Positions 1-64,000 of a DNA stretch of 64,000 nt are shown here, in pieces. Origin of the DNA: Treponema sp. J25 (GTDB lineage: Bacteria > Spirochaetota > Spirochaetia > Treponematales > Breznakiellaceae); contig NZ_PTQW01000033.1 in the NCBI RefSeq assembly GCF_004343725.1, forward strand, positions 1 to 64,000, read 5' to 3'. How positions within the stretch are numbered: the stretch's first letter is position 1; every line of letters begins with the position of its first letter. The position numbers were made by a program, and so were the translations under genes. Below the pieces are notes generated by a model that was given only the letters and a program-made list of their open reading frames with translations, did not search any database and had not been told where the DNA came from.

Positions 1-126
1 AAAAAAACCCTTGAAACGTTGCATATTGGGACTATTATACAGCCCTCTAACAAAATGAAAATAAAAGAAGAAGGATGGCGCTTTGAACCATTTCAGGGGG
101 TAACTATTAAGCATAGAAATCCCTAA
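1..126 (+). CDS. C-terminal end of an unknown protein (partial)
   Basis: Frame 1 is open from the first base of the window to a TAA at 124-126 and gives 41 residues ending in GWRFEPFQGVTIKHRNP. The gene would start upstream of the window. Composition is protein-like, with mixed charged and aromatic residues, but the stretch is too short to assign a family. An internal ATG at 55 has no good ribosome binding site, so a free 23-residue peptide is less likely than the tail of a longer protein. It converges with the hydrogenase-like chemoreceptor gene ending at 191; no clear terminator is seen between them. Confidence 0.35.
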   Translation, partial: KKTLETLHIGTIIQPSNKMKIKEEGWRFEPFQGVTIKHRNP

Positions 127-190
127 GGCATGGACCTCTTTCAGTAAATTGAAATAAGAGAGTGTTACATTAGAGAGTCCCGAACCTATA

Positions 191-2275
191 CTATCCTGCC
201 ATGGATGATTCTTTCCGCTGGTGAGTCTCAGGAAGCACCCGTATTTCTTGAATAACCCGTCCACTTAATTCATCTACTCGACGGGCTGCAGTCGCTACGG
301 TCTCTGTATACTCCTTTATTTTATCAAGCCGTTCCAGGATCTGTTTGCTTCCCGCATGTTGTTCAAAAACAATCTCTTTTATTTTCTGTTGATGTTCCAT
401 AAGCTCTTGGACCCGAGAAAACACCTGGGCAAAACTCTCACTCGTTTTTTCTGCCTGAGAAGAACTCCGATCTATGAGGTCTTTTATCTCCTGTAAGAAC
501 CGGGCAATAGAAGTGGCCTGCCCTGCTACATGTTCAGCAAGTTTTTTTATCTCCGTAGCAACCACCGCAAACCCCTTGCCAAGGGCTCCCGCATGGGCTG
601 CTTCTATTGCCGCATTAATAGCCAGAAGGTTTGTTTGGTGGGCTATATCTTCAATCACCGCACTTGCCTCAAGAATAGTCACCGAACGATGGGCTATCTC
701 TTCCATGTAACGGGAAATACCTTGAATATTTTGTCGATTCTCCTCTGAAGCATTCATAAGATGCTCTGAAGCTGTAATAGTAGAAAGGACAAGGGTATTT
801 ATGTAATTTATATTTTCCACCATCTCCACAATATTCTGAGAAGACTCTTTCATAAAAAGGTGAAGTGCCGTAGTTACTTCATTAAGTTCATCAATAGGAG
901 CCTCACTTTGTTTCAGAGTTTCGATACTACGGACAGAAAACTCCTTGAGCATCTGAGAAAGATTTTCTTTATAACTATCATGGAGCCGCCGGATTTCCTT
1001 TTCCATGTAGTGACGACAATTCTCTGGTTTATTAAGGCCATTATAGATTGCCACTGCCATTTGTTCGCAGCTATTGTAACCACAGGCACTACAATTCAGA
1101 ATATCCCGGTCCGATTCTTTGTAGGTCTCTCGGTTAATCCGAGCGATAAAAGAGGCATCCGGTTCCCGAATAGTATTTTTAAAAACAGGGGACCGATCAA
1201 TATAATGACGAAGGTACAAACCGGGTTTCCAAAAATGTTTGATTGTAGTAAGCAATTTTCGCTGATTTCTATAGTGTTTCATGGCTTTTTGAGCCCGTTC
1301 TTCTATTCTTTTTTCTACTTTATCCAGATTTTTGCCTTGATTTAATGTTCCCGGTCCCCCATTACAACCCATCTCACAACTTAAACAATCCACAAGTTCA
1401 AAAATGGGAGCCTCTCCTGCCTGGATGGTAGCACCCAAATGAGCAAAATAATGGTACACTTCTGGGCCTTCTATTTTACGGGTTTTTCCTGAAATATCAG
1501 GAATATGACGGGCGACCGTTCGCATAAGCCCTCCCGGAGAAGAGAAGAGTACCGCCCGTTCTGCTCGGGGACCTTCAAATTCTACCTCTGGATATTGCTC
1601 GAGATCCAGTTGTGCTTCCTCTAAATACTGATGAATAGAACGAAAGGTAACGTTATAGTCCCCGATTCCCACCGCATCAAATTCCCGCCGTTTCGCATAA
1701 CAGGGAGAAATAGCCGCAAGTTTGTAGTCCCGGTATTCGGGGAAAAATTGTCTGATCATTTTAAAGGTATGCACCATGGGGCTATCCACAGGAGCAAGCA
1801 GAGAAATAAGTTCAGGGCGGTAGGTTTCGATAAAGCTTACAATCGCAGGACAGGGTTGGGCTATGATACAATCCGGTTTTTGTTCTTTTTTGTATTTCAG
1901 ATAGGAATAGACGGTCAGTTCTGCCCCAAAGCTCACATCAAAACAGGCCCGGACTCCCAGGCTTCGTAAAAAACCAGCTAGTTTCTTATACCGGCCTTCA
2001 AAACCACTGGCCGCAGCGGGAGCCACAATGGCAACAATTTTTTCTCCTCGCGTCAGAGCATCGCGAAAAGTCTGCCAATCATCTATTCCCACCCGAGCTC
2101 CATGGGTACAGGCGGCGAGGCAGGCTCCACAGCCAAGACAGAGATCACTATTTACTTTTACATAATCCCCTGAACCGTCGTTGCACATTTTAGCAGGACA
2201 GACACTAATGCAACGATGACAATTCACACATTTTTCTTCAATCACTTTAATAACTGGTCGTTGCTTTGGCAACAT
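191..2275 (-). CDS. [FeFe]-hydrogenase-like H-cluster domain fused to a chemoreceptor signalling domain
   Basis: Predicted soluble sensor of 694 residues. Two 4Fe-4S ferredoxin motifs come first (Cys16/19/22/26 and Cys46/49/52/56). An iron-hydrogenase large-subunit-like region follows (about 75-310) with three motif remnants: QPCPA around Cys142, SPCYAK around Cys192, and [11 protein letters not shown] with Cys297/300/304. A further Fe-S motif is Cys395-x2-Cys398-x4-Cys403-x16-Cys420. Residues about 480-680 form a methyl-accepting coiled coil with the hairpin tip [15 protein letters not shown]. There is no membrane segment or PAS domain. The first H-cluster motif has one Cys where catalytic enzymes usually have two, as in sensory hydrogenases, so sensing of H2 or redox state is more likely than turnover (inference). 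GGGAGG precedes the ATG. No hydrogenase maturation genes are in the window. Confidence 0.88.
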
Positions 2276-2462
2276 ACTTTTTCCCTCCCAAGCTTTTTGT
2301 ATTTATTAAGCAAACAGACGCTTATGCCCATTCTTGGAGAAATACTATTACTCTTACCTAAGATCTTGTATCAATCGGAGGATCGTGCACTTTTTTCTTT
2401 CCGAAACACTATTTTTCCTCTTTTTCTCCTTATCAATCTTTTTATTATTGAAAAATGCCCAA

Positions 2463-2509
2463 GGCCCCTTTTCGATGTTTATCTTAAAACGCTTCTTTAA
2501 GGGGCCCCT
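2463..2509. other. Inverted repeat between two minus-strand genes
   Basis: The 245-base gap 2276-2520, between acetolactate decarboxylase and the downstream hydrogenase-like receptor, has no supported gene. It contains inverted arms GGCCCCTT and AAGGGGCC separated by about 26 bases, with a smaller internal CTTAAA/TTTAAG hairpin. No uridine run follows on the minus strand, so a classical terminator is not supported. It may partly insulate the two genes. Confidence 0.3.
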
Positions 2510-2520
2510 ACTGCCAATTC

Positions 2521-3294
2521 TTATTGCTCTATTTTCTTGAGTTCCTCTTTATCCTGCTTTAACGTCGTAGTAAAGAAATCACTTTGCGATGGCAGGGTAA
2601 GCTGCAACCCGTAAGTATAGTCGATTTCTACCGTTGCTTTGGGCATATCAATTTCAAGAAGATGCCCTCCAAAAGAAAGGTCCTTGGAAAGAAAATGCAG
2701 ATGGAACCCGGCCATGTTAACTCCTGCCATATATTCAGGGAGCCATACCCCTATGAGGGTCCCTTCGATGTTTTTTGCTTCGAAGGTAGGTTGATTCTTG
2801 GTTACTTCTACCAGTCGAGGGTAGGGTTTTTGCTGTTTTGGGACACTTCGGGTTTTCACATAGGCCGCCGTTCCTGTTATCTTGATAAGATATGGAATAT
2901 TCTTAGTAGGAAGGGCTTTGAGAATAGCGTCGTAAAGAGCCGCTAAAGAAGAGACGGGTTCGCTAATTTGTATTTTTTGATCGGTATCAAAAAAACTGAC
3001 CGCCGCAAAGGGGGTTTTGACAGTCTTTGCTACCTTGTATACCTTTCCATCCGCCTTTACCTGATAACAGGTCCCATTAAGGATAATCATCTCACCGTCA
3101 AGACCATCGAAGGTCCCGATACCGGTATCGCCATATTTTAACAGCGTTTCGATGGGCTCTACCCCATCGTAAACCCCCTCTTGTAAAGCCCCAAGGGTGG
3201 AAACCTGATAGATCACATCTCCTTTGCTCTGGGCAAACAGGGAGAAGCCGAAAACCACAAACAGTACCGCTGTCCAAAAGATGTTTCTCTTCAT
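2521..3294 (-). CDS. alsD: Alpha-acetolactate decarboxylase, exported form
   Basis: Converts alpha-acetolactate to acetoin, part of the pyruvate-to-acetoin/butanediol route. The 257-residue protein has an N-terminal signal peptide (hydrophobic about 5-20, ending FAQS). The decarboxylase body includes GTFDGLDGEM near residue 60 and the zinc-binding pattern His198-x-His200-x10-His211, matching the three histidines of the Bacillus enzyme. Length fits the family. GGAGG lies upstream of the ATG, and a promoter (TTGCCA, 16 bases, TATTAT) is divergent from that of the Cache gene. No acetolactate synthase is nearby. The signal peptide implies action outside the cytoplasm, which is unusual for an intermediate made in the cytoplasm. 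Confidence 0.9.
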   Translation of the reverse strand: MKRNIFWTAVLFVVFGFSLFAQSKGDVIYQVSTLGALQEGVYDGVEPIETLLKYGDTGIGTFDGLDGEMIILNGTCYQVKADGKVYKVAKTVKTPFAAVSFFDTDQKIQISEPVSSLAALYDAILKALPTKNIPYLIKITGTAAYVKTRSVPKQQKPYPRLVEVTKNQPTFEAKNIEGTLIGVWLPEYMAGVNMAGFHLHFLSKDLSFGGHLLEIDMPKATVEIDYTYGLQLTLPSQSDFFTTTLKQDKEELKKIEQ

Positions 3295-3313
3295 GAGAAC
3301 CTCCGTTTTTTTA

Positions 3314-3341
3314 ATAATACGCTAAAACAGAAAAATGGCAA
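3314..3341 (-). promoter_or_regulatory. Predicted promoter of alsD
   Basis: On the minus strand, TTGCCA (3336-3341) and TATTAT (3314-3319) are separated by 16 bases, 20 bases upstream of the alsD start codon. Read by eye; it faces away from the Cache-gene promoter in the same 130-base divergent gap. Confidence 0.5.
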
Positions 3342-3357
3342 CTTTTTTTTTTAAAAA

Positions 3358-3386
3358 TTGACAATTTATATAAAGCGTTCCATAAT
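3358..3386 (+). promoter_or_regulatory. Predicted promoter of the secreted Cache gene
   Basis: A consensus -35 TTGACA (3358-3363) is followed after 17 bases by CATAAT (3381-3386). A strong GGAGGAGG ribosome binding site lies just before the ATG at 3425. This is one of the best sigma-70-type promoters in the window. Confidence 0.65.
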
Positions 3387-3424
3387 AAAACAACATAGAA
3401 AATCCAATGGGGAGGAGGTAAATC

Positions 3425-3931
3425 ATGATCAAAACAAGAAAGGCTATTCTTTTCCTTTGTGTGGCCCTGAGTGGAACCCTTCTTTTTGCCCAAACAAAGA
3501 CAAAGATCGATCCCGAAAAGGAAAAGAAGGTCATTGATCTTGTAAACAGGGGGATTGCATACATTAACAAGAATGGTATTGAACAGGCCGTAAAGGCCTT
3601 CCAGGATCCGAAAGGAGGCTTTATCGAAGGAGAATTCTACATCTTCCTGTATGACTTTGAAGGAAACGCCTTGGTCGTCGGAAGCAATACGAGCCTCATA
3701 GGAAAGAATTTGATGAATATTTCCAGTACCGATCGGAACGGGAACAAGGTCTATCAGGTAAAGGAACTTATCAATATTGCAAAAACGAAAGGAGAAGGCT
3801 GGTTCGAGTGGGCATGGCAAAACCCGGAAACGAAAAAATTTGGGCCTAAACGGGGCTATGCTAAACGAATCGACGTGCAAGGGAAATCCTACATGATTGG
3901 TTCTGGTTACTATGTAGGAGACGAGGAATAA
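3425..3931 (+). CDS. Secreted single Cache-domain protein
   Basis: Small exported sensor-like protein of 168 residues. A signal peptide covers about 1-22 (ending LLFAQ). The rest resembles a single Cache domain of the sCache_2 type: a helical lead (VIDLVNRGIAYINKNG), then the IFLYDFEGNALV strand, LIGKNLMN, GEGWFEWAWQNPETKK and a closing SYMIGSGYY. Such domains usually form the ligand-binding part of a chemoreceptor or histidine kinase. Here no membrane or signalling part is attached. The next gene, 48 bases downstream, is a membrane chemoreceptor, so the Cache protein may act as its periplasmic ligand-binding partner (inference). It has its own strong promoter and ribosome binding site. Confidence 0.8.
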   Translation: MIKTRKAILFLCVALSGTLLFAQTKTKIDPEKEKKVIDLVNRGIAYINKNGIEQAVKAFQDPKGGFIEGEFYIFLYDFEGNALVVGSNTSLIGKNLMNISSTDRNGNKVYQVKELINIAKTKGEGWFEWAWQNPETKKFGPKRGYAKRIDVQGKSYMIGSGYYVGDEE

Positions 3932-3942
3932 CAAGAGTCACA

Positions 3943-3965
3943 GGAAGGGGCTCTAAGCCCCCTCC
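3943..3965 (+). terminator. Hairpin between Cache gene and chemoreceptor (attenuator-like)
   Basis: Arms GGAAGGGGCT and AGCCCCCTCC form a 10-bp stem with one mismatch around a 3-base loop. Only a weak TTCAATCC follows, so termination would be partial. It could lower receptor expression relative to the secreted Cache protein. Confidence 0.4.
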
Positions 3966-3979
3966 TTCAATCCATCATT

Positions 3980-5785
3980 GTGAGAGCAGCGATGAAAATG
4001 TCCTTTAATAACATAAAACTATTTCAAAAACTATTAGCCATTCCGGTATTAGTAATATGTGTATTTTTGTTAGTGATAGGATTCTTCTATATCAACCAAA
4101 AGAATATTCAAAGAAGCATTGGAGGTTTTAACACCTCTTTAACTAATTATAAAAAGAGTTTGGAATTTTCAAAACTGCTCAACACTAGCTTTGAGCGGAT
4201 GCTACTCACTGCTCAATATTACACCTCGGGGATCCATTCCGAAAAACAAACGAAGCAGGATATAGAAGAGATAAAACAATCCCTTGAGGAACTAAAAAAA
4301 TCCTTTGAGTTTTTCGAAGGGATCATCAGTTCCGAAGTATATCAAAAGACAAAAGAGGCTATTAGCGTATATATTGAATTTTCCCATTACTATGTAGATT
4401 CCATCCTTATAGAAGCCTCTGTTGTGGCGGGGTATCTTCCTTCGCTTCACGAAAGTTTCATCGCTCTGGAAAGTATCGTAACTGAAAGCAGTACTCTTTT
4501 GGAACAGGATTTTCTTAAAACCAAGATAAGTCTTGAAACTCAACTTTCCTCTTTTGCCCGTTTTCTCATTATTGTATTAATCGTGAGTGCCTTTCTCTTC
4601 TTTGGTCTTTCTTTTCTTATTTCGAGAGCCATCATGAGGCGCATGCAAAAAATATTATTTTTTATGAAAGACCTTTCAGAAGGGAAACTTATCACCGAAA
4701 TTCAGGATCCCTATCATGATGAAATTGGAAGTATCATACAGCTTTCCCACGAAGTACGATCCTATTTAGTAACAATGGTAAGAAACATTTCTGACGTAAT
4801 CCGGAGTAATCGGGATATAGTGAACCGTCTTTCCAATCAAACCTCTGAGTTTACTTCTGCAATAGAAGAAATACGCAGTCAGACCGGTATTATGAATAAA
4901 AACACTGCGTTACTCCATGAACAGATAGATGCGGCTAGCATTGCAACAGGCGAAATAAAGAAAGAAATCGATGATATTGTTCATACTATCCAGGAACAAT
5001 TTAATCTTAATCAAAAAGCAGCTGAACTTATCACTCTATTTATTAATGATATTTATTCTATTTCTCAATTAACAAAAGAAAAGGTAAGCACTGCCCGGGA
5101 GCTTATTTCAAAAACATCTACTGCTGAAGGTGTTATAAATGATTATCATGTTTTAATGGAAGAAATGAAAAAATCCACTGAAGCAATTTCGGAAATGATC
5201 AGTATCGTTACCACCGTAGCAGAACAAACAAACCTCCTTGCTCTTAATGCGGCTATCGAAGCAGCCCATGCAGGAGAAGCAGGAAAAGGGTTTGCCGTAG
5301 TGGCTGATGAAATAAAAAAACTTTCGGAACTTACAAAAGAAAGGGTAGAAACAGCAAGTATTTCTTTACAAGAACTTATAGAAAAAATCCATCGAGGATC
5401 CGATTACAGCAAAGACACACAGCAAATAATCCTAGATATCTTGAATGGCATTAAAACTGTTACCGGCAGCATTGAAGAAATTGGTACTATTATGGAACGA
5501 ACTAATGAACAAAGCCTGCAAATTAAGGAGGCTATAGGGAAACTTCAAGAAATTAGCAAGCTTATCAATAGCTCTAGTTCCACTATCGATTCTAGAACAG
5601 CCCTCATCAACACCTCGATAGAGAAGATAAAGACCCTTTCCCTGGAACACAAAAACGGAATAGGAGAAATAACAATAGGAATTCAGCAGATTTTCGAATT
5701 AACGCCGATGCTTACCAATCTAAGCAAAACAAATCAAACTAATAATGCTATACTGGAAAAAGAAATAGCAGAATTTGTGATTTAA
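3980..5785 (+). CDS. Methyl-accepting chemotaxis protein, membrane bound
   Basis: Transmembrane chemoreceptor of about 600 residues that would pass ligand signals to the CheA-CheW array. Membrane segments lie at about 15-37 and 193-215. The periplasmic part (38-192) is helical and looks like a four-helix-bundle sensor, not a Cache fold. A HAMP-like linker follows (216-270), then the signalling coiled coil with hairpin [20 protein letters not shown] near residue 415. There is no C-terminal CheR-binding pentapeptide. The start is ambiguous: GTG at 3980 or ATG at 3992 (MKMSFNNIK), neither with a strong ribosome binding site. It follows the secreted Cache gene and is probably co-transcribed with it. 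Confidence 0.9.
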
Positions 5786-5917
5786 TTTTTTCCCTTCAGA
5801 GTTACCAAGAAGGGGTCCGTAAATCTTTATAAAGCTAAGAGTATCTTTCTTTTGAGCGAGATTGTACAGTCCTATTCCCCCTTCCCTTACCCCTTATTTT
5901 CCGCTAGTATGAGGGCC

Positions 5918-6502
5918 ATGAATTTCTGGTTTGCCACTAATAACGAACATAAAAGAAAGGAACTCCAGGCTATTCTGGGAGGGATTCTCATCCATATTCC
6001 CCGAGACCGGGGACTCTCTTTTGACCCGGAAGAAACAGGTACCACTTTTGTAGAAAACGCCCTCATTAAGGCCCGGGCCCTTTATGAACTTGTAAAAGAA
6101 CCGGTCATTGCCGATGATTCGGGCCTCTGTGTGGATGCCCTGGGAGGGCGCCCTGGGATTCATTCGGCCCGTTACGGCGAAAAGGAAGGGAAAAAACTAG
6201 ACAGCCATGAGCGGAATCAATTGTTACTTGCTGAAATGGCTGGTATTCAAGACCGGCGCGCCCATTTTGTCTGTGCCATGGTATTGTATTTCGGACGAGA
6301 TCGTTTCTATCTTGTACAGGAAACGCTGGAGGGAGAGCTCGCTACCGAAGAACGGGGTAATGGCGGTTTTGGCTACGATCCTATTCTTTACTTACCTCAG
6401 TACGGAAAAACGGTGGCAGAATTATCGGAAGAAGAAAAAAATCGTATAAGTCACCGTGGTAAGGCAGGACGCATCCTTCGCCAGATACTGGAACAGGTAT
6501 GA
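5918..6502 (+). CDS. rdgB: Non-canonical purine NTP pyrophosphatase (RdgB/HAM1)
   Basis: House-cleaning enzyme that hydrolyses dITP, ITP and XTP to the monophosphate and pyrophosphate. Family signatures are FATNNEHKRKEL at the N-terminus, ADDSGLCVDALGGRPGIHSARY in the middle, GNGGFGYDPI, and SHRGKA near the end. The open frame extends back to 5852, but the ATG at 5918 has GAGGG just upstream and gives MNFWFATNN with 194 residues, the usual family length. It stands between the chemoreceptor and an anion permease, with about 70 bases to the latter. Confidence 0.9.
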   Translation: MNFWFATNNEHKRKELQAILGGILIHIPRDRGLSFDPEETGTTFVENALIKARALYELVKEPVIADDSGLCVDALGGRPGIHSARYGEKEGKKLDSHERNQLLLAEMAGIQDRRAHFVCAMVLYFGRDRFYLVQETLEGELATEERGNGGFGYDPILYLPQYGKTVAELSEEEKNRISHRGKAGRILRQILEQV

Positions 6503-6572
6503 TGAAAAGAAAGTTTTCTCTCTCATAGAGAACTCAATATAGATAACTCATTACCAAACCAGTAATTAAAAG

Positions 6573-7832
6573 ATGGAACAGGTATTCAAGCAACTCTTTT
6601 CAGGAAATCAATATATCATTGACATCCTTCTTGTTGTTACCCTCGCTGGGATCGCCATAGGAAGAATTCCCCGCCTCAGAATGAATCGGGCGAGCATCGC
6701 CTTTGCAGGGGCCGCCCTTCTTTTGCTTACGGGGGCAATTGCACCAGAAGAGGCTCTTAAAAGTATCGACCTGGGAACCCTCATTCTGATTCTTTCCATG
6801 ATGATCATTACCGCAAATCTTAAATTCTCCGGTTTTTTTGACCTTGCCAGTACCACCGTACTTCGTCTTGCCCATACCCCCCGGCGGCTTCTTCTGTTCA
6901 TCATGGTTACTTCGGGACTCCTCTCGGCGCTCTTCTTAAATGATACCATCTGTATCATGATGACCCCCCTCGTAGCTTCCCTTGTTCTCCGGGCCCGGAG
7001 GAATCCCCTTCCCTATCTTATTGCCCTTGCCGTAAGTGCCAACATTGGTTCGGCGGCAACCATCATCGGGAATCCCCAGAACATGCTCATCGGTGCTTCA
7101 AGTGGTATTCCCTTTGTACGATTTACCAGTTTTTTATGGGTCCCCTCTCTTGTAGGCATCCTCATTGCCTACGGAATAGTACTCATCGTTTTTGCCGGGG
7201 AGTTTTTTAGGACTACCTCGCTCTTTATCCCTGAAGCTGGAGGAAAGCAAGAAAATCGCCTATTCCGCCCCCTTCTGTATAAAAGCGGGATTGCCATTGG
7301 TATTATGACCGTCTGTTTTGTCCTTAATATGCCTGTCTATGAAGCGGCCATGTTGGGAGCCGCTTTGCTTTTAATTACCCGCCGCATTAAACCAGAGCGG
7401 GTATTTGCCGAATTAGATTGGACAATCATTGCCTTTTTTGGGGGGCTGTTTATTATTACCGCCGCCGTAGCTCGAACCGAGGCATTCCAGCTTTTCGTAC
7501 AAAAGGGAATGCCCCTCGTTGGAGGAAGTCTCGCCAATTTCTCAATTTTTACCCTCCTCCTCTCTAATCTTATTTCCAATGTTCCTGCGGTGATGCTGAT
7601 GCGTCCCCTGGTAAGTTACTTCGACAATCCCGAAAAGGCCTGGCTTGTCATGGCCATGGCAAGTACCTACGCCGGCAATCTTACCCTTTTAGGTTCGGTG
7701 GCAAATCTCATCGTTGCAGAAGGGGCCAAACGGTTTGGTGTCGAAATTCGCTTCATCGATTATCTTAAGGTAGGACTTCCTGTCACCCTTATCACTATCG
7801 CCTTTGGGACCTGGTGGCTCCTCCTGGTATAA
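6573..7832 (+). CDS. Anion/citrate-type permease (ArsB/NhaD/SLC13-like)
   Basis: Polytopic inner-membrane transporter of 419 residues with about ten to twelve hydrophobic segments. Two inverted halves carry the family's re-entrant signatures: NDTICIMMTPLV with NIGSAATIIGNPQNMLIG in the first half, and NLISNVPAVMLM with STYAGNLTLLGSVANLIV in the second. This fits the ion-transporter superfamily that includes citrate, arsenite and Na+/H+ carriers. The substrate cannot be read from sequence; there is no arsenic or citrate metabolism gene nearby. Confidence 0.8.
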   Translation: MEQVFKQLFSGNQYIIDILLVVTLAGIAIGRIPRLRMNRASIAFAGAALLLLTGAIAPEEALKSIDLGTLILILSMMIITANLKFSGFFDLASTTVLRLAHTPRRLLLFIMVTSGLLSALFLNDTICIMMTPLVASLVLRARRNPLPYLIALAVSANIGSAATIIGNPQNMLIGASSGIPFVRFTSFLWVPSLVGILIAYGIVLIVFAGEFFRTTSLFIPEAGGKQENRLFRPLLYKSGIAIGIMTVCFVLNMPVYEAAMLGAALLLITRRIKPERVFAELDWTIIAFFGGLFIITAAVARTEAFQLFVQKGMPLVGGSLANFSIFTLLLSNLISNVPAVMLMRPLVSYFDNPEKAWLVMAMASTYAGNLTLLGSVANLIVAEGAKRFGVEIRFIDYLKVGLPVTLITIAFGTWWLLLV

Positions 7833-7912
7833 CTGAATAGCATGGCCCGCCGCTCATATTCGGGGGATCACTCCATGTTAACATCCTCCGCCACCGGGCC
7901 TATTAAACGGCC

Positions 7913-8515
7913 TTACCTTGTAAAGCTGTGCTCATGGCAGCGGGTACTTCTTTCCAGGTATTCCCGGGCAGCGGGATCTATACTGCACTCCACATCGCCA
8001 TAAAAACGTTGCAGGAACTCCAGTACCTCTACCGATTTCTCCTGCAATATATAATTGTTAACTGAAAGTTTTTTTGCATACAACATTTTCTTAAGACCCC
8101 GAAAAGGATGAACGTGCTCGGGTTTCAAATAAAACTGAAATACCACTTTGGGATCCTTTCCGCGATTTCCCAGGATGAAGCCGGACACATAGTCCACCTT
8201 GATTTTCTGGAGAGCCTCTTTTTTGTAAACAATCTCTTCGCGCTTATCCCCAACTTCAATCACCACCCCTGAAGGGGTCATAATCAATTTTCTCATGGCA
8301 AGATACTTAAAAGCAAGAAAGGTAGGAAGCATTACCTGGAGAGCGCAATATACAAAAATAAGAAAGGTCGTCCAGTTCGAAGTAAACTGCTTCCATCCTA
8401 TCAGCAATATGAGTCCATATAACACACCAATAATGAGCCAATAATCCCCCCAGGACTGGGTAACCACTATGGCTTTTTCAGAAGGGACAGAAAGCGGTTC
8501 GTTGGGGTCTTTCAT
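7913..8515 (-). CDS. Two-helix membrane protein of unknown function
   Basis: 200 residues. Two membrane helices lie at about 27-42 and 48-72, followed by a soluble basic domain with alternating hydrophobic residues (LIMTPSGVVIEVGDKREEIVYKK). That layout resembles bacterial membrane proteins with a PH-like domain of the YcxB or YdbT kind, but I do not recognise a specific family. Two histidines and a Cys lie near the C-terminus (RCHEHS). No close ribosome binding site is visible before the ATG. Convergent with the permease gene. Confidence 0.6.
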   Translation of the reverse strand: MKDPNEPLSVPSEKAIVVTQSWGDYWLIIGVLYGLILLIGWKQFTSNWTTFLIFVYCALQVMLPTFLAFKYLAMRKLIMTPSGVVIEVGDKREEIVYKKEALQKIKVDYVSGFILGNRGKDPKVVFQFYLKPEHVHPFRGLKKMLYAKKLSVNNYILQEKSVEVLEFLQRFYGDVECSIDPAAREYLERSTRCHEHSFTR

Positions 8516-8712
8516 ACGGAAAAGAGTATACTATCTCCTCTTTTAGTTTTCAATTTTTTAATTGCAAAAAATGGAAGAGACCCTGGTGAGCCTTCTCCAG
8601 AGAGTCATTGCATCGCAGACTCAGAAGATGAGGAAGGGGCCCCTTTTATTTTTTACTCCTTTTTAGTAGTGTAAGGGGGTTCCCACAACTACCCTCATCT
8701 GGAGTATCACAT

Positions 8713-9192
8713 ATGAGCATTGAAACGTTGCTTTGGACGGGCCTTCTGGCCATCCTTCCCATATCGGAATTGCGGGGAGCCATCCCCTACGCCATTGCCC
8801 AGGGTATGAGCTGGCCCCTTGCCTATCTTTATAGTGTGGCTCTGAATGCCCTGGTGGCGCCCCTTTGCTGGCTGTTCCTGGCTACGCTTCACCGGCTTCT
8901 TTCTCACCTTCCCTGGTATGAGCGTTTCTTTAACCGGATTATCGAACGGGCCCGAATCAAAATTCATCCCCAGATTGAAAAGTGGGGCTGGCTGGGGATT
9001 GCGGCCTTCGTGGCCGTTCCCCTGCCGGTTACCGGGGCCTGGACAGGGACCCTGGGGGCCTGGGTGCTGGGGCTGGACAGGAAAAAAACCCTCCTCTCCG
9101 TAACCATCGGGGTTGCCCTCGCAGGAATCATTGTGACGGCGGTGGTGCTCCTGGGACTTACGGCTTTTTCAATCTTTGTAAAAACCCTATAA
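8713..9192 (+). CDS. Small multidrug-export family protein (COG2426 type)
   Basis: Membrane protein of 159 residues with about four helices. It has the family start ILPISELRGAIPYAI, a loop with RARIKIHPQIEKWGWLG, and the second signature VAVPLPVTGAWTGTLGAWVLGL. The family is annotated as small multidrug export, but the biochemical evidence I know of is thin. GGAG precedes the ATG. It lies 7 bases before the helicase gene, suggesting co-transcription. The 197-base gap before it has an AT-rich stretch but no gene. Confidence 0.75.
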   Translation: MSIETLLWTGLLAILPISELRGAIPYAIAQGMSWPLAYLYSVALNALVAPLCWLFLATLHRLLSHLPWYERFFNRIIERARIKIHPQIEKWGWLGIAAFVAVPLPVTGAWTGTLGAWVLGLDRKKTLLSVTIGVALAGIIVTAVVLLGLTAFSIFVKTL

Positions 9193-9199
9193 TGAGCCC

Positions 9200-11212
9200 A
9201 TGACGAAATTACGATTTCAAGATGAGCTTAATCCAGAACAAATTCAGGCGGTAACCACCATCGAAGGGCCCGTCCTGATTATCGCCGGGGCCGGATCGGG
9301 GAAAACCCGGGTTATCACCTATCGGATCGCCTATATGCTTGAAAAGGGTATCCCCCAATCGGCGATTCTGGCCCTTACCTTTACCAACAAGGCAGCCCGG
9401 GAAATGCAAGAGCGCGTCCGGGAACTCACCGGTAAAAAACTCCATAATCTGACGGTAAGCACCTTCCATGCCTTTGGGGTCCAGATTCTGCGGGAACAGA
9501 TAGAAAAATTGGGGTATCGCTCGAATTTTTCCATTTATGACGAAACGGACCGAAATCAACTCATCAAAGAGAGCCTGCGGGAATGCGGCCTTTCTCCTGA
9601 GGGGGTAGATCTCTATAAGATTGGTCAGCTCTTTTCTAACGTGAAAATAGGCCGCTACCACTGGGGCGACAGGGCCAACGACGAGTACGAGGGGGTCTAC
9701 CGGGAATACCAGCACAGTCTTAAGGTATTTAATGCCGTCGATTTTGATGACCTTCTGGTGCTTCCCATCGAACTATTCGAAAAATATCCGGAGGTTCTCC
9801 AAAGCTATAAGAATCAGTACCGGTATCTCATGGTAGATGAATTTCAGGACACCAGTCTCATCCAGTATCGGCTCCTGCGACTTTTGGCCGATCGAAACGT
9901 GTGTGTCGTGGGAGACGACGACCAGTCTATTTACTCCTGGCGGGGAGCAAATTACGAAAACATCCTGATGTTCGAACGGGATTTCCCGGATCGGGTGGAA
10001 ATTAAGCTTGAACAAAACTACCGGTCAACCACCACTATCCTTGAAGCGGCCAACGGCGTTATCTCTCATAATACCAACCGGAAAAACAAGAAACTCTGGT
10101 CTGGCAATGGGGGCGGTAAGCCTATCGAGATATTCTTTCCCCCCAATGAAAGCGAAGAGGCCGATTTTATAGCCCATACCATTCGCTCCCTTATGATGAA
10201 GGAAAAACGAAGGTATGACGATTTTGGGGTGCTCGTGCGAACCAACTCCATGTTCCGCCACCTAGAAGAGGCCTTTCTGGCCGAAAATATTCCGTACCGC
10301 CTTTCGGGGGGATCCAGTTTCTTTCAACGAAAGGAAATCAAGGATATCATCAGCTACCTCAGGGTCATTGCGAACCCCGACGACGATATCAATCTTCTGC
10401 GGATCATCAATACACCCCGTCGGGGCATCGGGAAAACGGCGGTAGAGCATATTACCACCTTTGCCCGGGAGCAGCATACCTCCGTCTGGGATGCCATGAA
10501 TCGCCTCCGCTATGCACCGGATACCCTCTTCTCTGAAAAGGGCAAAATTGATGTGGAAGGTTTTATCACCTTGATTGAATTTTATCGCGGAGAAATGCTG
10601 GGAAAACGGGGACTGGCAAAAAAAGTCCGGGCCCTGGTGGATAACATCGATTACTGGAGCTACCTGGTCACCGAATACAACAAAAACGAAAAGGCCGCCC
10701 GCTTCAAGTTTCTCAACATTGAGTATCTTATTCAATCCATAGAAACCTGGGAAAATGACCCAGACAATCTGGATCCCACATTATATCCATATTTAAATCG
10801 TATTAGTTTGATCACCCGAGATGACGAAAACGAAGAAAACCAGCGGGGTAAGGTCAATCTTATGACGATCCATGCCTCCAAGGGGCTCGAGTTTCCCGTG
10901 GTCTTTATCGCCGGAGCCGAGGACGGGCTTATTCCCCATGCCCGCAGTCTCGAAGAAGGGGAAGGAAATATCGAAGAAGAGCGGCGACTTTTTTATGTGG
11001 CCATTACCCGGGCCCGCGACAAATTGTATATTACCAGTTGCCGCCAGCGTAAGCGTTTACAAAGCCTTGTTGAATGTAAACCCTCCCCTTTTCTGGAAGA
11101 AATTCCCCAGCACCTGGTGGAATACCACGAAGGAGAACAGGCCATAGAAAGCCCTGAGGAGGCGGCAGATTATTTTGCCCAGATTAAAGGGCGCTTTGGA
11201 GCGGCAGGATGA
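9200..11212 (+). CDS. pcrA: ATP-dependent DNA helicase UvrD/PcrA
   Basis: Superfamily 1 helicase, 3'-to-5' translocase, acting in nucleotide excision repair, mismatch repair and replication-fork rescue. All main motifs are present in order: Walker A GAGSGKTRVI (about 30-39), Ia TFTNKAAREMQ, motif II DEFQDTS, motif III GDDDQSIYSWRGA, motif IV-like QNYRSTTTIL, motif V TIHASKGLEF and motif VI AITRARDKLY. Length is 670 residues, at the short end for UvrD/PcrA, with a reduced C-terminal tail. It follows the exporter gene closely and overlaps the next gene by 4 bases. Confidence 0.93.
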   Translation: MTKLRFQDELNPEQIQAVTTIEGPVLIIAGAGSGKTRVITYRIAYMLEKGIPQSAILALTFTNKAAREMQERVRELTGKKLHNLTVSTFHAFGVQILREQIEKLGYRSNFSIYDETDRNQLIKESLRECGLSPEGVDLYKIGQLFSNVKIGRYHWGDRANDEYEGVYREYQHSLKVFNAVDFDDLLVLPIELFEKYPEVLQSYKNQYRYLMVDEFQDTSLIQYRLLRLLADRNVCVVGDDDQSIYSWRGANYENILMFERDFPDRVEIKLEQNYRSTTTILEAANGVISHNTNRKNKKLWSGNGGGKPIEIFFPPNESEEADFIAHTIRSLMMKEKRRYDDFGVLVRTNSMFRHLEEAFLAENIPYRLSGGSSFFQRKEIKDIISYLRVIANPDDDINLLRIINTPRRGIGKTAVEHITTFAREQHTSVWDAMNRLRYAPDTLFSEKGKIDVEGFITLIEFYRGEMLGKRGLAKKVRALVDNIDYWSYLVTEYNKNEKAARFKFLNIEYLIQSIETWENDPDNLDPTLYPYLNRISLITRDDENEENQRGKVNLMTIHASKGLEFPVVFIAGAEDGLIPHARSLEEGEGNIEEERRLFYVAITRARDKLYITSCRQRKRLQSLVECKPSPFLEEIPQHLVEYHEGEQAIESPEEAADYFAQIKGRFGAAG

Positions 11213-11535
11213 ACAGAAATCCTTTGCAACCTAACGCTCCTTCGGATAGCCTTTCTTTCCGTTGCCGTCCTGGTTGCGGAGCCTGCTGTATCTGGATTTC
11301 CATCTCTTCCCCCATCCCTCCGGCAGGGCCAGGCCTTCCGGGCATGCCATCAGGAAAAGCCGCAGGGACGCCCTGTATCCATCTCGATGAACATCGTTAC
11401 TGCCGTATCCATAATACTCTTCATTATCCAGAGGTGTGTCGCAATTTTATCCCCCATCCGGACACCTGTGGGTCCAGCTACGAAGAGGCCCGCGAAATTT
11501 TAAGCTTTTTAGAAGAGGCAAGTCGACCAGAATAG
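11209..11535 (+). CDS. YkgJ-family cysteine-cluster protein
   Basis: Small cytoplasmic protein of 108 residues with a metal-binding cysteine cluster: RPGCGACC near the start, then PCIHLDEHRYCRIHNTLHYPEVCRNF. This is the YkgJ/UPF0153 (CxxCxxCC) layout, predicted to bind zinc or iron; no specific function is established. The ATG overlaps the helicase stop as ATGA, so the two are translationally coupled. Confidence 0.82.
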   Translation: MNRNPLQPNAPSDSLSFRCRPGCGACCIWISISSPIPPAGPGLPGMPSGKAAGTPCIHLDEHRYCRIHNTLHYPEVCRNFIPHPDTCGSSYEEAREILSFLEEASRPE

Positions 11536-11540
11536 GTAAT

Positions 11541-11569
11541 TTGCTCTATAGCCAATACTTTTCTATACC
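11541..11569 (+). promoter_or_regulatory. Predicted promoter of the xylanase gene
   Basis: TTGCTC (11541-11546) and TATACC (11564-11569) are separated by 17 bases, about 100 bases upstream of the xylanase start. The long leader then carries a hairpin at 11620-11645. Confidence 0.45.
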
Positions 11570-11619
11570 CTCATACTTAAGACAGTATAGGGCTTCAGTA
11601 TTTATTCTGGGGACCATCA

Positions 11620-11645
11620 CACCCACTATTACTACAGAGTGGGTG
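11620..11645 (+). promoter_or_regulatory. Perfect 8-bp hairpin or operator in the xylanase leader
   Basis: CACCCACT and AGTGGGTG are exact inverted repeats around a 10-base spacer, 15 bases before the GGAGG of the xylanase gene. It may be a repressor operator for substrate control or a leader hairpin affecting translation. No regulator gene is adjacent. Confidence 0.45.
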
Positions 11646-11671
11646 AATATACCTTTTTGCGGAGGTAAGTA

Positions 11672-12700
11672 ATGATACAACGACCTATTCAGAGGGGACT
11701 TCTACTTGTTGGAACGTTTATATCCCTCACAGTGTTCTTATCCTGTGCCCCCAGGACCATGCGATCTGTGGTGGATTCCCGGGGATTTCTTTTTGGTGTG
11801 GCGGTTCGCCCAGGGGATCTCCTGGACCCCAAGGATTCCAAGTTATTAAAAGATAACTTTAATATCCTTGTGGCAGAAAACATCATGAAACTTCAATATC
11901 TCCGTCCCACCGCTACCTTCTGGAACTGGTCCGACGTGGATAATCTTGTGCGATTTGCCGAGGAGAATCGGATGAAACTCCGGGGCCACACCTTTGTATG
12001 GCATAATCAAAATCCGCCGTTTATCAACAACCTGTCAGATAAGGAAGCAGCCCTGAAGGTTCTTACGGAAACCATTACAGAAGTCCTTACCCGCTACAAG
12101 GGCAAATTCTACGAATACGATGTTTGCAATGAAGTTATCGATGACAACGGGGTACTGCGCAATTCAATCTGGATGCGAACCATTGGGCCCGAATACATCG
12201 ATATAGCCTTTAAAACGGCCCGGCAGGCTGATCCGTCGGTAAAACTGATCTTGAACGATTACAACAACGAATACGCGGGAACGGTGAAAGGGGATGCCTT
12301 TTATAACCTGGTCAAGGGTATGGTTGATCGGGGAGTTCCCATCGATGGGGTAGGTTTCCAACTCCACATGCTGGCGGAACTACCGGTAAATAAAGAAGCT
12401 TTACAGGCAAACATTAAGCGGTTCCGGGATCTGGGACTTACGGTCTCCTTTACCGAAGTGGATGTCCGCATAAAACTACCCGTCACCCCCGAAAAAGAGG
12501 CGGCCCAGCAGGCAGTGTATGAGGACCTTTTGCGGATTGCCCGGGAAGAAAATATTTCATGCTTTGTGCTCTGGGGCTATACCGATGCCTACAGTTGGAT
12601 TCCGGGAACCTTCGCTGGTTACGGTAGCGCCCATCCCTTTGACCAAAACAAACAACCGAAAAAACTGTACGGATCCCTACGGAAAATTTTAGAAAAATAA
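11672..12700 (+). CDS. Endo-1,4-beta-xylanase, GH10, lipoprotein
   Basis: Cleaves internal beta-1,4-xylose bonds in xylan. The 342-residue protein starts with a lipoprotein-type signal (hydrophobic 9-23, VFLSC with Cys25), so it is probably anchored in an outer or cytoplasmic membrane. The GH10 barrel follows: NIMKLQYLRP, GHTFVWHNQNP, acid/base Glu154 in YDVCNEVIDDNG, GFQLHM, nucleophile Glu262 in VSFTEVDVRI, and LWGYTDAYSWIPG. There is no carbohydrate-binding module. GGAGG sits 6 bases before the ATG. It is a single gene with its own promoter; no xylan-uptake genes adjoin it. Confidence 0.93.
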   Translation: MIQRPIQRGLLLVGTFISLTVFLSCAPRTMRSVVDSRGFLFGVAVRPGDLLDPKDSKLLKDNFNILVAENIMKLQYLRPTATFWNWSDVDNLVRFAEENRMKLRGHTFVWHNQNPPFINNLSDKEAALKVLTETITEVLTRYKGKFYEYDVCNEVIDDNGVLRNSIWMRTIGPEYIDIAFKTARQADPSVKLILNDYNNEYAGTVKGDAFYNLVKGMVDRGVPIDGVGFQLHMLAELPVNKEALQANIKRFRDLGLTVSFTEVDVRIKLPVTPEKEAAQQAVYEDLLRIAREENISCFVLWGYTDAYSWIPGTFAGYGSAHPFDQNKQPKKLYGSLRKILEK

Positions 12701-12736
12701 GGGAAAGTCAGTACGGGGGACCGGCGGCTCCATTTT

Positions 12737-13690
12737 TTACAACTGAAAACCAAGTTCATGAAGCATTCGTCGGTCCTCCACAAAAGGAATGCCGCTGGTA
12801 GTAAGCAGGTTGCCTGAAATTGTCGCATTTGCTCCCGACCGGAAACAGGCTGCACCCTTATCAGAGAGCAACCTTCGACCTCCCGCAAGACGAAGATAAG
12901 CCTGGGGTAAAATATAGCGAAAAATAGCTACAATGCGCCGAAATTCTTTCTCAGAAAGAACGGGGTTTTTCTCGTAAGGAGTGCCCGAAATGGGATCAAG
13001 TAAATTTAGGGGAACCGAGAGTATTCCAAGTTCCCGTAACACAAAGGCCATATCGATACGATCCTCCATGGTCTCCCCTAGCCCAAAAATCCCGCCAGAA
13101 CATACCGAAAACCCAAATCTTTGGGCCAGGCGAATCGCATTGACTTTTTCTTCGTAGGTATGGGTACTACAGACAAAAGGGAAAAAACGAGGAGCCGTTT
13201 CTAGATTATTATGAATTCGATCAAGGCCTGCTTCTCTTAGACTCCGGTACTGAGATTCCTCAAGGATCCCTAATGAGGCACAGACATAAAGTTCTGTTTC
13301 TTTTTTAATTCCTCTAATTATTTTACAAATTCTTTCTAGTTCTTTTGACTCAACCGATCTTCCAGAAATCACAATAGAAAACCGATGAATACCCGCCCTG
13401 GCACAAAGACGGGCTTGTTCAAGAATTTTTTCTTCAGACAAAAGAGGATATTCCTGAACCGGTGTTACATAATACACCGACTGGGCACAAAATTTACAAT
13501 CCTCAGGACAACGACCACTACGGGCGTTCACAATAGCACACACATCAAAAACATTCCCACAGAAGTGACGACGAATCTTTTCTGCCCCTTCACAAAGCGG
13601 TTCGAGAGGAACCGTAACAAGGAACAGGGCTTGTTCTTTATCTACTGGTGTACCATCAAGTACCTGCTGAATTATTGACTCAAGATGCAT
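12737..13690 (-). CDS. bioB: Biotin synthase
   Basis: Radical-SAM enzyme inserting sulfur into dethiobiotin to make biotin. The 317-residue protein has the SAM-cluster motif CPEDCKFCAQS (Cys-x3-Cys-x2-Cys), then HNNLETA, FSVCSGGIFGLGET, LNLLDPISGTP, RLAGGRR and NLLTTSG, all at BioB positions. It is the last gene of a thiD-thiE-bioB operon whose leader carries a TPP riboswitch, and its start overlaps the thiE end by 11 bases. No bioA, bioD or bioF is in the window, so dethiobiotin salvage is possible (inference). TAGGAG precedes the ATG. Confidence 0.92.
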   Translation of the reverse strand: MHLESIIQQVLDGTPVDKEQALFLVTVPLEPLCEGAEKIRRHFCGNVFDVCAIVNARSGRCPEDCKFCAQSVYYVTPVQEYPLLSEEKILEQARLCARAGIHRFSIVISGRSVESKELERICKIIRGIKKETELYVCASLGILEESQYRSLREAGLDRIHNNLETAPRFFPFVCSTHTYEEKVNAIRLAQRFGFSVCSGGIFGLGETMEDRIDMAFVLRELGILSVPLNLLDPISGTPYEKNPVLSEKEFRRIVAIFRYILPQAYLRLAGGRRLLSDKGAACFRSGANATISGNLLTTSGIPFVEDRRMLHELGFQL

Positions 13691-14399
13691 TTGTTTCTCC
13701 TATTGTTTGATAATTCCAATTTTCAGCCATGAGATTCTTTATGGTTCGTACCATTATACCAGGATGAGGAGCTTTCCATACAGCGGACACCACCGCAATT
13801 CCACCACACCCTCGCTTCATCACCTGGGGAACCTGATCCATCCCGATACCACCGATAGCTAACACAGGAATTCGTACCGCGCTGCACACTGCCTCAAGCC
13901 CTTCAAGATTATTGGGTCGGATATCCTGTTTTGTTTCAGTAGGGAATACTGCTCCATAGCCCAGATAACGTGCTCCCTGCAGTTCTGCTTGCTGGGCCTC
14001 CTCAATAGTACCAACCGAAACACCATAGAGTTTGTTCCGTCCCCAGAGTTTTCGAGCTACCAAAAGGGGAAGATCCTTTCGGCCTAAATGTACTCCATCT
14101 GCATCGAGGGCCATAGCCATATCAAGCCGATCATCCACAATAAAAAGGATACCTCTTTCTCGGCACTGCGCCCTCAGCCAACGGCCCTCTTCATAAAATA
14201 CCCGATCCGACACAGCCGGTATTCCTTCTAATTTTTTCTCCCTCAGTTGAATCATATCAGGACGAGCTTCCAATATGTTTTCCAGCATCGTTTGATACTG
14301 GTCAGGAGCACATAAAAACCGGCCCGTGATAACACAAAGGATGCCTCCTGCCGGAATGGACAAGTTCTGGGTTGGTTCTTCATTTTCACAATATTGCAT
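13680..14399 (-). CDS. thiE: Thiamine-phosphate synthase
   Basis: Joins HMP pyrophosphate and thiazole phosphate to give thiamine phosphate. The 239-residue barrel has the signatures DMIQLREKKLEG, FIVDDRLDMAMALDADGVHLGRKDLP, GYGAVFPTETK and VLAIGGIGMDQV. An N-terminal extension of about 25 residues precedes the first strand. It lies between thiD (17-base gap) and bioB (11-base overlap), under the same TPP riboswitch. GGGGA precedes the ATG. Confidence 0.92.
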   Translation of the reverse strand: MQYCENEEPTQNLSIPAGGILCVITGRFLCAPDQYQTMLENILEARPDMIQLREKKLEGIPAVSDRVFYEEGRWLRAQCRERGILFIVDDRLDMAMALDADGVHLGRKDLPLLVARKLWGRNKLYGVSVGTIEEAQQAELQGARYLGYGAVFPTETKQDIRPNNLEGLEAVCSAVRIPVLAIGGIGMDQVPQVMKRGCGGIAVVSAVWKAPHPGIMVRTIKNLMAENWNYQTIGETNAS

Positions 14400-14416
14400 A
14401 CTTTCCCCTTCTTTTT

Positions 14417-15232
14417 TTACTGCCTTTTTTGCCTGGGCAGTCCCTCCCTATCATAAAAAGCATGAAAATGATGTACCGGTCCGTGCCCCTTTCCTAAGGG
14501 GATCCCCTCTTTAATTGCTTCCGTAAGCCAGGCTTTTGCCTCCGCTATGGCCTCTTCAAGATTGCTTCCCCGGGCCCAAAGGGCAGTAATAGCCGATGAT
14601 AAGGAACAACCAGTCCCATGGGTATGAACGCTAACAATACGAATACCCGGAAAGACTTTTATCGATGAATCGGTCGCTAAGAGATCGTCACACTGAGCAG
14701 CAAGGTGGCCCCCCTTAAGAAGTACCGCCCGGGCCCCTAAGAAAAGAAGCTTGTGCGCAGCCCGTTCCATATCTTGAATATTCTGAATAGATTCTCCGGT
14801 AAGAACCTCAGCCTCATAAATATTAGGAGTTATAAGATCTGCCAGGGGAAATAGTTCATCCACGAGTACCTGACGGTCCTGGGGATCCAAAAGGGGATAG
14901 CCGCTTTTGGAGACCATGACAGGGTCTAGGACAACCAGAGGTGGCCGATAAAACCGAAGATGCTGGGCTACCGTTCGTATCGCAGCGGCATTCCCTACCA
15001 TACCTATTTTTACCCCATCTACCCGAATATCCTGAAAAATCCCCTCAATCTGGGCACCAATCATCTCTTCCGGTATGCTATGCACCTGGAGCACCGCCTG
15101 GGTATTTTGGGCCGTCACAGCACAAACCACAGACATACCGTAACAACCAAGGGCAGCAAAGGTTTTAAGATCCGCCTGGATACCCGCCCCTCCAGAGGCA
15201 TCGCTCCCTGCAATAGTAAGAAGCTGTTTCAT
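14417..15232 (-). CDS. thiD: Hydroxymethylpyrimidine (phosphate) kinase
   Basis: Phosphorylates HMP and HMP phosphate for thiamine synthesis or salvage. Ribokinase-like fold with TIAGSDASGGAGIQADLKTF at the N-terminus, VLDPVMVSKSGYPLL, TPNIYEAEVLTG and the catalytic loop VHTHGTGCSLSSAI. The frame also allows an ATG at 15241, but AAGGGAG abuts that codon directly, whereas the ATG at 15232 (MKQLLTIAG) is 9 bases away and is preferred. First gene of the operon. No thiC or thiG is seen here, so the locus reads as salvage plus condensation. Confidence 0.92.
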   Translation of the reverse strand: MKQLLTIAGSDASGGAGIQADLKTFAALGCYGMSVVCAVTAQNTQAVLQVHSIPEEMIGAQIEGIFQDIRVDGVKIGMVGNAAAIRTVAQHLRFYRPPLVVLDPVMVSKSGYPLLDPQDRQVLVDELFPLADLITPNIYEAEVLTGESIQNIQDMERAAHKLLFLGARAVLLKGGHLAAQCDDLLATDSSIKVFPGIRIVSVHTHGTGCSLSSAITALWARGSNLEEAIAEAKAWLTEAIKEGIPLGKGHGPVHHFHAFYDREGLPRQKRQ

Positions 15233-15241
15233 GATGTACAT

Positions 15242-15323
15242 CTCCCTTATGCTGGATCACCCGGGACTGCCTGGAGAGGAATAGATTTGTTTCAGTTAGA
15301 AAAAACTAAACCAAGGAAGGGAG
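15242..15323 (-). promoter_or_regulatory. Candidate expression platform of the TPP riboswitch (anti-ribosome-binding-site pairing)
   Basis: On the minus strand, CTCCCTT (15317-15323) just after the aptamer is exactly complementary to AAGGGAG (15242-15248), the thiD ribosome binding site. If the aptamer controls access to the first element, thiamine would switch translation. No clear intrinsic terminator was seen in the leader, which supports translational control. Inferred from complementarity only. Confidence 0.45.
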
Positions 15324-15341
15324 AAAACATTTATCCACCAC

Positions 15342-15430
15342 CTGCTTTCCTCCGCCGGTATTACCCGGATCAGGTTCATGGGTCAGGGGACGTCCCTTTC
15401 TCAGCCAGCCATTCCTGGCTCCCCAAGCAG
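15342..15430 (-). ncRNA. TPP riboswitch (thi box)
   Basis: The minus strand shows the conserved core: GGGGAGCC, then GGCTGAGA, then ACCTGATCCGGGTAATACC and CGGAGGAAA. The P1 stem is CTGCTT (15425-15430) pairing with AAGCAG (15342-15347). It lies 110 bases upstream of thiD and should repress thiD-thiE-bioB when thiamine pyrophosphate is plentiful. Confidence 0.95.
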
Positions 15431-15441
15431 CAACTCGCTTT

Positions 15442-15470
15442 ATGCTACGACAGGAACGGTTTTTCGTCAA
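15442..15470 (-). promoter_or_regulatory. Predicted promoter of the thiD-thiE-bioB operon
   Basis: TTGACG (15465-15470) and TAGCAT (15442-15447) on the minus strand are separated by 17 bases, with initiation expected just before the aptamer P1 stem. It is back to back with the tRNA promoter at 15479. Confidence 0.6.
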
Positions 15471-15478
15471 CAGAAGTA

Positions 15479-15507
15479 TTGACTATTTTTTGTTTTTGGT
15501 GCATAGT
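15479..15507 (+). promoter_or_regulatory. Predicted promoter of the tRNA cluster
   Basis: TTGACT (15479-15484), 17 bases, then CATAGT (15502-15507), placing initiation a few bases before tRNA-His. Confidence 0.55.
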
Positions 15508-15524
15508 AAGCCCTGTCAGTCGAC

Positions 15525-15598
15525 GGTGGATGTAGCTCAGTTGGTAGAGCGCCAGACTGTGGATCTGGGTGTCGCGGGTTCGAGCCCCGTCATCCACC
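15525..15598 (+). tRNA. tRNA-His (GTG)
   Basis: Cloverleaf with the extra 5' G of histidine tRNAs (G-1 opposite C73), acceptor GTGGATG/CATCCAC, D-arm GCTCAGTTGGTAGAGC, anticodon loop CTGTGGA and T-arm GGTTCGAGCC. The full CCA end is not encoded. Confidence 0.95.
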
Positions 15599-15633
15599 CA
15601 TGCGGCATCGGATCCGGCGCTCATACAACATAT

Positions 15634-15707
15634 GCGTTCGTAGCTCAGCTGGATAGAGCGACGGACTTCGAATCCGTAGGCCGGGGGTTCGAGTCCCTCC
15701 GGACGCA
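15634..15707 (+). tRNA. tRNA-Arg (TCG)
   Basis: Acceptor GCGTTCG/CGGACGC, D-arm GCTCAGCTGGATAGAGC, anticodon stem ACGGA/TCCGT with loop CTTCGAA, T-arm GGTTCGAGTCC. CCA is not encoded. A 156-base spacer follows (15708-15863) with small hairpins but no recognisable gene. Confidence 0.95.
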
Positions 15708-15863
15708 GGATGTTCTGTAGCAGTGGAGGGTACTACAGTCTCCGGTTAACGGAGAAAAGGCCCGTGCGTAATGAAGAAGGGGACTTTCCGATAGTACCGA
15801 GCTACGGGACAGAAACAGTCGCTGTGAGGATAGAGCATTCTGTCCGTCAGGGGCGAGTATTTT

Positions 15864-15936
15864 GGGCCGCTAGCTCAGCTGGCAGAGCAGCAGACTCTTA
15901 ATCTGCGGGTCGAAGGTTCGATCCCTTCGCGGCTCA
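15864..15936 (+). tRNA. tRNA-Lys (CTT)
   Basis: Acceptor GGGCCGC/GCGGCTC, D-arm GCTCAGCTGGCAGAGC, anticodon stem GCAGA/TCTGC with loop CTCTTAA, T-arm GGTTCGATCCC. Only 3 bases separate it from tRNA-Gly. Confidence 0.95.
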
Positions 15937-15939
15937 TCT

Positions 15940-16011
15940 GCGGGAATAGCTCAGTGGTAGAGCGCCACCTTGCCAAGGTGGATGTCGCGGGTTCAAGCCC
16001 CGTTTCCCGCT
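15940..16011 (+). tRNA. tRNA-Gly (GCC), copy 1
   Basis: Acceptor GCGGGAA/TTCCCGC, D-arm GCTCAGTGGTAGAGC, anticodon stem CCACC/GGTGG with loop TTGCCAA. Identical over all 72 bases to the copy at 16321. Confidence 0.95.
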
Positions 16012-16015
16012 TTAC

Positions 16016-16043
16016 AACCGTGCAGGAATTGCACGGTTTTTTT
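16016..16043 (+). terminator. Intrinsic terminator after the first tRNA group
   Basis: Stem AACCGTGC/GCACGGTT followed by a run of seven or more T. It ends transcription of the His-Arg-Lys-Gly group. Confidence 0.85.
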
Positions 16044-16137
16044 ATTTTGATACCCAATAGTCACTGTAAATAAAACCTTAAAGAAACACAAAATGTTATA
16101 AAGCATATATTTAGAGAGCACCTTAACCTCAATCCTA

Positions 16138-16166
16138 TTGACAGAACCGGGACTTTTCAGTACAGT
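16138..16166 (+). promoter_or_regulatory. Predicted promoter of tRNA-Leu and the second tRNA-Gly
   Basis: TTGACA (16138-16143), 17 bases, TACAGT (16161-16166), about 30 bases before tRNA-Leu. It shows that the second tRNA pair is a separate unit after the terminator at 16016-16043. Confidence 0.6.
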
Positions 16167-16196
16167 AGTTGCGGCTGTAATATATACCACCGGCAT

Positions 16197-16277
16197 GCGA
16201 GAGTGGTGAAATTGGTAGACACGCTAGACTTAGGATCTAGTGCCTCAGGCGTAAGGGTTCAAGTCCCTTCTCTCGCA
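16197..16277 (+). tRNA. tRNA-Leu (TAG)
   Basis: Class II tRNA with a short variable arm (TGCCTCAGGCGT). Acceptor GCGAGAG/CTCTCGC, anticodon stem CTAGA/TCTAG with loop CTTAGGA, T-arm GGTTCAAGTCC. 81 bases. Confidence 0.95.
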
Positions 16278-16320
16278 AGCACCGTGGGGTTCTTCTAGAA
16301 AAGAGTCCCACCTGGGGTAT

Positions 16321-16392
16321 GCGGGAATAGCTCAGTGGTAGAGCGCCACCTTGCCAAGGTGGATGTCGCGGGTTCAAGCCCCGTTTCCCGCT
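16321..16392 (+). tRNA. tRNA-Gly (GCC), copy 2
   Basis: Exact 72-base copy of the tRNA-Gly gene at 15940-16011, 381 bases downstream, with different flanks. It is co-transcribed with tRNA-Leu. Confidence 0.95.
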
Positions 16393-16402
16393 CGTAACGA
16401 TG

Positions 16403-16434
16403 GGGCGATCCGGCCATCGGGTCGCCTTTTTTTT
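16403..16434 (+). terminator. Intrinsic terminator after the second tRNA group
   Basis: GGCGATCC and GGGTCGCC pair imperfectly around GGCCATC-like loop bases, followed by eight T. It separates the tRNAs from trigger factor. Confidence 0.75.
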
Positions 16435-16517
16435 CAAGCCAGGGCACAATGATGCGTCCCAGGTCAGGCAAATCTTGTATATGATTTGCCCCATTTTTCC
16501 ACACAAGAGGGATTACC

Positions 16518-17879
16518 GTGGTAGTATCCAGAGAAATTGAAAAGAAAGAACACTCCCAGGTTCAGCTTACGGTGAAGGTAGCTCAAGAAGAGGTCCGGAA
16601 AGAATATACGGATGTACTCAGTTACTACGCCAAAAACATTCAACTGCCGGGTTTCCGGAAAGGGAAGGCCCCCCAGGATCTTGTAGAACGAAAGCTCGGA
16701 GAAGCGGTAAAGGCAGATGCCTTCGGTAAACTTATCGAAAAGGCCCTTAAAGAAGTCCTGGATGCGGAGGATTTTCCCGCCACCGATCGTCCCCTCCCCT
16801 ATTCCCAACCGACCCTGCGGGAAGTTCCCGAGTTTTCTCTGGAAAAGGACCTTTCCTTTTCTGTCACCTATGACGTGTTCCCCACCGTCACGGTGGGTTC
16901 CTACAAGGGGATCGAAGTCGAAGAACCGGTCGTCGAAATTACCGATGAAGACATTAAAACAGAACTCGAAACCCTACGGGAACGGAACGCCTTTGTCATC
17001 GATAAGGCAGAAGGATCTCCCATCGCTGCCAATGATGTGGTTACTATCAATTATGCAGAAGTAAACGAAGGGGGAGAAGTAATTCCGGGGACAGAACGGG
17101 AGGATTTTGTCTTTACCGTTGGGTCCGGTATGAACTACTATAAAATTGACGATGAAATCCTGGGGATGAAAAAAGGAGAAAGCAAGACAATCACCAAATC
17201 ATACCCTGAGGATTTTGAGTTTCCCGAGCTTGCAGGAAAAACCAAGACTATTACAGTCACCATAACAGCGCTGAAAGAGAAAAAATTACCCGACCTGGAC
17301 GATGAATTTGCTCAAGATGTGGATGCAAAATACACAAAACTAGAGGATCTTAAAAAAGACCTGAAACAAAAGCTGGAAAAAAACCTGGAACAGCGGAAAC
17401 GGGAGCTTAAGATCCAGCAGATCCTGGACAAACTCCTGGAAGCAAGCACCATCGATCTTCCGGAATCCATGATTCGACTCGAAGAAGAAAGCCGCCTGCG
17501 CTCGGTAGCCCGGCGTCTGAACATGTCGGTGGATCAGCTCATTCAAATTTACCAAGCGAACGGGAAAAATCTCGAAGAACTCTTAAATGAATGGCGGCCT
17601 GATGTAGAACGGAATCTCAAGAAGCAACTGATCGTCGATACCCTTATAAAGAATTTGAGTATTACCGTGAGCGATGAAGAGGTAGAACAGGAAATTGCGA
17701 AACAGGCCCAGGAAATGAACATAAGCCTTGAGGAAATAAAAAAATATTACGATGATACTAATAAGGCGTATTTAAAAGAAGATCTCCAGCAGCAGAAATT
17801 GTTCGATCTTCTCCTGGGCGAGGTAAAAGTAAAAAAAGGAAAAAAGCAAAAGTACCTGGACCTTATGGGGCAGAAGTAG
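16518..17879 (+). CDS. tig: Trigger factor, ribosome-associated chaperone
   Basis: Binds the ribosome exit tunnel, holds nascent chains and catalyses proline isomerisation. 453 residues from a GTG start with AAGAGGG upstream. The N-terminal ribosome-binding domain has the signature [17 protein letters not shown] (about 43-60). The FKBP-like domain lies at about 160-245 ([23 protein letters not shown]), and the long helical substrate-binding arms follow. Length is usual. The gene starts the tig-clpP-clpX-lon cluster, the common bacterial order linking folding to ATP-dependent proteolysis. Confidence 0.95.
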
Positions 17880-17892
17880 GTAGATTATAGAT

Positions 17893-18504
17893 ATGGAGTA
17901 CATGAATAACCTGGTACCAATTGTAGTAGAGCAGACGGGAGTGGGAGAGCGTTCTTATGATATCTACTCCCGTCTTTTAAAAGACCGCATTGTGTTCCTC
18001 GATGGGGAAATCAACGATATTACAGCGGATCTTGTGGTAGCCCAGCTTCTGTTTCTTGAAGGGCAGGACCCTGAAAAAGATATCAGTTTGTATATTAATT
18101 CACCCGGCGGTTCCGTAACGGCGGGGCTTGCTATTTACGATACCATGCAATACATCAAGTGTCCCGTCCAGACCATTTGTCTCGGGCAGGCGGCGAGCAT
18201 GGCGGCCCTCCTGCTCGCAGCGGGCAGTCCCGGTAAGCGTTTTGCCCTTCCCTCTTCCCGGGTTCTTATCCATCAACCCTGGGGAGGGGCTCAGGGGCAG
18301 GCTGCAGATATTGGGATCCAGGCAAAGGAGATTCTCCGGCTTAAGAAACTCACCATCGAGTATTTTGCCCATCATACGGGTAAAACGGTGGAACAGATAG
18401 CCGCTGATATTGAGCGGGACTTCTTCATGGCCGCCCAGGATGCGGTACAATATGGGATGGTAGACGCTATTCTCAAGAGGGAAAAACATGGCACGACTGC
18501 GTAA
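17893..18504 (+). CDS. clpP: ATP-dependent Clp protease, proteolytic subunit
   Basis: Serine protease forming a double seven-subunit ring that degrades proteins unfolded by ClpX. 203 residues. The nucleophile Ser102 lies in [15 protein letters not shown], His127 in LIHQPWGG, and the oxyanion strand is SPGGSVTAG. Two start codons are possible, ATG 17893 and ATG 17902 (MNNLVPIV); neither has ideal ribosome-binding-site spacing. It overlaps clpX by 17 bases, so expression is coupled. Confidence 0.95.
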
Positions 18505-19741
18505 CGGCATGGGAATAAACGAACGGGCTTGTTCGTTCTGTGGCAAGAGTGCCGATATGGCCCGCCGGCTCATTGCGGGTCCCAATGATGTGTTCATCTG
18601 CGATGAATGTGTTGAGGTCTGTCGTAAGATCCTCGCCGAAGAGGATCAAGAATTGGCAACCCAATTCACCGGGGAAATTCCCACCCCCCGGGAAATTAAG
18701 GAATACCTCGACCAATTCATCATTGGACAGGAAGAAGCAAAAAAGGCCCTGTCAGTGGCTGTATATAACCACTACAAACGGATTGCCAATCCTGCCCGAA
18801 CCCCCGATGATGTGGAAATAGAGAAGTCTAACGTCTTGCTCATCGGTCCCACTGGAACGGGGAAAACCCTCTTAGCCCGGACCCTGGCTCGAAAACTGAA
18901 GGTCCCCTTTGCGATTGCGGATGCAACAACCCTGACCGAAGCGGGCTACGTGGGAGAAGATGTGGAAAACATCCTCCTCAAACTCATCCAGAATGCGGGT
19001 GGGAACATTGCCGCCGCAGAACGGGGCATCGTCTACATCGACGAAATTGATAAGATAGCCAAAAAAGGGGAAAATGTTTCCATTACCCGTGATGTATCCG
19101 GCGAAGGGGTACAACAGGCCCTCCTTAAGATCATTGAAGGAACCATCGCTTCGGTACCTCCCCAGGGAGGACGCAAGCATCCTAACCAGGAGATGATTCG
19201 CATCGACACCACCAATATTCTCTTTATTTGCGGTGGAGCCTTTGTGGGATTGGACAAATTCATTGAGCAACGGATTTCCCAGCATCCCATGGGATTCGGA
19301 GCCGATGTACGACATCGAAAAGACAAGGATCTCCGGGAATTGTACAATGCCCTTCACCCGGATGATCTTATCAAATTCGGTATGATCCCCGAATTCATCG
19401 GCCGGCTTCCCATCACCGTCACCCTGGATGACCTAAAAAAGGAAGACCTTAAGCGGATTATCACCGAGCCAAGGAATGCCATTCTGAAGCAGTATAAGGC
19501 GTCCCTGGCTATCGATGGGGTAGACCTGGAATTCACCGACGAAGCCATCGATGCCATCGCTGATACGGCCATCAAGCAAAAAACGGGCGCCCGGGGCTTA
19601 CGGGCCATTGTAGAAAAAATAATGACCGATGTGATGTTCGAGATTCCCTCCATTCCGGGAAAGAAGCGGGTAGTTGTTACGAAGGACGTAATCCTTAAAT
19701 CTGAGCGGCCAGAAATCATCGTCTTACAAAAGAGCGCATGA
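18488..19741 (+). CDS. clpX: ClpX, ATPase subunit of the Clp protease
   Basis: AAA+ unfoldase delivering substrates to ClpP. 417 residues. An N-terminal zinc-binding domain holds Cys15/18 and Cys38/41. Then come Walker [12 protein letters not shown], Walker [14 protein letters not shown], sensor and arginine-finger region [22 protein letters not shown], and a C-terminal AAA+ lid ([11 protein letters not shown]). The ClpP-binding IGF-like loop is in the usual region (HPMGFGADV). It overlaps clpP by 17 bases and lon by 4. Confidence 0.96.
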
Positions 19742-22161
19742 AAATTTTTTCTCTTCATCCTGAGGGGAGAATCACCGAAAAACTCCCCATTCTTTTGTTA
19801 GATGATTTTGTGCTCTTTCCTGACACGGTAGTTTCCATTGTGGTAAGTACTCCCAAGGGGATCAAGGCTATCGATGAAGCCATTGTATACAATGGCAATC
19901 GAATCTTCGCGGCCTGTAAAAGTGCTTTTGGTTGCCGGGACCCCTTTGATACGGAAAATCCAAGATATGGAACGGTAGCCTATATACAGCGACACATGAG
20001 TCATACCGATATTAGCTATCGGGTGGTTCTCCAGGGAGAGTACCGGGCTGAGGTTATCAAAAGAAGTAAAAAGAACAATCTTCCCTACGTCACCGTCCGT
20101 TCCCTCATAGGCAATCCCTATTACCCTCCTCCTGAGGAACCTGAATTAGTGGCCCTTCTCCGTTCCATTCAACAGTCCTTTAGTCAGTACGCGGAAGTAT
20201 CAAAAAAGGTAAACCAGGAACTCCTCTCGGATGTTCTAAGAATCGAGAATCTGGAAAAGGTCTGTAATCTGGTATCCCATACCCTTCCTCTGAAAACAGA
20301 ACGTAAACTTGAACTCCTGGCCCAGGAAGATCTCAAAGCTCGGGCACAACAGGTGTACGAAACAATCGAACGAGAAACGGAAGTGGCCTCCCTTCAAAAA
20401 AGCATAGCCAGTAAAGTAAAAAGCCGCATGGATAAGACCCAGCGGGAGTACATTTTAAATGAACAATTAAAGGAAATCCGCAAAGAACTGGGGAAGGATG
20501 AGGCAGAAGAAGATGAATTTGATGAAATAGAAAAAAATCTGAATGCCCGGGGACTCCCTGAGGAGGTCCTTGCAAAGGCAAAAAAGGAACTGCGTCGTTT
20601 AAAACGGCTCCAGGCCATGTCCCCCGAAGCGGGCGTGCTACGAGGCTACCTCGAATGGATTCTCGATCTCCCTTGGATAGAACAAACAACCGATAATCCG
20701 GATCTAGAAAGGGCCGAAACGATTCTTAACGAAGATCACTACAATATGAAAAAGGCCAAGGAACGCATCCTAGAATACCTGGCCGTTCGAAAATTGACCG
20801 ACGCCACTCGGGGACCAATTCTTTGCTTTGTCGGTCCCCCTGGTACCGGGAAAACCAGCCTTGGCCGTTCGGTTGCCCGGGCCCTAGGACGGAACTTTGT
20901 GCGGGTTTCCCTCGGTGGTGTTCGGGACGAGGCGGAAATCCGGGGACACCGAAAAACTTATGTCGGGGCCCTGCCGGGAAAAATTCTCCAATCCATGAAA
21001 AAGGCGGCCACCATTAATCCGGTGTTTCTACTTGATGAGATTGATAAGCTATCCTCGGATTTTCGAGGAGACCCGGCGGCAGCCCTGTTAGAGGTTCTGG
21101 ATCCAGAACAGAATAATGCCTTCGTAGATCATTACCTCGAGGTCCCTTACAATCTTTCCAAGGTGCTTTTCATTGCGACGGCCAACTCCTTGCACACCAT
21201 CCCCCACCCCCTTCTTGACCGAATGGAAGTAATAGAAGTTCCCGGGTATGGGGAAAATGAAAAACTCCAGATTGCAAAACAGTATCTTATTCCAAAACAA
21301 CTTGCAGAAAATGGCCTCGGCGAAGCCCATATTACCTTTCAGGATGAGGCAATTTTTGATATCATTCGCTATCGTACCATGGAATCGGGGGTGCGCAATT
21401 TAGAACGGGAGATAGCCCACTGCAGCCGGAAACTTGCCCGGGAAGCCCTTGCAAAAGGGTACGGCACGGAAGAAAAACCCATAGGAAGCTTTAGCCGAAC
21501 CATTCGGGTTTCCACCCTTTCAAAACTTTTGGGGAACCGAAAATATAAACACGACCTGGTATACACCGAATCCCGCATCGGGGTTTGTTACGGCCTTGCC
21601 TGGACAGAAACCGGGGGAACCATGCTCCCCGTAGAAACGGTTCGCTTTGAAGGCTCGGGAGAACTTATCATAACAGGCAACCTGGGTGACGTGATGAAAG
21701 AAAGCGCCCGCATCGCCCTTTCTTTCCTTCGAAGCATGGGTCAAGAACTCAACGTTCCCAACGAGAATTTTACCAAATACGATTTTCACATTCATGTACC
21801 GGAAGGAGCGATCCCCAAGGATGGGCCTTCGGCAGGCATCACCCTGGCATCATCCCTTCTTTCCTGTCTCTTGCAACGAGCCCCCCGCTCCCTTGTGGCA
21901 ATGACGGGAGAACTTACCCTTACGGGCAGGGTACTCCCTATCGGAGGGCTTAAAGAAAAACTCCTTGCGGCCCTGCGGAACGGGATTACAAATGTTATCC
22001 TTCCCCAAGGGAACAAGGAAGATCTGGAAGAACTGGACAAGGATATCCTTCGGGCCCTTTCTATCCACTATGTAGAAAAAGCTGCCGAAGTTTTTGCTTT
22101 TCTATTCCCCCAAGAAGAAACCCCGGCTACTACCCTTTCACCCGAAAGTAGCACACTTTGA
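19738..22161 (+). CDS. lon: Lon protease
   Basis: ATP-dependent serine-lysine protease for damaged and regulatory proteins. 807 residues. The N-terminal substrate domain begins [22 protein letters not shown] coiled-coil linker follows (about 195-290). The AAA+ module has Walker [14 protein letters not shown] and Walker [14 protein letters not shown]. The protease domain has Ser698 in [10 protein letters not shown] and Lys741 in GGLKEK, 43 residues apart as in E. coli Lon. Its ATG overlaps the clpX stop. It converges with a glycosyltransferase gene 5 bases downstream. Confidence 0.96.
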
Positions 22162-22166
22162 TATTC

Positions 22167-23300
22167 CTAGCGGCCCGCGGCTTCCATTAAAACCTTAAAG
22201 GTTTCCTGGGCGCAGCGTTCCCAAGAAAATTGTTGGGCCCGTTCCAACCCCCGCTGTCGACATTCCCGATGAACGCTCCTGTCTGTTGCAAGGGTTACCA
22301 TTCGATCGGCCATATCTTCCGGTGAGTAGGGATCAAAATAGAGAGCCCCATGTTCCGCCGTCTCAGGCAGGGAAGCCGCCCGGGCGCAGGCCACGGGAAC
22401 CCCACAGGCCATCGCTTCAAGAACCCCAAGGCCAAAACCTTCATACAGGGAAGGAAACACCACCATATCTGCCCCAGCATAGAGCTCTGGTAAGTGTTTA
22501 TAAGGAAAGTAGCCGGTAAAAAATATGTCCTGGCGATACTTTGATTGCATGGCCGCCCGTTTTACCTTCTCGGCCCCCTTCCGATCAGCTCCAGCTAACA
22601 CCAGGCGATGAGGAAAGCGGGTTCGCTCTTTAAAGATTTCAAAGGCCTGAATAAGGCGGATATGATTCTTAAGGGGATATTCAATTCGAGAAACATAGAG
22701 AATATAGGGACGCTTGAAGCTAAAAGGCTGAATCAGTAAAACACTTTCTTCGTTCTTAGGGCGGGGATAAAAAGCACTGGTATCGATACCGTTCGGGATT
22801 ACCACGACCCGGTGGGGTTTTACTCGAGCTACCTCAATGAGTTCTTGTTTTACCCATTCACTGACGGCGATAATTCTATCCAGGTGCCGAATCGAGTCAG
22901 GGAACACAAGCCGAAGCACCGCCCCCAACTGCTCCCTATTCCGCAGGGGCCCCCGGTAGGCTCCCAAATCATGAACCGTACCCACCGTGGGACAGGGAGA
23001 CTTCCAGGGAAGCCGCCGATTCGCGGCGGGGAAAAAACACACCTCATAGCCGCGCTGGCGGGCAAATTCAGGATACCGAAAGATATGCCACAAAGAATTG
23101 GCAGTCCGTCCTGTCCTAAAGGACTGGGAAATAAACTCCAGGTCTTCCGCCACATCGGTAAAGGCATACCGGTCAAATTCCCAGCCAAAAAGTTCATACC
23201 TGGCAGATACCCGGGGAAGATAGCGTAAAAGATACTTAAGATAGACACCAATACCCGATTCTCCACTATCACACCCAAACGTATCTATGCCTATCCGCAT
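22167..23300 (-). CDS. Glycosyltransferase family 4 (GT-B fold)
   Basis: Probable cytoplasmic or membrane-associated sugar transferase of 377 residues. The GT4 pattern is clear: an N-terminal glycine-rich region GCDSGESGIGVYLKYLL, IIAVSEWVKQEL, RPYILYVSRIEYPLKNH (donor-site Arg/Lys area), and the E-x7-E motif in PSLYEGFGLGVLEAMACGVPV. Donor and acceptor cannot be told. No other cell-envelope sugar genes adjoin it. GAGGAGAGG precedes the ATG. Confidence 0.88.
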   Translation of the reverse strand: MRIGIDTFGCDSGESGIGVYLKYLLRYLPRVSARYELFGWEFDRYAFTDVAEDLEFISQSFRTGRTANSLWHIFRYPEFARQRGYEVCFFPAANRRLPWKSPCPTVGTVHDLGAYRGPLRNREQLGAVLRLVFPDSIRHLDRIIAVSEWVKQELIEVARVKPHRVVVIPNGIDTSAFYPRPKNEESVLLIQPFSFKRPYILYVSRIEYPLKNHIRLIQAFEIFKERTRFPHRLVLAGADRKGAEKVKRAAMQSKYRQDIFFTGYFPYKHLPELYAGADMVVFPSLYEGFGLGVLEAMACGVPVACARAASLPETAEHGALYFDPYSPEDMADRMVTLATDRSVHRECRQRGLERAQQFSWERCAQETFKVLMEAAGR

Positions 23301-23436
23301 CGCCTCTCCTCTTCAGATCCCACAAAGCAATGTATTGCGCTTGGGATGGTATTAGGTACGGAGACCACACATCCCTTAGCATACCAGTTTTCTTCAAAAA
23401 ATGGAAGTAAAAAATAGAATAAAATATGTTTAGGAC

Positions 23437-23465
23437 TTGTCACCCAACCTATAGCGTGTTATAAT
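23437..23465 (+). promoter_or_regulatory. Predicted promoter of the nrd operon
   Basis: TTGTCA (23437-23442), 17 bases, TATAAT (23460-23465). Transcription would begin a little before the palindrome at 23484-23499. Confidence 0.6.
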
Positions 23466-23483
23466 ACATTTGAAAAATAAAAA

Positions 23484-23499
23484 ACTCTATATATAGAGT
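23484..23499 (+). promoter_or_regulatory. Candidate NrdR box
   Basis: ACTCTATATATAGAGT is a perfect 16-bp palindrome. It matches 14 of 16 positions of the NrdR-box consensus as I remember it (acaCwAtATaTwGtgt); the two differences are symmetrical. It lies just downstream of the predicted -10 of the operon encoding NrdR itself, fitting autorepression. A second box at the usual spacing was looked for and not found. Confidence 0.65.
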
Positions 23500-23537
23500 A
23501 GTATTTTTCCTATAGATGGATAAGGAATAGAGAACGT

Positions 23538-23999
23538 ATGCGATGCCCCCACTGTGGTAGTTTTAACGATAAGGTAGTGGAATCCCGGACCCTTGCCAAT
23601 GGGGAATCGATTCGGCGACGCCGAGAATGCATTGACTGTGGCTATCGATTTACGAGCTACGAGCGTATCGAAGATAAACAGTTTATGGTCATCAAACGGG
23701 ATGGCCGGCGAGAACCCTTTGACCGGGCGAAAATAGAACGGGGTGTCCAACGGGCCCTTGAAAAGCGGCCTGTTTCCCAGATGACCATCGAAAACCTGGT
23801 AAATGAAATTGAAGATGCCGTAGCTATCGCAGGGAAGGCAAACCACGAAATTCCCAGCACTGAGATTGGCGAACTGGTCCTGAAAAAACTCGGAGAAATC
23901 GATAAAGTGGCGTACATCCGCTTTGCTTCGGTATATCGCCATTTTGAAAATCTGGATGAATTTGTCCAGGAAATTCAAAAGTTAGGAGGAAAAGCATGA
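23538..23999 (+). CDS. nrdR: Transcriptional repressor NrdR
   Basis: Nucleotide-sensing repressor of ribonucleotide reductase genes. 153 residues. The N-terminal zinc ribbon has MRCPHCGS and CIDCGYRFTSYER (four cysteines in two pairs). An ATP-cone follows from VIKRDGRREPFDRAKIERGV to the end. Length matches the family. It is the first gene of the nrdR-nrdD-radical subunit-nrdG operon and overlaps nrdD by 4 bases. Confidence 0.96.
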   Translation: MRCPHCGSFNDKVVESRTLANGESIRRRRECIDCGYRFTSYERIEDKQFMVIKRDGRREPFDRAKIERGVQRALEKRPVSQMTIENLVNEIEDAVAIAGKANHEIPSTEIGELVLKKLGEIDKVAYIRFASVYRHFENLDEFVQEIQKLGGKA

Positions 24000-26125
24000 A
24001 AGAATCCTTGTTTCCAGAACTCCAACAGGGAGAAAGGGGGGAAAAACCGACCCATATGTCGGGAACGGCGCCCTGTAAATTCGTAGTAAAACGATCCGGC
24101 GCTATCGAACCCTACAATCGGGATAAGATCCTTTCGGCGATAACCAAGGCATTTATGGCGGTAAAAGTACCTGAAGCATCACCCGATGGACGAGGTAAAG
24201 CAGAGGCAATCACCGACCGGGTAGAAGAATTGCTACGGCTGCTTATGGCCAGCAGGCATCCCAATTCTATCCCGGCAATTGAAGAAATTCAGGACCTGGT
24301 AGAAACGGCCCTTATCGAAGCAAAAGAAACGGCGGTAGCCAAGGCCTATATTCTGTATCGCGCTCGCCATGAAGCAATCCGGGATGCCAAAAAACTCCTC
24401 CTCGATATCGACGCCACCATGGATGGGTACCTTCAGCAATCGGACTGGCGGGTTAATGAAAATGCCAATGTAAACTTTTCTCTTGGAGGCCTTATCCTGC
24501 ATAATTCGGGGACTATTACCGCCCATTACTGGCTAAAGAATATTTACACTCCCGAAATAGCCGAAGCCCATCGGAATGCGGATTTTCACATCCACGATCT
24601 CTCTATGTTCTCGGGGTACTGCGCAGGCTGGTCCCTGAGGCAGCTTATACAGGAAGGGCTTGGGGGGGTAAAGGATAAAATAACCTCTAAACCGGCAAAA
24701 CATTTAAGCACCCTCATGCAGCAGGCGGTTAATTTTCTGGGCTGCCTTCAGAATGAGTGGGCCGGAGCTCAGGCCTTCAGTTCTTTTGATACCTATGTGG
24801 CCCCCTTTGTAAAACAGGACAAATTGAGTGATAAAGAGCTCAAACAGTGTTTGCAAAGTTTCATTTTCGGGGTAAATACGCCGAGCCGCTGGGGTAGTCA
24901 AGCGCCCTTTACGAACATAACCCTTGACTGGACCTGCCCTGAGGACCTTAAGGATCGACCCGCCATCGTGGGTGGGGTGGAAATGCCCTATACCTACGGG
25001 GATTGCCAGGAAGAGATGGACCGGGTAAACCGGATGTTCATCGAACTTATGCTCGAAGGAGATGCGGCGGGCCGGGGCTTCCAGTACCCCATACCAACCT
25101 ACAACATTACCCGGGATTTCCCCTGGGAGAGCGACAATGCACGCCTTCTTTTTGAAATGACCGCCCGGTATGGAACGCCCTATTTCCAGAATTTTGTCAA
25201 CTCCGACCTGAACCCGGGAGATGTCCGTTCCATGTGCTGCCGACTGCAGTTGGATAAACGGCAATTGCGAAAACGGGGGGGAGGCCTCTTCGGTTCCGAC
25301 GAACTTACGGGGTCCATTGGAGTGGTTACCATTAATCTCCCCCGTATTGGGTACCTTGCAAAAGATGAGGCGGACTTTTTCAAACGGCTTGGGAAATTGA
25401 TGGACCTGGCAAAAGAAAGCCTGGTAATCAAACGAAAGGTTATCAACCGACTTCTGGAAAGCGGTCTGTTCCCCTATACAAAGCGGTATCTCCACACCTT
25501 AGAGAACCACTTCAATACCATTGGACTCGTGGGCATGAACGAATGTCTCCTGAATTTCTTCGGTAAGGACGTACACATCGCAACCCCCCAGGGACAGGCC
25601 TTTGCCCTTAAGACCCTGCACTTTATGCGCAATCGTCTGGCCGATTACCAGGAAGAAACGGGGGAACTCTTTAACTTGGAAGCCACCCCTGCCGAATCAA
25701 CCTCCTATCGGCTGGCGCTCCATGATAAAAAGCGATATCCCGATATCATTACGGCGGGAACTCGAGAACCCTACTACACCAACTCTACCCAGTTACCGGT
25801 CATGTACACCGATGATATTTTCGAAGCCCTGGATCTACAGGAGCCCCTTCAGACCGCCTATACGGGGGGGACCGTCTTCCATGCCTTCCTGGGAGAGGCC
25901 ATCGACGATTGGAGGGTATGCCGGGACCTGGTACAAACCATTGCCCATAATTATCGGATCCCCTACTTTACTATCTCTCCGACCTTCTCGGTGTGCCCCG
26001 TCCACGGGTATCTTAAGGGAGAACACTTTACCTGTCCCCTTTGCAAACAAGAAAGAGAAGAAGCCCTTCGGGAACGAATCCTTAATCTTGAAAAAGAGCG
26101 GGAAGCCCTTATGGTTGCAGGATGA
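23996..26125 (+). CDS. nrdD: Anaerobic ribonucleoside-triphosphate reductase, large part lacking the glycyl-radical motif
   Basis: Class III ribonucleotide reductase making dNTPs without oxygen. 709 residues. An ATP-cone (about 23-120) starts CKFVVKRSGAIEPYNRDKI. The catalytic barrel includes FSGYCAGWSLRQLIQ with the expected thiyl-radical Cys, NTPSRWGSQAPFTNITLDW, YTNSTQLPV and the zinc-finger-like CPVHGYLKGEHFTCPLC near the end. The usual C-terminal RxxGY glycyl-radical segment is absent: the protein ends in a charged helix (REEALRERILNLEKEREALM) and stops. The missing motif is in the next gene. No frameshift is needed, since the two lie in different frames with a 166-base gap. Confidence 0.93.
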   Translation: MKESLFPELQQGERGEKPTHMSGTAPCKFVVKRSGAIEPYNRDKILSAITKAFMAVKVPEASPDGRGKAEAITDRVEELLRLLMASRHPNSIPAIEEIQDLVETALIEAKETAVAKAYILYRARHEAIRDAKKLLLDIDATMDGYLQQSDWRVNENANVNFSLGGLILHNSGTITAHYWLKNIYTPEIAEAHRNADFHIHDLSMFSGYCAGWSLRQLIQEGLGGVKDKITSKPAKHLSTLMQQAVNFLGCLQNEWAGAQAFSSFDTYVAPFVKQDKLSDKELKQCLQSFIFGVNTPSRWGSQAPFTNITLDWTCPEDLKDRPAIVGGVEMPYTYGDCQEEMDRVNRMFIELMLEGDAAGRGFQYPIPTYNITRDFPWESDNARLLFEMTARYGTPYFQNFVNSDLNPGDVRSMCCRLQLDKRQLRKRGGGLFGSDELTGSIGVVTINLPRIGYLAKDEADFFKRLGKLMDLAKESLVIKRKVINRLLESGLFPYTKRYLHTLENHFNTIGLVGMNECLLNFFGKDVHIATPQGQAFALKTLHFMRNRLADYQEETGELFNLEATPAESTSYRLALHDKKRYPDIITAGTREPYYTNSTQLPVMYTDDIFEALDLQEPLQTAYTGGTVFHAFLGEAIDDWRVCRDLVQTIAHNYRIPYFTISPTFSVCPVHGYLKGEHFTCPLCKQEREEALRERILNLEKEREALMVAG

Positions 26126-26149
26126 GCCCATCTTTTTATCGTTCCAAGC

Positions 26150-26183
26150 CCCTTCACAGGTTTTCCTAAAAACCTGTGAAGGG
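26150..26183 (+). other. Strong 15-bp hairpin between nrdD and the radical subunit gene
   Basis: CCCTTCACAGGTTTT and AAAACCTGTGAAGGG pair perfectly around a 4-base loop. The following sequence (CTGTTAAAAAAGG) is A-rich, not T-rich, on the coding strand, so it is not a standard terminator. A second hairpin (CTGTACG/CGTACAG, 26220-26238) follows. It may be an mRNA-stability or processing element setting subunit ratios. Confidence 0.6.
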
Positions 26184-26291
26184 CTGTTAAAAAAGGGAGG
26201 GATTTGTAGTGTGCCATAGCTGTACGAAGAACGTACAGGGAATATAAAAAGGGGGGCCATGCCCCACCAAAAACAACACGGGAGGACAACG

Positions 26292-26855
26292 ATGAGGACA
26301 CTTGCAGACATTGAACGGGAACTGGCGGAACTCCGGGAAGAACTTGCCCACGTCGAGGGAACCCCTACTGAAGTGTATACCCGGATTGTAGGCTATTACC
26401 GTTCGGTGCGGAACTGGAATATTGGTAAAAAAGAAGAATACAAAGAGCGCCGCCTTTTTACCGTCTCCGAATCTACCCTAGAGAAAAAGAGCCAAAAGGA
26501 AGAAAAAAAACCAACTATAGCGAGGGAGGCCTCTCCTTCTCTGGCCCTTTTCCCCGAAGAGACGGCGATTTCAACAGCAGGAGTGAAGGTCCTCCTTTTT
26601 ATTCAGAATAAGTGTCCAGCCTGCCCGCCTGCAAAGGCGGCCGTAGAAGAACTCGGTATAGCCGCGGAATATATCGATGCGGGAACGCCGGAAGGGATGG
26701 AACGGGCCCGAGAATACGGCGTTTATAGTACCCCCACGGCCATCCTTTTGGATGGGCAAGGAAAAGAACAAGGCCGGGCCACTGATGCCTCTTCAATCCG
26801 AAAGTGGGCTATTTTAGTAAACGCTGAACAGCCAGTTTTATCAGCGGCGGTATAA
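26292..26855 (+). CDS. Free-standing glycyl-radical domain of anaerobic ribonucleotide reductase fused to a thioredoxin-like domain
   Basis: 187 residues from an ATG with GGAGG 6 bases upstream. Residues 4-22 form a charged helix, followed by TPTEVYTRIVGYYRSVRNWN, which is the glycyl-radical signature normally found at the C-terminus of NrdD, with Gly34 as the predicted radical site. Then GKKEEYKERRLF, a linker, and a thioredoxin/glutaredoxin-like domain (about 98-185) with redox pair Cys108-Pro-Ala-Cys111 and the cis-proline region VYSTPTAILL. Predicted role: supplies both the radical glycine and the dithiol reductant to the truncated NrdD. It lies between nrdD and nrdG. An upstream in-frame ATG at 26259 is less likely. 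Function is inferred from motif and context. Confidence 0.82.
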   Translation: MRTLADIERELAELREELAHVEGTPTEVYTRIVGYYRSVRNWNIGKKEEYKERRLFTVSESTLEKKSQKEEKKPTIAREASPSLALFPEETAISTAGVKVLLFIQNKCPACPPAKAAVEELGIAAEYIDAGTPEGMERAREYGVYSTPTAILLDGQGKEQGRATDASSIRKWAILVNAEQPVLSAAV

Positions 26856-26880
26856 AACCGCCATAGGGGCGCATACCGAT

Positions 26881-27666
26881 ATGGCTACGCCTTTACCCTC
26901 ATGGACCCAATCCACGAAGGTGGGACTGCGGAAACTGAGTCTTGTGGACTATCCGGGGAAATTAGCGGCGGTAATCTTTTTCCGGGGCTGTAACTTCCGC
27001 TGTCCCTGGTGCCACAACCCCGAATTAGTCCTTCTTTCTCAGGAAAACGAAGAAGAATGGATCCGTCTGGAAGAGGCCCTGGCAATTCTGGAGGCCCGTC
27101 AGAATCGGGTCCCCGCCGTAGTGATGACCGGGGGGGAACCCACCCTTTTTCCTCATTTGCCGGAACTCGTTATGCTCTTAAAGGAACAGGGCTTCTTTGT
27201 GAAACTCGATACCAATGGGAGTAGACCAGAGGTGTTGAAAAAACTCCTTTCCGCCCCTCTCGACACCCGACCGGATTATGTGGCGGTGGATCTTAAAATC
27301 GGCCTTTCCCGATATCAGGAAGTACGCCCCCTCCCCACAAGATCAGAAGGGGCTACAAAAACAACCAGTCCCGAAGATATACCCTTTTTCCTTAGAGAAA
27401 GCTGTGAAATGGTACAAGCCAGTGGGATAGCCCACGAATTTCGCACCGTCATACTCCCGGAAGGCTTCACCACCGAAGGGGATATTGAAGAACTAGCCCC
27501 CCTTGTCGGCAATAGTCCCTGGTATTTTACCCCCTTTCGGGGTGGACACTGTCTTGATCCCCACTGGGAAGGCACCGCCGATACCACAAGCGAACAGGTC
27601 CAGAAACTAGCAAACCTCGCTCAATCTCTGGGGAAGGATGTCCGGCTCAGGGGCCTGGGGGGCTAA
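26881..27666 (+). CDS. nrdG: Anaerobic ribonucleotide reductase activating protein
   Basis: Radical-SAM enzyme that installs the glycyl radical. 261 residues. The N-terminal signature is LSLVDYPGKLAAVIFFRGCNFRCPWCHNPEL with the Cys-x3-Cys-x2-Cys cluster motif. Then come MTGGEPTL, KLDTNGSRPEVL and VAVDLKIG, typical of activases. It is 25 bases after the radical-subunit gene, consistent with that protein being its target. Length is somewhat above the small E. coli NrdG and typical of the NrdG2/PflA-like group. Confidence 0.93.
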   Translation: MATPLPSWTQSTKVGLRKLSLVDYPGKLAAVIFFRGCNFRCPWCHNPELVLLSQENEEEWIRLEEALAILEARQNRVPAVVMTGGEPTLFPHLPELVMLLKEQGFFVKLDTNGSRPEVLKKLLSAPLDTRPDYVAVDLKIGLSRYQEVRPLPTRSEGATKTTSPEDIPFFLRESCEMVQASGIAHEFRTVILPEGFTTEGDIEELAPLVGNSPWYFTPFRGGHCLDPHWEGTADTTSEQVQKLANLAQSLGKDVRLRGLGG

Positions 27667-27722
27667 GCTTTTTGGGTAAGCCCAACATTGTAAAAAGTGG
27701 GTTTTTTGCGATTTATCCCCCA

Positions 27723-28574
27723 TCACTCGTGAAAACGCTTCCATTGCCATTTCAAAAGATAGCACCCCGAATCCACCGTACCTTTCGGAATACCGAGTAC
27801 CTGAGCTACCTCGTTATTAGAGGCGGAAGTCCTGAGGGACTGACAACGGCGAGTTACCGCCTTTAGTCTTTGCTCTAACTTCGCAAGGCGCTCTTCTATT
27901 ATCTTTCTCTTATGCTCTGATAGATCAGGATGGGCAAGCTCCCGTTTTAACAGCAGGATCCTCAATGTATAGCGCTGTTTCCGTTCTGTAAGGGTATCTA
28001 TCCAGATATCATGGCGCTCCCTTACCTTTTTTACTTTTTCTATCAAAGAAAAAAGGGCCTCCTCTTTCATCCCCAGGCGCTGAGCAATGCGACGGGCAAA
28101 ATCATCGGAAATATAACGATAACATTTTAACACCAAGAATAAAATATGTTGTTTATTTAACCTTTTGCCTTGAAAACCAGTACCAGAAGTATCTCCCTGT
28201 GGAGGGTCCCCAGTTTCTTCTTCAAGGGCCACCGGTTCAGCTACCATAGGCTCGGTTTCACAGGTTAATTTCCAATACAGTTCCTCCATGGTTTTACCTT
28301 TTTTCTCTGTCCGGTGATACCCCTTTACTCCCCACTGAATCCACGAATACAGATAGGCACTAAAGGAAGAGCCCACCTCTTTGTACTGTTCTATGGCCCG
28401 GCGAACATAGGGAAAAAGCTCGGATACCAGGTCCAGTCGATCCTCCTGAGACATATGGGCTAAACGAAAACGGGCCGGATAAGTACATAGTAACGAAAAA
28501 ATAGAACGTTCTAGACTGCTCCGTTCTATTTTCCCCTCTTGGTACTGTCGGTATAATACATCAAGATCTTCCAT
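27723..28574 (-). CDS. Divergent sigma-70-like protein
   Basis: 283 residues that I read as a distant sigma-factor relative. The N-terminal half (about 45-95) has a region-2-like helix pattern, FPYVRRAIEQYKEVGSSFSAYLYSWIQWG. The C-terminus has a region-4-like helix-turn-helix, NNEVAQVLGIPKGTVDSGCYLL. A charged, partly coiled-coil stretch of about 120 residues separates them. The ATG at 28583 abuts GGGAGG; the ATG at 28574 has 9-base spacing and is preferred. A long gene-free upstream region carries two direct repeats. It could instead be a phage-like or non-sigma HTH protein; target genes are unknown. Confidence 0.6.
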   Translation of the reverse strand: MEDLDVLYRQYQEGKIERSSLERSIFSLLCTYPARFRLAHMSQEDRLDLVSELFPYVRRAIEQYKEVGSSFSAYLYSWIQWGVKGYHRTEKKGKTMEELYWKLTCETEPMVAEPVALEEETGDPPQGDTSGTGFQGKRLNKQHILFLVLKCYRYISDDFARRIAQRLGMKEEALFSLIEKVKKVRERHDIWIDTLTERKQRYTLRILLLKRELAHPDLSEHKRKIIEERLAKLEQRLKAVTRRCQSLRTSASNNEVAQVLGIPKGTVDSGCYLLKWQWKRFHE

Positions 28575-28739
28575 AAATGACATCCTCCCTTACTGTTTTC
28601 CTATGATAGGAAAATTGTATTTGTAGAGGAGAAAGCACAGAACATGCCAGACAGAGCAGAAACCTAGGAGATAACACAATTTTTTATTAAATCATTATAA
28701 AGAAAACAGATAGAAATAGCAACAACTATAAAAATCATG

Positions 28740-28860
28740 GAGATTTTAGAGATTCTGTTACATTTTGTTACAAAATCCAGCAATCAATATTCTTAGTGAT
28801 TTACAACGCCTCTTATTTATCGTAGAGATTTTAGAGATTTTGATACACTTTGTTACAAAT
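28740..28860. repeat. Two direct repeats upstream of the sigma-like gene
   Basis: Near-identical copies of about 35 bases start at 28740 and 28825 (85 apart). Both begin GAGATTTTAGAGATT and end TTTGTTACAAA, with a few substitutions between. Copy 1 also contains TGTTACA twice, 10 bases apart. The 440-base gap 28584-29026 has no gene; its other element is an inverted repeat at 28928-28962. The repeats may be operators for the sigma-like gene. Confidence 0.6.
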
Positions 28861-28927
28861 CAGGATAGCGAATCATTATGATCTATCCTACTTTCGGTTA
28901 ATTTTCGATATAAGCCGAGGATAGAAT

Positions 28928-28962
28928 CTTCCTGTCGTATCAAAGGCAGCTACGACAGGAAG
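28928..28962. other. 12-bp inverted repeat downstream of the NrnA-like gene
   Basis: CTTCCTGTCGTA and TACGACAGGAAG are exact inverted repeats around an 11-base loop. No T-run follows on either strand. It may be a weak terminator or mRNA-end stem for the minus-strand operon ending at 29027. Confidence 0.45.
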
Positions 28963-29026
28963 CAAGAGAGAGTAATCCGCCAATGACGGCTTGGGCTATA
29001 CCATCAAAAGACTATGCCGAGGGGGC

Positions 29027-30007
29027 TTACGGAGAAATCGTAAAACATTCTTCAAAGGCGGCAACTAAAGTTTCTTTGAGTTCCGAGACTGTTCCCTTTG
29101 TAAGGAAGCCCGCCGCCTGCCGATGGCCACCTCCACCAAATCGGGCCGCTATACGAGAAACATCGATACTGTCCCGGGAACGCAAGCCCACGGTACAGGT
29201 TTCGGCGCTTTCCTGACGAAGTACCGCGATAGCCTCCACTCCCCGCACCGATTGTAGTAGCTGATACAGCATATCCGAATCCCGACCCTCAAGGCCAAAT
29301 TCCTGGGAGTCTTCCAGCGTTTCGTAGGACACAAGCAGCTTTCCCCCATAATACGATTGGGTTCGCAGCAGCAATCTTCCCAAAAGGAAGCGAGAATCCA
29401 GGCTTTTCCCGCCGTTAATCCATTGGAAGATTTTTTTTGGGCTAGCCCCGGCCTGTACCAGGCGAGCCACGGCTAAAAAGGTTTCTTCACTACCTACATC
29501 CAGGTGCCGAAAAAATCCCGTATCGGTGCAGAGGCCGAACAAAAGAAGTTCCGCTTCTTCTGTGGTCGGGGTAAGCCCCAGGGCTTCGATGATATGGAGC
29601 ACCAAAAATGTCACCGAAGGAGCCGTAGGATCAAGAAATATCACGGTTCCTTCCGGTTTGCCCGTTGCATGGTGATCCACTACCGCCAGGGGATAGGGTT
29701 TAAGGCTATCCATAAGAGTTCCGGTCCGCTCAAGGCTGGAGCAATCCACAATAATTACCCGGCGGTCCTGTGCCCCTGCCGGAGGAAGGGTAGCACTAAA
29801 ATAGGTTTCATAGGGAAGTACCTCAGGTCGTTTAAAGGGCCCCTCATTACAGAGGATTGTTTCTTTTCCAAGACGACGAAGGACCGACGCCAGGGCCAGC
29901 TGGCTTCCCACACAATCGCCATCGGGCTCTTTGTGGCCCGCCACAACAAAGGTACTCCCCTCCTGTATAAACGACAAAAGAGACGGTAACTGAGGATAGG
30001 TTTTCAT
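29027..30007 (-). CDS. nrnA: DHH-family phosphoesterase, NrnA-like (nanoRNase / pAp phosphatase)
   Basis: Probably degrades short oligoribonucleotides and 3'-phosphoadenosine 5'-phosphate. 326 residues. DHH motifs are GHKEPDGDCVGSQLALASVL (motif I), IIVDCSS (II), LAVVDHHATG (III) and LCTDTGFFRH (IV). The C-terminal DHHA1 domain ends in the glycine-rich RFGGGGHRQAAG. Length fits NrnA. It lies 16 bases after an M24 peptidase gene, as the last gene of a three-gene run. Confidence 0.9.
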   Translation of the reverse strand: MKTYPQLPSLLSFIQEGSTFVVAGHKEPDGDCVGSQLALASVLRRLGKETILCNEGPFKRPEVLPYETYFSATLPPAGAQDRRVIIVDCSSLERTGTLMDSLKPYPLAVVDHHATGKPEGTVIFLDPTAPSVTFLVLHIIEALGLTPTTEEAELLLFGLCTDTGFFRHLDVGSEETFLAVARLVQAGASPKKIFQWINGGKSLDSRFLLGRLLLRTQSYYGGKLLVSYETLEDSQEFGLEGRDSDMLYQLLQSVRGVEAIAVLRQESAETCTVGLRSRDSIDVSRIAARFGGGGHRQAAGFLTKGTVSELKETLVAAFEECFTISP

Positions 30008-30023
30008 AACGGTCTTTTATTCC

Positions 30024-31193
30024 TTACATTCGTAACAGCTCATACTGACGTTCTTTACCCGACACATACGGCCGGCCTTCCCAGATATACACATCGATTT
30101 CAGTACGGAATCCAAAACGCTCAAAATATAACCCCGGTTCTATGGAAAAACAAGAGCCATCCAGGAGCAGCCGATGGTCGGGGAACTCAACGCTATCAAG
30201 GTTAACCCCTGAACCATGACATTCCGTATCAATTCCGTGGCCGGTCCGGTGCTTAAGAGCAGAACCCACCCCCCGTTCCACAAAGAATTCCCGGACAACC
30301 CGATCTACCTCTAAGCCCTGGGGGCGCCGTCCCGACGAAAGACTCGCCGATATAAAGGATAGGGCCCGTTCCCGCCCTTCGATGAGGGTCATAAAAAGAT
30401 CTTCCTGTTCCTGTGTAGCAGAATTACCGTAGACGCCGACCCACGAAATATCCGCATAGATAGCGCCGGGATAGTTTTCCTTTGCCCAGAGATCAAGCTG
30501 GATAACAGCCCCTTCTCCGAGGGGTATCCCTTCTCCCCTCGGATCATAATGGGGATCCCCACTGTGGGCCCCCGCTGCCACAATAGGAGGGTGATCCGTT
30601 ATAAGGCCCCTTTTGCCAAAGGAGTCTTGAATATATCGCTGAATCATTCCTTCGGTAAGGAGTTTTTTTTCTTTATAGTGATACGATATAAACGCCCAGG
30701 TGTCATGAACGATATCATACAAAGCATGGGCCGCGCGACCATGACTCTGGATCCCCTCCTGATCAAGCAAGCCCTTACAGCGCTGAATTAAGGGGGCCGC
30801 CGAAACAATCGAGATCTGATGTCGTTCCAGCCTTTTTAAAAATCCTCCATCAACGAAAGAAACAACCGGTAGGGCCTCATCCACATGGAGGGCAAGTCGC
30901 TTACCCCGCACCCTATCGAGGGCCCGTTCCAATTCTTCCTGGCTCTGATACAGGACGGTTTTTCCAGGAAGATGATCCAGAATTGTTGCTTCAATAGCAT
31001 GAACTATTTTAAGGGGCTCCTCCTGGTTAAAAAGGACATATATCCAGGGGCGAGAATTGGTCTGTTTCGGCGAAATCCCGAGTAACTCATCTGCCAGCGG
31101 ATCCCGATGCTTAAAATTATAAAAAAGCCAACCATCCAGGCCTTCAACCTGGATGGCAGCACATAATGAGGAAATTGATGTGGAGTCGTTCAT
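30024..31193 (-). CDS. M24-family metallopeptidase (Xaa-Pro aminopeptidase-like)
   Basis: 389 residues. The N-terminal creatinase-like domain (about 1-150) precedes the pita-bread catalytic domain. Metal ligands appear in VIQLDLWAKE (Asp), YADISWVGVYG (Asp), RTGHGIDTECHGSG (His), SIEPGLYF (Glu) and RTEIDVYI (Glu). It probably removes residues before proline from peptides in the cytoplasm, though some members act as dipeptidases or are inactive. Its ATG directly follows the stop of the secreted-protein gene. Confidence 0.88.
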   Translation of the reverse strand: MNDSTSISSLCAAIQVEGLDGWLFYNFKHRDPLADELLGISPKQTNSRPWIYVLFNQEEPLKIVHAIEATILDHLPGKTVLYQSQEELERALDRVRGKRLALHVDEALPVVSFVDGGFLKRLERHQISIVSAAPLIQRCKGLLDQEGIQSHGRAAHALYDIVHDTWAFISYHYKEKKLLTEGMIQRYIQDSFGKRGLITDHPPIVAAGAHSGDPHYDPRGEGIPLGEGAVIQLDLWAKENYPGAIYADISWVGVYGNSATQEQEDLFMTLIEGRERALSFISASLSSGRRPQGLEVDRVVREFFVERGVGSALKHRTGHGIDTECHGSGVNLDSVEFPDHRLLLDGSCFSIEPGLYFERFGFRTEIDVYIWEGRPYVSGKERQYELLRM

Positions 31194-31649
31194 TTAGAAC
31201 TCAATCTTTAAATCGTCACTCTTAAAGTACTCGGAAAGGTTCGTTCCCTGAGGCAGAATACCCCAGCTCTGGTGGGTCCTGCTCCGCTTTACGTACAGCC
31301 GAACATGGGCAAATTTTCCCTCTTTGTAAAACACCACAAGATAGGGCCAGGTGGTATCATTGTCCAGCATGATAAGCTCTCCCTTCCCCCCCGCAGAAGT
31401 GAACCAACGCTCGGGAAGATAGAGCCGCCCCAATTGGGCCCCACTTTTTTGATAGAGCACCATAAATCCTTCACTATACGGATAGATTTTTACAATGGGG
31501 ATATTAACATAAAACATATCAGACCATTGACCGGGGGTCTTGGGATATTCCTGCACCCCTCCGCTCGTTCCTGCGGCAGGTTGAGCACCAAGACTCCCCA
31601 CGAACCACCCCCCTACTATCAAGAGGCATACCAGTTGTAACCTTTTCAA
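31194..31649 (-). CDS. Secreted protein of unknown function
   Basis: About 151 residues from TTG 31649, chosen because GGGAGG lies 6 bases before it but abuts the alternative TTG at 31655. A signal peptide runs MKRLQLVCLLIVGGWFVGSLGAQ. The mature part is rich in aromatic residues and beta-strand pattern (VKIYPYSEGFMVLYQKSGAQLGRLYLPERWF). No known domain is recognised. First gene of a run with the M24 peptidase and NrnA-like genes. Confidence 0.65.
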   Translation of the reverse strand: MKRLQLVCLLIVGGWFVGSLGAQPAAGTSGGVQEYPKTPGQWSDMFYVNIPIVKIYPYSEGFMVLYQKSGAQLGRLYLPERWFTSAGGKGELIMLDNDTTWPYLVVFYKEGKFAHVRLYVKRSRTHQSWGILPQGTNLSEYFKSDDLKIEF

Positions 31650-31750
31650 GGGCAACCTCCCACACTACTACGCTTTTCATCGGAAAAATATTTTTCCTTT
31701 TCAAGTATCAGTATAAACGCCCCTGAAAGAATCTGCAAGTAATTTTCTTT

Positions 31751-31779
31751 AAAAAAGGAGCATCTTCCCGATGCTCCCC
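31751..31779 (-). terminator. Intrinsic terminator of argF
   Basis: On the minus strand GGGAGCATC and GATGCTCC pair around a short loop, followed by six T. It sits 41 bases after the argF stop. Confidence 0.85.
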
Positions 31780-31819
31780 TGTTTAGATCTTTATCCACGC
31801 GGCCCGTTTCACTAGCTAC

Positions 31820-32767
31820 TTACGCTTCCCCTAAGGTGGCGAGTAAAATAGCCTTAATCGTATGCTTGCGGTTTTCTGCCTCATCCCATACGCGACTCGT
31901 GGGGCCCTCAATAACCTCGTAGGAAACCTCTTCCCCTTTCACCGCCGGCAAACAATGCAAAAAGATCGTATCGGACCGGCCTGTTCGCGCCATAAGACTT
32001 TCATCCACCCGGTAGGGGGTAAGAAGACGGATCCGCTGTTCCCGTAGGGATTCTTCGCCCATGGAAACCCACACATCCGTATACAGGGCATGAGCCCCTT
32101 CTACCGCATCCCTCTCCGAAGAGACCTGAATGCTCGCCCCTGATTCCCGGGCATATTCTTTACAGAGCGCCACGGTGGCCGCATCGGGCTGGAGTTCCGA
32201 AGGACACACCACGGTATAATGAACTCCCAGTTTGGCACAGATAATCATGAGGGACCGGGCCACATTGTTTCTTCCATCACCTACAAAACAGAGTTTTTTC
32301 CCCCTACAGTCCCCAAAATCTTCTTCCAGGGTCATGATATCCGCCAGGACCTGGGTTGGATGATAGGTATCGGTAAGGCCGTTATACACCGGCACCCCCG
32401 CATATTTTGCGAGAATTTCCACCGTTTCCTGTTTAAAACCCCGGAACTCTATGGCATCAAACATCCTTCCCAGAACCCGGGCAGTATCCTCTACGCTTTC
32501 CTTCGCCCCCAACTGAATATCCTGGGTGGAAAGAAATACGGGGTGTCCCCCTTCCTCTCCGAAGGCGGTTTCAAAGGCACAACGGGTCCGGGTGGACCGC
32601 TTTTCGAACAATAACGCGAGGGTTCTACCTACAAAACGCTGATGCCGTTCTCCCCGCTGGCGTTCGGCTTTTACCTTTTTAGACAATTCCAGAAGATACC
32701 GAATCTCTTCAGCCCTATAGTCTTTCCACGTAAGGAGACTCCGTCCTCGTAACACGATTGGGTCCAT
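31820..32767 (-). CDS. argF: Ornithine carbamoyltransferase
   Basis: Makes citrulline from ornithine and carbamoyl phosphate, in arginine synthesis or catabolically in reverse. 315 residues. The carbamoyl-phosphate site is KRSTRTRCAFETAF. HPTQ-type loop YHPTQVLADIMTL, GDGRNNVARSL and the ornithine-site FLHCLPA follow. GGAGGAG precedes the ATG. It is a single gene with promoter, operator-like motif and terminator. No arcA or arcC neighbours point to a deiminase pathway. Confidence 0.95.
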   Translation of the reverse strand: MDPIVLRGRSLLTWKDYRAEEIRYLLELSKKVKAERQRGERHQRFVGRTLALLFEKRSTRTRCAFETAFGEEGGHPVFLSTQDIQLGAKESVEDTARVLGRMFDAIEFRGFKQETVEILAKYAGVPVYNGLTDTYHPTQVLADIMTLEEDFGDCRGKKLCFVGDGRNNVARSLMIICAKLGVHYTVVCPSELQPDAATVALCKEYARESGASIQVSSERDAVEGAHALYTDVWVSMGEESLREQRIRLLTPYRVDESLMARTGRSDTIFLHCLPAVKGEEVSYEVIEGPTSRVWDEAENRKHTIKAILLATLGEA

Positions 32768-32786
32768 ATACTCCTCCGATTGTAAA

Positions 32787-32816
32787 ATTATACAGCATTA
32801 TCGTATTTTTATGCAA
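32787..32816 (-). promoter_or_regulatory. Predicted argF promoter
   Basis: On the minus strand TTGCAT (32811-32816), 18 bases, TATAAT (32787-32792). The -35 element lies inside the 17-bp operator-like motif shared with the lysine operon. Confidence 0.65.
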
Positions 32817-32819
32817 TAC
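32803..32819 (-). promoter_or_regulatory. Candidate ArgR-type operator, shared with lysC
   Basis: GTATTGCATAAAAATAC on the minus strand, with inverted ends GTATT/AATAC, overlapping the -35 of argF. The same 17 bases occur at 56104-56120 before lysC in the same position and orientation. It resembles arginine-box half sites (TGCATAAAAAT). The regulator is inferred; no argR is in the window. Confidence 0.6.
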
Positions 32820-32857
32820 TCAACATTTATCCTAAAAAGTACGAAAATGATATTACT

Positions 32858-35512
32858 ATGTTAGAAATGTTCTTCTCCTTCCGGTATTACTCCCAGCTTT
32901 TTCGCATAAAGCCAACCATGGTCCAGGAAGTCTATGGCCTTCTCAAAGGATTTACGCAACAAGGGAAAGGGGTTGTTGGCAGGGAAGGGAAATTTTTCTG
33001 CAGCCACATAGATGATACCCAGTTTGGAGTATACCTTGAACTTACCACATGCATCGAACAGCTCAAAATCCTTCTTGATTCCTACAAAAATCAACACTTT
33101 GGGTACACCCTTATTTTGAGTTCCCAGGAAAGCATCGTTGACAATAATGCTCTGTTAAGTAAGCTTATCCATTCCTATCCCTATCAGGGCAGCATCTGGT
33201 GTAACACAGAAATTAAAGAACACCTTTCCTATTTCTTTGAAATTGAAGAAAATGAGTATGAGGGGAAATTCTTTTTTCTTAAGGAACGAAAAAAACAGAT
33301 AGAAAAGAATATTATTTCTTTACTCCCCGCAGAAGAAGAATCGTTCCAGAAATTTTTCCAGAAACCGGAAAAGTGTACGATCTTTATTAACCAGAATTCG
33401 ATTTTTTTATCCTATCTTGTTTCTACATTTATACAAAAACAAAAAGAAAACTCTGCCCACTGTATTCGGGTTCCCTTTGGTATTACCAGTGGTGGAATAG
33501 GAAGACTCTATTTAAGTCTGGAGCAGTATCTTCAAGAAGAAGAAAAAAAGAAGCTCTCCTACCTCATGCCCCAATTGTATCGTTCTTTTGTTTCTAAAGC
33601 CCTCTTAGAACGTAGCACAGAATTATTTTATCAGGTATTTCAAAGACTTACTGAAACAATCGAGATCAAACAGGAAGAACTCTATCTCTTCTTAGAGAAT
33701 ATCCATCTCGCAAGTCCCCAAATTTTTCCGTTCCTGGTTTCTTTGATTGAAAAACTCCAGCACCACCCACGGGTTCACATCATTGGGACCAGTACCACAA
33801 AGCATAACCTTCTTTTTTTGCAGCCCCTTAATCCTCAGGGTATAACGATTCAAAAAAACATATGGATAGAAAAAGACAGAACCATTCTCTCTTCTTCTGA
33901 TATAGTGATGTATTGGTATTTAGTATACGTTTTAAAAGATTTTTTCCCTCCCCCTATGTGTCAGGCCATTATACGAAAGACAACTATTTTATCTGAGCAA
34001 ACGATAGAAAACACCCTTTCCCAGTTAGTTCAAGAGGGTTTTCTGTTTTCAAAAGAAGTTCCCTACGCTCCCGAAGAACTTCTTATACCCTTTATTCTAA
34101 AACACCTGGAAAAAGAACAAGTCACGCTACAGGCCTCGCTTATTACAATCCTGAGAAACCACATCAAATCCGGTCAGATCCTCGCGTCGGGAACGCTCCT
34201 CAGAAAGCTTATTCATTTTCAAATTCCTATATCCCAGGACCTTTTAATCCAGGCTATCATTCAGGATCTGTACGATGAAATAGAAGAGGAACTTTCTTTC
34301 CTTAAACAAGAGGGCCATATCGATGATCTTCTTCCTGAAAAGGATCGGTACGCTTTAGAATACATTATTACCACCAGCACCCACCTATTTTCAGGGAATG
34401 AGCACAGCATAAAAAGTGCTCTTGCCTACCCTCTTCCCGATCAATATCCTTCACCGTGGTACGAGTCCTTTGCATATACAAATCGGGCCCTTTTAGAACT
34501 GGCCTTCTATAAAAAAGAAGAGGCCCTGCTCCACATAAAACACGCCCTTTTGGAAGGCCAGCGACGCCTCCCCGACTTTTTGCTTTCCCGAATATACCGC
34601 GTCTTTGCCCTGGTAGAACTGCAACACGAGCATGTCCAGGAAGCCCTGGAATATATTTCGTTTTCTATCGAAACTGCAAAAAATTCCTCCCTGGTGCCAG
34701 AACGGTTCCGTACCTTTTTTTATGCGGCGGTGATCTCCTTTCTGTATGGCAACTATTCCCGGGCCCTGTACTACCTTACTCAAAGTAAGATGCTTGCCGA
34801 AGAGGCCCATCTTTCCGAATGGCTTAAGACCTGTATTTTTTTAGAGGGACGAATTTACTTTGAGACAGGGAAGTATCGCCAGGCCTACCATACCTTTTCT
34901 CAAATTGAAGAAAGCGAAGGGGCCGAATTGTGGATGTATCGGACTAAAACCTACCTCCATAATCAAACAAGCATTGGACAGATACAAAAGAACGAAAAGG
35001 GATTTTTCCAGATAGAAGCGGCCTTCTTTAAGGGCCTCTATGAGGAAGTACAGGCTGCGACGGAAATTCTTGAGGGGGCTTTTCAAAAAGAAAACTTTTT
35101 ATATACCGAACAACCTGATAGAGAACAAAGCTTTGCCCATGTAGAAGTTCTCTTAGCCCCTCGGCAACATATGATGGCAAAACTGACCACTGGCTATACT
35201 ATCCTTGCCTCATATAAAACCCACCAACTGGATATAAAAACTGCTGTCAGCCAGATGGAAGAACTCCTTGCCTCCTGCGCCTCCGAATTCGACGGTCCCT
35301 TTGAGATGATAAACCTTTCGCTATATATCGAATTACTCAAAGATAGTTCTCCCAATCTCCTCGATTTTGACACTGCCCTGAGCAAAGCCTTTAAGCGACT
35401 CCAAACCCGAGCAAGTCGGATAGACGATTACACTATGCGAGAATCCTATCTCTACCAATCCTACTGGAACAGCCGTCTTATGGAAGCGGCAAAGGAACGA
35501 AAGCTTTGTTAA
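32858..35512 (+). CDS. Large protein of unknown function, degenerate STAND-NTPase / TPR-like
   Basis: 884 residues, probably cytoplasmic. The middle part resembles a decayed STAND (MalT/AAA_16-like) ATPase: PFGITSGGIGRLYL sits where a P-loop would be but lacks the GK[ST] signature, and LYLFLENIHLASPQIFPFLV resembles a Walker B region. The C-terminal half (about 520-800) is made of helical pairs reading like TPR repeats (ALLELAFYKKEEALLHIKHAL, GNYSRALYYLTQSKMLAEEA, GKYRQAYHTFSQIEE). No DNA-binding or cyclase domain is seen. No good ribosome binding site precedes the ATG; later starts are possible. It is divergent from argF. Confidence 0.6.
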   Translation: MLEMFFSFRYYSQLFRIKPTMVQEVYGLLKGFTQQGKGVVGREGKFFCSHIDDTQFGVYLELTTCIEQLKILLDSYKNQHFGYTLILSSQESIVDNNALLSKLIHSYPYQGSIWCNTEIKEHLSYFFEIEENEYEGKFFFLKERKKQIEKNIISLLPAEEESFQKFFQKPEKCTIFINQNSIFLSYLVSTFIQKQKENSAHCIRVPFGITSGGIGRLYLSLEQYLQEEEKKKLSYLMPQLYRSFVSKALLERSTELFYQVFQRLTETIEIKQEELYLFLENIHLASPQIFPFLVSLIEKLQHHPRVHIIGTSTTKHNLLFLQPLNPQGITIQKNIWIEKDRTILSSSDIVMYWYLVYVLKDFFPPPMCQAIIRKTTILSEQTIENTLSQLVQEGFLFSKEVPYAPEELLIPFILKHLEKEQVTLQASLITILRNHIKSGQILASGTLLRKLIHFQIPISQDLLIQAIIQDLYDEIEEELSFLKQEGHIDDLLPEKDRYALEYIITTSTHLFSGNEHSIKSALAYPLPDQYPSPWYESFAYTNRALLELAFYKKEEALLHIKHALLEGQRRLPDFLLSRIYRVFALVELQHEHVQEALEYISFSIETAKNSSLVPERFRTFFYAAVISFLYGNYSRALYYLTQSKMLAEEAHLSEWLKTCIFLEGRIYFETGKYRQAYHTFSQIEESEGAELWMYRTKTYLHNQTSIGQIQKNEKGFFQIEAAFFKGLYEEVQAATEILEGAFQKENFLYTEQPDREQSFAHVEVLLAPRQHMMAKLTTGYTILASYKTHQLDIKTAVSQMEELLASCASEFDGPFEMINLSLYIELLKDSSPNLLDFDTALSKAFKRLQTRASRIDDYTMRESYLYQSYWNSRLMEAAKERKLC

Positions 35513-35671
35513 AGAAAGACATATACCGGTTTTATTTTCAACTGTTCGCTGATTCCTAGACTAAAAAAACGATTGTGAGTATAATATTTCCATTGATTTC
35601 CGGTACGGAACTTCCGGGGAAGAAAGCCACGACTACCCCCGACCAATCCAGCACGATAAGAGAGGATAGTT

Positions 35672-36235
35672 ATGATTCGAGGCGGAGATATCGCCAAAGG
35701 AACCTGTCTCCTACAAAAAGGAGTACCTTATATCGTTGTAGAACGAGAATTTGTAAATCCTGGGAAAGGCGGCGCCTTTGCCCGGGTAAAAATGAAGAGC
35801 CTTAAGGATGGGAGCGTCCTTACCCAGACCATCCCCACCCAGGCGGAAGTAGAGGACGCCCAGGTGGACATTCATTCCTGCCAGTATCAATATGCCGATG
35901 GGGAATACTATCACTTCATGGACAACAACACCTACGATCAATTCGAAGTTCCCATCGCGGGGATGGAAGACAAAAAATACTACCTTAAAGAGGGAGAAAC
36001 CTACGATCTGCTCCTCTGGGAAGGACAGGTGATCGACATCAAGATTCCCTACAAGATTGTGTTTACCGTGGTAGAAAGCGAAAACTACGTGAAAGGGGAC
36101 ACCGTCTCGGGGGCCACGAAACCGGTCGTTACCGAGACGGGCCTGACCGTCCGGGTCCCCCTCTTTATTAAGCAGGGCGAAAAGATCCTGGTGAATACCG
36201 AAACCAACGAATACGTGGAGCGGGTAAACGACTAA
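35672..36235 (+). CDS. efp: Elongation factor P
   Basis: Rescues ribosomes stalled at polyproline. 187 residues in three beta-barrel domains. The KOW-like N-domain has the loop VNPGKGGAF with Lys32 at the tip, the usual modification site. The C-terminal OB-type domain ends with the signature VRVPLFIKQGEKILVNTETNEYVERV. Length is standard. No modification enzymes (EpmA/EpmB, YmfI, EarP) are nearby. GAGAGG lies upstream and a strong terminator follows. Confidence 0.96.
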   Translation: MIRGGDIAKGTCLLQKGVPYIVVEREFVNPGKGGAFARVKMKSLKDGSVLTQTIPTQAEVEDAQVDIHSCQYQYADGEYYHFMDNNTYDQFEVPIAGMEDKKYYLKEGETYDLLLWEGQVIDIKIPYKIVFTVVESENYVKGDTVSGATKPVVTETGLTVRVPLFIKQGEKILVNTETNEYVERVND

Positions 36236-36278
36236 GGGAGCGCCGAAGGCGCCCACCAAGGCACATCGCTAAAAAAAT

Positions 36279-36308
36279 GAAAAGCCCCTCGTCGTGAGGG
36301 GCTTTTTT
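36279..36308 (+). terminator. Intrinsic terminator after efp, probably bidirectional
   Basis: AAGCCCCTC and GAGGGGCTT around a 5-base loop, followed by six T. The minus strand also shows T-rich sequence after the stem, so it can also end the lipoprotein transcript. A decayed copy of the same block occurs at 37501-37535. Confidence 0.85.
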
Positions 36309-36499
36309 CTGGGACCCCACGGAGGGGCCCCTGCCCCTCGCCCCGGGGCCGCCCGGGGGAGCGCAGGTTCCGACCACGGCTTTCCGGCCCCGAGCTGGCC
36401 CCTCTTCGGCAGCAGGGGTCCCGACCGCAGCGGGCTGTTACAAACACCGGGCGTGAGCGGGGAAGGCCCCAAAGGATTTCGCCGCCGACAGGGTCCCGA

Positions 36500-36600
36500 G
36501 GGCGCCCCTTTTGTTCCAGGGCGGCGTCCCCAGGGATTTCGCCACCGGCGTGCCTGCCCTTGTTTTAGGGCGGTCCTCCAAAAGGGGCGCCAGGGCCCGA
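36500..36600. repeat. GC-rich intergenic repeat, copy 1
   Basis: Close direct copy of 37548-37663. Shared blocks include GTTCCAGGGCGGCGTCCCCA, GGATTTCGC, CCGGCGTGCC and the end CAGGGCCCGA or TAGGGCCCGA. Inside each copy a unit of about 49 bases recurs. The upstream part 36310-36499 is equally GC-rich and contains a further diverged unit. The 373-base stretch 36236-36608 has no credible gene; long frames across it are composition artefacts. Confidence 0.8.
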
Positions 36601-36608
36601 GCCGCTTG

Positions 36609-37395
36609 CTACTGTTTTGTATAGGCGTAGGCACTCGGACTTGTTTCGTCCCCAAAAATAAGGATGTTGCCATTGTAAATGGTAACCTTAGCTGAATACG
36701 ATTGAGAGCCCATTGTCATAGTAAGAGTGCCGTTACTGTAGATGTAGGTAGCGGCTCCTTCTTGAGAGGGGAGCCCAAAAACGCCCGTGGTACTTTCGTA
36801 GATTTTTACGGAAAAGGCTCCAGTAGCCGAGAAAATGTACACGTACTTATAATACGTGGGCGTATAGGTTCCAGTGGTACTATTATCATACTTGGGATAA
36901 ACATAGGTTACACTCCAGGTGCCTACAATGCCCGAGGGTGTACCTTCGGCAACCATAAACGTTTGTATATACAATTGATTTCCGATAATAAGAATGGGAG
37001 CTTTTTCTATATAATTAGCAGGGGTATCCCACCACGTTTCCGTTCCCGTAAGGGCAAATTGATTCAAGGAGGCAGACTGTTTTTCAACCCGGGTCAGCAT
37101 CCCCGAGGTATCAAGGGAATAGGTGCCCTTATACGCGGAGTAGCCATGACTGCCACTGGAACTATCATAACTATCTCTTAACTCAAGCCAGGTGCCATCG
37201 GCGTAAAAGGTAATCTGGAAGACAGTTGTATACCCACCCGAATAGGTTCGGGTGGTTTTCCAGGTTCCCAGAAGCTGGGATGTGGTAACGGTAGGAACAC
37301 CGGAACTTCCCCCCTGGAGCCCCGTGTCACATGAGGCAACCAACAGGCTAAGAACTATAGGAAAGAAAGAAAGAAAGAAAGAAAGAACGTTTCAT
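36609..37395 (-). CDS. Lipoprotein with a TTTC repeat tract in its signal peptide; out of frame here (phase-variable candidate)
   Basis: The body of the protein is open from 37343 to the stop at 36609, with lipobox LLVASC near the start and two similar halves beginning LLGTWKTTRTYSGG and IVGTWSVTYVYPKY, each a beta-rich lipocalin-like or META-like unit. The only well-placed start is ATG 37393-37395 behind GGAGG. Between ATG and lipobox lie six TTTC repeats. With six, translation from that ATG stops after 13 codons. With five (or eight), it gives MKRSFFLSFFPIVLSLLVAS-Cys21, an ideal lipoprotein signal, and about 260 residues. So the gene is OFF in this copy, or the tract is miscounted. Flanked by GC-rich direct repeats. 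Function unknown. Confidence 0.75.
37361..37387 (-). repeat. Tetranucleotide repeat tract (GAAA)6, TTTC on the coding strand
   Basis: Six perfect GAAA units at 37361-37384 plus GAA, inside the start of the lipoprotein gene. Tetranucleotide repeats change the reading frame with every unit gained or lost, the classic basis of phase variation by slipped-strand mispairing. Confidence 0.95.
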
Positions 37396-37456
37396 ATCTG
37401 TTTTTCCTCCTTATGGTTATACTATCGCGGGGCGAAACCCGCTTTCTGTATCATCA

Positions 37457-37485
37457 CTATAAGGGGGAGATACCCTTTTTGACAA
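37457..37485 (-). promoter_or_regulatory. Predicted promoter of the repeat-bearing lipoprotein gene
   Basis: Minus strand TTGTCA (37480-37485), 17 bases, TTATAG (37457-37462), about 60 bases before the ATG at 37395. It supports the upstream ATG as the true start. Confidence 0.5.
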
Positions 37486-37547
37486 GGGTAAGACCAAAAA
37501 AATGAAAGGCCCCTCGTATGGCGGAGGCTTTTTTCTGGGACCACCGC

Positions 37548-37663
37548 GGGCGCCCCCTTTGTTCCAGGGCGGCGTCCCCAAGGATTTCGCTCCCGGCGTG
37601 CCCGACCTTGTTCCAGGGCGGTGGCCCCAAGGGGTGCCCCATTGAGGGGGCGCTAGGGCCCGA
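37548..37663. repeat. GC-rich intergenic repeat, copy 2
   Basis: Partner of the repeat at 36500-36600, in the same orientation and preceded by a decayed version of the efp-type terminator (AAAAATGAAA and CCCCTCGT shared, then TTTTTTCTGGGACC). The lipoprotein gene lies exactly between the two copies. Apart from the lipoprotein promoter, the 314-base stretch 37396-37709 holds no gene. Confidence 0.8.
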
Positions 37664-37709
37664 ATGAAGGGCCTATTGTGTTTTTTGGCGTAGCCGGGGG
37701 GTGTTTCTT

Positions 37710-38768
37710 TTAAAAGCAGCGGCCCCGTTCTTTGCGGGGACAGGCGTTTTTCGTGCACTGGTAGCATATTTCATTGGGGAGTTCCCCCTTTTCAAAATAC
37801 AGCTGGATATTGCTCAGGGTGGTCCGGGCTATAGCCTCCAGGGCTTCTCGGGTAAGAAAGGCCTGGTGCCCCGTGATAAGCACGTTGGGAAAGGTTAAGA
37901 GCCGGGCCAGCACATCATCCTGGATTACCCGATCCGAGTGGTCCTCGAAAAAGTATTTATCCTCCTCTTCGTACACATCCAGGGCCGCCCCACCGATGGT
38001 ATTCGTCTTAAGCCCTTCAATAAGGGCCCGGCTATCAATCAGGGCCCCCCGACCGGTGTTCAGGATGATAACGCCCCGCTTCATCCTCCTAATAGCCTCG
38101 GCATTGATAAGATGCCGGTTTTCCGGCGTAAGGGGACAGTGAAGGCTAATGACATCAGCCCGTTCAAAAAGTTCATCCCGGCCTACATACCGAATACCCC
38201 GTTCTTGAGCCCAGGCTTCCTGAGGATAGGGATCGGTAGCAAGTACCTCCATCCCAAAACCCCGGAGAATCTCGGCGGTAATCCGACCAATCTGGCCCGT
38301 ACCAACGATACCGGCGGTCTTGCCATACAGGTCAAAGCCGACAAGACCGGTGAGGCTAAAGTTCCCCTCCCGGGTACGGATATAGGCCTTATGGATCTTC
38401 CGGTTCAAGGTTAACAAGAGGGCCACCGTATGTTCTGCCACCGCGTGGGGAGAATAGGCGGGGACCCGGACCACATGGATTTTTCCCCACACCGCCTGGA
38501 GATCCACATTGTTGTAGCCCGCGCAACGCAGGGCGATAAGCTCAATTCCTTCTTTTGTCAGGATCTCCGCGGTGGTTTTGTCGATTTCGTCATTCACAAA
38601 GGCGCACACCGCATCATAGCCTGCCGTTAGGGCGGCCGTATCGGGCCCCAGCTTCATCGGAAAGTATTTGATATCGATAGGATACTCAGCCCTATGGGCT
38701 TCAAAATATTCTTCGTCGTACGGTTTGGTGTCAAAAAACGCAACCCGTATCAGTCGTTTGTCTTTCAT
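37710..38768 (-). CDS. ldhA: D-lactate dehydrogenase / D-2-hydroxyacid dehydrogenase with a cysteine-rich tail
   Basis: NAD-dependent reduction of pyruvate to D-lactate, a fermentation end step. 352 residues. The nucleotide-binding motif is GIVGTGQIGRITAEI; ALRCAGYNNVDL and SPHAVAEHTVALLL mark the D-hydroxyacid family; catalytic Arg is in LNTGRGALID and His in TGHQAFLT. The C-terminus carries CYQCTKNACPRKERGRC, four cysteines spaced like a small metal site, beyond the usual end. It lies next to the GC-rich repeats; its own upstream region has tandem palindromes. Confidence 0.9.
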   Translation of the reverse strand: MKDKRLIRVAFFDTKPYDEEYFEAHRAEYPIDIKYFPMKLGPDTAALTAGYDAVCAFVNDEIDKTTAEILTKEGIELIALRCAGYNNVDLQAVWGKIHVVRVPAYSPHAVAEHTVALLLTLNRKIHKAYIRTREGNFSLTGLVGFDLYGKTAGIVGTGQIGRITAEILRGFGMEVLATDPYPQEAWAQERGIRYVGRDELFERADVISLHCPLTPENRHLINAEAIRRMKRGVIILNTGRGALIDSRALIEGLKTNTIGGAALDVYEEEDKYFFEDHSDRVIQDDVLARLLTFPNVLITGHQAFLTREALEAIARTTLSNIQLYFEKGELPNEICYQCTKNACPRKERGRCF

Positions 38769-38866
38769 GCTAAACCTCCTCCTCGCTCGACAATCTGGAA
38801 CCTGCCCTGAGAGATGCAGGGGCCCCAGGCCCCCTTCACCTTAACAGTCGGTCCTTTCATCTGTGC

Positions 38867-38904
38867 AATAGACGACTTTTTTAGTCATCTATTATTCAAT
38901 AATA
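38867..38904. promoter_or_regulatory. Two adjacent palindromes upstream of ldhA
   Basis: AATAGACGACT and AGTCATCTATT (one mismatch) flank a T-run at 38867-38893, and TATTATTCAATAATA (38890-38904) is a perfect palindrome. They lie about 100 bases before ldhA and could be operators or part of the promoter. Otherwise the 266-base gap 38769-39034 shows nothing. Confidence 0.4.
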
Positions 38905-39034
38905 AAATATCGATTTAAATAGGGCATGTCAAGGGGAGAATCCCTGAGGGGCACCGGAAAACAGTACCCGCTGCCATGAGCGCATCTGTACAAGATAAGG
39001 AGGTGTGGTAAGCTCGGTGGCGGAGGATACGAGC

Positions 39035-39268
39035 ATGAAGCGATACACCGAGGGTGAGCGGCGGGCCCTCCTCGCCGAATTAGGGACCAGCGGGAAAAGC
39101 CTGCGGGAGTTTTGCGAAGCGCGGGGTCTTAACCAGAGAACCGTCCAGCGATGGCAACGGGAAGCGCAGCAAAGGAAGAGAATACAAAAGAGGATACGGA
39201 AAAGGGCTTTCCCCATCCTCTTTACAGGTTTTCAGCGATCAAAGAAGCATACAGAGGATCAGGGGTAG
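39035..39268 (+). pseudogene. IS66-type TnpA-like fragment
   Basis: 77 codons from ATG 39035, with GGAGG 8 bases upstream. The first 40 residues (MKRYTEGERRALLAELGTSG, then a helix-turn-helix LREFCEARGLNQRTVQRWQR) resemble the small accessory protein TnpA (orfA) of IS66-family elements. The tail is basic and low-complexity and overlaps the opcA 3' end on the other strand. No tnpB or tnpC, and no inverted repeats, are seen. It reads as the remnant of an insertion sequence. Confidence 0.5.
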
Positions 39269-40166
39269 GACTATCCACGAGGCGCTCTAACACATGGCCC
39301 ACCGAAAAGGGAGGAATAACCAGACGCTGGATGGAACCATCAGGATACCTCAGGATCCCCTGGCCAGGCGTTTCAAGCCGCAGGGAACTGTACTGTTCGC
39401 CGGCAAACTCAAAGGTAGCCGTAAAGGGGCCTTCAGTCGGTGAGAGAATTACCTTCACCGTTTCACTTTCCTCATATGAGGAAAGGCGCTCCTTACACCA
39501 GCGGGCAAAGAGGGCCCCCTGCCATTCGCTTTTACTGTGCACCGTGATACGCCGAATATGGGCAAGCTGCTCATGATAGGGGGTCATAAAAAGCCGGGAC
39601 AGGGCAAAACGATGGGGCCAGAGGAGTTCCCAGGTCAGGTCCACCAGGGGGTACCCCGCGGTGATAAGGGTTCGCAGGTGGCTGAGGTAATCGGCCCCCT
39701 TCATTCCCAGTTTTTGAATATCCTCTGCACTTTCGAAGACAATCACATCGGATCGCTGAATACAATCGTATTGACAGGACGCCAGAAGAGAAGTAGGAAG
39801 GCGCCAATACAAAAGGACCGGCAGTTCCCGTATGGTAAGGCCCCCCCACACCCGACCATAGTAGGCGTGATCGTCCGGGGTTTCGATGTAGATATCTTCA
39901 AGGCACACCCCCCGATTATGACGATCCAGGGAACAACGGGCTTCTATCCAGTAGCGGTTTTCTCCCGGACTATTGCCCCGCAGGTGCACCACCCGAACAG
40001 GACGGCGTCCCAAAAGGGTGTTGATATGCCCATCCAGTACGGAGGCATCCTGGAAGGAAGAAAGTCCCACGATGGTGGCACTCATAGCCCGGGCATTTGA
40101 GCCGGTGGCTTCTTCTACCTTTCGGTACAATTCTTTTTCGATCAGCGAGGACTTCAAGGGTATCAT
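39222..40166 (-). CDS. opcA: Glucose-6-phosphate dehydrogenase assembly protein OpcA
   Basis: 314 residues related to OpcA, which activates or helps assemble glucose-6-phosphate dehydrogenase in cyanobacteria and actinobacteria. Signatures include SATIVGLSSF near the start, RPVRVVHLRG, the aromatic block GGLTIRELPVLLYWRLP, SDVIVFES and DLTWELLWPHR. It overlaps the zwf stop as ATGA, directly supporting a shared function. GGAGA precedes the ATG. Confidence 0.85.
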   Translation of the reverse strand: MIPLKSSLIEKELYRKVEEATGSNARAMSATIVGLSSFQDASVLDGHINTLLGRRPVRVVHLRGNSPGENRYWIEARCSLDRHNRGVCLEDIYIETPDDHAYYGRVWGGLTIRELPVLLYWRLPTSLLASCQYDCIQRSDVIVFESAEDIQKLGMKGADYLSHLRTLITAGYPLVDLTWELLWPHRFALSRLFMTPYHEQLAHIRRITVHSKSEWQGALFARWCKERLSSYEESETVKVILSPTEGPFTATFEFAGEQYSSLRLETPGQGILRYPDGSIQRLVIPPFSVGHVLERLVDSPTPDPLYASLIAENL

Positions 40167-41638
40167 AGGGGTCTCCAGCGACTTCCAATAGTCTGACTCA
40201 TCTGAGTAATTTCTGCGGGACCGGCGCTCCCCGCTTCATAGGTATAGAGGGGAACCCGATTCTCTTCCCATAATTTTACGATAGGATCGATAAAGGCCCA
40301 GGAGGCCTCCACTTCGTCCCGTCGAGTAAAGAGGGTGGTGTCCCCCAAAAGGGCATCCAGAATCAACCGTTCATAGGCATCAGGAGAGGGCTGACTAAAG
40401 CCACTGCCATATAAGAAGTCCATAGAAACCCGTCGGACCCTATCCTGAAGCCCCGGTACCTTGGTATGAACATACAGGGTAAGTCCCTCATCGGGCTGAA
40501 TCCGGAACACCAGAAGATTCCCCCATTCACTTCGAAAGGGAAACAACGCCACCGGCGGGGCCTTAAAATATACGGCGATTTCCGAAAGCCGTCGGGAAAG
40601 GCGTTTACCCGTCCGTAACAAAAAGGGAACCGAGGCCCATCGCCAGGTGTCCACGTAGGCGGTAAGGGCCGCAAAGGTTTCGGTGGTACTGTCGGGCGCC
40701 ACCCCTGGTTCTTCCCGATAGGCAGGAACCGGTTCCCCATCGATATAGCCCGATCCATACTGGGCCCGTAAGGTTCGTTCCTGGACGGTCCGCCGATCGA
40801 TAGGCCGGAGGGAACGCAGCACCTTAACTTTCTCGTCCCGCACCGAATCGGAGGTAAAAGAGGTAGGGACTTCCATCGCCACAAGGGCCAGGAGTTGCAA
40901 CAGATGATTCTGCACCATATCCCTGAGGGCCCCCGATTGTTCATAATAGGCCGCCCGCCGTTCTACACCTACGGTCTCCGCCACTGTAATTTCCACATGA
41001 TGAATATAGTGATGGTTCCACAGGGGTTCAAAGATGGTATTCCCCAAGCGAAAGGTAGCGATGTTCTGAACCGTTTCTTTTCCCAGATAATGGTCGATGC
41101 GAAAAATCTCTGTTTCATCAAAATACTGGGCAATATGGCGGTTCAGACGATCCGCTTCACTTCCACTGCGCCCAAAGGGTTTTTCCACCACAATCCGGGC
41201 ATGGGTGCCCGGACGGCGACTTAAGCCAGTTCGGCCAAGTAACTCCGTAATGGGTTCATACTGTTGCGGAGGCACCGCACAGTAGTACAGCACATCCCAT
41301 TCGGGCCTCAGAACATTTTTAAGTTTTAAAAAGGAACTTTCATCCAGATCGCCCTGCACATACCGGGCATGGCTTACAAAACCTTCGTATTCCTGAGTGC
41401 TGGCAGGGATACCTTGTATGGCCTTTTGCACTTCCTGCCGAAAAGCCTCGTCCGACCAGGGGCGCCGCCCAAAGCCAATGAGGTGCCATTCTTCAAAAAA
41501 TCCCTGGGAATATAACGAGAAAAGAGCGGGGTATAACTTTCGGGAGGCCAAATCCCCCGATGCTCCAAAAACCACAAGGCTAAAAGACACAGGACGGCGG
41601 GGAATTACTAGGCCTTCAGCAAAAGGATTTTCATTCAT
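40163..41638 (-). CDS. zwf: Glucose-6-phosphate 1-dehydrogenase
   Basis: Oxidises glucose 6-phosphate with NADP, entering the oxidative pentose phosphate pathway. 491 residues. The coenzyme motif is GASGDLASRKLYPAL, the active-site peptide FRIDHYLGKETVQNI, and the C-terminal region has PYAYERL-like PDAYERLILDALLGD. No Shine-Dalgarno sequence is visible before the ATG; the upstream 40 bases are very AT-rich. It is coupled to opcA downstream. No pgl or gnd is adjacent. Confidence 0.95.
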   Translation of the reverse strand: MNENPFAEGLVIPRRPVSFSLVVFGASGDLASRKLYPALFSLYSQGFFEEWHLIGFGRRPWSDEAFRQEVQKAIQGIPASTQEYEGFVSHARYVQGDLDESSFLKLKNVLRPEWDVLYYCAVPPQQYEPITELLGRTGLSRRPGTHARIVVEKPFGRSGSEADRLNRHIAQYFDETEIFRIDHYLGKETVQNIATFRLGNTIFEPLWNHHYIHHVEITVAETVGVERRAAYYEQSGALRDMVQNHLLQLLALVAMEVPTSFTSDSVRDEKVKVLRSLRPIDRRTVQERTLRAQYGSGYIDGEPVPAYREEPGVAPDSTTETFAALTAYVDTWRWASVPFLLRTGKRLSRRLSEIAVYFKAPPVALFPFRSEWGNLLVFRIQPDEGLTLYVHTKVPGLQDRVRRVSMDFLYGSGFSQPSPDAYERLILDALLGDTTLFTRRDEVEASWAFIDPIVKLWEENRVPLYTYEAGSAGPAEITQMSQTIGSRWRPL

Positions 41639-41755
41639 GGATTAAATATACATAAATTCGTATATAGTGACTAGTGGCAGCCTCATAAAATGGCGCTCGA
41701 TAAAAGCTGCTTACAGGAACTACCTTCCATCGTGAGAACCGGTTAGTTGAAAATG

Positions 41756-41778
41756 AAAAAGGCTCCCTTTCGGGAGCC
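41756..41778 (-). terminator. Intrinsic terminator of tRNA-Val
   Basis: Minus strand GGCTCCC, loop GAAA, GGGAGCC, then five T. It directly follows the tRNA 3' end. Confidence 0.9.
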
Positions 41779-41781
41779 CTC

Positions 41782-41855
41782 TGGGCGATACAAGAGTCGA
41801 ACTTGTGACCCCCAGCGTGTCATACTGGTGCTCTAACCAACTGAGCTAACCGCCC
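41782..41855 (-). tRNA. tRNA-Val (GAC)
   Basis: Acceptor GGGCGGT/ATCGCCC, D-arm GCTCAGTTGGTTAGAGC, anticodon stem CCAGT/GCTGG with loop ATGACAC, T-arm AAGTTCGACTCTTG. It is a single-gene unit with its own promoter and terminator. Confidence 0.94.
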
Positions 41856-41867
41856 ACATCGATACTT

Positions 41868-41896
41868 CTTATACCAGAGGAGCCCCGCTTTGTCAA
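41868..41896 (-). promoter_or_regulatory. Predicted promoter of tRNA-Val
   Basis: Minus strand TTGACA (41891-41896), exactly 17 bases, TATAAG (41868-41873), ending 12 bases before the tRNA. Near-consensus. Confidence 0.75.
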
Positions 41897-41993
41897 TAGA
41901 AGGTATTCTACCAGGGGCTATCCCTGCCCTTTTAACGCGCCCAGAATAACACCCCTTCTCCAAAGGAGGCCCCCGATACACATATAGGACCTT

Positions 41994-42434
41994 CTATTCT
42001 TTTTTAAGCACCTGGGCAACCCGTTCCAAAACCTTTTTACGGTCCAGGGGTTTTACAATGTAATTCTTTGCCCCTAACAGAAGCGACTTCTTTACCAGAT
42101 CCTGTTTTCCCAGGGCGCTAATCATGATGACCTTGGCATTTTTGTCAAAATTCATGATATGTTCCAGGGCGGTAATACCGTCCATTTTGGGCATAGTAAT
42201 ATCCATCGTAACGAGGTCTATATTAGGAAAGAGTTCCTTATATTTTTCTACCGCCTCTTCTCCATCTCCTGCCGTGGCAACCACCTCATATCCTTCTGAG
42301 GTAAGGATCTGATTGATTTGTTTTGCCACGAACATGGAGTCATCCACCACCAATACTCGATAGGGAGTCCCATCAGGCTTTAATCCTTCCGGTTCCCGTT
42401 CGTTTATCGAAGGGAAATCCTGTTTGGTTTTCAT
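41994..42434 (-). CDS. cheY: Chemotaxis response regulator CheY
   Basis: Single receiver domain that carries the phosphate signal from CheA to the flagellar switch. 146 residues from ATG 42434, which has GAGGTGA at good spacing; a GTG at 42443 is also in frame. An N-terminal tail of about 25 residues precedes YRVLVVDDSMFV (acidic pocket), DLVTMDITMPKMDG (phosphorylated Asp), VIMISALGK (Thr/Ser switch position) and GAKNYIVKPLD (Lys). It is the last gene of cheA-cheW/R-cheX-cheY, the usual treponemal order. Confidence 0.95.
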   Translation of the reverse strand: MKTKQDFPSINEREPEGLKPDGTPYRVLVVDDSMFVAKQINQILTSEGYEVVATAGDGEEAVEKYKELFPNIDLVTMDITMPKMDGITALEHIMNFDKNAKVIMISALGKQDLVKKSLLLGAKNYIVKPLDRKKVLERVAQVLKKE

Positions 42435-42448
42435 GGCACTCACCTCAC

Positions 42449-42913
42449 TTATACCCGTTCCCGGATAGCCACATTGATCTCGATCTTCCCCTGGGGAGTT
42501 TCCATGGGGACGATCAGGGCTTCTACCTCATGATCCGAAACCTCCATGTTATCTCCCGTAAAAAGAGCCGGCGGAGTAAGATCAAATCGAAAACCAAGAT
42601 CATGCAGTTTTGTTACCGCCTGGGCGGTAATCATGTTTGCCAGTTCCGTAATTGTTGCTTTTACCAGTTCGTCAAAATTTGAAAGCTGTTCCCCATTCAT
42701 GGCGGAAGCCACAGCCAGGGCGGTGGTTTTTGACATATCGAACATGACCCGACCTTCCACATCTCCTGCAAGACCTACCAGGGCTGCCACACCGAGGACC
42801 GGCATGGTCGTCGACTTTAAATATAGCTCTCCCCGACGAATATCGGCCTGCAACACTTCTTTAAGCACATTAAATGCCGCTTCTACAAAGGGGTTAATGT
42901 ATTCCACTCTCAT
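42449..42913 (-). CDS. cheX: CheY-P phosphatase CheX
   Basis: Dephosphorylates CheY-P to end the motor signal; the main CheY phosphatase type in spirochetes. 154 residues starting MRVEYINPFVEAAFNVLKEV. The family helix with the catalytic Glu/Asn pair lies in NFDELVKATITELANMITAQAV (E-x2-N). It lies 15 bases before cheY and 42 after the CheW/CheR-like gene. Confidence 0.93.
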   Translation of the reverse strand: MRVEYINPFVEAAFNVLKEVLQADIRRGELYLKSTTMPVLGVAALVGLAGDVEGRVMFDMSKTTALAVASAMNGEQLSNFDELVKATITELANMITAQAVTKLHDLGFRFDLTPPALFTGDNMEVSDHEVEALIVPMETPQGKIEINVAIRERV

Positions 42914-42955
42914 GGATTTACTCCTTCTACCGGATTTCTCATCTCATAGTATATA

Positions 42956-44308
42956 TCATTTTGCCTTACTATATAAGGCAACCGGCGCTTTACCAATGAA
43001 TTGCCATTCTTCAGCCGGCAATTCCTCATGACTCCCTATTAATAAAAGGCCACTGGCCTTTAATTTTTCATCAAAATCGGAGAGAATCTTACTTTGTTCC
43101 TCAGGGCTCATAAACGAAAGGATATCCCGGGCCACAATAATATCCAGGTCCACATAGGGATTATTGTTACGAATATCATGGTACTCAAAAAGGATTGCGT
43201 CTTTAATGACCTGGTTAAAGCCATAGCCATACTTCCCTTTCACCAGGAAGGGTCGACAATACTCCGGAAACACCTCGTATTCAAAGGCCATAGTCGGGGC
43301 CGAAGAAATAGCCAACAGGTCACTATCGCTTGCCCAGATTTTTATCCGATGTTCGGGGTAGCGTTCCCGCAGTATACAGGCAAACGAGAAGGTTTCAAAG
43401 CCCTTTCCACACCCGGGATTCCAGACGGTGATGGTTTTACCGGGCATATCCGGTAACAGGCTGCGCACCGCCGCCGCATAGTCATCGCCCCAGAACTGAT
43501 CCGTATAGGGTGAATAGAAGGGCTTTAAAAAGGCCTCCGCATCATCCAGATCCTTTAATTGCACCGCATCGCTGGTCTGCCGTTCCTTTTTCCATTCTTC
43601 ATAGCGGGCCAGAACCCACTTTTCGTTCATCGCTGTGGTGGCAAAATGTTTCAACGCAAAGAGGGTTTCCTTAATGAAATTGACCTCTAGCGGAACGGAC
43701 TGATTCGGACCTTCCCGACCCTCGCCTCGGGCGGGCGTAGTTCCTTCCATTGCCGGTGGAGTATAGAGGGGGAGCCCCTCTGCTTCAATACTGGTTCGCT
43801 TTCGTTCTTCTTCCTGAGAAAAAATCCGATTTACATCAAGGATAATATACAGGCGTCCTTGATGTTCCACCACGCCTTTTATATACCGAATGTTGATATC
43901 CCCAAATATTGGGTGAGGAGGCTGAATTTGTTCAGAGGAGACCCCTACGACTTTGTCGATGGAATCCACAATAATGCCGTAGATTTGTTCATCCTTTCGC
44001 ACAATAAGGAGATTCTCCATCGCATTTTCATCTTTTTGTTCTGCCGGCAGATGAAAGAAGATACGAAAATCAATGACCGGGATTATCTCGCCTCGGAGAT
44101 TATACACCCCTCGCACAAAGGCGGCCGTATTGGGAACATAGGTAAACCGATTAGCCTTGGCGATTTCCTTGACATTCATGATGTCAATACCATAGTCTTT
44201 TCCTGCCAGAGAAAAGGTAACCATTTTAAAATCTATCTTGAGGATCCGCTCTTGTTTTACTTCTCCCCCATTTTTATTTTCCTGTACCTGCAGTTCCTGT
44301 CCACTCAT
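42956..44308 (-). CDS. cheW: CheW adaptor fused to a CheR-like methyltransferase domain
   Basis: Couples receptors to CheA. 450 residues. The CheW domain (about 24-165) has MVTFSLAGKDYGIDIMNVKEI and FVRGVYNLRGEIIPVIDFR. A linker leads to a CheR-like domain (about 210-445) with VWNPGCGKGFETFSFACIL at the SAM site, IWASDSD, and DIIVARDILSFM where CheR has its CRNVLIYF motif. From memory, CheW-CheR-like fusions are known in spirochetes and take part in unusual receptor arrays. Whether this domain still methylates is not clear: core glycines remain, but the flanking sequence is divergent. Operon position between cheA and cheX. Confidence 0.88.
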   Translation of the reverse strand: MSGQELQVQENKNGGEVKQERILKIDFKMVTFSLAGKDYGIDIMNVKEIAKANRFTYVPNTAAFVRGVYNLRGEIIPVIDFRIFFHLPAEQKDENAMENLLIVRKDEQIYGIIVDSIDKVVGVSSEQIQPPHPIFGDINIRYIKGVVEHQGRLYIILDVNRIFSQEEERKRTSIEAEGLPLYTPPAMEGTTPARGEGREGPNQSVPLEVNFIKETLFALKHFATTAMNEKWVLARYEEWKKERQTSDAVQLKDLDDAEAFLKPFYSPYTDQFWGDDYAAAVRSLLPDMPGKTITVWNPGCGKGFETFSFACILRERYPEHRIKIWASDSDLLAISSAPTMAFEYEVFPEYCRPFLVKGKYGYGFNQVIKDAILFEYHDIRNNNPYVDLDIIVARDILSFMSPEEQSKILSDFDEKLKASGLLLIGSHEELPAEEWQFIGKAPVALYSKAK

Positions 44309-44321
44309 GGAGCGCCTCCCT

Positions 44322-46727
44322 CTAGCGCAGTATGGCTTCCCGGCGTTGCCGTTCTTCCCGTTCTTTTCGTAACCCTAACTCGAGCAGCTGGCTTACATCG
44401 ATGATGAGAGATACCGACCCATCCCCTAAGATAGAGGCGCCGGCAATACCTGGCGAGGCGGTAAATTGATCCCGCAGGGGTTTAATGACCACATCTTCTT
44501 CCCCAATAAGGCTATCTACCATAAGGCCCATCTTTTTTTCCGCCGTCCCCACGATAACCACAAAGTAATAGTCCCGCTGTTCATCGGTTTTAATACCAAA
44601 CAGTCGATTTAGCCGAAGCAGGGAAATGACATCGTTACGTACATTGAATACTTCGTAGTTGTCTATCATGCGAATGTCCGATGGCTTTATCCGGTGGCTT
44701 TCGATAACCGAGGTAATAGGAATAGAGTAGATTTCCTTTCCCACCCGAACAAGGAGCCCCTGAATAATGGCCAGCGTAAGGGGAAGTTTGATGATAAAGC
44801 GGGTTCCCCGTCCCCGTTCTGAATGGACCGTTACCGTTCCATTCAGTTTTTCGATCTGACGCCGCACCACATCGAGGCCCACACCACGGCCTGAAATATT
44901 GGTAATTTGCTTTGCCGTAGAAAAACCGGGCTCAAAAATAAGATTAAAGGCTTCCACATCGGTAAGGATCTTGTTGGGATGGATAAGGCCCCGCTCTATC
45001 GCCTTTGCCCGAACCGCTTCTACATCGATTCCCTTTCCATCGTCGGCGATTTCAATGATGATCATGTTCCCTTCGTTACTTGCCTTAAGGAGTACCGTGC
45101 CGGTTTCATTCTTGCCCGCCGCACGACGATCCTCGGGAGATTCTATACCATGATCAATGGAGTTACGGACCGAGTGCATGATGGGATCTAAGAGATCTTC
45201 GATTACCGACTTATCCAGTTCGGTTTCTTCCCCCTCTATAACAAGGTTCACCTTTTTATTAAGGCTCTTGGAAAGGTCCCGGACCAGCCGGGGGAAACGA
45301 TTAAAAATCTGGCTGATGGGGACCATGCGGATCCGCATCACCCCTTCCTGAAGTTCTCCCGAAATTCGCCCCAGGTTTTGGGCGGTCGAGCGGAATTTGT
45401 TAACATGGGCCTTCAGGTTCACCTCGATGGGATCAAAGAGGGTAAAGAGATCTCCATATTTCTCCAGGATTTCTTTGCGGATTTCCTTTACGGTCCGACC
45501 CTTCTGGATAGCATCCAGATATTCCGGAAGAGTATCGAAGAGATCCTTGATTTTTTCCCGATATATCGTTTCTATACCCTGCAGTTGGGTCATGAGTTCC
45601 CCAAACTGGTTCGATATCTGATTGAAGGTCGCCTTGGTGATTACCGTTTCAGAAACCAGGTTCAGCAGGTTATCGATCCGACGGGAATCGACCCGCAGAA
45701 TTGACCCCATGTCTTTCAGATTCTTCTTTTCGCCCTCCTCAGCTTGATCGCCATTCTGGCTTTCTTTTGATTCAAGCTTTGCCGTTTCAAGCACCTGGGA
45801 AGGAGAAGGGGCTATGTCTTTCTTACTGGTTGTTGGAAGAGGTTCTCTTTGCGTATCGGTCCGCGGTGGCTTTTCCGCATCTCCACTAGGAATCGAAGCT
45901 GTCGTCGGAACAGCGGCTTTTCCCGGTACGGATACTTCTTTTGTTAATTCTTCCACCGTAGCAGTGATGGTAACGTCCGGAATTTGAACGACCCGTTTAA
46001 TCTCCTCCGCCGAGTGATGGGTCGCAAGGTAGTATTCCACCACCGGGAAAAAATTATCTTCGTAGAGTTGCTCAAAATCGGGGTTGGTTTTCAGAATCGT
46101 TCCCTTGTTCTTAAGGGCCGCAAAAACCTGGATTCCCCCCACCGTGTTCATGACGTTATCTTCGTTAAATGTCACCGTGACCTTGTAGATCCCCTGCCCC
46201 TCCGCCGCGTGTTGCTTCATTTCGAGGATTTCGTACTCGGAAACAGAAGCGGTGGCAACCTTGGGCCTTGCCTCTTCCTTGGGCGGAACGGATGCGGCGG
46301 CCTTCTTGGGAGAAGACCTCTTTGTCCCCTCGGCAGGTAAAAGGGCGGTAAGACGACCTTCTATCCCTGAGATATCTTCACGATAGACTTCCCCCTGCAT
46401 CCGGGCATTGAGCATGGCCTTGATGATATCGATAGCCTGGAGCAGTATATCGATGACCGATTCATCGACCGTAATATTCCCCGATCGAATTGCATCAAGG
46501 ACATCTTCTACAAGATGGGTAAAATGGGCCAGTTCTTGCATTTCCACCGTAGCAGCCCCGCCCTTCAGAGTATGGGCAGCCCGGAAAATCTCATCTACCG
46601 CATCTCGATTTGCCCCTTCTTGCTCTAACACCAGAATATTCTGTTCCAGTGTTTCCACCTGCATTTGGGCTTCACTAAAGAAGTCCTTCAGAAGTTCCTC
46701 GTTATTTGGATCTAAATAGTCACTCAT
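44322..46727 (-). CDS. cheA: Chemotaxis histidine kinase CheA
   Basis: Receptor-controlled kinase. 801 residues from ATG 46727 (MSDYLDPNNEELL); a TTG at 46751 adds 8 doubtful residues. The Hpt domain (1-110) has phospho-accepting His52 in AAHTLKGG. A P2-like region lies at about 165-260 and a Pro/Ser-rich linker to 335. The dimerisation domain starts ILRVDSRRIDNLLNLVSE (about 343) and is longer than in E. coli. The HATPase (about 490-650) has HSVRNSIDHGIE, ADDGKGID and GRGVGLDVV. The CheW-like domain runs 655-790. No Shine-Dalgarno sequence is apparent. First gene of the che operon. Confidence 0.95.
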   Translation of the reverse strand: MSDYLDPNNEELLKDFFSEAQMQVETLEQNILVLEQEGANRDAVDEIFRAAHTLKGGAATVEMQELAHFTHLVEDVLDAIRSGNITVDESVIDILLQAIDIIKAMLNARMQGEVYREDISGIEGRLTALLPAEGTKRSSPKKAAASVPPKEEARPKVATASVSEYEILEMKQHAAEGQGIYKVTVTFNEDNVMNTVGGIQVFAALKNKGTILKTNPDFEQLYEDNFFPVVEYYLATHHSAEEIKRVVQIPDVTITATVEELTKEVSVPGKAAVPTTASIPSGDAEKPPRTDTQREPLPTTSKKDIAPSPSQVLETAKLESKESQNGDQAEEGEKKNLKDMGSILRVDSRRIDNLLNLVSETVITKATFNQISNQFGELMTQLQGIETIYREKIKDLFDTLPEYLDAIQKGRTVKEIRKEILEKYGDLFTLFDPIEVNLKAHVNKFRSTAQNLGRISGELQEGVMRIRMVPISQIFNRFPRLVRDLSKSLNKKVNLVIEGEETELDKSVIEDLLDPIMHSVRNSIDHGIESPEDRRAAGKNETGTVLLKASNEGNMIIIEIADDGKGIDVEAVRAKAIERGLIHPNKILTDVEAFNLIFEPGFSTAKQITNISGRGVGLDVVRRQIEKLNGTVTVHSERGRGTRFIIKLPLTLAIIQGLLVRVGKEIYSIPITSVIESHRIKPSDIRMIDNYEVFNVRNDVISLLRLNRLFGIKTDEQRDYYFVVIVGTAEKKMGLMVDSLIGEEDVVIKPLRDQFTASPGIAGASILGDGSVSLIIDVSQLLELGLRKEREERQRREAILR

Positions 46728-46775
46728 GACGATGATAATCTTTATACACAAATGAACTTACGTCAAGGCTTTTTG

Positions 46776-46804
46776 TTGTTTCTGTGACATAAACATGCTA
46801 AAAT
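46776..46804 (+). promoter_or_regulatory. Predicted promoter of the outer-membrane protein pair
   Basis: TTGTTT (46776-46781), 17 bases, TAAAAT (46799-46804), followed by AAGGAG and ATG at 46825. It lies in the 97-base divergent gap with cheA. Confidence 0.5.
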
Positions 46805-46824
46805 TAAGAAAGGAGTTAACCTAG

Positions 46825-48079
46825 ATGCTCATAAAAGAACGAAGTTTTTTTCAAAAGCTTGCAGGATTGGTGGTGGGAAGCTACTGCTGGATTACCATCG
46901 TTGTAGGGACCCCAGCTCTACCTGCGGCGGATCTCACCGTTCCCCTCTTTGAGATAGCAAGTTTTGGAACTATTACGGACAATACCTTAAAGGTAAGTTC
47001 CCTGGCACGGACGACGCTGGCACTGCAGGGGGGCTATAAATACGGAGCAACCCTGCGACTGGCCCTGGCTTCCCGGGATCTCAGCAAAAGCCTGGGATAT
47101 GGGACACTTACTCTTTCTCCTGTTTCAGCGGCCCCCACCGCTGATGATTATAACAAACTGGTAGATAGACTTAACAATCAGGCATATCTGGGTTTTGAGC
47201 TTGCCAAGGTCCGGGCATCCCGGATTTTTAACCTGCCCCTCGAATTTTCCTATTTTATAGGGTATGGGGATATTCTCTGTTCGGGGGATGATTTTTCTTT
47301 TTATTTTGGAAGTCCCCCTATTGGAAGCGGTTTCCGGGGTCTTTCCTACTTTCCCCAGGGAATCAATGGGGACATGCTTAATCAGTACGAGGGGATCCAT
47401 CAAATTATTGGAACGGGATTACAACTTACCGGCATGGGAAGTACCAGTATCGTACCAATGTTCTACCTATACCAGGATGGGGCCATGCTGGACTCCACGA
47501 CGGGCTTACCCCAGGAAGGGATCTATTCGGCGGATCTTCGCCTTTTAGTAAACACGCCCCTCGTCAAATTTGAATTTTTCGCCGGTGCCACCTATCCTTA
47601 CGAGTCCTGGGGCCTGTATCGGGGTGGGATTCTTGCCTATTTTTCCACCGGCAGTGGGGCGGATTTTCTCGCCCAAATCGGAATTCCTGCGTGGAAGGGA
47701 GGCGAAGCCTTCAGTATTGATAACCTGTATGTTCTTTTTGAACCCCGGATGCACTTTGGCCCTGTGGGATTCGCCACCACCGTGTTTTATCACCCCATCT
47801 GGTACCGTCAACGGCAGTATCCCTCAGAACGGGGCAGTACCGATATCAACATTCAACTTTATTTCAGAAATGAAGATGCTCTTCTGGGGGGGTATAGAAA
47901 ACACCCTCTATTTCCGATCATCTCCTACAGAGGATACTCTTTCTTGGAGAATTGCTCCCTTCTTACGGGTAACCACCGATGGTTTACGATGGGATTGGAA
48001 GGTACGGATTAACCCCCTGGCGTATCAAAACATTCCTTCCATGTTTGAAGTATATCTTAGTGTACGGACGGCATACTAA
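46825..48079 (+). CDS. Outer-membrane beta-barrel protein, frame broken at a G7 tract
   Basis: Predicted exported barrel protein. The N-terminus has a long hydrophobic signal (about 10-35, ending PALPAADL), then repeated amphipathic strands rich in Gly and aromatics. The first frame ends at 48012 in an unlikely tail (HRWFTMGLEGTD). If one G is dropped from the seven at 47886-47892, the protein continues as IENTLYFRSSPTEDTLSW to FEVYLSVRTAY, about 417 residues, with strand pattern and a C-terminal aromatic residue typical of outer-membrane barrels. So the gene is either phase-variable, frameshifted, or carries a sequencing error. No family is recognised. Followed 1 base later by a second barrel-like gene. 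Confidence 0.72.
47886..47892 (+). repeat. Poly-G tract (G7) inside the barrel gene
   Basis: Seven consecutive G at the exact point where the reading frame must shift by one base to restore the barrel's C-terminal strands. Homopolymer G tracts are known phase-variation sites in Treponema surface-protein genes. Confidence 0.9.
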
Positions 48080-48080
48080 C

Positions 48081-48968
48081 ATGAAACGAACTATTTTGTC
48101 CCTGTGCTTAGTGGTAACCTCTTCCTTCATGATGGTACAATCGCTGGATCTCACGATTAGTGGAGGATACGGGAACTTCCTGTTTGATTCCTCCCGTATC
48201 ACTAGTCTTCAAAGTGAGAATAAGGCCTTTTCCGAGCAGTCCTTCATTTTGGCAAGCCTGGGGGCCCAGGAAACGGTGGCGGAAACTACCAAAATAACGA
48301 TCCTCTACGAACGGGATCCGATTCTCCGGAACATCCTGTATACCAGCCTTTTTTATGACTTAGGTTTTGCTACCGTTCAGGTGGGTCCCTATTTTGGTCT
48401 TTTTAACACGGCCAACCTTCAGATTACCCCGGGACTTTCCATGGCTCTTCAAATAGGTATTCCTGGTCTCGTGTTTGGAACCTTCCGGAGTGACACAACC
48501 CTCGGAACAGGGCTCCAGGTCCCTGGCGATTATGTCCAGCAGAAAAGCGAACTGGGTCTTTGGATCTGGGGCACTCAAATTCTTACCAAATTTATCATCC
48601 AGAGCCGCAGTTTTTCAGAACAAAAAACTGCGTCCCTTATCATAAAAGACGAACAAACCCGCTACATCCTTGTGGCAGACATATTCAAGAAGAATGTTCC
48701 GTATCAGGTAACCACTACCATTGGATACCTGACCATGAGTCGATCCTACATTACTACTGCGACCACAGACACCGATACGATTGGGGCTATCATCCTCGGC
48801 CTGGATGGTTCGGCAAAAATCAACAGTCAGCTTCGCCTTCTTGGGGCCTTTGAAATGCCCCTCTATTGCTGGGGGATAGGAGGACTCAAGAGCCCAGCGG
48901 ATACCACCTTTTTCTATCAAGTCACCGCGGGTTGTGTGATAAGTTTCGACCCATTCTATAAACCGTAG
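48081..48968 (+). CDS. Second outer-membrane beta-barrel-like protein
   Basis: 295 residues from ATG 48081, chosen because it begins a clear signal peptide (MKRTILSLCLVVTSSFMMVQS); the longer frame from 47979 overlaps the barrel gene upstream. The mature part alternates polar and hydrophobic residues with Gly and aromatic-rich strands (LYTSLFYDLGFATVQVGPYFGLF) and ends QVTAGCVISFDPFYKP. It is probably co-expressed with the preceding barrel gene and may form a pair with it. No family recognised. Confidence 0.68.
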   Translation: MKRTILSLCLVVTSSFMMVQSLDLTISGGYGNFLFDSSRITSLQSENKAFSEQSFILASLGAQETVAETTKITILYERDPILRNILYTSLFYDLGFATVQVGPYFGLFNTANLQITPGLSMALQIGIPGLVFGTFRSDTTLGTGLQVPGDYVQQKSELGLWIWGTQILTKFIIQSRSFSEQKTASLIIKDEQTRYILVADIFKKNVPYQVTTTIGYLTMSRSYITTATTDTDTIGAIILGLDGSAKINSQLRLLGAFEMPLYCWGIGGLKSPADTTFFYQVTAGCVISFDPFYKP

Positions 48969-48983
48969 CGCTTTAATTTTACC

Positions 48984-49005
48984 GGGGCCCCCAAAAGGGG
49001 GCCCC
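48984..49005. other. Perfect 9-bp GC hairpin after the barrel genes
   Basis: GGGGCCCCC, loop AAAA, GGGGGCCCC. No T-run follows on either strand, so it is an mRNA-end stem or a weak terminator, or part of the intergenic repeat family. It begins a 317-base stretch without genes (48969-49285). Confidence 0.6.
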
Positions 49006-49090
49006 AAAAATGGAGCCCTGGTAGCCAACAAAAAGGCCAGCAAAAAGGGGCTCCCCTGCGCCGAAAGGGGACTCCGGGGTACACAAAAGG

Positions 49091-49283
49091 GGGGCTTCTT
49101 TTAATTAAAGGAACCCCGCTTGCCCCAGGGGAAAGTATCTCTGAAGGGGGCCTTTCAAAAGAAACATCTCCCTCAGGACTGCCAAAAAGAAGAAATCCTT
49201 GTGTTAAAAGACCACTTCTCCCTGGGGTGCTAAAAAGATAGGGCTCCTTTCATGAAAGAAACCCCGCTTTCCGCAGGGGAAAA
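49091..49283. repeat. Pair of terminator-like repeats, 49091-49134 and 49241-49283
   Basis: Two units with the same layout: GGGCTTC or GGGCTCC, TTT, a short palindrome (TTAATTAA or TTCATGAA), AAAG or AAGAA, ACCCCGCTT, CC and CAGGGGAAA. Each ends in a stem that on the minus strand is CCCC...GGGG followed by a T-rich run. They differ by about a fifth of positions. The region between them has A- and G-rich unassigned sequence. Confidence 0.6.
49252..49281 (-). terminator. Intrinsic terminator of the lysine operon
   Basis: Minus strand CCCC-T-GC, loop GGAAA, GCGGGG, then TTTCTTTC. It lies just after the dapL stop and coincides with repeat unit 2. Confidence 0.6.
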
Positions 49284-49285
49284 CC

Positions 49286-50506
49286 TTACCGGAAACGGCG
49301 AAGCCGGCGGCAGGCCTCCTCCACATCTTCCCGATGACCAAAAGCAGAAAAACGAATAAAACTTTGGCCGGCAGGTCCAAAGCCTGATCCGGGAGTACAG
49401 ATTACCCAGCACTGTTCCATGATCTGGGAAAACACATCCCAGCTATCCCGGCCGGGGAAGTGGGCCCAGATATAGGGGGAATTGTCCCCTCCAACGCAGG
49501 ATATCCCCATCTCCGTAAGGGTAGCTCGGATGAGACGGGCGTTTTCAAGGTAGAAATCGGTAAGGCGCCGCATTTCCGTAAGCCCCTTGGGGCTGAGGGC
49601 AGCATAGCCCCCCTGCTGGGCAATGTTGGAAGCCCCATTAAACAGGGTGGTACAGATCCGGTTCCAATCGGCGTTGACGCTTGTGCCGTCCTCATAGCGC
49701 AGGGTTTTGGGGACGATAGACCAGCCAAGGCGGACCCCCGTAAAGCCAATGGGTTTAGAAAAGGAGTTTACTTCGATGGCGCATTCCTTCGCCCCAGGGA
49801 TCTGATAGATAGATTTGGGTAAAACCGGATCCCGAATAAATTCCGCGTAGGCCGCATCAAAAATGATAAGGGATCGCTTCTTTCGAACCTCTTCTACTAA
49901 AGCTTCTAGCTGGGCCCGGCTAGCCACTGCACCGGTGGGATTGTTAGGAGAGCAGAAGTACACAAGGCCCTTCGAGGGGATACGGGAAAGTTCGGGGAAA
50001 TAGCCGTTCTCTGCCGTACAGGGAAGGTAGGTGATTCCCTCATAGCCTGTACCATTCCAGGGCCCCGCGGCCCCGATAATTACCGAACCATCCACATACA
50101 CCGGATAGGAGGGATCCTGCACCGCCACAGGAAGATGGTAACCGAACAGCACCTGGAGGCGCCCAATATCACACTTTGCCCCATCGGAGACAAAAACTTC
50201 ATCGGGGGCGATAGGGTCAATACCGGGCAACTGGTTATACAGCACCTGGGCAATCCGCTCCCGGAGGGCCATCATTCCCTGCTCTTCCCCATAGCCGGTA
50301 TATCCTTCCCGGGTACCCAGGCGCCGGGCCGCATCTGTTAGGGCCAGGTCAATGTGGGGAGTGATAGGTTCCGTGGTATTCCCAATGCCAAGGCTGATAA
50401 GCTGGGCCTCGGGATGGGAACGGAGGAATTCCCGCCTCCGCCGGGCGATTTCGGGGAAAAGGTAGCCCGCCGTCAGGTGGGCCATGTGGGGGTTTCGTGG
50501 TACCAT
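49286..50506 (-). CDS. dapL: LL-diaminopimelate aminotransferase
   Basis: Converts tetrahydrodipicolinate to LL-diaminopimelate in one step, bypassing the DapD-DapC-DapE route. 406 residues, class I PLP aminotransferase. DapL-type features include SLGIGNTTEPITP near the start, GEEQGMMALRERIA, FVSDGAKCDIGRL, CSPNNPTGAV, FDAAYAEFI and the PLP lysine in NSFSKPIGFTGVRLGWS. Last gene of lysC-dapB-dapA-asd-lysA-dapL. Its presence explains the lack of dapC, dapD and dapE here. Confidence 0.94.
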   Translation of the reverse strand: MVPRNPHMAHLTAGYLFPEIARRRREFLRSHPEAQLISLGIGNTTEPITPHIDLALTDAARRLGTREGYTGYGEEQGMMALRERIAQVLYNQLPGIDPIAPDEVFVSDGAKCDIGRLQVLFGYHLPVAVQDPSYPVYVDGSVIIGAAGPWNGTGYEGITYLPCTAENGYFPELSRIPSKGLVYFCSPNNPTGAVASRAQLEALVEEVRKKRSLIIFDAAYAEFIRDPVLPKSIYQIPGAKECAIEVNSFSKPIGFTGVRLGWSIVPKTLRYEDGTSVNADWNRICTTLFNGASNIAQQGGYAALSPKGLTEMRRLTDFYLENARLIRATLTEMGISCVGGDNSPYIWAHFPGRDSWDVFSQIMEQCWVICTPGSGFGPAGQSFIRFSAFGHREDVEEACRRLRRFR

Positions 50507-50565
50507 AGTTGTTCTCTCACCTTTTGTAAGCAGGGTGCTTTGAAGACAGCCCTGCCATATCTTCC

Positions 50566-51840
50566 TTACAGGATCTTCTCATTAAATCGGGCAAGGGCGT
50601 TAAAATCAAGGGTGGCAAAGTAATCTTCTACCGTTTCGGCACGACGGATCACCACTACCGAACCATCGGGCCGCAGGAGTAACTCGCCACAGCGGAGCTT
50701 GCCGTTGTAGTTAAAGCCCATGGCCCGACCATGAGCACCCGCATCGTGGATAACCAGGAGATCCCCCGGTTCGATAGGAGGCAGGGGGCGTTGGACCGCA
50801 AATTTATCGTTATTCTCGCAGAGGCTCCCTACCACATCATAGACCTTTGAGGGGGGAACCTGCTCTTTTCCGAGCACCGTAATATGATGGTAGGCCCCGT
50901 ACATCCCGGGTCGCATGAGATCCGCCATGGATGCATCGACTCCAATATATTCCCGGTAGATGTGCTTTTCGTGGATGGCCCGGGTCACAAGCCACCCGTA
51001 GGGCCCCGTCACCGCCCGCCCCCACTCAAGATGAATCCCCAGGGGATGAAGTCCCGCCGGTTTAATGATAGCATCGTACATCCGCTGAATCCCTTCGGCG
51101 AGCTCTTCGTAATCCACGGGGTTTTGTTCTGGTCGGTAGGGGATTCCCACCCCACCTCCAAGGTTCACAAACTCAAGGGAAATGCCGGTTTTTTCTTTTA
51201 TCTCCACGGCGAGTTCAAAAAGAATGCGGGCGGTTTCCACATGGTAGGCCACCTGTAGTTCATTGGATGCCACCATGGTATGGAGGGCGAATCGGCGGGC
51301 CCCCTTTTGTTTGAGGATCCGAAAGCCTTCGATAATTTGTTCCCGGGTGAATCCATACTTGGCCTCCTCGGGCTTCCCGATGATGGCATTTCCCTCTTTA
51401 AGCGGGCCCGGATTATACCTACAGGAAATCAACTCAGGTATTCCTGCCGCCTGCTCCAGAAAGGCAATATGGGTAAAGTCATCCAGGTTGATTATAGCTC
51501 CTAGTTCTCGGGCAAGCACATATTCCCGGGCGGGGGTCTCGTTGGAGGTGAACATGATGTCCTCCCCCAGGATACCCGCTTCCCGGGCCAGTAACAGTTC
51601 CGGCAAACTGGAACAGTCGGCCCCAAAGCCCTCATCCTTAAGGATTTTTAGAATAAAGGGATTCGGCAAGGCCTTTACCGCAAAGTGTTCCTTGAAGGCG
51701 GGAAAGCGAGCAAAGGCCGCCGTTATACGTCGGGCGTTTTCCCGGATGGCCCGTTCATCATAGAGATAAAAGGGGGTGGGAAAGGCCCGCGAAAGGTCCT
51801 CCACCTGCTCCTTTGAAAGGGGGAATTTTTTTCCACTCAT
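50566..51840 (-). CDS. lysA: Diaminopimelate decarboxylase
   Basis: PLP enzyme making L-lysine from meso-diaminopimelate. 424 residues, ornithine/DAP decarboxylase fold III. The N-terminal barrel has FPTPFYLYDERAIRENARRI with the PLP lysine in HFAVKALPNP. ICSR-like CRYNPGPL, GLHTMV-like FALHTMVAS, and the glycine-rich FVNLGGGVGIPY follow. The substrate site near the C-terminus includes VVGSLCENND with its catalytic Cys and DAGAHGRAMGFNYNG. Placed between asd and dapL. No separate dapF epimerase is in the window. Confidence 0.93.
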   Translation of the reverse strand: MSGKKFPLSKEQVEDLSRAFPTPFYLYDERAIRENARRITAAFARFPAFKEHFAVKALPNPFILKILKDEGFGADCSSLPELLLAREAGILGEDIMFTSNETPAREYVLARELGAIINLDDFTHIAFLEQAAGIPELISCRYNPGPLKEGNAIIGKPEEAKYGFTREQIIEGFRILKQKGARRFALHTMVASNELQVAYHVETARILFELAVEIKEKTGISLEFVNLGGGVGIPYRPEQNPVDYEELAEGIQRMYDAIIKPAGLHPLGIHLEWGRAVTGPYGWLVTRAIHEKHIYREYIGVDASMADLMRPGMYGAYHHITVLGKEQVPPSKVYDVVGSLCENNDKFAVQRPLPPIEPGDLLVIHDAGAHGRAMGFNYNGKLRCGELLLRPDGSVVVIRRAETVEDYFATLDFNALARFNEKIL

Positions 51841-51874
51841 ACGAGTTCCTTTATGAGTTCCGTTGTAAAAGGCA

Positions 51875-52978
51875 TCAGAGATAGCCCTTTACTTTAAGGA
51901 GTTCCGCATTAAGGATTCCCCCGCCCGCAGCACCCCGGACGGTGTTATGGGAAAGCCCCACAAAGCGAATGTCAAACAGATTACAGGGCCGCAGGCGCCC
52001 CACCGTTACCGCCATGGCCTTATCGGCATCCCGATCCTTCCGAGGCTGGGGTCGATCCGCTTCTTCCCGGACGATGATAGGTTGTTCCGGCGCAAAGGGA
52101 AGCTGGGCCTCCTGCGGAAAGGCCCGGAACCGCTGCCAGATTTGCTTAATCTCATCCAGGGAAGGTTTCTTTGCCCCAAATTCGAGGCTGACACAGGCGG
52201 TATGCCCGTCGATTACGGGGACCCGGTTACAGTGGGCCGAAATACCAGGGGAGTCACTGGGAACGATTTTGCTTCCTTCAATGTGGCCAAGAATTTTACG
52301 GGGTTCCTGCTCCGACTTTTCTTCCTCTCCACCGATGTAGGGAACCACATTATCGATGATATCGAGGCTCGCAACCCCCGGATAGCCCGCCCCTGACACG
52401 GCCTGCAGGGTGGTAATAAAGAGACGCCGGACCTCATAGCCGGCCTGCATCAGAGCCCAGAGAGGGGTCATGTAGCTTTGAATAGAGCAGTTAGGCTTTA
52501 CGGCGATAAATCCTTTTGACCAGCCCCGATTCTTTTGCTGCAGGGGAATAATATCCGCATGGTCCGGATTTACCTCCGCAATAAGCATGGGCACATCTTC
52601 GGTCCAGCGATGGGCCGAAGCATTGGAAACCACGGGAATCCCCGCCGCCGCATAGGCCTCTTCCAGGGCCTTAATTTCGTCCTTTGCCATCTCGAGGGCA
52701 GAGAACACGAAGGCGCACTCTCCCCTTTTCTGGGCCGCCACCGCCGCATCCACATCGTTGGCATCCGCCACCACCAGGGAGCCCACACCGGGAGCATAGC
52801 CCCGGGAAAGATGCCAGCGCCCCCGGACCGCTTCTTCATAGGGTTTTCCCGCGCTCCGGGGAGAAGCGGCTACATACCGAACCTCGAACCAGGGATGTTG
52901 ATTTAACAGGGCGATATACTGCTGGCCTACCATACCGGTGGCACCGAGTACACCTACAGGTATCTTGTGCATTTCCAA
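51875..52978 (-). CDS. asd: Aspartate-semialdehyde dehydrogenase
   Basis: Reduces aspartyl phosphate to aspartate semialdehyde, the branch point of lysine, threonine and methionine. 367 residues, of the archaeal/fungal-like type. The NADP motif is VGVLGATGMVGQQYI; the catalytic Cys is in AVKPNCSIQSYMTPLW; the substrate site has SGAGYPGVASLDIIDNVVPYIGGEEEK and NRVPVIDGHTACVSLEF with the active His. It overlaps nothing but lies 3 bases from dapA. Confidence 0.93.
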   Translation of the reverse strand: MEMHKIPVGVLGATGMVGQQYIALLNQHPWFEVRYVAASPRSAGKPYEEAVRGRWHLSRGYAPGVGSLVVADANDVDAAVAAQKRGECAFVFSALEMAKDEIKALEEAYAAAGIPVVSNASAHRWTEDVPMLIAEVNPDHADIIPLQQKNRGWSKGFIAVKPNCSIQSYMTPLWALMQAGYEVRRLFITTLQAVSGAGYPGVASLDIIDNVVPYIGGEEEKSEQEPRKILGHIEGSKIVPSDSPGISAHCNRVPVIDGHTACVSLEFGAKKPSLDEIKQIWQRFRAFPQEAQLPFAPEQPIIVREEADRPQPRKDRDADKAMAVTVGRLRPCNLFDIRFVGLSHNTVRGAAGGGILNAELLKVKGYL

Positions 52979-52981
52979 CTC

Positions 52982-53905
52982 CTATATATCCACATGGGCA
53001 GCCCGAAGGGCGGCCTTCAATTTTTCTACGTTATTTTTTTCTAACTCACAGAGGGGAAGCCGCAATGGGCCTGCCGGAAGACCGAGCCAGCCCATGGCAG
53101 TTTTAATAGGAATGGGGTTCGTCTCTATAAAGGCCCCCTTAAAGAGAGGAAGCAGTTCATAGTGCAACCGACGGGCTTCTTCAAACTTTCCCTCCCGGCA
53201 GGCCCGGCAGAGCTCTACAATCCGCCGGGGGACCAGGTTAGACACCACCGAAATGACCCCATCGCCCCCCAGCGCCGCTAAAGGCAGGGTAAAGGCATCG
53301 TCTCCCGAAAGGACCGCGAAGTACTTTCCATCTTTCCGGCGAGCGGAAACCACCGTGGAAATGATGTCCCCCATCTGGGCAATATCCCCTGAGGCTTCCT
53401 TCACCGCCACCACCGACGGAATTTGAGAAAGCCGATCCATGGTGGTCACATCTATGTTTTTCGCGGTTCTCCCCGCAATGTTATACACCACGATGGGCAG
53501 GTCGGTGGCCTCCGCAATGGCGGCAAAATGACGATATATACCCTCATTGGTCGGCTTGTTGTAGTAGGGGGTTACAACCAGGATCGCGTCAGCCCCGAGT
53601 TCCTGGGCCCGGCGGGCGTTGTGAATCGTGTGGGCCGTACTGTTAGAGCCCACCCCGACGATGACCGGCACCTTTCCCCCGGCCTCTTCCATCGCAATTT
53701 CAATGAGCCGATCCTGCTCGTCCCGTTCCAGGGTAGGGGTTTCGCCGGTGGTTCCCAGGGGAACCAGTCCATTAATCTCCGCTTCCAGCTGTAGGCGAAT
53801 GAGCTTCCGGAACCCCTCGTAATCTACCGAACCATCGGCCTGCATGGGGGTAATGAGGGCCGTAAAGGCCCCCCGCAATTGCATACCATCCTGCACCATC
53901 CCCAT
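52982..53905 (-). CDS. dapA: 4-hydroxy-tetrahydrodipicolinate synthase
   Basis: Condenses pyruvate and aspartate semialdehyde, the first step committed to lysine. 307 residues, (beta/alpha)8 aldolase. GTTGETPTL binds the pyruvate carboxyl, YNKPTNEGIYRHF and VVYNIAGRT carry the tyrosines, and the Schiff-base lysine is in VVAVKEASGD. ATG 53905 has AGGAGGTG 7 bases upstream and is preferred over the later ATG of MQLRGAF. It starts 1 base after the dapB stop. Confidence 0.95.
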   Translation of the reverse strand: MGMVQDGMQLRGAFTALITPMQADGSVDYEGFRKLIRLQLEAEINGLVPLGTTGETPTLERDEQDRLIEIAMEEAGGKVPVIVGVGSNSTAHTIHNARRAQELGADAILVVTPYYNKPTNEGIYRHFAAIAEATDLPIVVYNIAGRTAKNIDVTTMDRLSQIPSVVAVKEASGDIAQMGDIISTVVSARRKDGKYFAVLSGDDAFTLPLAALGGDGVISVVSNLVPRRIVELCRACREGKFEEARRLHYELLPLFKGAFIETNPIPIKTAMGWLGLPAGPLRLPLCELEKNNVEKLKAALRAAHVDI

Positions 53906-53906
53906 T

Positions 53907-54722
53907 TTACAACACCTCCTTTAGTACATCATCCATGGTAAAGATGCCCAGGCGAGGCTTTCCCGCCTCTTTGCCGGCCCCAGGACACTGCAGGAGCCAT
54001 TCGGCAGCCCGGACCGCACCGCGGGCAAAGCCCTCCCGACTCCGGGCCTGATGGGTAATTTCAATCGTATCGGCGGTAGAATCAAAAAAGACCGAATGGG
54101 TCCCCGGCACAGCCCCATAGCGGAGGGAAGCAAAATGGAGTTCCCCCGGTTGGGGCGGTCGATCCGGCAGGTAGTCCCAGTGCACCGTGGTCTTCCGTTT
54201 CATTACCGAAAGGATCCGTTCGGCCAGGGTCTTCGCCGTCCCCGAAGGACTGTCGGCCTTTTTATTATGATGGACCTCCAGGGCCCCCACATCGTACTCA
54301 TCAAAATGATCGAAAAGCTCCGCCGCATGACTTACAATTTTATAAAAGAGATTCACCCCCAGGGAAAAATTGCTCGACCAGAGGAGACTGGCCGACTCAA
54401 ATTCCACCAGGCGCTGCACCTCTTCAAGCTTATCAAACCAGCCAGTGGTCCCCACTACAAGGGGCACCTTGCGGGCCACCATGGCCTTAATGTTTTCTAC
54501 CACCGTTTCTGGCCGGGTAAATTCAATCATCACATCCACGAGTTTAAGCACGCTTTCTGCCTCTGCAATCGAATTACAGAGCACCGGATACCCCGCAGCC
54601 GGATTAGGAACCACCGGCACCGCCGGATCGATAATCAGCAAGACCTGGTGGCCCCGTTCCCGGGCCGCGGCTTCTACCATGCGGCCCATTTTCCCATAGC
54701 CCAGTAAGCCAATGCGCATCAC
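53907..54722 (-). CDS. dapB: 4-hydroxy-tetrahydrodipicolinate reductase
   Basis: Reduces the DapA product to tetrahydrodipicolinate. 271 residues. The coenzyme motif is IGLLGYGKMGRMVEAAA, then VGTTGW, the substrate-site LEVHHNKKADSPSGTAKTLAE and TIEITHQARSREGFARGAVRAAEWL. The length and motifs are standard. Its ATG overlaps the lysC stop as ATGA. Confidence 0.95.
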   Translation of the reverse strand: MMRIGLLGYGKMGRMVEAAARERGHQVLLIIDPAVPVVPNPAAGYPVLCNSIAEAESVLKLVDVMIEFTRPETVVENIKAMVARKVPLVVGTTGWFDKLEEVQRLVEFESASLLWSSNFSLGVNLFYKIVSHAAELFDHFDEYDVGALEVHHNKKADSPSGTAKTLAERILSVMKRKTTVHWDYLPDRPPQPGELHFASLRYGAVPGTHSVFFDSTADTIEITHQARSREGFARGAVRAAEWLLQCPGAGKEAGKPRLGIFTMDDVLKEVL

Positions 54723-56056
54723 ACACCTCCCTTAAAGAATTCCCGGTGCAGGGCCTGAATAATCCGGGGGGCCTCCTCATTATCCACAATAAAGCTTATG
54801 TTTACCTTGCTTGCCCCCTGGGAGACCATCTGTACCTGAACCCCCTCCTGGTTACATACCCCAAAGGCCTTTTCAAGAATGGCCGAAGAACGTCGGACAT
54901 CGCCTATGAGGGTCACGATAGCCTTATTTTTTTTGATATCCACACTGGCTATTTTTTCGAGATCCCGCTTAAGATGGGCTAAATCGTGGGGTGCGTCAAG
55001 GGTTAAGGAGATAGAAACCTCACTAGTGGCCACCATATCCACCGAAAGCCGATGATCCGCAAAGCACTGGAACACCCCTGCTAAAAAGCCATACTGGCCG
55101 AGCATACGACTCGACACGATATCGACGAGGGTTACATTTTTCTTGGTGGTAATCGCCCGCACAAGGCTCCCCCTTTTCTCTAACTTTGAAACAATGAGGG
55201 TTCCCGTTGCAGAAGGATTATAGGAGTTTTTTACCCGCACGGGAATACCTACGGCGCTACAGGGCTGCATCGATCGGGGGTGTAGAACCTGGGCGCCAAA
55301 ATAGGCAAGCTCCGCCGCCTCTTCATAGGTCACCGCTTCTACCGGTACCGCATCGGGGACGAGCCGGGGATCGGCGGTAAGGATGCCATCCACATCTTTC
55401 CAGACCTGGACCTCCTCGGCCTTACATGCGGCCCCGATGATGGTAGCGGTAAGGTCCGAACCACCCCGCCCCAGGGTGGTAATAGCCCCCTGGGGATCCT
55501 TCGCGATAAATCCTGTCACCACCGGCACTACCCCCTGGGAAACGAGGGAACCGATCCGTTCTTGAATCACCGGCCAACAATCTTTCCGCACCTCTGCGGA
55601 AGTATAATTAGAATCGGAGACAAATCCCACATCCCAGGCATCAAAGGCCCGGGCATCAAAGCCTAAAGAACGAAAATAGGCAGCGCCGATCCGCACCGAA
55701 AGGCGTTCCCCAAAGGACACAAGGTAATCCTTGGTGCGGGGGCTTATTTCTTTGATAAGGGAAATCCCCACAAGAAGGGTTTCTAAATCTTTAAGGAGCC
55801 CCTGGATTTCCTGGTTTAACGAAGAAGGAAGACCTAAGTCGGTCATGGTTTTTATGTGGAGGTCTTTTATGCTATCGAAAGCAACCGTACCCTCGAGGGC
55901 TTTTTCTGCCGCTTCTAACAGGTAATCAGTAGTGTCTCCCATAGCGGAAAGCACTACTACCGGCTTACGGGGGAGCGCATCTTGAACAATCCGGCCCACA
56001 TGACGGATCCGGTCGGCATTAGCCACAGAACTCCCGCCAAACTTCATGACAATCAT
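54719..56056 (-). CDS. lysC: Aspartate kinase
   Basis: Phosphorylates aspartate, the first step of the aspartate-family pathway. About 445 residues from ATG 56056 ([17 protein letters not shown]), which has GGAGG 10 bases upstream; the frame extends to GTG 56098 without support. The kinase domain includes [32 protein letters not shown] and [17 protein letters not shown]. Two ACT domains fill the C-terminal 150 residues, so lysine or threonine feedback is likely. Monofunctional: no homoserine dehydrogenase domain. First gene of the operon. Confidence 0.94.
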
Positions 56057-56088
56057 ACTTCCAAGACCTCCATCATAAAAGTGTGCCC

Positions 56089-56117
56089 ATAGTACCAATA
56101 TTTGTATTTTTATGCAA
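56089..56117 (-). promoter_or_regulatory. Predicted promoter of the lysine operon
   Basis: Minus strand TTGCAT (56112-56117), 17 bases, TACTAT (56089-56094). The -35 lies inside the operator-like motif shared with argF. On the other strand a TATAAT at 56135-56140 may serve the divergent RNB gene. Confidence 0.6.
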
Positions 56118-56120
56118 TAC
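56104..56120 (-). promoter_or_regulatory. Candidate ArgR-type operator, identical to that of argF
   Basis: GTATTGCATAAAAATAC on the minus strand, the same 17 bases as at 32803-32819 and again overlapping the -35. Flanking sequences differ, so conservation is specific to the motif. Suggests joint control of ornithine/arginine and lysine/diaminopimelate synthesis. Confidence 0.6.
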
Positions 56121-56208
56121 TTCGTCCGTTTTTGTATAATCTCTGCATATTCTTTTGACCGAGAGCCCCCTACTCTTTTCTCCCTGCTTTGTGGTAGAGT
56201 ACTACACC

Positions 56209-58038
56209 ATGGCAGAAATTCCCGTTAAATCTCTGGTGGTATACAAAAACAAACCAGCCCTCGTCATAGAAGGGGGAGAACGACTCCGCATACGGCTTCC
56301 TAATCAGGAAGAAGTACGGGTCCGAGAAAAGGATATCATTTTTCTCTACCCTGGACCTGTGGGAACCCTTTCGGAGTTGGAAAAGGTACCTTCCCTTATC
56401 ACAGGCCTGGAAGAAGCATGGGAACTGCTCCAGAATGAGACCGTAAGCCTTTCGGAACTAGCAGAACTATTGTATGGTAAGGTATCAGCCGCAACGGTAT
56501 GGGCCAGTTATCTTCAGGTACAGGAACATCTGTACTTTGAAGGGGAACCCACGGCGATCACCCCCCGAAGCAAAGAAGCCATAGACCAGGAAATTACCAA
56601 ACGGAAAGAGCGGGAACAGGAAGAACAGGAACGGGCCGCTTTTCTTGCTCGTCTTACCCAGGGAACACTCAAACTTCCCGAAGATGGACGGTTCATCCAG
56701 GATGTGGTGGCCCTTGCCCTCGGAAAAACCGATAAGAGTAAAACCCTGCGAGACCTGGGGAAAAAAGAAGATCCCATCGTGGCCCATAAACTTCTACTTA
56801 CCTCGGGCTACTGGGACGAATTTGAAAACCCCTATCCAAGCCGTTCAGGGTGTTCTTTGAGTGAACCCCGTTCTATGCCAGAGCCGCCCCCTTCCTCGGA
56901 GGTCCGCAAAGACCTTACCCACCTTCCTGCCTTTGCCATTGACAATGCATGGAGCCATGATCCGGATGATGCGGTGTTCATGGACGGCAGGATCCTGTAT
57001 GTCCATATCGCCGACCCCGCATGCACCATCGCCCCCGACAGCGCATGCGACCAGGAAGCCCGAGAACGGGGCACAACCCTCTACCTTCCCGAAGGGACCA
57101 TTCCCATGCTCCATCCCCGGGCAGTTCAGTACTATGGACTGGGGCTACAACCTATCTCTCCCGCCTTAACGATTCAGATAACCCTTTCAGAGAGCGGAGA
57201 AATCGAAGATACCCAACTGTATCCGAGCCTCGTTCGGGTCGAACGGCTTACCTATGAACAGGCCGATATGCGTTCGCAAAGTCCCGAGCTTATGCCCCTT
57301 TTTGATTTTGCACAAAAAAACATCCAGCGCCGGGAAGCCTCGGGGGCGGTGACCATCGAGTTTCCGGAAATACACCTTACGGTTCGGGACCGGCAGATCC
57401 AGTTTGAGCCGATACCGCCAACCCAGGCGGCCCTGATGGTTCGCGAATGTATGCTTATAGCCGGGGAAGCGGTGGCCCGCTGGGCCCTTCGCAATCAAAT
57501 TCCCTTTCCCTTTATTGCCCAGGAAATAGGAGACCGGCCTGCTGAAATTTCTCCCGGTTTGGCGGGTTTTTACCAGCTCAGGCGGTGCATGCGGCCTCGC
57601 CGGCTTTCCACCCAACCAGGGACCCATGAGGGACTTGGCCTTTCCCTGTACACCCAGGTAACCAGTCCCCTCAGACGATACACGGATCTCGTGGGCCATC
57701 AGCAGATCCGACGGGTCCTTCGGGGAGAGGAGCCCTTGTCAGGGGAGGAAATTCTTAAGCGGATTGCCGCCGGCGAGGCCGCAGCCCTGGCGGCTACCCA
57801 GGCAGAACGGGCAAGTCGCCTGCACTGGACCCTGGTGTACCTTAAAGACAAAATCGACAGTTCCTGGGAAGGCACTATTCTAGATATCCAGAAGAATCGG
57901 GCGGTGGTGCTTATTCCTTCCCTCGCCATGGAAACCCAGGTAAGCCTTAAAACAAGGCGGGACTTGAATGAAAAAATTACGCTCCTCTTAAAAAAAGTAC
58001 AGATTCCCGAGGCGGAGGCCCTTTTTGTAGAACCGTGA
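56209..58038 (+). CDS. RNB-domain exoribonuclease (RNase II/R family)
   Basis: 3'-to-5' exoribonuclease for mRNA turnover. 609 residues from ATG 56209 (MAEIPVKSLVVYKN); the frame runs back to 56155 without support. The N-terminal part is an unusual small-barrel region and a charged helix. The RNB domain begins about residue 240 with FAIDNAWSHDPDDAVFMDG, holding the metal-binding aspartates, and ends YTQVTSPLRRYTDLVGHQQ. The C-terminal S1-like domain is short. The overall build resembles the RNB proteins of spirochetes and cyanobacteria more than E. coli RNase R. It is divergent from lysC. Confidence 0.88.
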   Translation: MAEIPVKSLVVYKNKPALVIEGGERLRIRLPNQEEVRVREKDIIFLYPGPVGTLSELEKVPSLITGLEEAWELLQNETVSLSELAELLYGKVSAATVWASYLQVQEHLYFEGEPTAITPRSKEAIDQEITKRKEREQEEQERAAFLARLTQGTLKLPEDGRFIQDVVALALGKTDKSKTLRDLGKKEDPIVAHKLLLTSGYWDEFENPYPSRSGCSLSEPRSMPEPPPSSEVRKDLTHLPAFAIDNAWSHDPDDAVFMDGRILYVHIADPACTIAPDSACDQEARERGTTLYLPEGTIPMLHPRAVQYYGLGLQPISPALTIQITLSESGEIEDTQLYPSLVRVERLTYEQADMRSQSPELMPLFDFAQKNIQRREASGAVTIEFPEIHLTVRDRQIQFEPIPPTQAALMVRECMLIAGEAVARWALRNQIPFPFIAQEIGDRPAEISPGLAGFYQLRRCMRPRRLSTQPGTHEGLGLSLYTQVTSPLRRYTDLVGHQQIRRVLRGEEPLSGEEILKRIAAGEAAALAATQAERASRLHWTLVYLKDKIDSSWEGTILDIQKNRAVVLIPSLAMETQVSLKTRRDLNEKITLLLKKVQIPEAEALFVEP

Positions 58039-58114
58039 AATGGGGGAATTGTCTTTTTCACTTTATAGGCGGTTATTTTCCCCAGTGAAAAGAAAAACAG
58101 GGCCCGTAACGGTT

Positions 58115-58798
58115 TTAGGTTTCTGGAGGCTGTGTTTTTTTCTCCGCCGCTGCGGCCCCAGAAGCTGCATCTTCCTTCTCGGAGTCGGTAAAAAACAGGA
58201 TCGGCCCTTCCTGAGGCCGAGAACTTAAGTTTTTCCGATACGAGAGTTCTTGATCTTGTATCATGGCAACCGAAGGACCTTTGATTCGCTTTAAAAGGAC
58301 CTTCCCGGTTTTTACAAAAAAGAAAATTTTTCTTGCCAGGGACCCTCCTACATCAAACGAAACAAGGGGAATTCGTTCTGTTTCAAGGTACTCAAACACA
58401 AAATCAATATTTGTGTCCGCAATGTTTTTTCGACCCTCATCATTCCGATGAATAACAGAGGCCCCTCCAAAAACCTTAGCCTGAATCTTTTTCCGATTCG
58501 CGCCCCGCTTTAACAGTTCATTGATAAGGACTTCCATCGCGTACATCCCATAGCGGGCACTTTCCTCAAGGAAGTCCTGGGGGTTTACTCTTCCTCCCTG
58601 CATCGGATGGGGCCGAAAGGCGCCAGGAAGCATAAAATGGTTCATGCCTCCCAGTCCCAGGGTTATATCATAAAGGACTACGGCGATACAGGACCCTAAA
58701 ACAGTAGAAATAATAATATCCTCTTCTGAAACCAGGTATTCCCCCGGATTAATAACCACCACCGGCTGACGAAAGGCATGAAGTTGATGGGTATACAT
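58115..58798 (-). CDS. cheD: Chemoreceptor glutamine deamidase CheD
   Basis: Deamidates glutamines on chemoreceptors and can help CheY-P dephosphorylation through CheC-type partners. 227 residues. The catalytic Cys is in STVLGSCIAVVLYD and the His in GLGGMNHFMLPG; KVFGGASV and VGGSLARKIFF follow. A C-terminal tail of about 40 residues, rich in Glu, Ala and Lys, exceeds the usual length. Its neighbour upstream is an atypical receptor-like protein, a possible substrate (inference). Confidence 0.92.
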   Translation of the reverse strand: MYTHQLHAFRQPVVVINPGEYLVSEEDIIISTVLGSCIAVVLYDITLGLGGMNHFMLPGAFRPHPMQGGRVNPQDFLEESARYGMYAMEVLINELLKRGANRKKIQAKVFGGASVIHRNDEGRKNIADTNIDFVFEYLETERIPLVSFDVGGSLARKIFFFVKTGKVLLKRIKGPSVAMIQDQELSYRKNLSSRPQEGPILFFTDSEKEDAASGAAAAEKKTQPPET

Positions 58799-58945
58799 GT
58801 ATCGTCCTAGCCTCCCCCCACAAACTTTTTTCTGATCTTTTTGAACAAACTATCTATGATCCGTCAATGGATCTACCACACCATTTTTAATTTTATTATG
58901 TGGTCACAGAACAAATAATACACTTTTTGACATATCAATTTTTAT

Positions 58946-60733
58946 TCATTCAAAAAAGGTAATCGACCCTTCTTCCACACTCACCGTATCTTCTTCGTTC
59001 AGTAGGGCAGTCTCCGTTCCGACAAGTTCATGGGCCACCTGTTTATGGGCAAAAATAGTAAACCTTTCTATTATTTCCCGAAGTCGCTGAGAATGGAGTT
59101 CCTGCATTTCCTCTGCCTCTGATTCCTTCGTCAAACGGGAGTGTTTCGATTCTTCTATAAGTGAAGTAAGGTAGTGTTTTAAGTTCTGCACATTTTTTTC
59201 TAGCAATGAGAGATTTTCGAAATCCTTTTTTTGATTTTGAACTATCGCAAGGAATTCAGAAGAAAACAGCGAGAAATGTCGAACCCCTTCCATAAGATTA
59301 TCAGAGAAACTTTCAAGCTCATGGTATAAATTCTCTAATTGTGCCTTGGCACTCCACAAGAGTTTCGATTCCTCTTCAAAATTCTGAAAAAAGACCGTTA
59401 TTTCCTGGTTAGTCGTTTGAGTAAAGGCATGTATGCTTTCGTGGGCATCAAAAAGATCGCGACCTATTGTTTCTATAAGCTCACTCATAGACATAATAGT
59501 ATTTTTTATAGAACGCAAAACAGGATATTTTGCGATTTCAATCCGGGCCGCCATATCAACAGTCTTAAGACGTTGCACGAGCCGATCCTGTTTTTTAAAA
59601 TAGGTTAACAGGGTAGAAAGACGAAACGTTATTTGCCCCCCCATAGAAACCAGTTGTTGTCGTTCACGAATAAATTGTTCTAACTGGGTACCTAATTTTT
59701 CAATAAGGATATAAATCTCTTTTAAGTTTCTTATTACTCCTCCTTGTTCTCCCTGGCTTAGATCCTGCCGTACAATTTCAGAACGAATCTTTTCCCCTAT
59801 TTGTAAAATTCCTTCTATTGATTCTCTGCTTCTCCTGAATACTTCAACACAGCGAGAAATACGATGTTCTACATCCTCTACAATCGAAAGAGCAATAGAA
59901 AGACACTGTCCCTGAAAAACCTGGAGATCCGCCTCTTCAAATTCATTCGTCTGGGAGATCTGAATATATTCCTGCATTAAGAGTAACACATGTTCTAGAG
60001 ACTGACGAAGGATATCCTGTTCTTGCACCGTTTCCATGGTAGCAAGAACGGGTCCCCGGATTTTCTCGGCCTTTTCAATCAGGGTTTTCATCTTTTCGGA
60101 GATAGCAAGAATTGGTTCCCGGAGAGAAAAAAAAAGCCCTTCTATTTTTTGATCTAATCCCGAAAAGAGTTCTGCCTGGAAGCGATCCAGGTCTTGCAGT
60201 TTTTGATTATATACCGAAAGGTGCTGTAAAATGGTGGCCGATTCTTGCATAATGTGCCGGGTCGTTTCCAGGGTCTGATCGGTAATTCGGCGTAATTCAT
60301 CGGTGATCACCGCAAAACCCTTGCCTGCCACACCAGATTTTATAGCACCAGTCAGGGCATTAATTGAAACCAGTTCCATTTCATCCGCATCATATTTGAT
60401 GTTTTCTATTTTTTTCCCTAAATCCGTAAGTTGATTCACCGCCATCTGGAGTTGTTGATAGAGGGCTACACTTTTCGCATTTACCTTTTTAAAATCCTCT
60501 CCCGCGATGGTATAGATATTTTTAACTTTGTTAAAAAGGGTCTGTATTGCCTTTTCGAAGCTTTCTCCATTACAAATACGTTCCAGGGAATGCCGGACTG
60601 TGGCAAGACTGTTCTCCATTTCTTTAACAAAAATAGGAGCCCTTTCTCCTAAAGAAAGAAAGACCTGCTCTGAGTCCATCACTACCTGATGTATGTTTTC
60701 TGTGATACTTACGGCAAGCTGTTCGTGGTCCAT
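58946..60733 (-). CDS. Atypical soluble chemoreceptor-like coiled-coil protein
   Basis: 595 residues, almost entirely helical, with no membrane segment. Residues about 110-155 (MELVSINALTGAIKSGVAGK, then GFAVITDELRRITDQ) match the chemoreceptor hairpin tip in altered form: SINALTGAIKSG replaces [13 protein letters not shown] second, weaker similarity is at about 383-425 (LKTVDMAARIEIAKYPVLRS). The hairpin lies near the N-terminus, unlike normal receptors, and a long coiled coil follows. It may be a cytoplasmic receptor or an array scaffold. It is next to cheD. The C-terminus ends GSITFFE, not a CheR-binding motif. Confidence 0.7.
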   Translation of the reverse strand: MDHEQLAVSITENIHQVVMDSEQVFLSLGERAPIFVKEMENSLATVRHSLERICNGESFEKAIQTLFNKVKNIYTIAGEDFKKVNAKSVALYQQLQMAVNQLTDLGKKIENIKYDADEMELVSINALTGAIKSGVAGKGFAVITDELRRITDQTLETTRHIMQESATILQHLSVYNQKLQDLDRFQAELFSGLDQKIEGLFFSLREPILAISEKMKTLIEKAEKIRGPVLATMETVQEQDILRQSLEHVLLLMQEYIQISQTNEFEEADLQVFQGQCLSIALSIVEDVEHRISRCVEVFRRSRESIEGILQIGEKIRSEIVRQDLSQGEQGGVIRNLKEIYILIEKLGTQLEQFIRERQQLVSMGGQITFRLSTLLTYFKKQDRLVQRLKTVDMAARIEIAKYPVLRSIKNTIMSMSELIETIGRDLFDAHESIHAFTQTTNQEITVFFQNFEEESKLLWSAKAQLENLYHELESFSDNLMEGVRHFSLFSSEFLAIVQNQKKDFENLSLLEKNVQNLKHYLTSLIEESKHSRLTKESEAEEMQELHSQRLREIIERFTIFAHKQVAHELVGTETALLNEEDTVSVEEGSITFFE

Positions 60734-60773
60734 AAAAAAGAGTATAATTCTTTAAAAGAAGATAATCAAACCG

Positions 60774-61700
60774 TTAATAGCGGGGAGCCTTCTCCGGATC
60801 GATAGCCACATTATTGCGATATACCATGAAGAATAATTGGGGTTTTTTACTTATAGAATCCACACCCAGTTTTCCGAGTTCCGTTCCAGGAATAACCCGT
60901 TCTCCCTCTGTAACCGAGAGGGATGCACAGCCCCCATACACGTACAGATACCCCTCGGGGGCCTGGACAATGGCAACCCGTCCAAAACCACGATAGGGGC
61001 CAGCCGAAACAACGATACCCGGGGAAAGACTTTTAACGCTTTCTGATATCTCACCGGTAAGTATTACCCCCTGGAGTTTTCCTGTCATGGTACTTATGGA
61101 TTTGGCCTGGATAGGCCACCGAAGAACGGGATTATTTTGTTGAGAGCGCCCGAGAGTAGGATTTGCTCCTTTTCCCGAATCGGATGGGCCGGTAGAAGAC
61201 GGATCTTCTTTTCCACCAGAAACGGAACCTCCTCCAGAGACAGACGTGGAATTTGAGCTTATTGGAGCGGATCCCTCCCCTTCAGGAGGAGCAGGCAAAA
61301 GAAGCACCATGCCTTCCCGGAGGATTGTCTGGGGGGACATATTATTCAGTCTTCGGATGGCATCTACGGTGGTATTATGACGTCGGGCAAGACTATAGAG
61401 GGTGTCCCCCCGTTCTACCCGATAGGAGATGGTTTTCTGTTTTTCTTCTCTGGTATTCCCTGAACCTGAAAGAGAAGAAACACCATTTCCAGAAGGAATT
61501 CGAAGTTTCTGACCTATCTTTATGGGGCTATTCAGAGAAATTCCATTGAATCGGGCGATTTCTTCGGGTTTTATTCCGTAGGTGCGCCCAATACTATAGA
61601 GGGTTTCCCCTTTTTGAACTACGTGAATCTGTTCCTGGGTAGTTCCCGCATATACGAGAACCATCCACACCAGGAGCACCAGAGAAATTCGCTTATTCAT
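60774..61700 (-). CDS. LysM protein with a catalytically dead M23 (LytM-like) domain
   Basis: Exported envelope protein of 308 residues. A signal peptide (about 1-21) is followed by two LysM peptidoglycan-binding domains (about 25-69 and 92-136), a Ser/Gly-rich linker and a C-terminal M23-type domain (about 195-305). The zinc-site residues are missing: YVYGGCASL stands where active enzymes have Y-x-H-L, and LFFMVY where they have LHFE. Such dead LytM domains (EnvC/NlpD type) activate cell-wall amidases in other bacteria, so a role in wall cleavage or cell separation is plausible (inference). Confidence 0.85.
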   Translation of the reverse strand: MNKRISLVLLVWMVLVYAGTTQEQIHVVQKGETLYSIGRTYGIKPEEIARFNGISLNSPIKIGQKLRIPSGNGVSSLSGSGNTREEKQKTISYRVERGDTLYSLARRHNTTVDAIRRLNNMSPQTILREGMVLLLPAPPEGEGSAPISSNSTSVSGGGSVSGGKEDPSSTGPSDSGKGANPTLGRSQQNNPVLRWPIQAKSISTMTGKLQGVILTGEISESVKSLSPGIVVSAGPYRGFGRVAIVQAPEGYLYVYGGCASLSVTEGERVIPGTELGKLGVDSISKKPQLFFMVYRNNVAIDPEKAPRY

Positions 61701-61901
61701 GCCTTTTCAGTATCGGAACAAATATGGTATTCCTGAATAAGGAAAGACAAGGGATATGGCCGGGATCTACCCTACCAATGGACCACCGGATTGGTAAAAA
61801 CTAGGGGACCGACGCTATAAGAGGTTTTTCCAGGCCGATGTGGTCGGTCTGAGGGGAAGTACATCGACAACTTCCCGGTTGACTTTTTATAGGAGCATGC
61901 T

Positions 61902-62510
61902 ATGGCTACCGAAGTAGAAGTGAAAGCATGGGTAAAAGACGTAGAAAAAACTCGAAAAAACATTGAAGGGTTTGCTTCATATCTTCGGAATTTTGAAAAA
62001 GAGGATAGCTATTGGCTTCCAGCAAATGTTGTGGAGGAAACATCGAGTACGACAGAAAGGCCACGACATCCCATGCTGGGGTCGGGTATTCGGATTCGCC
62101 GGGATGGTTCAGTCTGTTATGTGACCTTTAAGCAAAAAGAAGTACGCCAGGGAACCGAAGTAAACCAGGAAGTGGAATTTTCTGTCTCCGATCAACAGGC
62201 TTTTGAACGGCTTCTGGAAGCCCTGGGGTTTACCGTCTGGATTCGAAAACATAAACAGGGACAGGCCTGGCAGTGGGACCACATCACCATAGAATTATGT
62301 CAGATCAAAGGCTTGGGAACCTTTGTAGAGCTAGAAATTCTATTGGAAGACGAAAAAAATCTGCCCTCCCATCAAGATCATTCCATCCAGGAAGCCCAGG
62401 AAGCACTCTATAACTGTCTTGAAAAAATCGGTATCCCCCGGGACCAGATAGAAAATCGTTATTACACGGAGATGCTCCTAGAAAAGATAAAAAATTCCCA
62501 GAAGACATAA
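61902..62510 (+). CDS. CYTH-domain protein (class IV adenylate cyclase / triphosphatase-like)
   Basis: 202 residues. The defining ExExK motif is at the N-terminus (Glu4-Val-Glu6-Val-Lys8), followed by GIRIRRDGSVCYVTFKQKE, VNQEVEFSV, FTVWIRKHKQGQAW and GLGTFVELEIL, the charged strands lining the triphosphate tunnel. The layout fits CyaB-type proteins, which may be adenylate cyclases or triphosphatases; most bacterial members are unassayed. It has its own short upstream region and is divergent from the LysM gene. Confidence 0.88.
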   Translation: MATEVEVKAWVKDVEKTRKNIEGFASYLRNFEKEDSYWLPANVVEETSSTTERPRHPMLGSGIRIRRDGSVCYVTFKQKEVRQGTEVNQEVEFSVSDQQAFERLLEALGFTVWIRKHKQGQAWQWDHITIELCQIKGLGTFVELEILLEDEKNLPSHQDHSIQEAQEALYNCLEKIGIPRDQIENRYYTEMLLEKIKNSQKT

Positions 62511-62602
62511 ATCCCGCTTTGAAAAAGCCCGCTCCATCAAAGCCCCCTTACGGGCGGCCCTTTTTCATTGGAGACCAACAGAGACAAAAGCCTCTAAAGG
62601 AA

Positions 62603-63070
62603 TCAAGAAGAAAAGGGGCCCCCTTTTCCTTCACGGCCCATCTTCTTTAAAAAAAGAGATAACCCTTCCACAAGCTTCTTAAGCTGTTCCTGTTCGGCCT
62701 CTGAAAAAGAGGAGAGGTACCGGGCAAGAAGAAGGCTTCGCCGTTCCTTTTCGGTTTCTACCATCGCTCTTCCCCGGGGGGTAATGCGATACCGCACCTC
62801 CCGACGGTCATTGGGGCTTCGTTCTCGTTCAACAAGGCCCTCTTTCTCGAGGCCCCCCAGCATGATACAGAGGGCCGAGGAAGAAACATGGAGCATCTCG
62901 CTCAGGGCTGTTAAGCCCGCCTCATCCAGCCGAGAAAGGTGCAGTAAACACTGAAACCGTTCAGGAGAAAGGAGTTCTTCCCCGGTGGTCATACATTCCC
63001 GAAAGAATTTTTTAAACTCCACAAAAAGGGCGATTACCTCCTGAGCAAGCCGGAGCACCTTCTCATCCAT
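62603..63070 (-). CDS. MarR-family transcriptional regulator
   Basis: 155 residues, winged helix-turn-helix. FQCLLHLSRLDEAGLTALSEMLHVSSSALCIMLGGLEKEGLVERE is the recognition region, with the wing NDRREVRYRITPRGRAMV. The usual role is repression of a neighbouring gene, relieved by a small ligand. It lies 12 bases after the MATE exporter gene in the same direction, so it probably controls that exporter. Confidence 0.92.
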   Translation of the reverse strand: MDEKVLRLAQEVIALFVEFKKFFRECMTTGEELLSPERFQCLLHLSRLDEAGLTALSEMLHVSSSALCIMLGGLEKEGLVERERSPNDRREVRYRITPRGRAMVETEKERRSLLLARYLSSFSEAEQEQLKKLVEGLSLFLKKMGREGKGGPFSS

Positions 63071-63082
63071 AGGAAGCCCCCT

Positions 63083-64000
63083 CTATGAAGCAACCTCTGG
63101 CTCTACGGCTTCCTCACGCAGCGAGGGATGAACCACCACTTTTTGTTTCCATTTCCCGGAAAAATAGTATACCAGGGCAATCGTAGCCCCCACAAACCAC
63201 CCAGTGGGCATGGCCCACCAGATGCCAACTACCTTCCATACTGTTGAAAAAAGAACCGCCGCGGGGACCCGCACAAGCCACATAGCGCAGAGGGTTGAAA
63301 CCATGGGGACCATTGCCTCGCCGGAACCCCGAATCACGCCGTTGGTGATAAACATCAACGTAAATACGAGGTAAAAGGGCGCAATAATACGCAGATACTG
63401 GGCGCCAGTAGCAATCACTGCTCCATCGGTCGTAAAAAGGCCAACCAGGGGTTCCGCATACCACAGCAGGATTGCCGATAACACTACCGTAATGCCCTCG
63501 GCAATTCCCAGGGCCACCCGGTACCCTTCGTGGACCCGCTGGCTTTTCCCCGCCCCTAGGTTCTGTCCCGTAAAGGTGGAAAGGGCCATACTGATATTCA
63601 TCGCCGGCATTCCTATAAAAGAATCGATCCGGCTTGCGGCCGCAAAACCGGCCATAACCACCGGGCCAAAACTGTTGACCACCGCCGACATGAACATCAT
63701 TCCCATCGCCACCAGGGCCTGCTGGATTCCGGAGGGAAGCCCAATCTTAAGGCTTAGCAGGAAAATTTCCTTATCAAATGAAAGATGCCTAAAATCCGTG
63801 GCCAACAGTTCATGGTTTCGGTTAAGATACCACAAGGAACCTGCCACCGAAATCGCCTGGGCAATCACCGTTGCTAGGGCCACCCCCGCGACCCCCATAC
63901 GGAGGACCAGCACCGAAAAAAGATCCAACGCCACATTAATGAGCGTAGAAGCGATAAGCATATACAGGGGAGTCATGGAATCCCCGAGGCCTCGCAGAAT
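63083..64000 (-). CDS. MATE-family efflux transporter (partial, C-terminal part)
   Basis: The frame is open past the window edge; the N-terminal part lies beyond base 64000. The visible 306 residues begin ILRGLGDSMTPLYMLIAS, a typical MATE inter-helix motif, and contain about eight hydrophobic helices, including GLPSGIQQALVAMGMMF and NGVIRGSGEAMVPMVSTL. Probable Na+- or H+-coupled drug or metabolite exporter in the inner membrane. It is followed by its likely MarR regulator. Confidence 0.9.
   Translation of the reverse strand: MLRGLGDSMTPLYMLIASTLINVALDLFSVLVLRMGVAGVALATVIAQAISVAGSLWYLNRNHELLATDFRHLSFDKEIFLLSLKIGLPSGIQQALVAMGMMFMSAVVNSFGPVVMAGFAAASRIDSFIGMPAMNISMALSTFTGQNLGAGKSQRVHEGYRVALGIAEGITVVLSAILLWYAEPLVGLFTTDGAVIATGAQYLRIIAPFYLVFTLMFITNGVIRGSGEAMVPMVSTLCAMWLVRVPAAVLFSTVWKVVGIWWAMPTGWFVGATIALVYYFSGKWKQKVVVHPSLREEAVEPEVAS

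Follow-up and report, generated by a model that had tools for sequence, protein, structure and literature searches.

H2 sensor/transducer proteins of termite-gut treponemes were reportedly described by Ballor, Paulsen & Leadbetter in 2012 (Microb Ecol 63:282), and H-domain proteins among them are said to have been proposed to act in methylation/chemotaxis pathways. The receptor described here comes from the same phylum and habitat range, and its gene is a separate orthologue. In HydDB, group C2 of the [FeFe]-hydrogenases is already listed as ‘Chemotactic (putative)’ (PMC5037454), i.e. a sensory-type H-domain linked to a methyl-accepting output and considered a putative H2 sensor. The receptor is alike and no difference in layout is apparent, although the HydDB table does not specify a fused or a separate MCP. 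With an H-domain and an MCP domain in one chain, it would by its layout belong to C2.

Like the receptor, TmHydS and TamHydS carry two N-terminal clusters, an H-domain without relay cysteine and a C-terminal cluster with the same Cx2Cx4Cx16C spacing (PMC8163306). TamHydS, a group D enzyme, has a bound H-cluster and is active in H2 turnover (PMC8163306); exposure to H2 leaves its C-terminal cluster unreduced, and the structural change reported to be induced by H2 is independent of the redox state of that cluster (PMC13104023). The outputs differ: PAS in TmHydS, none in TamHydS and an MCP hairpin in the receptor. The eukaryotic Nar1/CIAO3/NARF proteins illustrate that the H-domain fold and its [4Fe-4S] sites may occur in the absence of the diiron cluster that HydEFG makes. 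Nar1, which has been connected with oxygen sensitivity, keeps the hydrogenase fold but for want of maturases has no diiron cluster (PMC12621388). It is, however, a cluster-trafficking protein without a signalling domain, whereas the receptor has one, and we do not claim Nar1 membership for the receptor. With soluble cytoplasmic chemoreceptors (E. coli-type hairpin), the receptor shares the MCPsignal hairpin, the conserved tip and the presence of Che proteins in the genome; it differs in that membrane anchor, periplasmic domain and HAMP are all missing and that its input is an Fe-S module.

Architecture of the receptor and its family

The window, i.e. the whole stretch of 64,000 nucleotides analysed here, covers the opening 64 kb of contig C33 in a spirochaete genome of 3.18 Mb that is 99.9% complete. 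The gene and the parts of its product are as follows.

191..2275, minus strand: hydrogenase-like/MCP fusion gene (ORF of 694 aa, ATG start)
2096..2251, minus strand: two-[4Fe-4S] ferredoxin domain, residues 9-60 (Pfam Fer4 at 9-28 and 39-60)
1352..2041, minus strand: [FeFe]-hydrogenase-like H-domain, residues 79-308 (Pfam Fe_hyd_lg_C, PF02906, E=4e-31)
1016..1093, minus strand: C-terminal cluster Cx2Cx4Cx16C, formed by C395, C398, C403 and C420 (Pfam FeS, PF04060, 393-421)
203..1015, minus strand: signalling coiled-coil hairpin, with helix 421-561, turn 562 and helix 563-693 (AlphaFold2 model)
521..655, minus strand: hairpin tip, the predicted CheA/CheW contact (conserved tip residues)

The ORF is intact, and a GGGAGGG ribosome-binding motif lies at 2283-2289, 7 nucleotides upstream of the ATG. 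In the ferredoxin domain, the cluster cysteines are C16, C19, C22 and C26 for one cluster and C46, C49, C52 and C56 for the other. A Foldseek search matched the fold of the input half to [FeFe]-hydrogenases with E 8e-18, for example CbA5H, CpI and the D. desulfuricans enzyme. In the AlphaFold2 model (30 homologues; mean pLDDT of 85.5, best in the input half), a compact input domain extends up to residue 420, and the hairpin helix starts directly after C420, with which the ligands of the C-terminal cluster end. Pfam MCPsignal covers residues 508-667 (E=1e-27), and the hairpin-tip residues T548, N554, A555, G563, G566, F569, E575 and L579 are invariant among homologues. Hydropathy revealed no membrane helix in the fusion protein, which peaks at 1.24 over 19 residues where the transmembrane MCP encoded nearby reaches 3.16. 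Thus, the ferredoxin motifs, altered hydrogenase-like region, additional Fe-S motif and chemoreceptor coil claimed in the original prediction were recovered by Pfam and motif alignment, and the claimed absence of a membrane segment is borne out by the low hydropathy peak. The fusion protein is a soluble receptor in which a hydrogenase-like Fe-S sensing half is joined to a methyl-accepting hairpin.

A scan of GTDB genomes returned 520 relatives, and the 80 that were kept are nearly all from Treponema and other spirochaetes, many of them from bins resembling termite-gut and rumen metagenomes. When 393 spirochaete genomes were searched, about 80 proved to carry strong homologues with the same layout, defined by 50-81% identity over the input and E below 1e-130 and mostly encoded by ORFs of ~690-760 aa. 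Every homologue scanned from another genome (30/30) has PF02906 and PF00015 in one chain. The direct link to chemotaxis, put forward as unusual, is therefore real as a fusion but not unprecedented, being covered by HydDB C2 and widespread in spirochaetes: the receptor is a real protein of an already known kind. What is added here is the family-wide conservation of the ligands, the swapping of outputs and the dissociation of the family from HydEFG. Two close homologues (L107 and L117) are located on contigs labelled as Geobacteraceae and Acidobacteriaceae MAGs, reflecting either horizontal transfer or a binning error.

Cluster ligands and pocket

The H-cluster motifs were aligned with those of two group A, one group B and one PAS-type H-domain protein of the same genome, together with relatives.

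1844..1861, minus strand: L1 motif AQPCPA, with ligand C142 kept and P141 at the relay-cysteine position (alignment)
1682..1708, minus strand: L2 motif SPCYAKRRE, with ligand C192, K195 and E198, and S190 at the M353 position (alignment)
1349..1390, minus strand: L3 motif (CxxGCNGG), with ligand C300, bridging C304 and an extra C297, and L298 at the M497 position

The motifs are altered as had been claimed: compared with group A, the receptor has QPCPA for TSCCP in L1, SPCYAKRRE for MPCTAKKYE in L2 and a CxxGCNGG-type sequence for EVMACRGGCIGG in L3. Yet all four [4Fe-4S]H ligands (C142, C192, C300 and the bridging C304) are present, and P86 and K195 are retained along with C192, C300 and C304 among the residues of the H-cluster site. 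Description of the site as a ‘degenerate H-cluster’ was rejected, since every ligand is kept. The 16 cluster cysteines (four in the H-domain, eight in the ferredoxin domain and four in PF04060) are invariant in 60/60 homologues. The same is true of C297, beside the L3 ligand, which is absent from most relatives with other output domains, and C31 is found in 59/60.

The group A relay cysteine (CpI C299) is missing and replaced by P141, a position occupied by Ala in TmHydS and TamHydS. At the site of TamHydS E252, a valine position in group A, the receptor has Leu (L250), and the E289 position was read as D296; the E252-E289 proton path of group D was sought in the aligned receptor and was not found. 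With P141 and L250 in place, neither described proton path is therefore present. The features of sensory groups C and D, the Cx2Cx4Cx16C cluster and the absence of the relay cysteine, were both found. S190 and L298 are the substitutions reported in TamHydS at the M353 and M497 positions, and we counted this likeness to group D in favour of an H-cluster in the receptor. In the H-domain tree, groups A and B as well as the PAS sensors are separate from the receptor.

Maturases and the nature of the signal

The original prediction had proposed looking for hydEFG elsewhere in the genome, and a complete cluster was located on contig C6. There, hydF (full-length) is grouped with an aspA-like lyase gene, hydE and hydG (C6:91497-96612; starts at C6:91497 for HydF, C6:94163 for HydE and C6:95260 for HydG), aspartate-ammonia-lyase genes being known parts of hyd operons (PMC11736057). 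The organism can thus make the H-cluster, and, as its genome also holds four other H-domain genes (two group A, one group B and one PAS-type sensory), H2 sensing is possible in it.

Across the family, HydF was found in 48 of the 80 homologue-bearing genomes versus about 83 of 313 others, an association that may be phylogenetic. It is missing from the remaining 32, and 28 of these are also without HydE and HydG as judged by three models (HydE, HydF, HydG) and a fourth, HydF-specific Pfam model. These 28 maturase-minus genomes span at least 9 genera and 3 families and include two genomes (G157 and G232) of two contigs each that are 99% complete; within a single genus (g16), 5 homologue-bearing species have HydF and 16 do not. 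Failure of the model to detect a divergent HydF was considered and rejected: the HydF tetramer domain was detected in 0/28 maturase-minus genomes by profile search, while the search readily picked up HydF-positive members of that genus. Ligands and pocket are identical in 23 maturase-minus and 37 other members, the latter nearly all HydF-positive, and no residue signature separates the two sets at the ligands or main pocket positions. Position 306 is G in 33/37 versus 6/23 maturase-minus members, and surface positions also differ, a contrast confounded by phylogeny.

As a control, we inspected ordinary hydrogenases of the maturase-minus genomes, which would be expected to degenerate had these genomes merely abandoned the H-cluster; no such decay was seen. 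Group B enzymes there keep TSCC, GPCxxK and CxGGC, and strong group A matches occur in about 11 of the 28; three of these matches were read and all have TSCCP[AG]W. These observations suggest an unrecognised maturation route or a diiron-free function for the group A and B proteins of such genomes. Since ordinary hydrogenases persist without HydEFG, the absence of maturases does not single out the receptor, and the maturase result does not decide what the receptor senses. For the same reason, the argument that missing maturases prove the absence of H2 sensing was rejected. Three group A genes, L132 (G262), L133 (G063) and L134 (G138), have intact TSCCPxW/MPCxAK/MACRGGC motifs in genomes that are 97-99% complete and have no detectable HydE, HydF or HydG; group B genes (L126-L131 and L216-L228) are found in many more genomes with no detectable HydE, HydF or HydG.

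We favour, with a probability of roughly one half, a soluble chemoreceptor whose input is a sensory [FeFe]-hydrogenase of group C/D type and in which H2/redox signalling to CheA is based on the H-cluster; occupancy by the H-cluster, H2 as the signal, coupling to CheA and taxis are what we infer. HydEFG would equip the H-domain with an H-cluster. The redox state of the cluster chain would then be set by H2, or by reduced ferredoxin acting via the two N-terminal clusters, and the resulting change in the input domain would be passed through the helix that begins right after C420 into the hairpin, the tip of which would switch bound CheA and thereby the bias of the flagellar motor. The last electron step is doubtful in the receptor because the C-terminal cluster of TamHydS is not reduced by H2; by analogy, the role of this cluster is likely structural rather than electronic. 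Of the H2/redox receptor originally proposed, the soluble architecture, the ligands and hydEFG stand, so that neither the loss of all ligands nor the absence of maturation genes, both named there as refuting it, was seen; but H2 is not established, 28 of 80 genomes being maturase-minus with an unchanged pocket and no known proton path being conserved.

These last points weigh towards a redox or O2 chemoreceptor lacking the diiron subsite, a serious contender if not one on which we would bet. In such a receptor the H-domain would hold the [4Fe-4S] cluster only, ferredoxin/NADH poise or oxidation would be relayed to CheA, and H2 would not be the signal. The spread of maturase-minus genomes over genera and families, the sameness of ligand and pocket positions whether or not maturases are present, the removal of the known proton paths by P141 and L250, and the precedent of eukaryotic Nar1 with its H-domain fold and no diiron cluster all agree with it. 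Against it, the maturase-minus genomes also retain group A and B hydrogenases with TSCC, xPCxxK and CxGGC motifs intact, a maturation route of another kind is possible there, and the genome of the window organism has HydEFG of its own. More tentatively still, these receptors might constitute the bacterial signalling counterpart of Nar1, the diiron subsite having been lost or never needed, with the Fe-S chain and the clade-specific C297 serving as a general redox input. Were that so, chemoreceptors, kinases and c-di-GMP enzymes would all have been fitted with a redox input, and group C2 would be mislabelled as putative H2 sensors.

It is improbable that the H-domain is degenerate or purely structural, its clusters stabilising the protein while something else is sensed via the linker region. 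The linker (311-385) and coiled-coil arms are only modestly conserved (mean column identity of 31-55%), and several hydrogenase-specific residues are gone from the sensor groups, which could fit such a role; however, the H-domain and ferredoxin region (70-77%) are the best conserved among the input and linker parts, and no ligand varies across the 60 members. An assembly or frame artefact joining two unrelated genes, which the position of the gene at the contig start (C33:191) might bring to mind, is vanishingly improbable because the same fusion recurs in all 30 scanned homologues from independent genomes, single-contig ones included.

The H-cluster-based reading and its redox competitor make the receptor relevant to whether H2 serves as a signal for group C [FeFe]-hydrogenases in the first place. 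Its hydrogenase-like input is coupled directly to a motor output readable under the microscope, and receptor-bearing species with and without maturases, even within one genus, provide a natural comparison for H2 versus redox. If H2 sensing holds, it would explain how termite-gut and rumen treponemes might find H2 gradients.

Outputs, partners and neighbours

Among distant homologues, the same input is found on MCP (L170, L172), hybrid histidine kinases (L169, L174, L177), HATPase (L166-L168) and PAS/GAF kinases (L176). Such swapping of outputs is as expected of a sensor input. Fusions of a spirochaete hydrogenase-like input to GGDEF-EAL (c-di-GMP) outputs were also seen (L171, L173, L175, L178, L183). 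In the HATPase-fused paralogues L166-L168 (G358, G373 and G294), the L2 lysine is replaced by N, E or I while the cluster cysteines are kept, and in one of the three the relay position is again occupied by a cysteine (SQCCP).

Chemoreceptors usually lack fixed neighbours. No conserved gene neighbourhood was found for the receptor, the commonest neighbour occurring in 10 of 77 loci; that none links it to H2 metabolism counts against the favoured reading. Domain searches in the window identified the following chemotaxis genes.

44322..46751, minus strand: CheA histidine kinase (Hpt, P2, dimerisation, HATPase and CheW domains)
42956..44308, minus strand: CheW-CheR fusion, adjoining CheA and CheX
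42449..42913, minus strand: CheX phosphatase
58115..58798, minus strand: CheD receptor-modifying protein

CheA is likely the downstream partner of the receptor, and the CheW-CheR fusion its likely partner for coupling and methylation. Beside CheD, a large coiled-coil protein (58946-60733, minus strand) gave a sub-threshold MCPsignal match and is possibly an atypical soluble receptor. The receptor gene is adjoined by one for an alpha-acetolactate decarboxylase (2521-3294, minus strand, E=3e-82) with an apparent N-terminal signal peptide (MKRNIFWTAVLFVVFGFSLFAQ). At 3425-5785 on the plus strand, a small exported-looking Cache protein is encoded immediately ahead of an MCP. This MCP has two membrane helices, and no Cache domain was found in it; the two proteins may form a split receptor. 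Elsewhere in the genome (G000:C32:4859-9397; L003, L004), the PAS-type sensory H-domain gene is followed directly by a SpoIIE-like phosphatase ORF, with a group B hydrogenase close by, as would be expected for HydDB group C3.

What the first reader, a model, noticed from the sequence alone, without database searches (positions are those of the whole stretch)
46825..48079. Outer-membrane barrel gene broken at a run of seven G: a second phase-switch candidate
Removing one G at 47886-47892 joins the first frame (to 48012) to a second that supplies the missing strands and a C-terminal FEVYLSVRTAY typical of outer-membrane barrels. The break sits exactly at the homopolymer. Poly-G tracts control several surface proteins in Treponema pallidum. 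A sequencing error or programmed frameshift are alternatives.
Basis: partly seen in the sequence, partly recalled or inferred. Interest (0 to 1): 0.76.

Follow-up and report, generated by a model that had tools for sequence, protein, structure and literature searches.

The report
Frame-broken porin-like gene, ordinary homopolymer
A spirochaete gene for a barrel-shaped outer-membrane protein, whole in nearly all relatives, is split between two reading frames near a run of seven Gs; this looks like a recent accident or a sequencing slip rather than an evolved on/off switch.

Summary
Frame one (46825-48012) and frame two (ending 48079) encode the two parts of one conserved barrel. A profile of relatives matches them as positions 13-341 and 343-411, in different frames. 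An AlphaFold model of an intact relative is an 18-strand porin-like barrel; the last four strands and the terminal aromatic lie after the break.

The phase-switch reading is not supported. In 34 distinct relatives the site lies in one open frame, with G runs of 2-6 made by a Gly-Gly codon pair, so no tract is conserved. The run is short (7), late in the gene, and ordinary here: 29 of 34 G/C runs of 7 or more in 196 kb sit undisturbed inside open frames. The tail is about as conserved as in intact genes, so the break is recent or not real. Homology cannot place the break more closely than about 47856-47895.

Most likely: a private one-base length change, in the DNA or only in the assembly, that silences an ordinary porin gene and perhaps its coupled downstream barrel. 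Better poly-G switch candidates lie elsewhere in this genome: two G13 promoter spacers.

The parts
46825..48012 (+). First frame of the porin-like barrel gene (395 aa; about the last 43 residues out of frame with the family)
47886..47892 (+). G7 run lying over a conserved Gly-Gly codon pair; likely but unproven place of the frame break
47856..47895 (+). Bracket within which homology allows the change of frame
47893..48079 (+). Second-frame tail: last four predicted strands and C-terminal aromatic
48081..48968 (+). Downstream gene (295 aa, signal-peptide-like start, barrel-like by eye), starting 1 nt after the second-frame stop; conserved neighbour
   Evidence: 22 of 24 relative loci have it
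44322..46751 (-). Divergent cheA-like gene, conserved neighbour (named from its sequence; not tested against families)
   Evidence: 23 of 24 relative loci

Best explanation
This is the single copy, in a spirochaete of the Gracilinema/Breznakiella family, of a conserved porin-like outer-membrane barrel encoded next to cheA and just ahead of a second probable barrel. In the sequenced copy the frame changes by one base near the G7, most likely by a length change in that codon-derived run. The change is private and recent: either a real slippage mutation in the sequenced clone or an error of the assembly (I put the error at about 0.45 and the mutation at about 0.33). If real, translation ends at 48012 without the last four strands and the terminal aromatic residue that the barrel-insertion machinery recognises (established knowledge), so the product should not be inserted. 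Ribosomes would also stop 68 nt before the next start instead of 1 nt, which may lower the downstream gene (inference). Shown: the two frames, their homology, intact relatives, barrel fold and neighbours. Inferred: slippage at the run, loss of function, loss of coupling.
For: The two frames match consecutive parts of one family profile. Tail-minus-body identity is -0.066 (17 relatives) against -0.045 for 145 intact pairs, so there is no decay. 29 of 34 G/C runs of 7 or more in 196 kb of this genome are undisturbed inside ORFs; only this one turns non-coding after the run. The fold is porin-like: pLDDT 87, top match C. jejuni MOMP, E 3.8e-9.
Against: The low rate of breaks at such runs (1 of 34 G/C runs) argues against a generally error-prone assembly. 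The change of frame is not pinned to the run, and the nominal best hand-over is about 25 bases before it. No second strain or reads could be consulted.
Confidence: 0.78

Rival explanations
1. Phase variation: the G7 changes length at a high rate, switching the barrel (and through coupling the downstream gene) on and off.
For: The break bracket contains a G7, unlikely by chance (0.5%). The tail is still conserved. The gene encodes a surface barrel. T. pallidum tprL tracts vary over 7-11 G (PMC7864442, passages). The same genome has long poly-G tracts.
Against: Not conserved in 34 relatives. The run is short and about 85% along the gene. G7 runs are common and quiet here. The window's genome has fewer G9 sites (34) than many relatives.
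Confidence: 0.16
2. Programmed ribosomal or transcriptional frameshifting joins the two frames.
For: The frames overlap widely (47570-48012), so a shift anywhere there gives a full product.
Against: Relatives are in one frame with no run of 7 or more. A +1 shift on G codons has no conserved signal; none was sought further.
Confidence: 0.02
3. Established pseudogene.
For: Single copy broken. Another member, in G136, is also split. The family is not found in 83 of 147 genomes searched, so the gene may be dispensable.
Against: Tail identity is as in intact pairs and there is no further stop in either frame's homologous part.
Confidence: 0.04

Closest known systems
Poly-G promoter phase variation of T. 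pallidum OMP genes (tp0126, tprE/G/J, tprL)
   Same: Spirochaete, outer-membrane protein gene, G run.
   Different: Those tracts are in promoters (PMC7864442, passages); here the run is late in the coding sequence and not conserved.
Intragenic poly-G/C translational phase variation (Neisseria and others)
   Same: A length change in a G run would shift the frame of a surface-protein gene.
   Different: Cut-off used there is G>=9 (PMC5953494, passages); here G7, with no evidence of length variation.
Sequencing indel errors in early T. pallidum genomes
   Same: Apparent frameshifts in genes intact in all other genomes.
   Different: There settled by resequencing (PMC3769245, passages); here no reads.
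16-18-strand porins (C. jejuni MOMP, OmpU, AlgE)
   Same: Fold: best Foldseek E-values 1e-8 to 1e-9, TM about 0.4-0.5.
   Different: 5-12% identity among the 50 listed matches; no Pfam, NCBIfam or PDB sequence match.

Membership tests
Phase-variable gene (simple-sequence contingency locus) | Hypermutable tract above the length threshold | tested here: not met
   G7 against the G>=9 cut-off in PMC5953494; but tprL tracts of 7-11 are reported
Phase-variable gene (simple-sequence contingency locus) | Tract kept in relatives | tested here: not met
   Maximum G run 2-6 in 34 distinct relatives
Phase-variable gene (simple-sequence contingency locus) | Tract length varies within or between strains | not testable with these tools
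   One genome of the species; no reads
Porin-like outer-membrane barrel | Barrel fold with C-terminal strand ending in an aromatic | tested here: met
   Model of an intact relative: 18 strands, Foldseek to porins; second frame ends in Y
Porin-like outer-membrane barrel | Membership of a named family | tested here: not met
   No match of note in Pfam, NCBIfam or PDB sequences
Programmed frameshift gene | Conserved split frames and slippery site | tested here: not met
   Relatives in one frame at the site

The most novel reading that the evidence does not exclude
A lineage-specific, newly arisen contingency switch: a Gly-Gly codon run has lengthened into a slippage site that toggles, through translational coupling, a whole two-barrel operon beside cheA in a spirochaete not closely related to T. 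pallidum.
Probability: 0.13. Interest if true: 0.5.

Novelty: new member of a known kind. Interest (0 to 1): 0.2.

Why it matters
As it stands, modestly. It identifies an unnamed, widely conserved porin-like family with fixed neighbours (cheA and a second probable barrel) in this spirochaete order, and shows that a short codon-derived G run is not by itself a sign of a switch. If switching were shown, it would be an intragenic control of surface permeability in a spirochaete, where the poly-G cases I read of are in promoters.

Tried and rejected
Pfam gave only one sub-threshold, irrelevant match to frame one. NCBIfam, and PDB by sequence, gave nothing. A codon-score test of frame change at runs left the G7 undecided, because the second-frame score after the run is weak (2.3); a longer-span version flagged it. 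Locating the break by profile failed to choose between positions. The first protein-based scan of genome contigs found nothing; a narrower alignment worked. A possible second break at a G7 in L075:11038 proved to be upstream of a gene start. In G136 another family member is split in two frames near a T8 (L134 about 1449-1482), with a further apparent frame change near its start; I did not settle whether that is real or an assembly error. The paper search naming Breznakiellaceae with phase variation listed no paper on that family among the five shown; it does not prove absence from print.

Full report
What is there. The window lies in a 3.18-Mb draft genome (66 contigs, 99.88% complete). Its nearest relatives in the collections are Gracilinema caldarium, Breznakiella homolactica and Treponema MAGs. 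At 46825 a gene with an AAGGAG motif before its start opens a 395-codon frame that ends at 48012. A second frame, open from 47570, ends at 48079. The G7 at 47886-47892 lies in both.

Are the frames one gene? Yes. A first search with frame one found the family in 23 of 58 genomes, once in its own. Of 22 loci examined, 20 hold complete genes, each in one frame; two are cut by contig ends. In a profile search of 147 genomes, 64 match. The window's own gene is hit as positions 13-341 in one frame and 343-411 in another. The second-frame tail alone scores 58.7 bits, while frame one after the run scores -3.2. One other genome, G136, also has a split member, broken at a different, A/T-rich place. The other genomes with two matches have both in an open frame of the same length or on two contigs.

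What the site looks like in relatives. The run lies over a Gly-Gly codon pair at the start of a predicted strand. One of these (L095) runs to its contig end, and one further locus (L100) did not reach the site. A run of six is therefore a normal product of codon choice (five rows, four distinct: L006/L085, L087, L089, L095), and a tract of 7 is not conserved.

Where is the break? Homology gives a bracket of about 47856-47895. Hand-over points across it score 503-509 bits (25 best listed), the best being 47859. The G7 is the obvious slippery element in that bracket, and only 0.5% of such brackets in this genome would hold a G/C run of 7 or more (2.5% for any base). So the run is the likely, not the proven, site.

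Is the break old? No. The tail differs from the body in conservation by -0.066 on average over 17 relatives, within the range of 145 intact pairs (mean -0.045, 5th percentile -0.139).

Is G7 special here? No. The genome has 522 G7 positions, counting overlaps, and 34 G9 positions in 14 runs. In a 196-kb sample (window, its contig remainder and 120 kb of contig C3) there are 34 G/C runs of 7 or more. 29 lie inside open frames with positive coding score on both sides, 1 (this one) turns negative, 1 has no ORF and 3 are unclear. Of 129 A/T runs of 7 or more, 88 are undisturbed, 1 turns negative, 19 have no ORF and 21 are unclear. Thus the assembly is not generally broken at runs, and coding G7 runs are not generally switches.

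What the protein is. AlphaFold on the relative L079 with an alignment of 22 sequences gives a barrel of 18 strand elements (pLDDT 87.2, pTM 0.81). Foldseek's best match is C. jejuni MOMP (E 3.8e-9, TM 0.50), followed by OmpU, AlgE and OmpF. The Gly pair lies at residues 346-347 of the model, so the last four strand elements begin at or follow it. No Pfam, NCBIfam or PDB sequence family covers it.

Neighbours. A divergent cheA-like gene is found in 23 of 24 relative loci and the downstream protein in 22 of 24. In 15 of those 22 an ATG lies between -1 and +1 nt of the barrel's stop (my count). In the window the spacing is 1 nt if the second frame is read and 68 nt from the first frame's stop. 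Translational coupling, and its loss, is inferred.

Reading. A private, recent one-base length change, real or in the assembly, of an ordinary gene. Published precedent exists for both sides: T. pallidum poly-G tracts in promoters change expression and vary in length (PMC7864442, passages read), while 84 coding indel errors were corrected when T. pallidum Nichols was resequenced, three of them false frameshifts in genes intact elsewhere (PMC3769245, passages read). Without reads the two cannot be separated. The switch reading keeps about 16%.

A better lead nearby. Two near-identical loci of the same genome carry G13 between TTGACA and TATAAT or TACAAT, the layout described for tp0126. They are listed under things noticed.

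Noticed in passing
L060:2035-2047 (G000:C37:4934-4946) and L061:1994-2006 (G000:C41:2693-2705): Two paralogous loci (93% identical over 151 bases) with G13 between a TTGACA box and TATAAT (20-nt spacer) or TACAAT (21-nt spacer), read on the strand of the run in each case. In L060 the promoter faces a short secreted 120-aa ORF; in both a divergent Peptidase_C39 gene lies on the other side. A far better candidate for a phase-variable promoter than the window's G7.
   Followed up: partly
L059:2018-2035 (G000:C53:27517-27534): A run of 18 C near the end of a contig, in sequence with no ORF of 90 aa or more across it.
   Followed up: no
G001-G034 (same family), counts: Many relatives hold hundreds of G9 positions (for example 1245 in G010) against 34 in the window's genome; possible wide use of poly-G tracts in these spirochaetes, or an assembly effect.
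   Followed up: no
L134:880-2018 (G136): Another member of the barrel family split into two frames near a T8, with an apparent further frame change near the start.
   Followed up: partly
L072:1445 (G000:C3): An A9 run after which the coding score of a 232-aa ORF turns negative; possible further frame break.
   Followed up: no
44322-48968: Conserved arrangement cheA-like (divergent) / porin-like barrel / second probable barrel across this order, with no family name for either of the latter two.
   Followed up: partly
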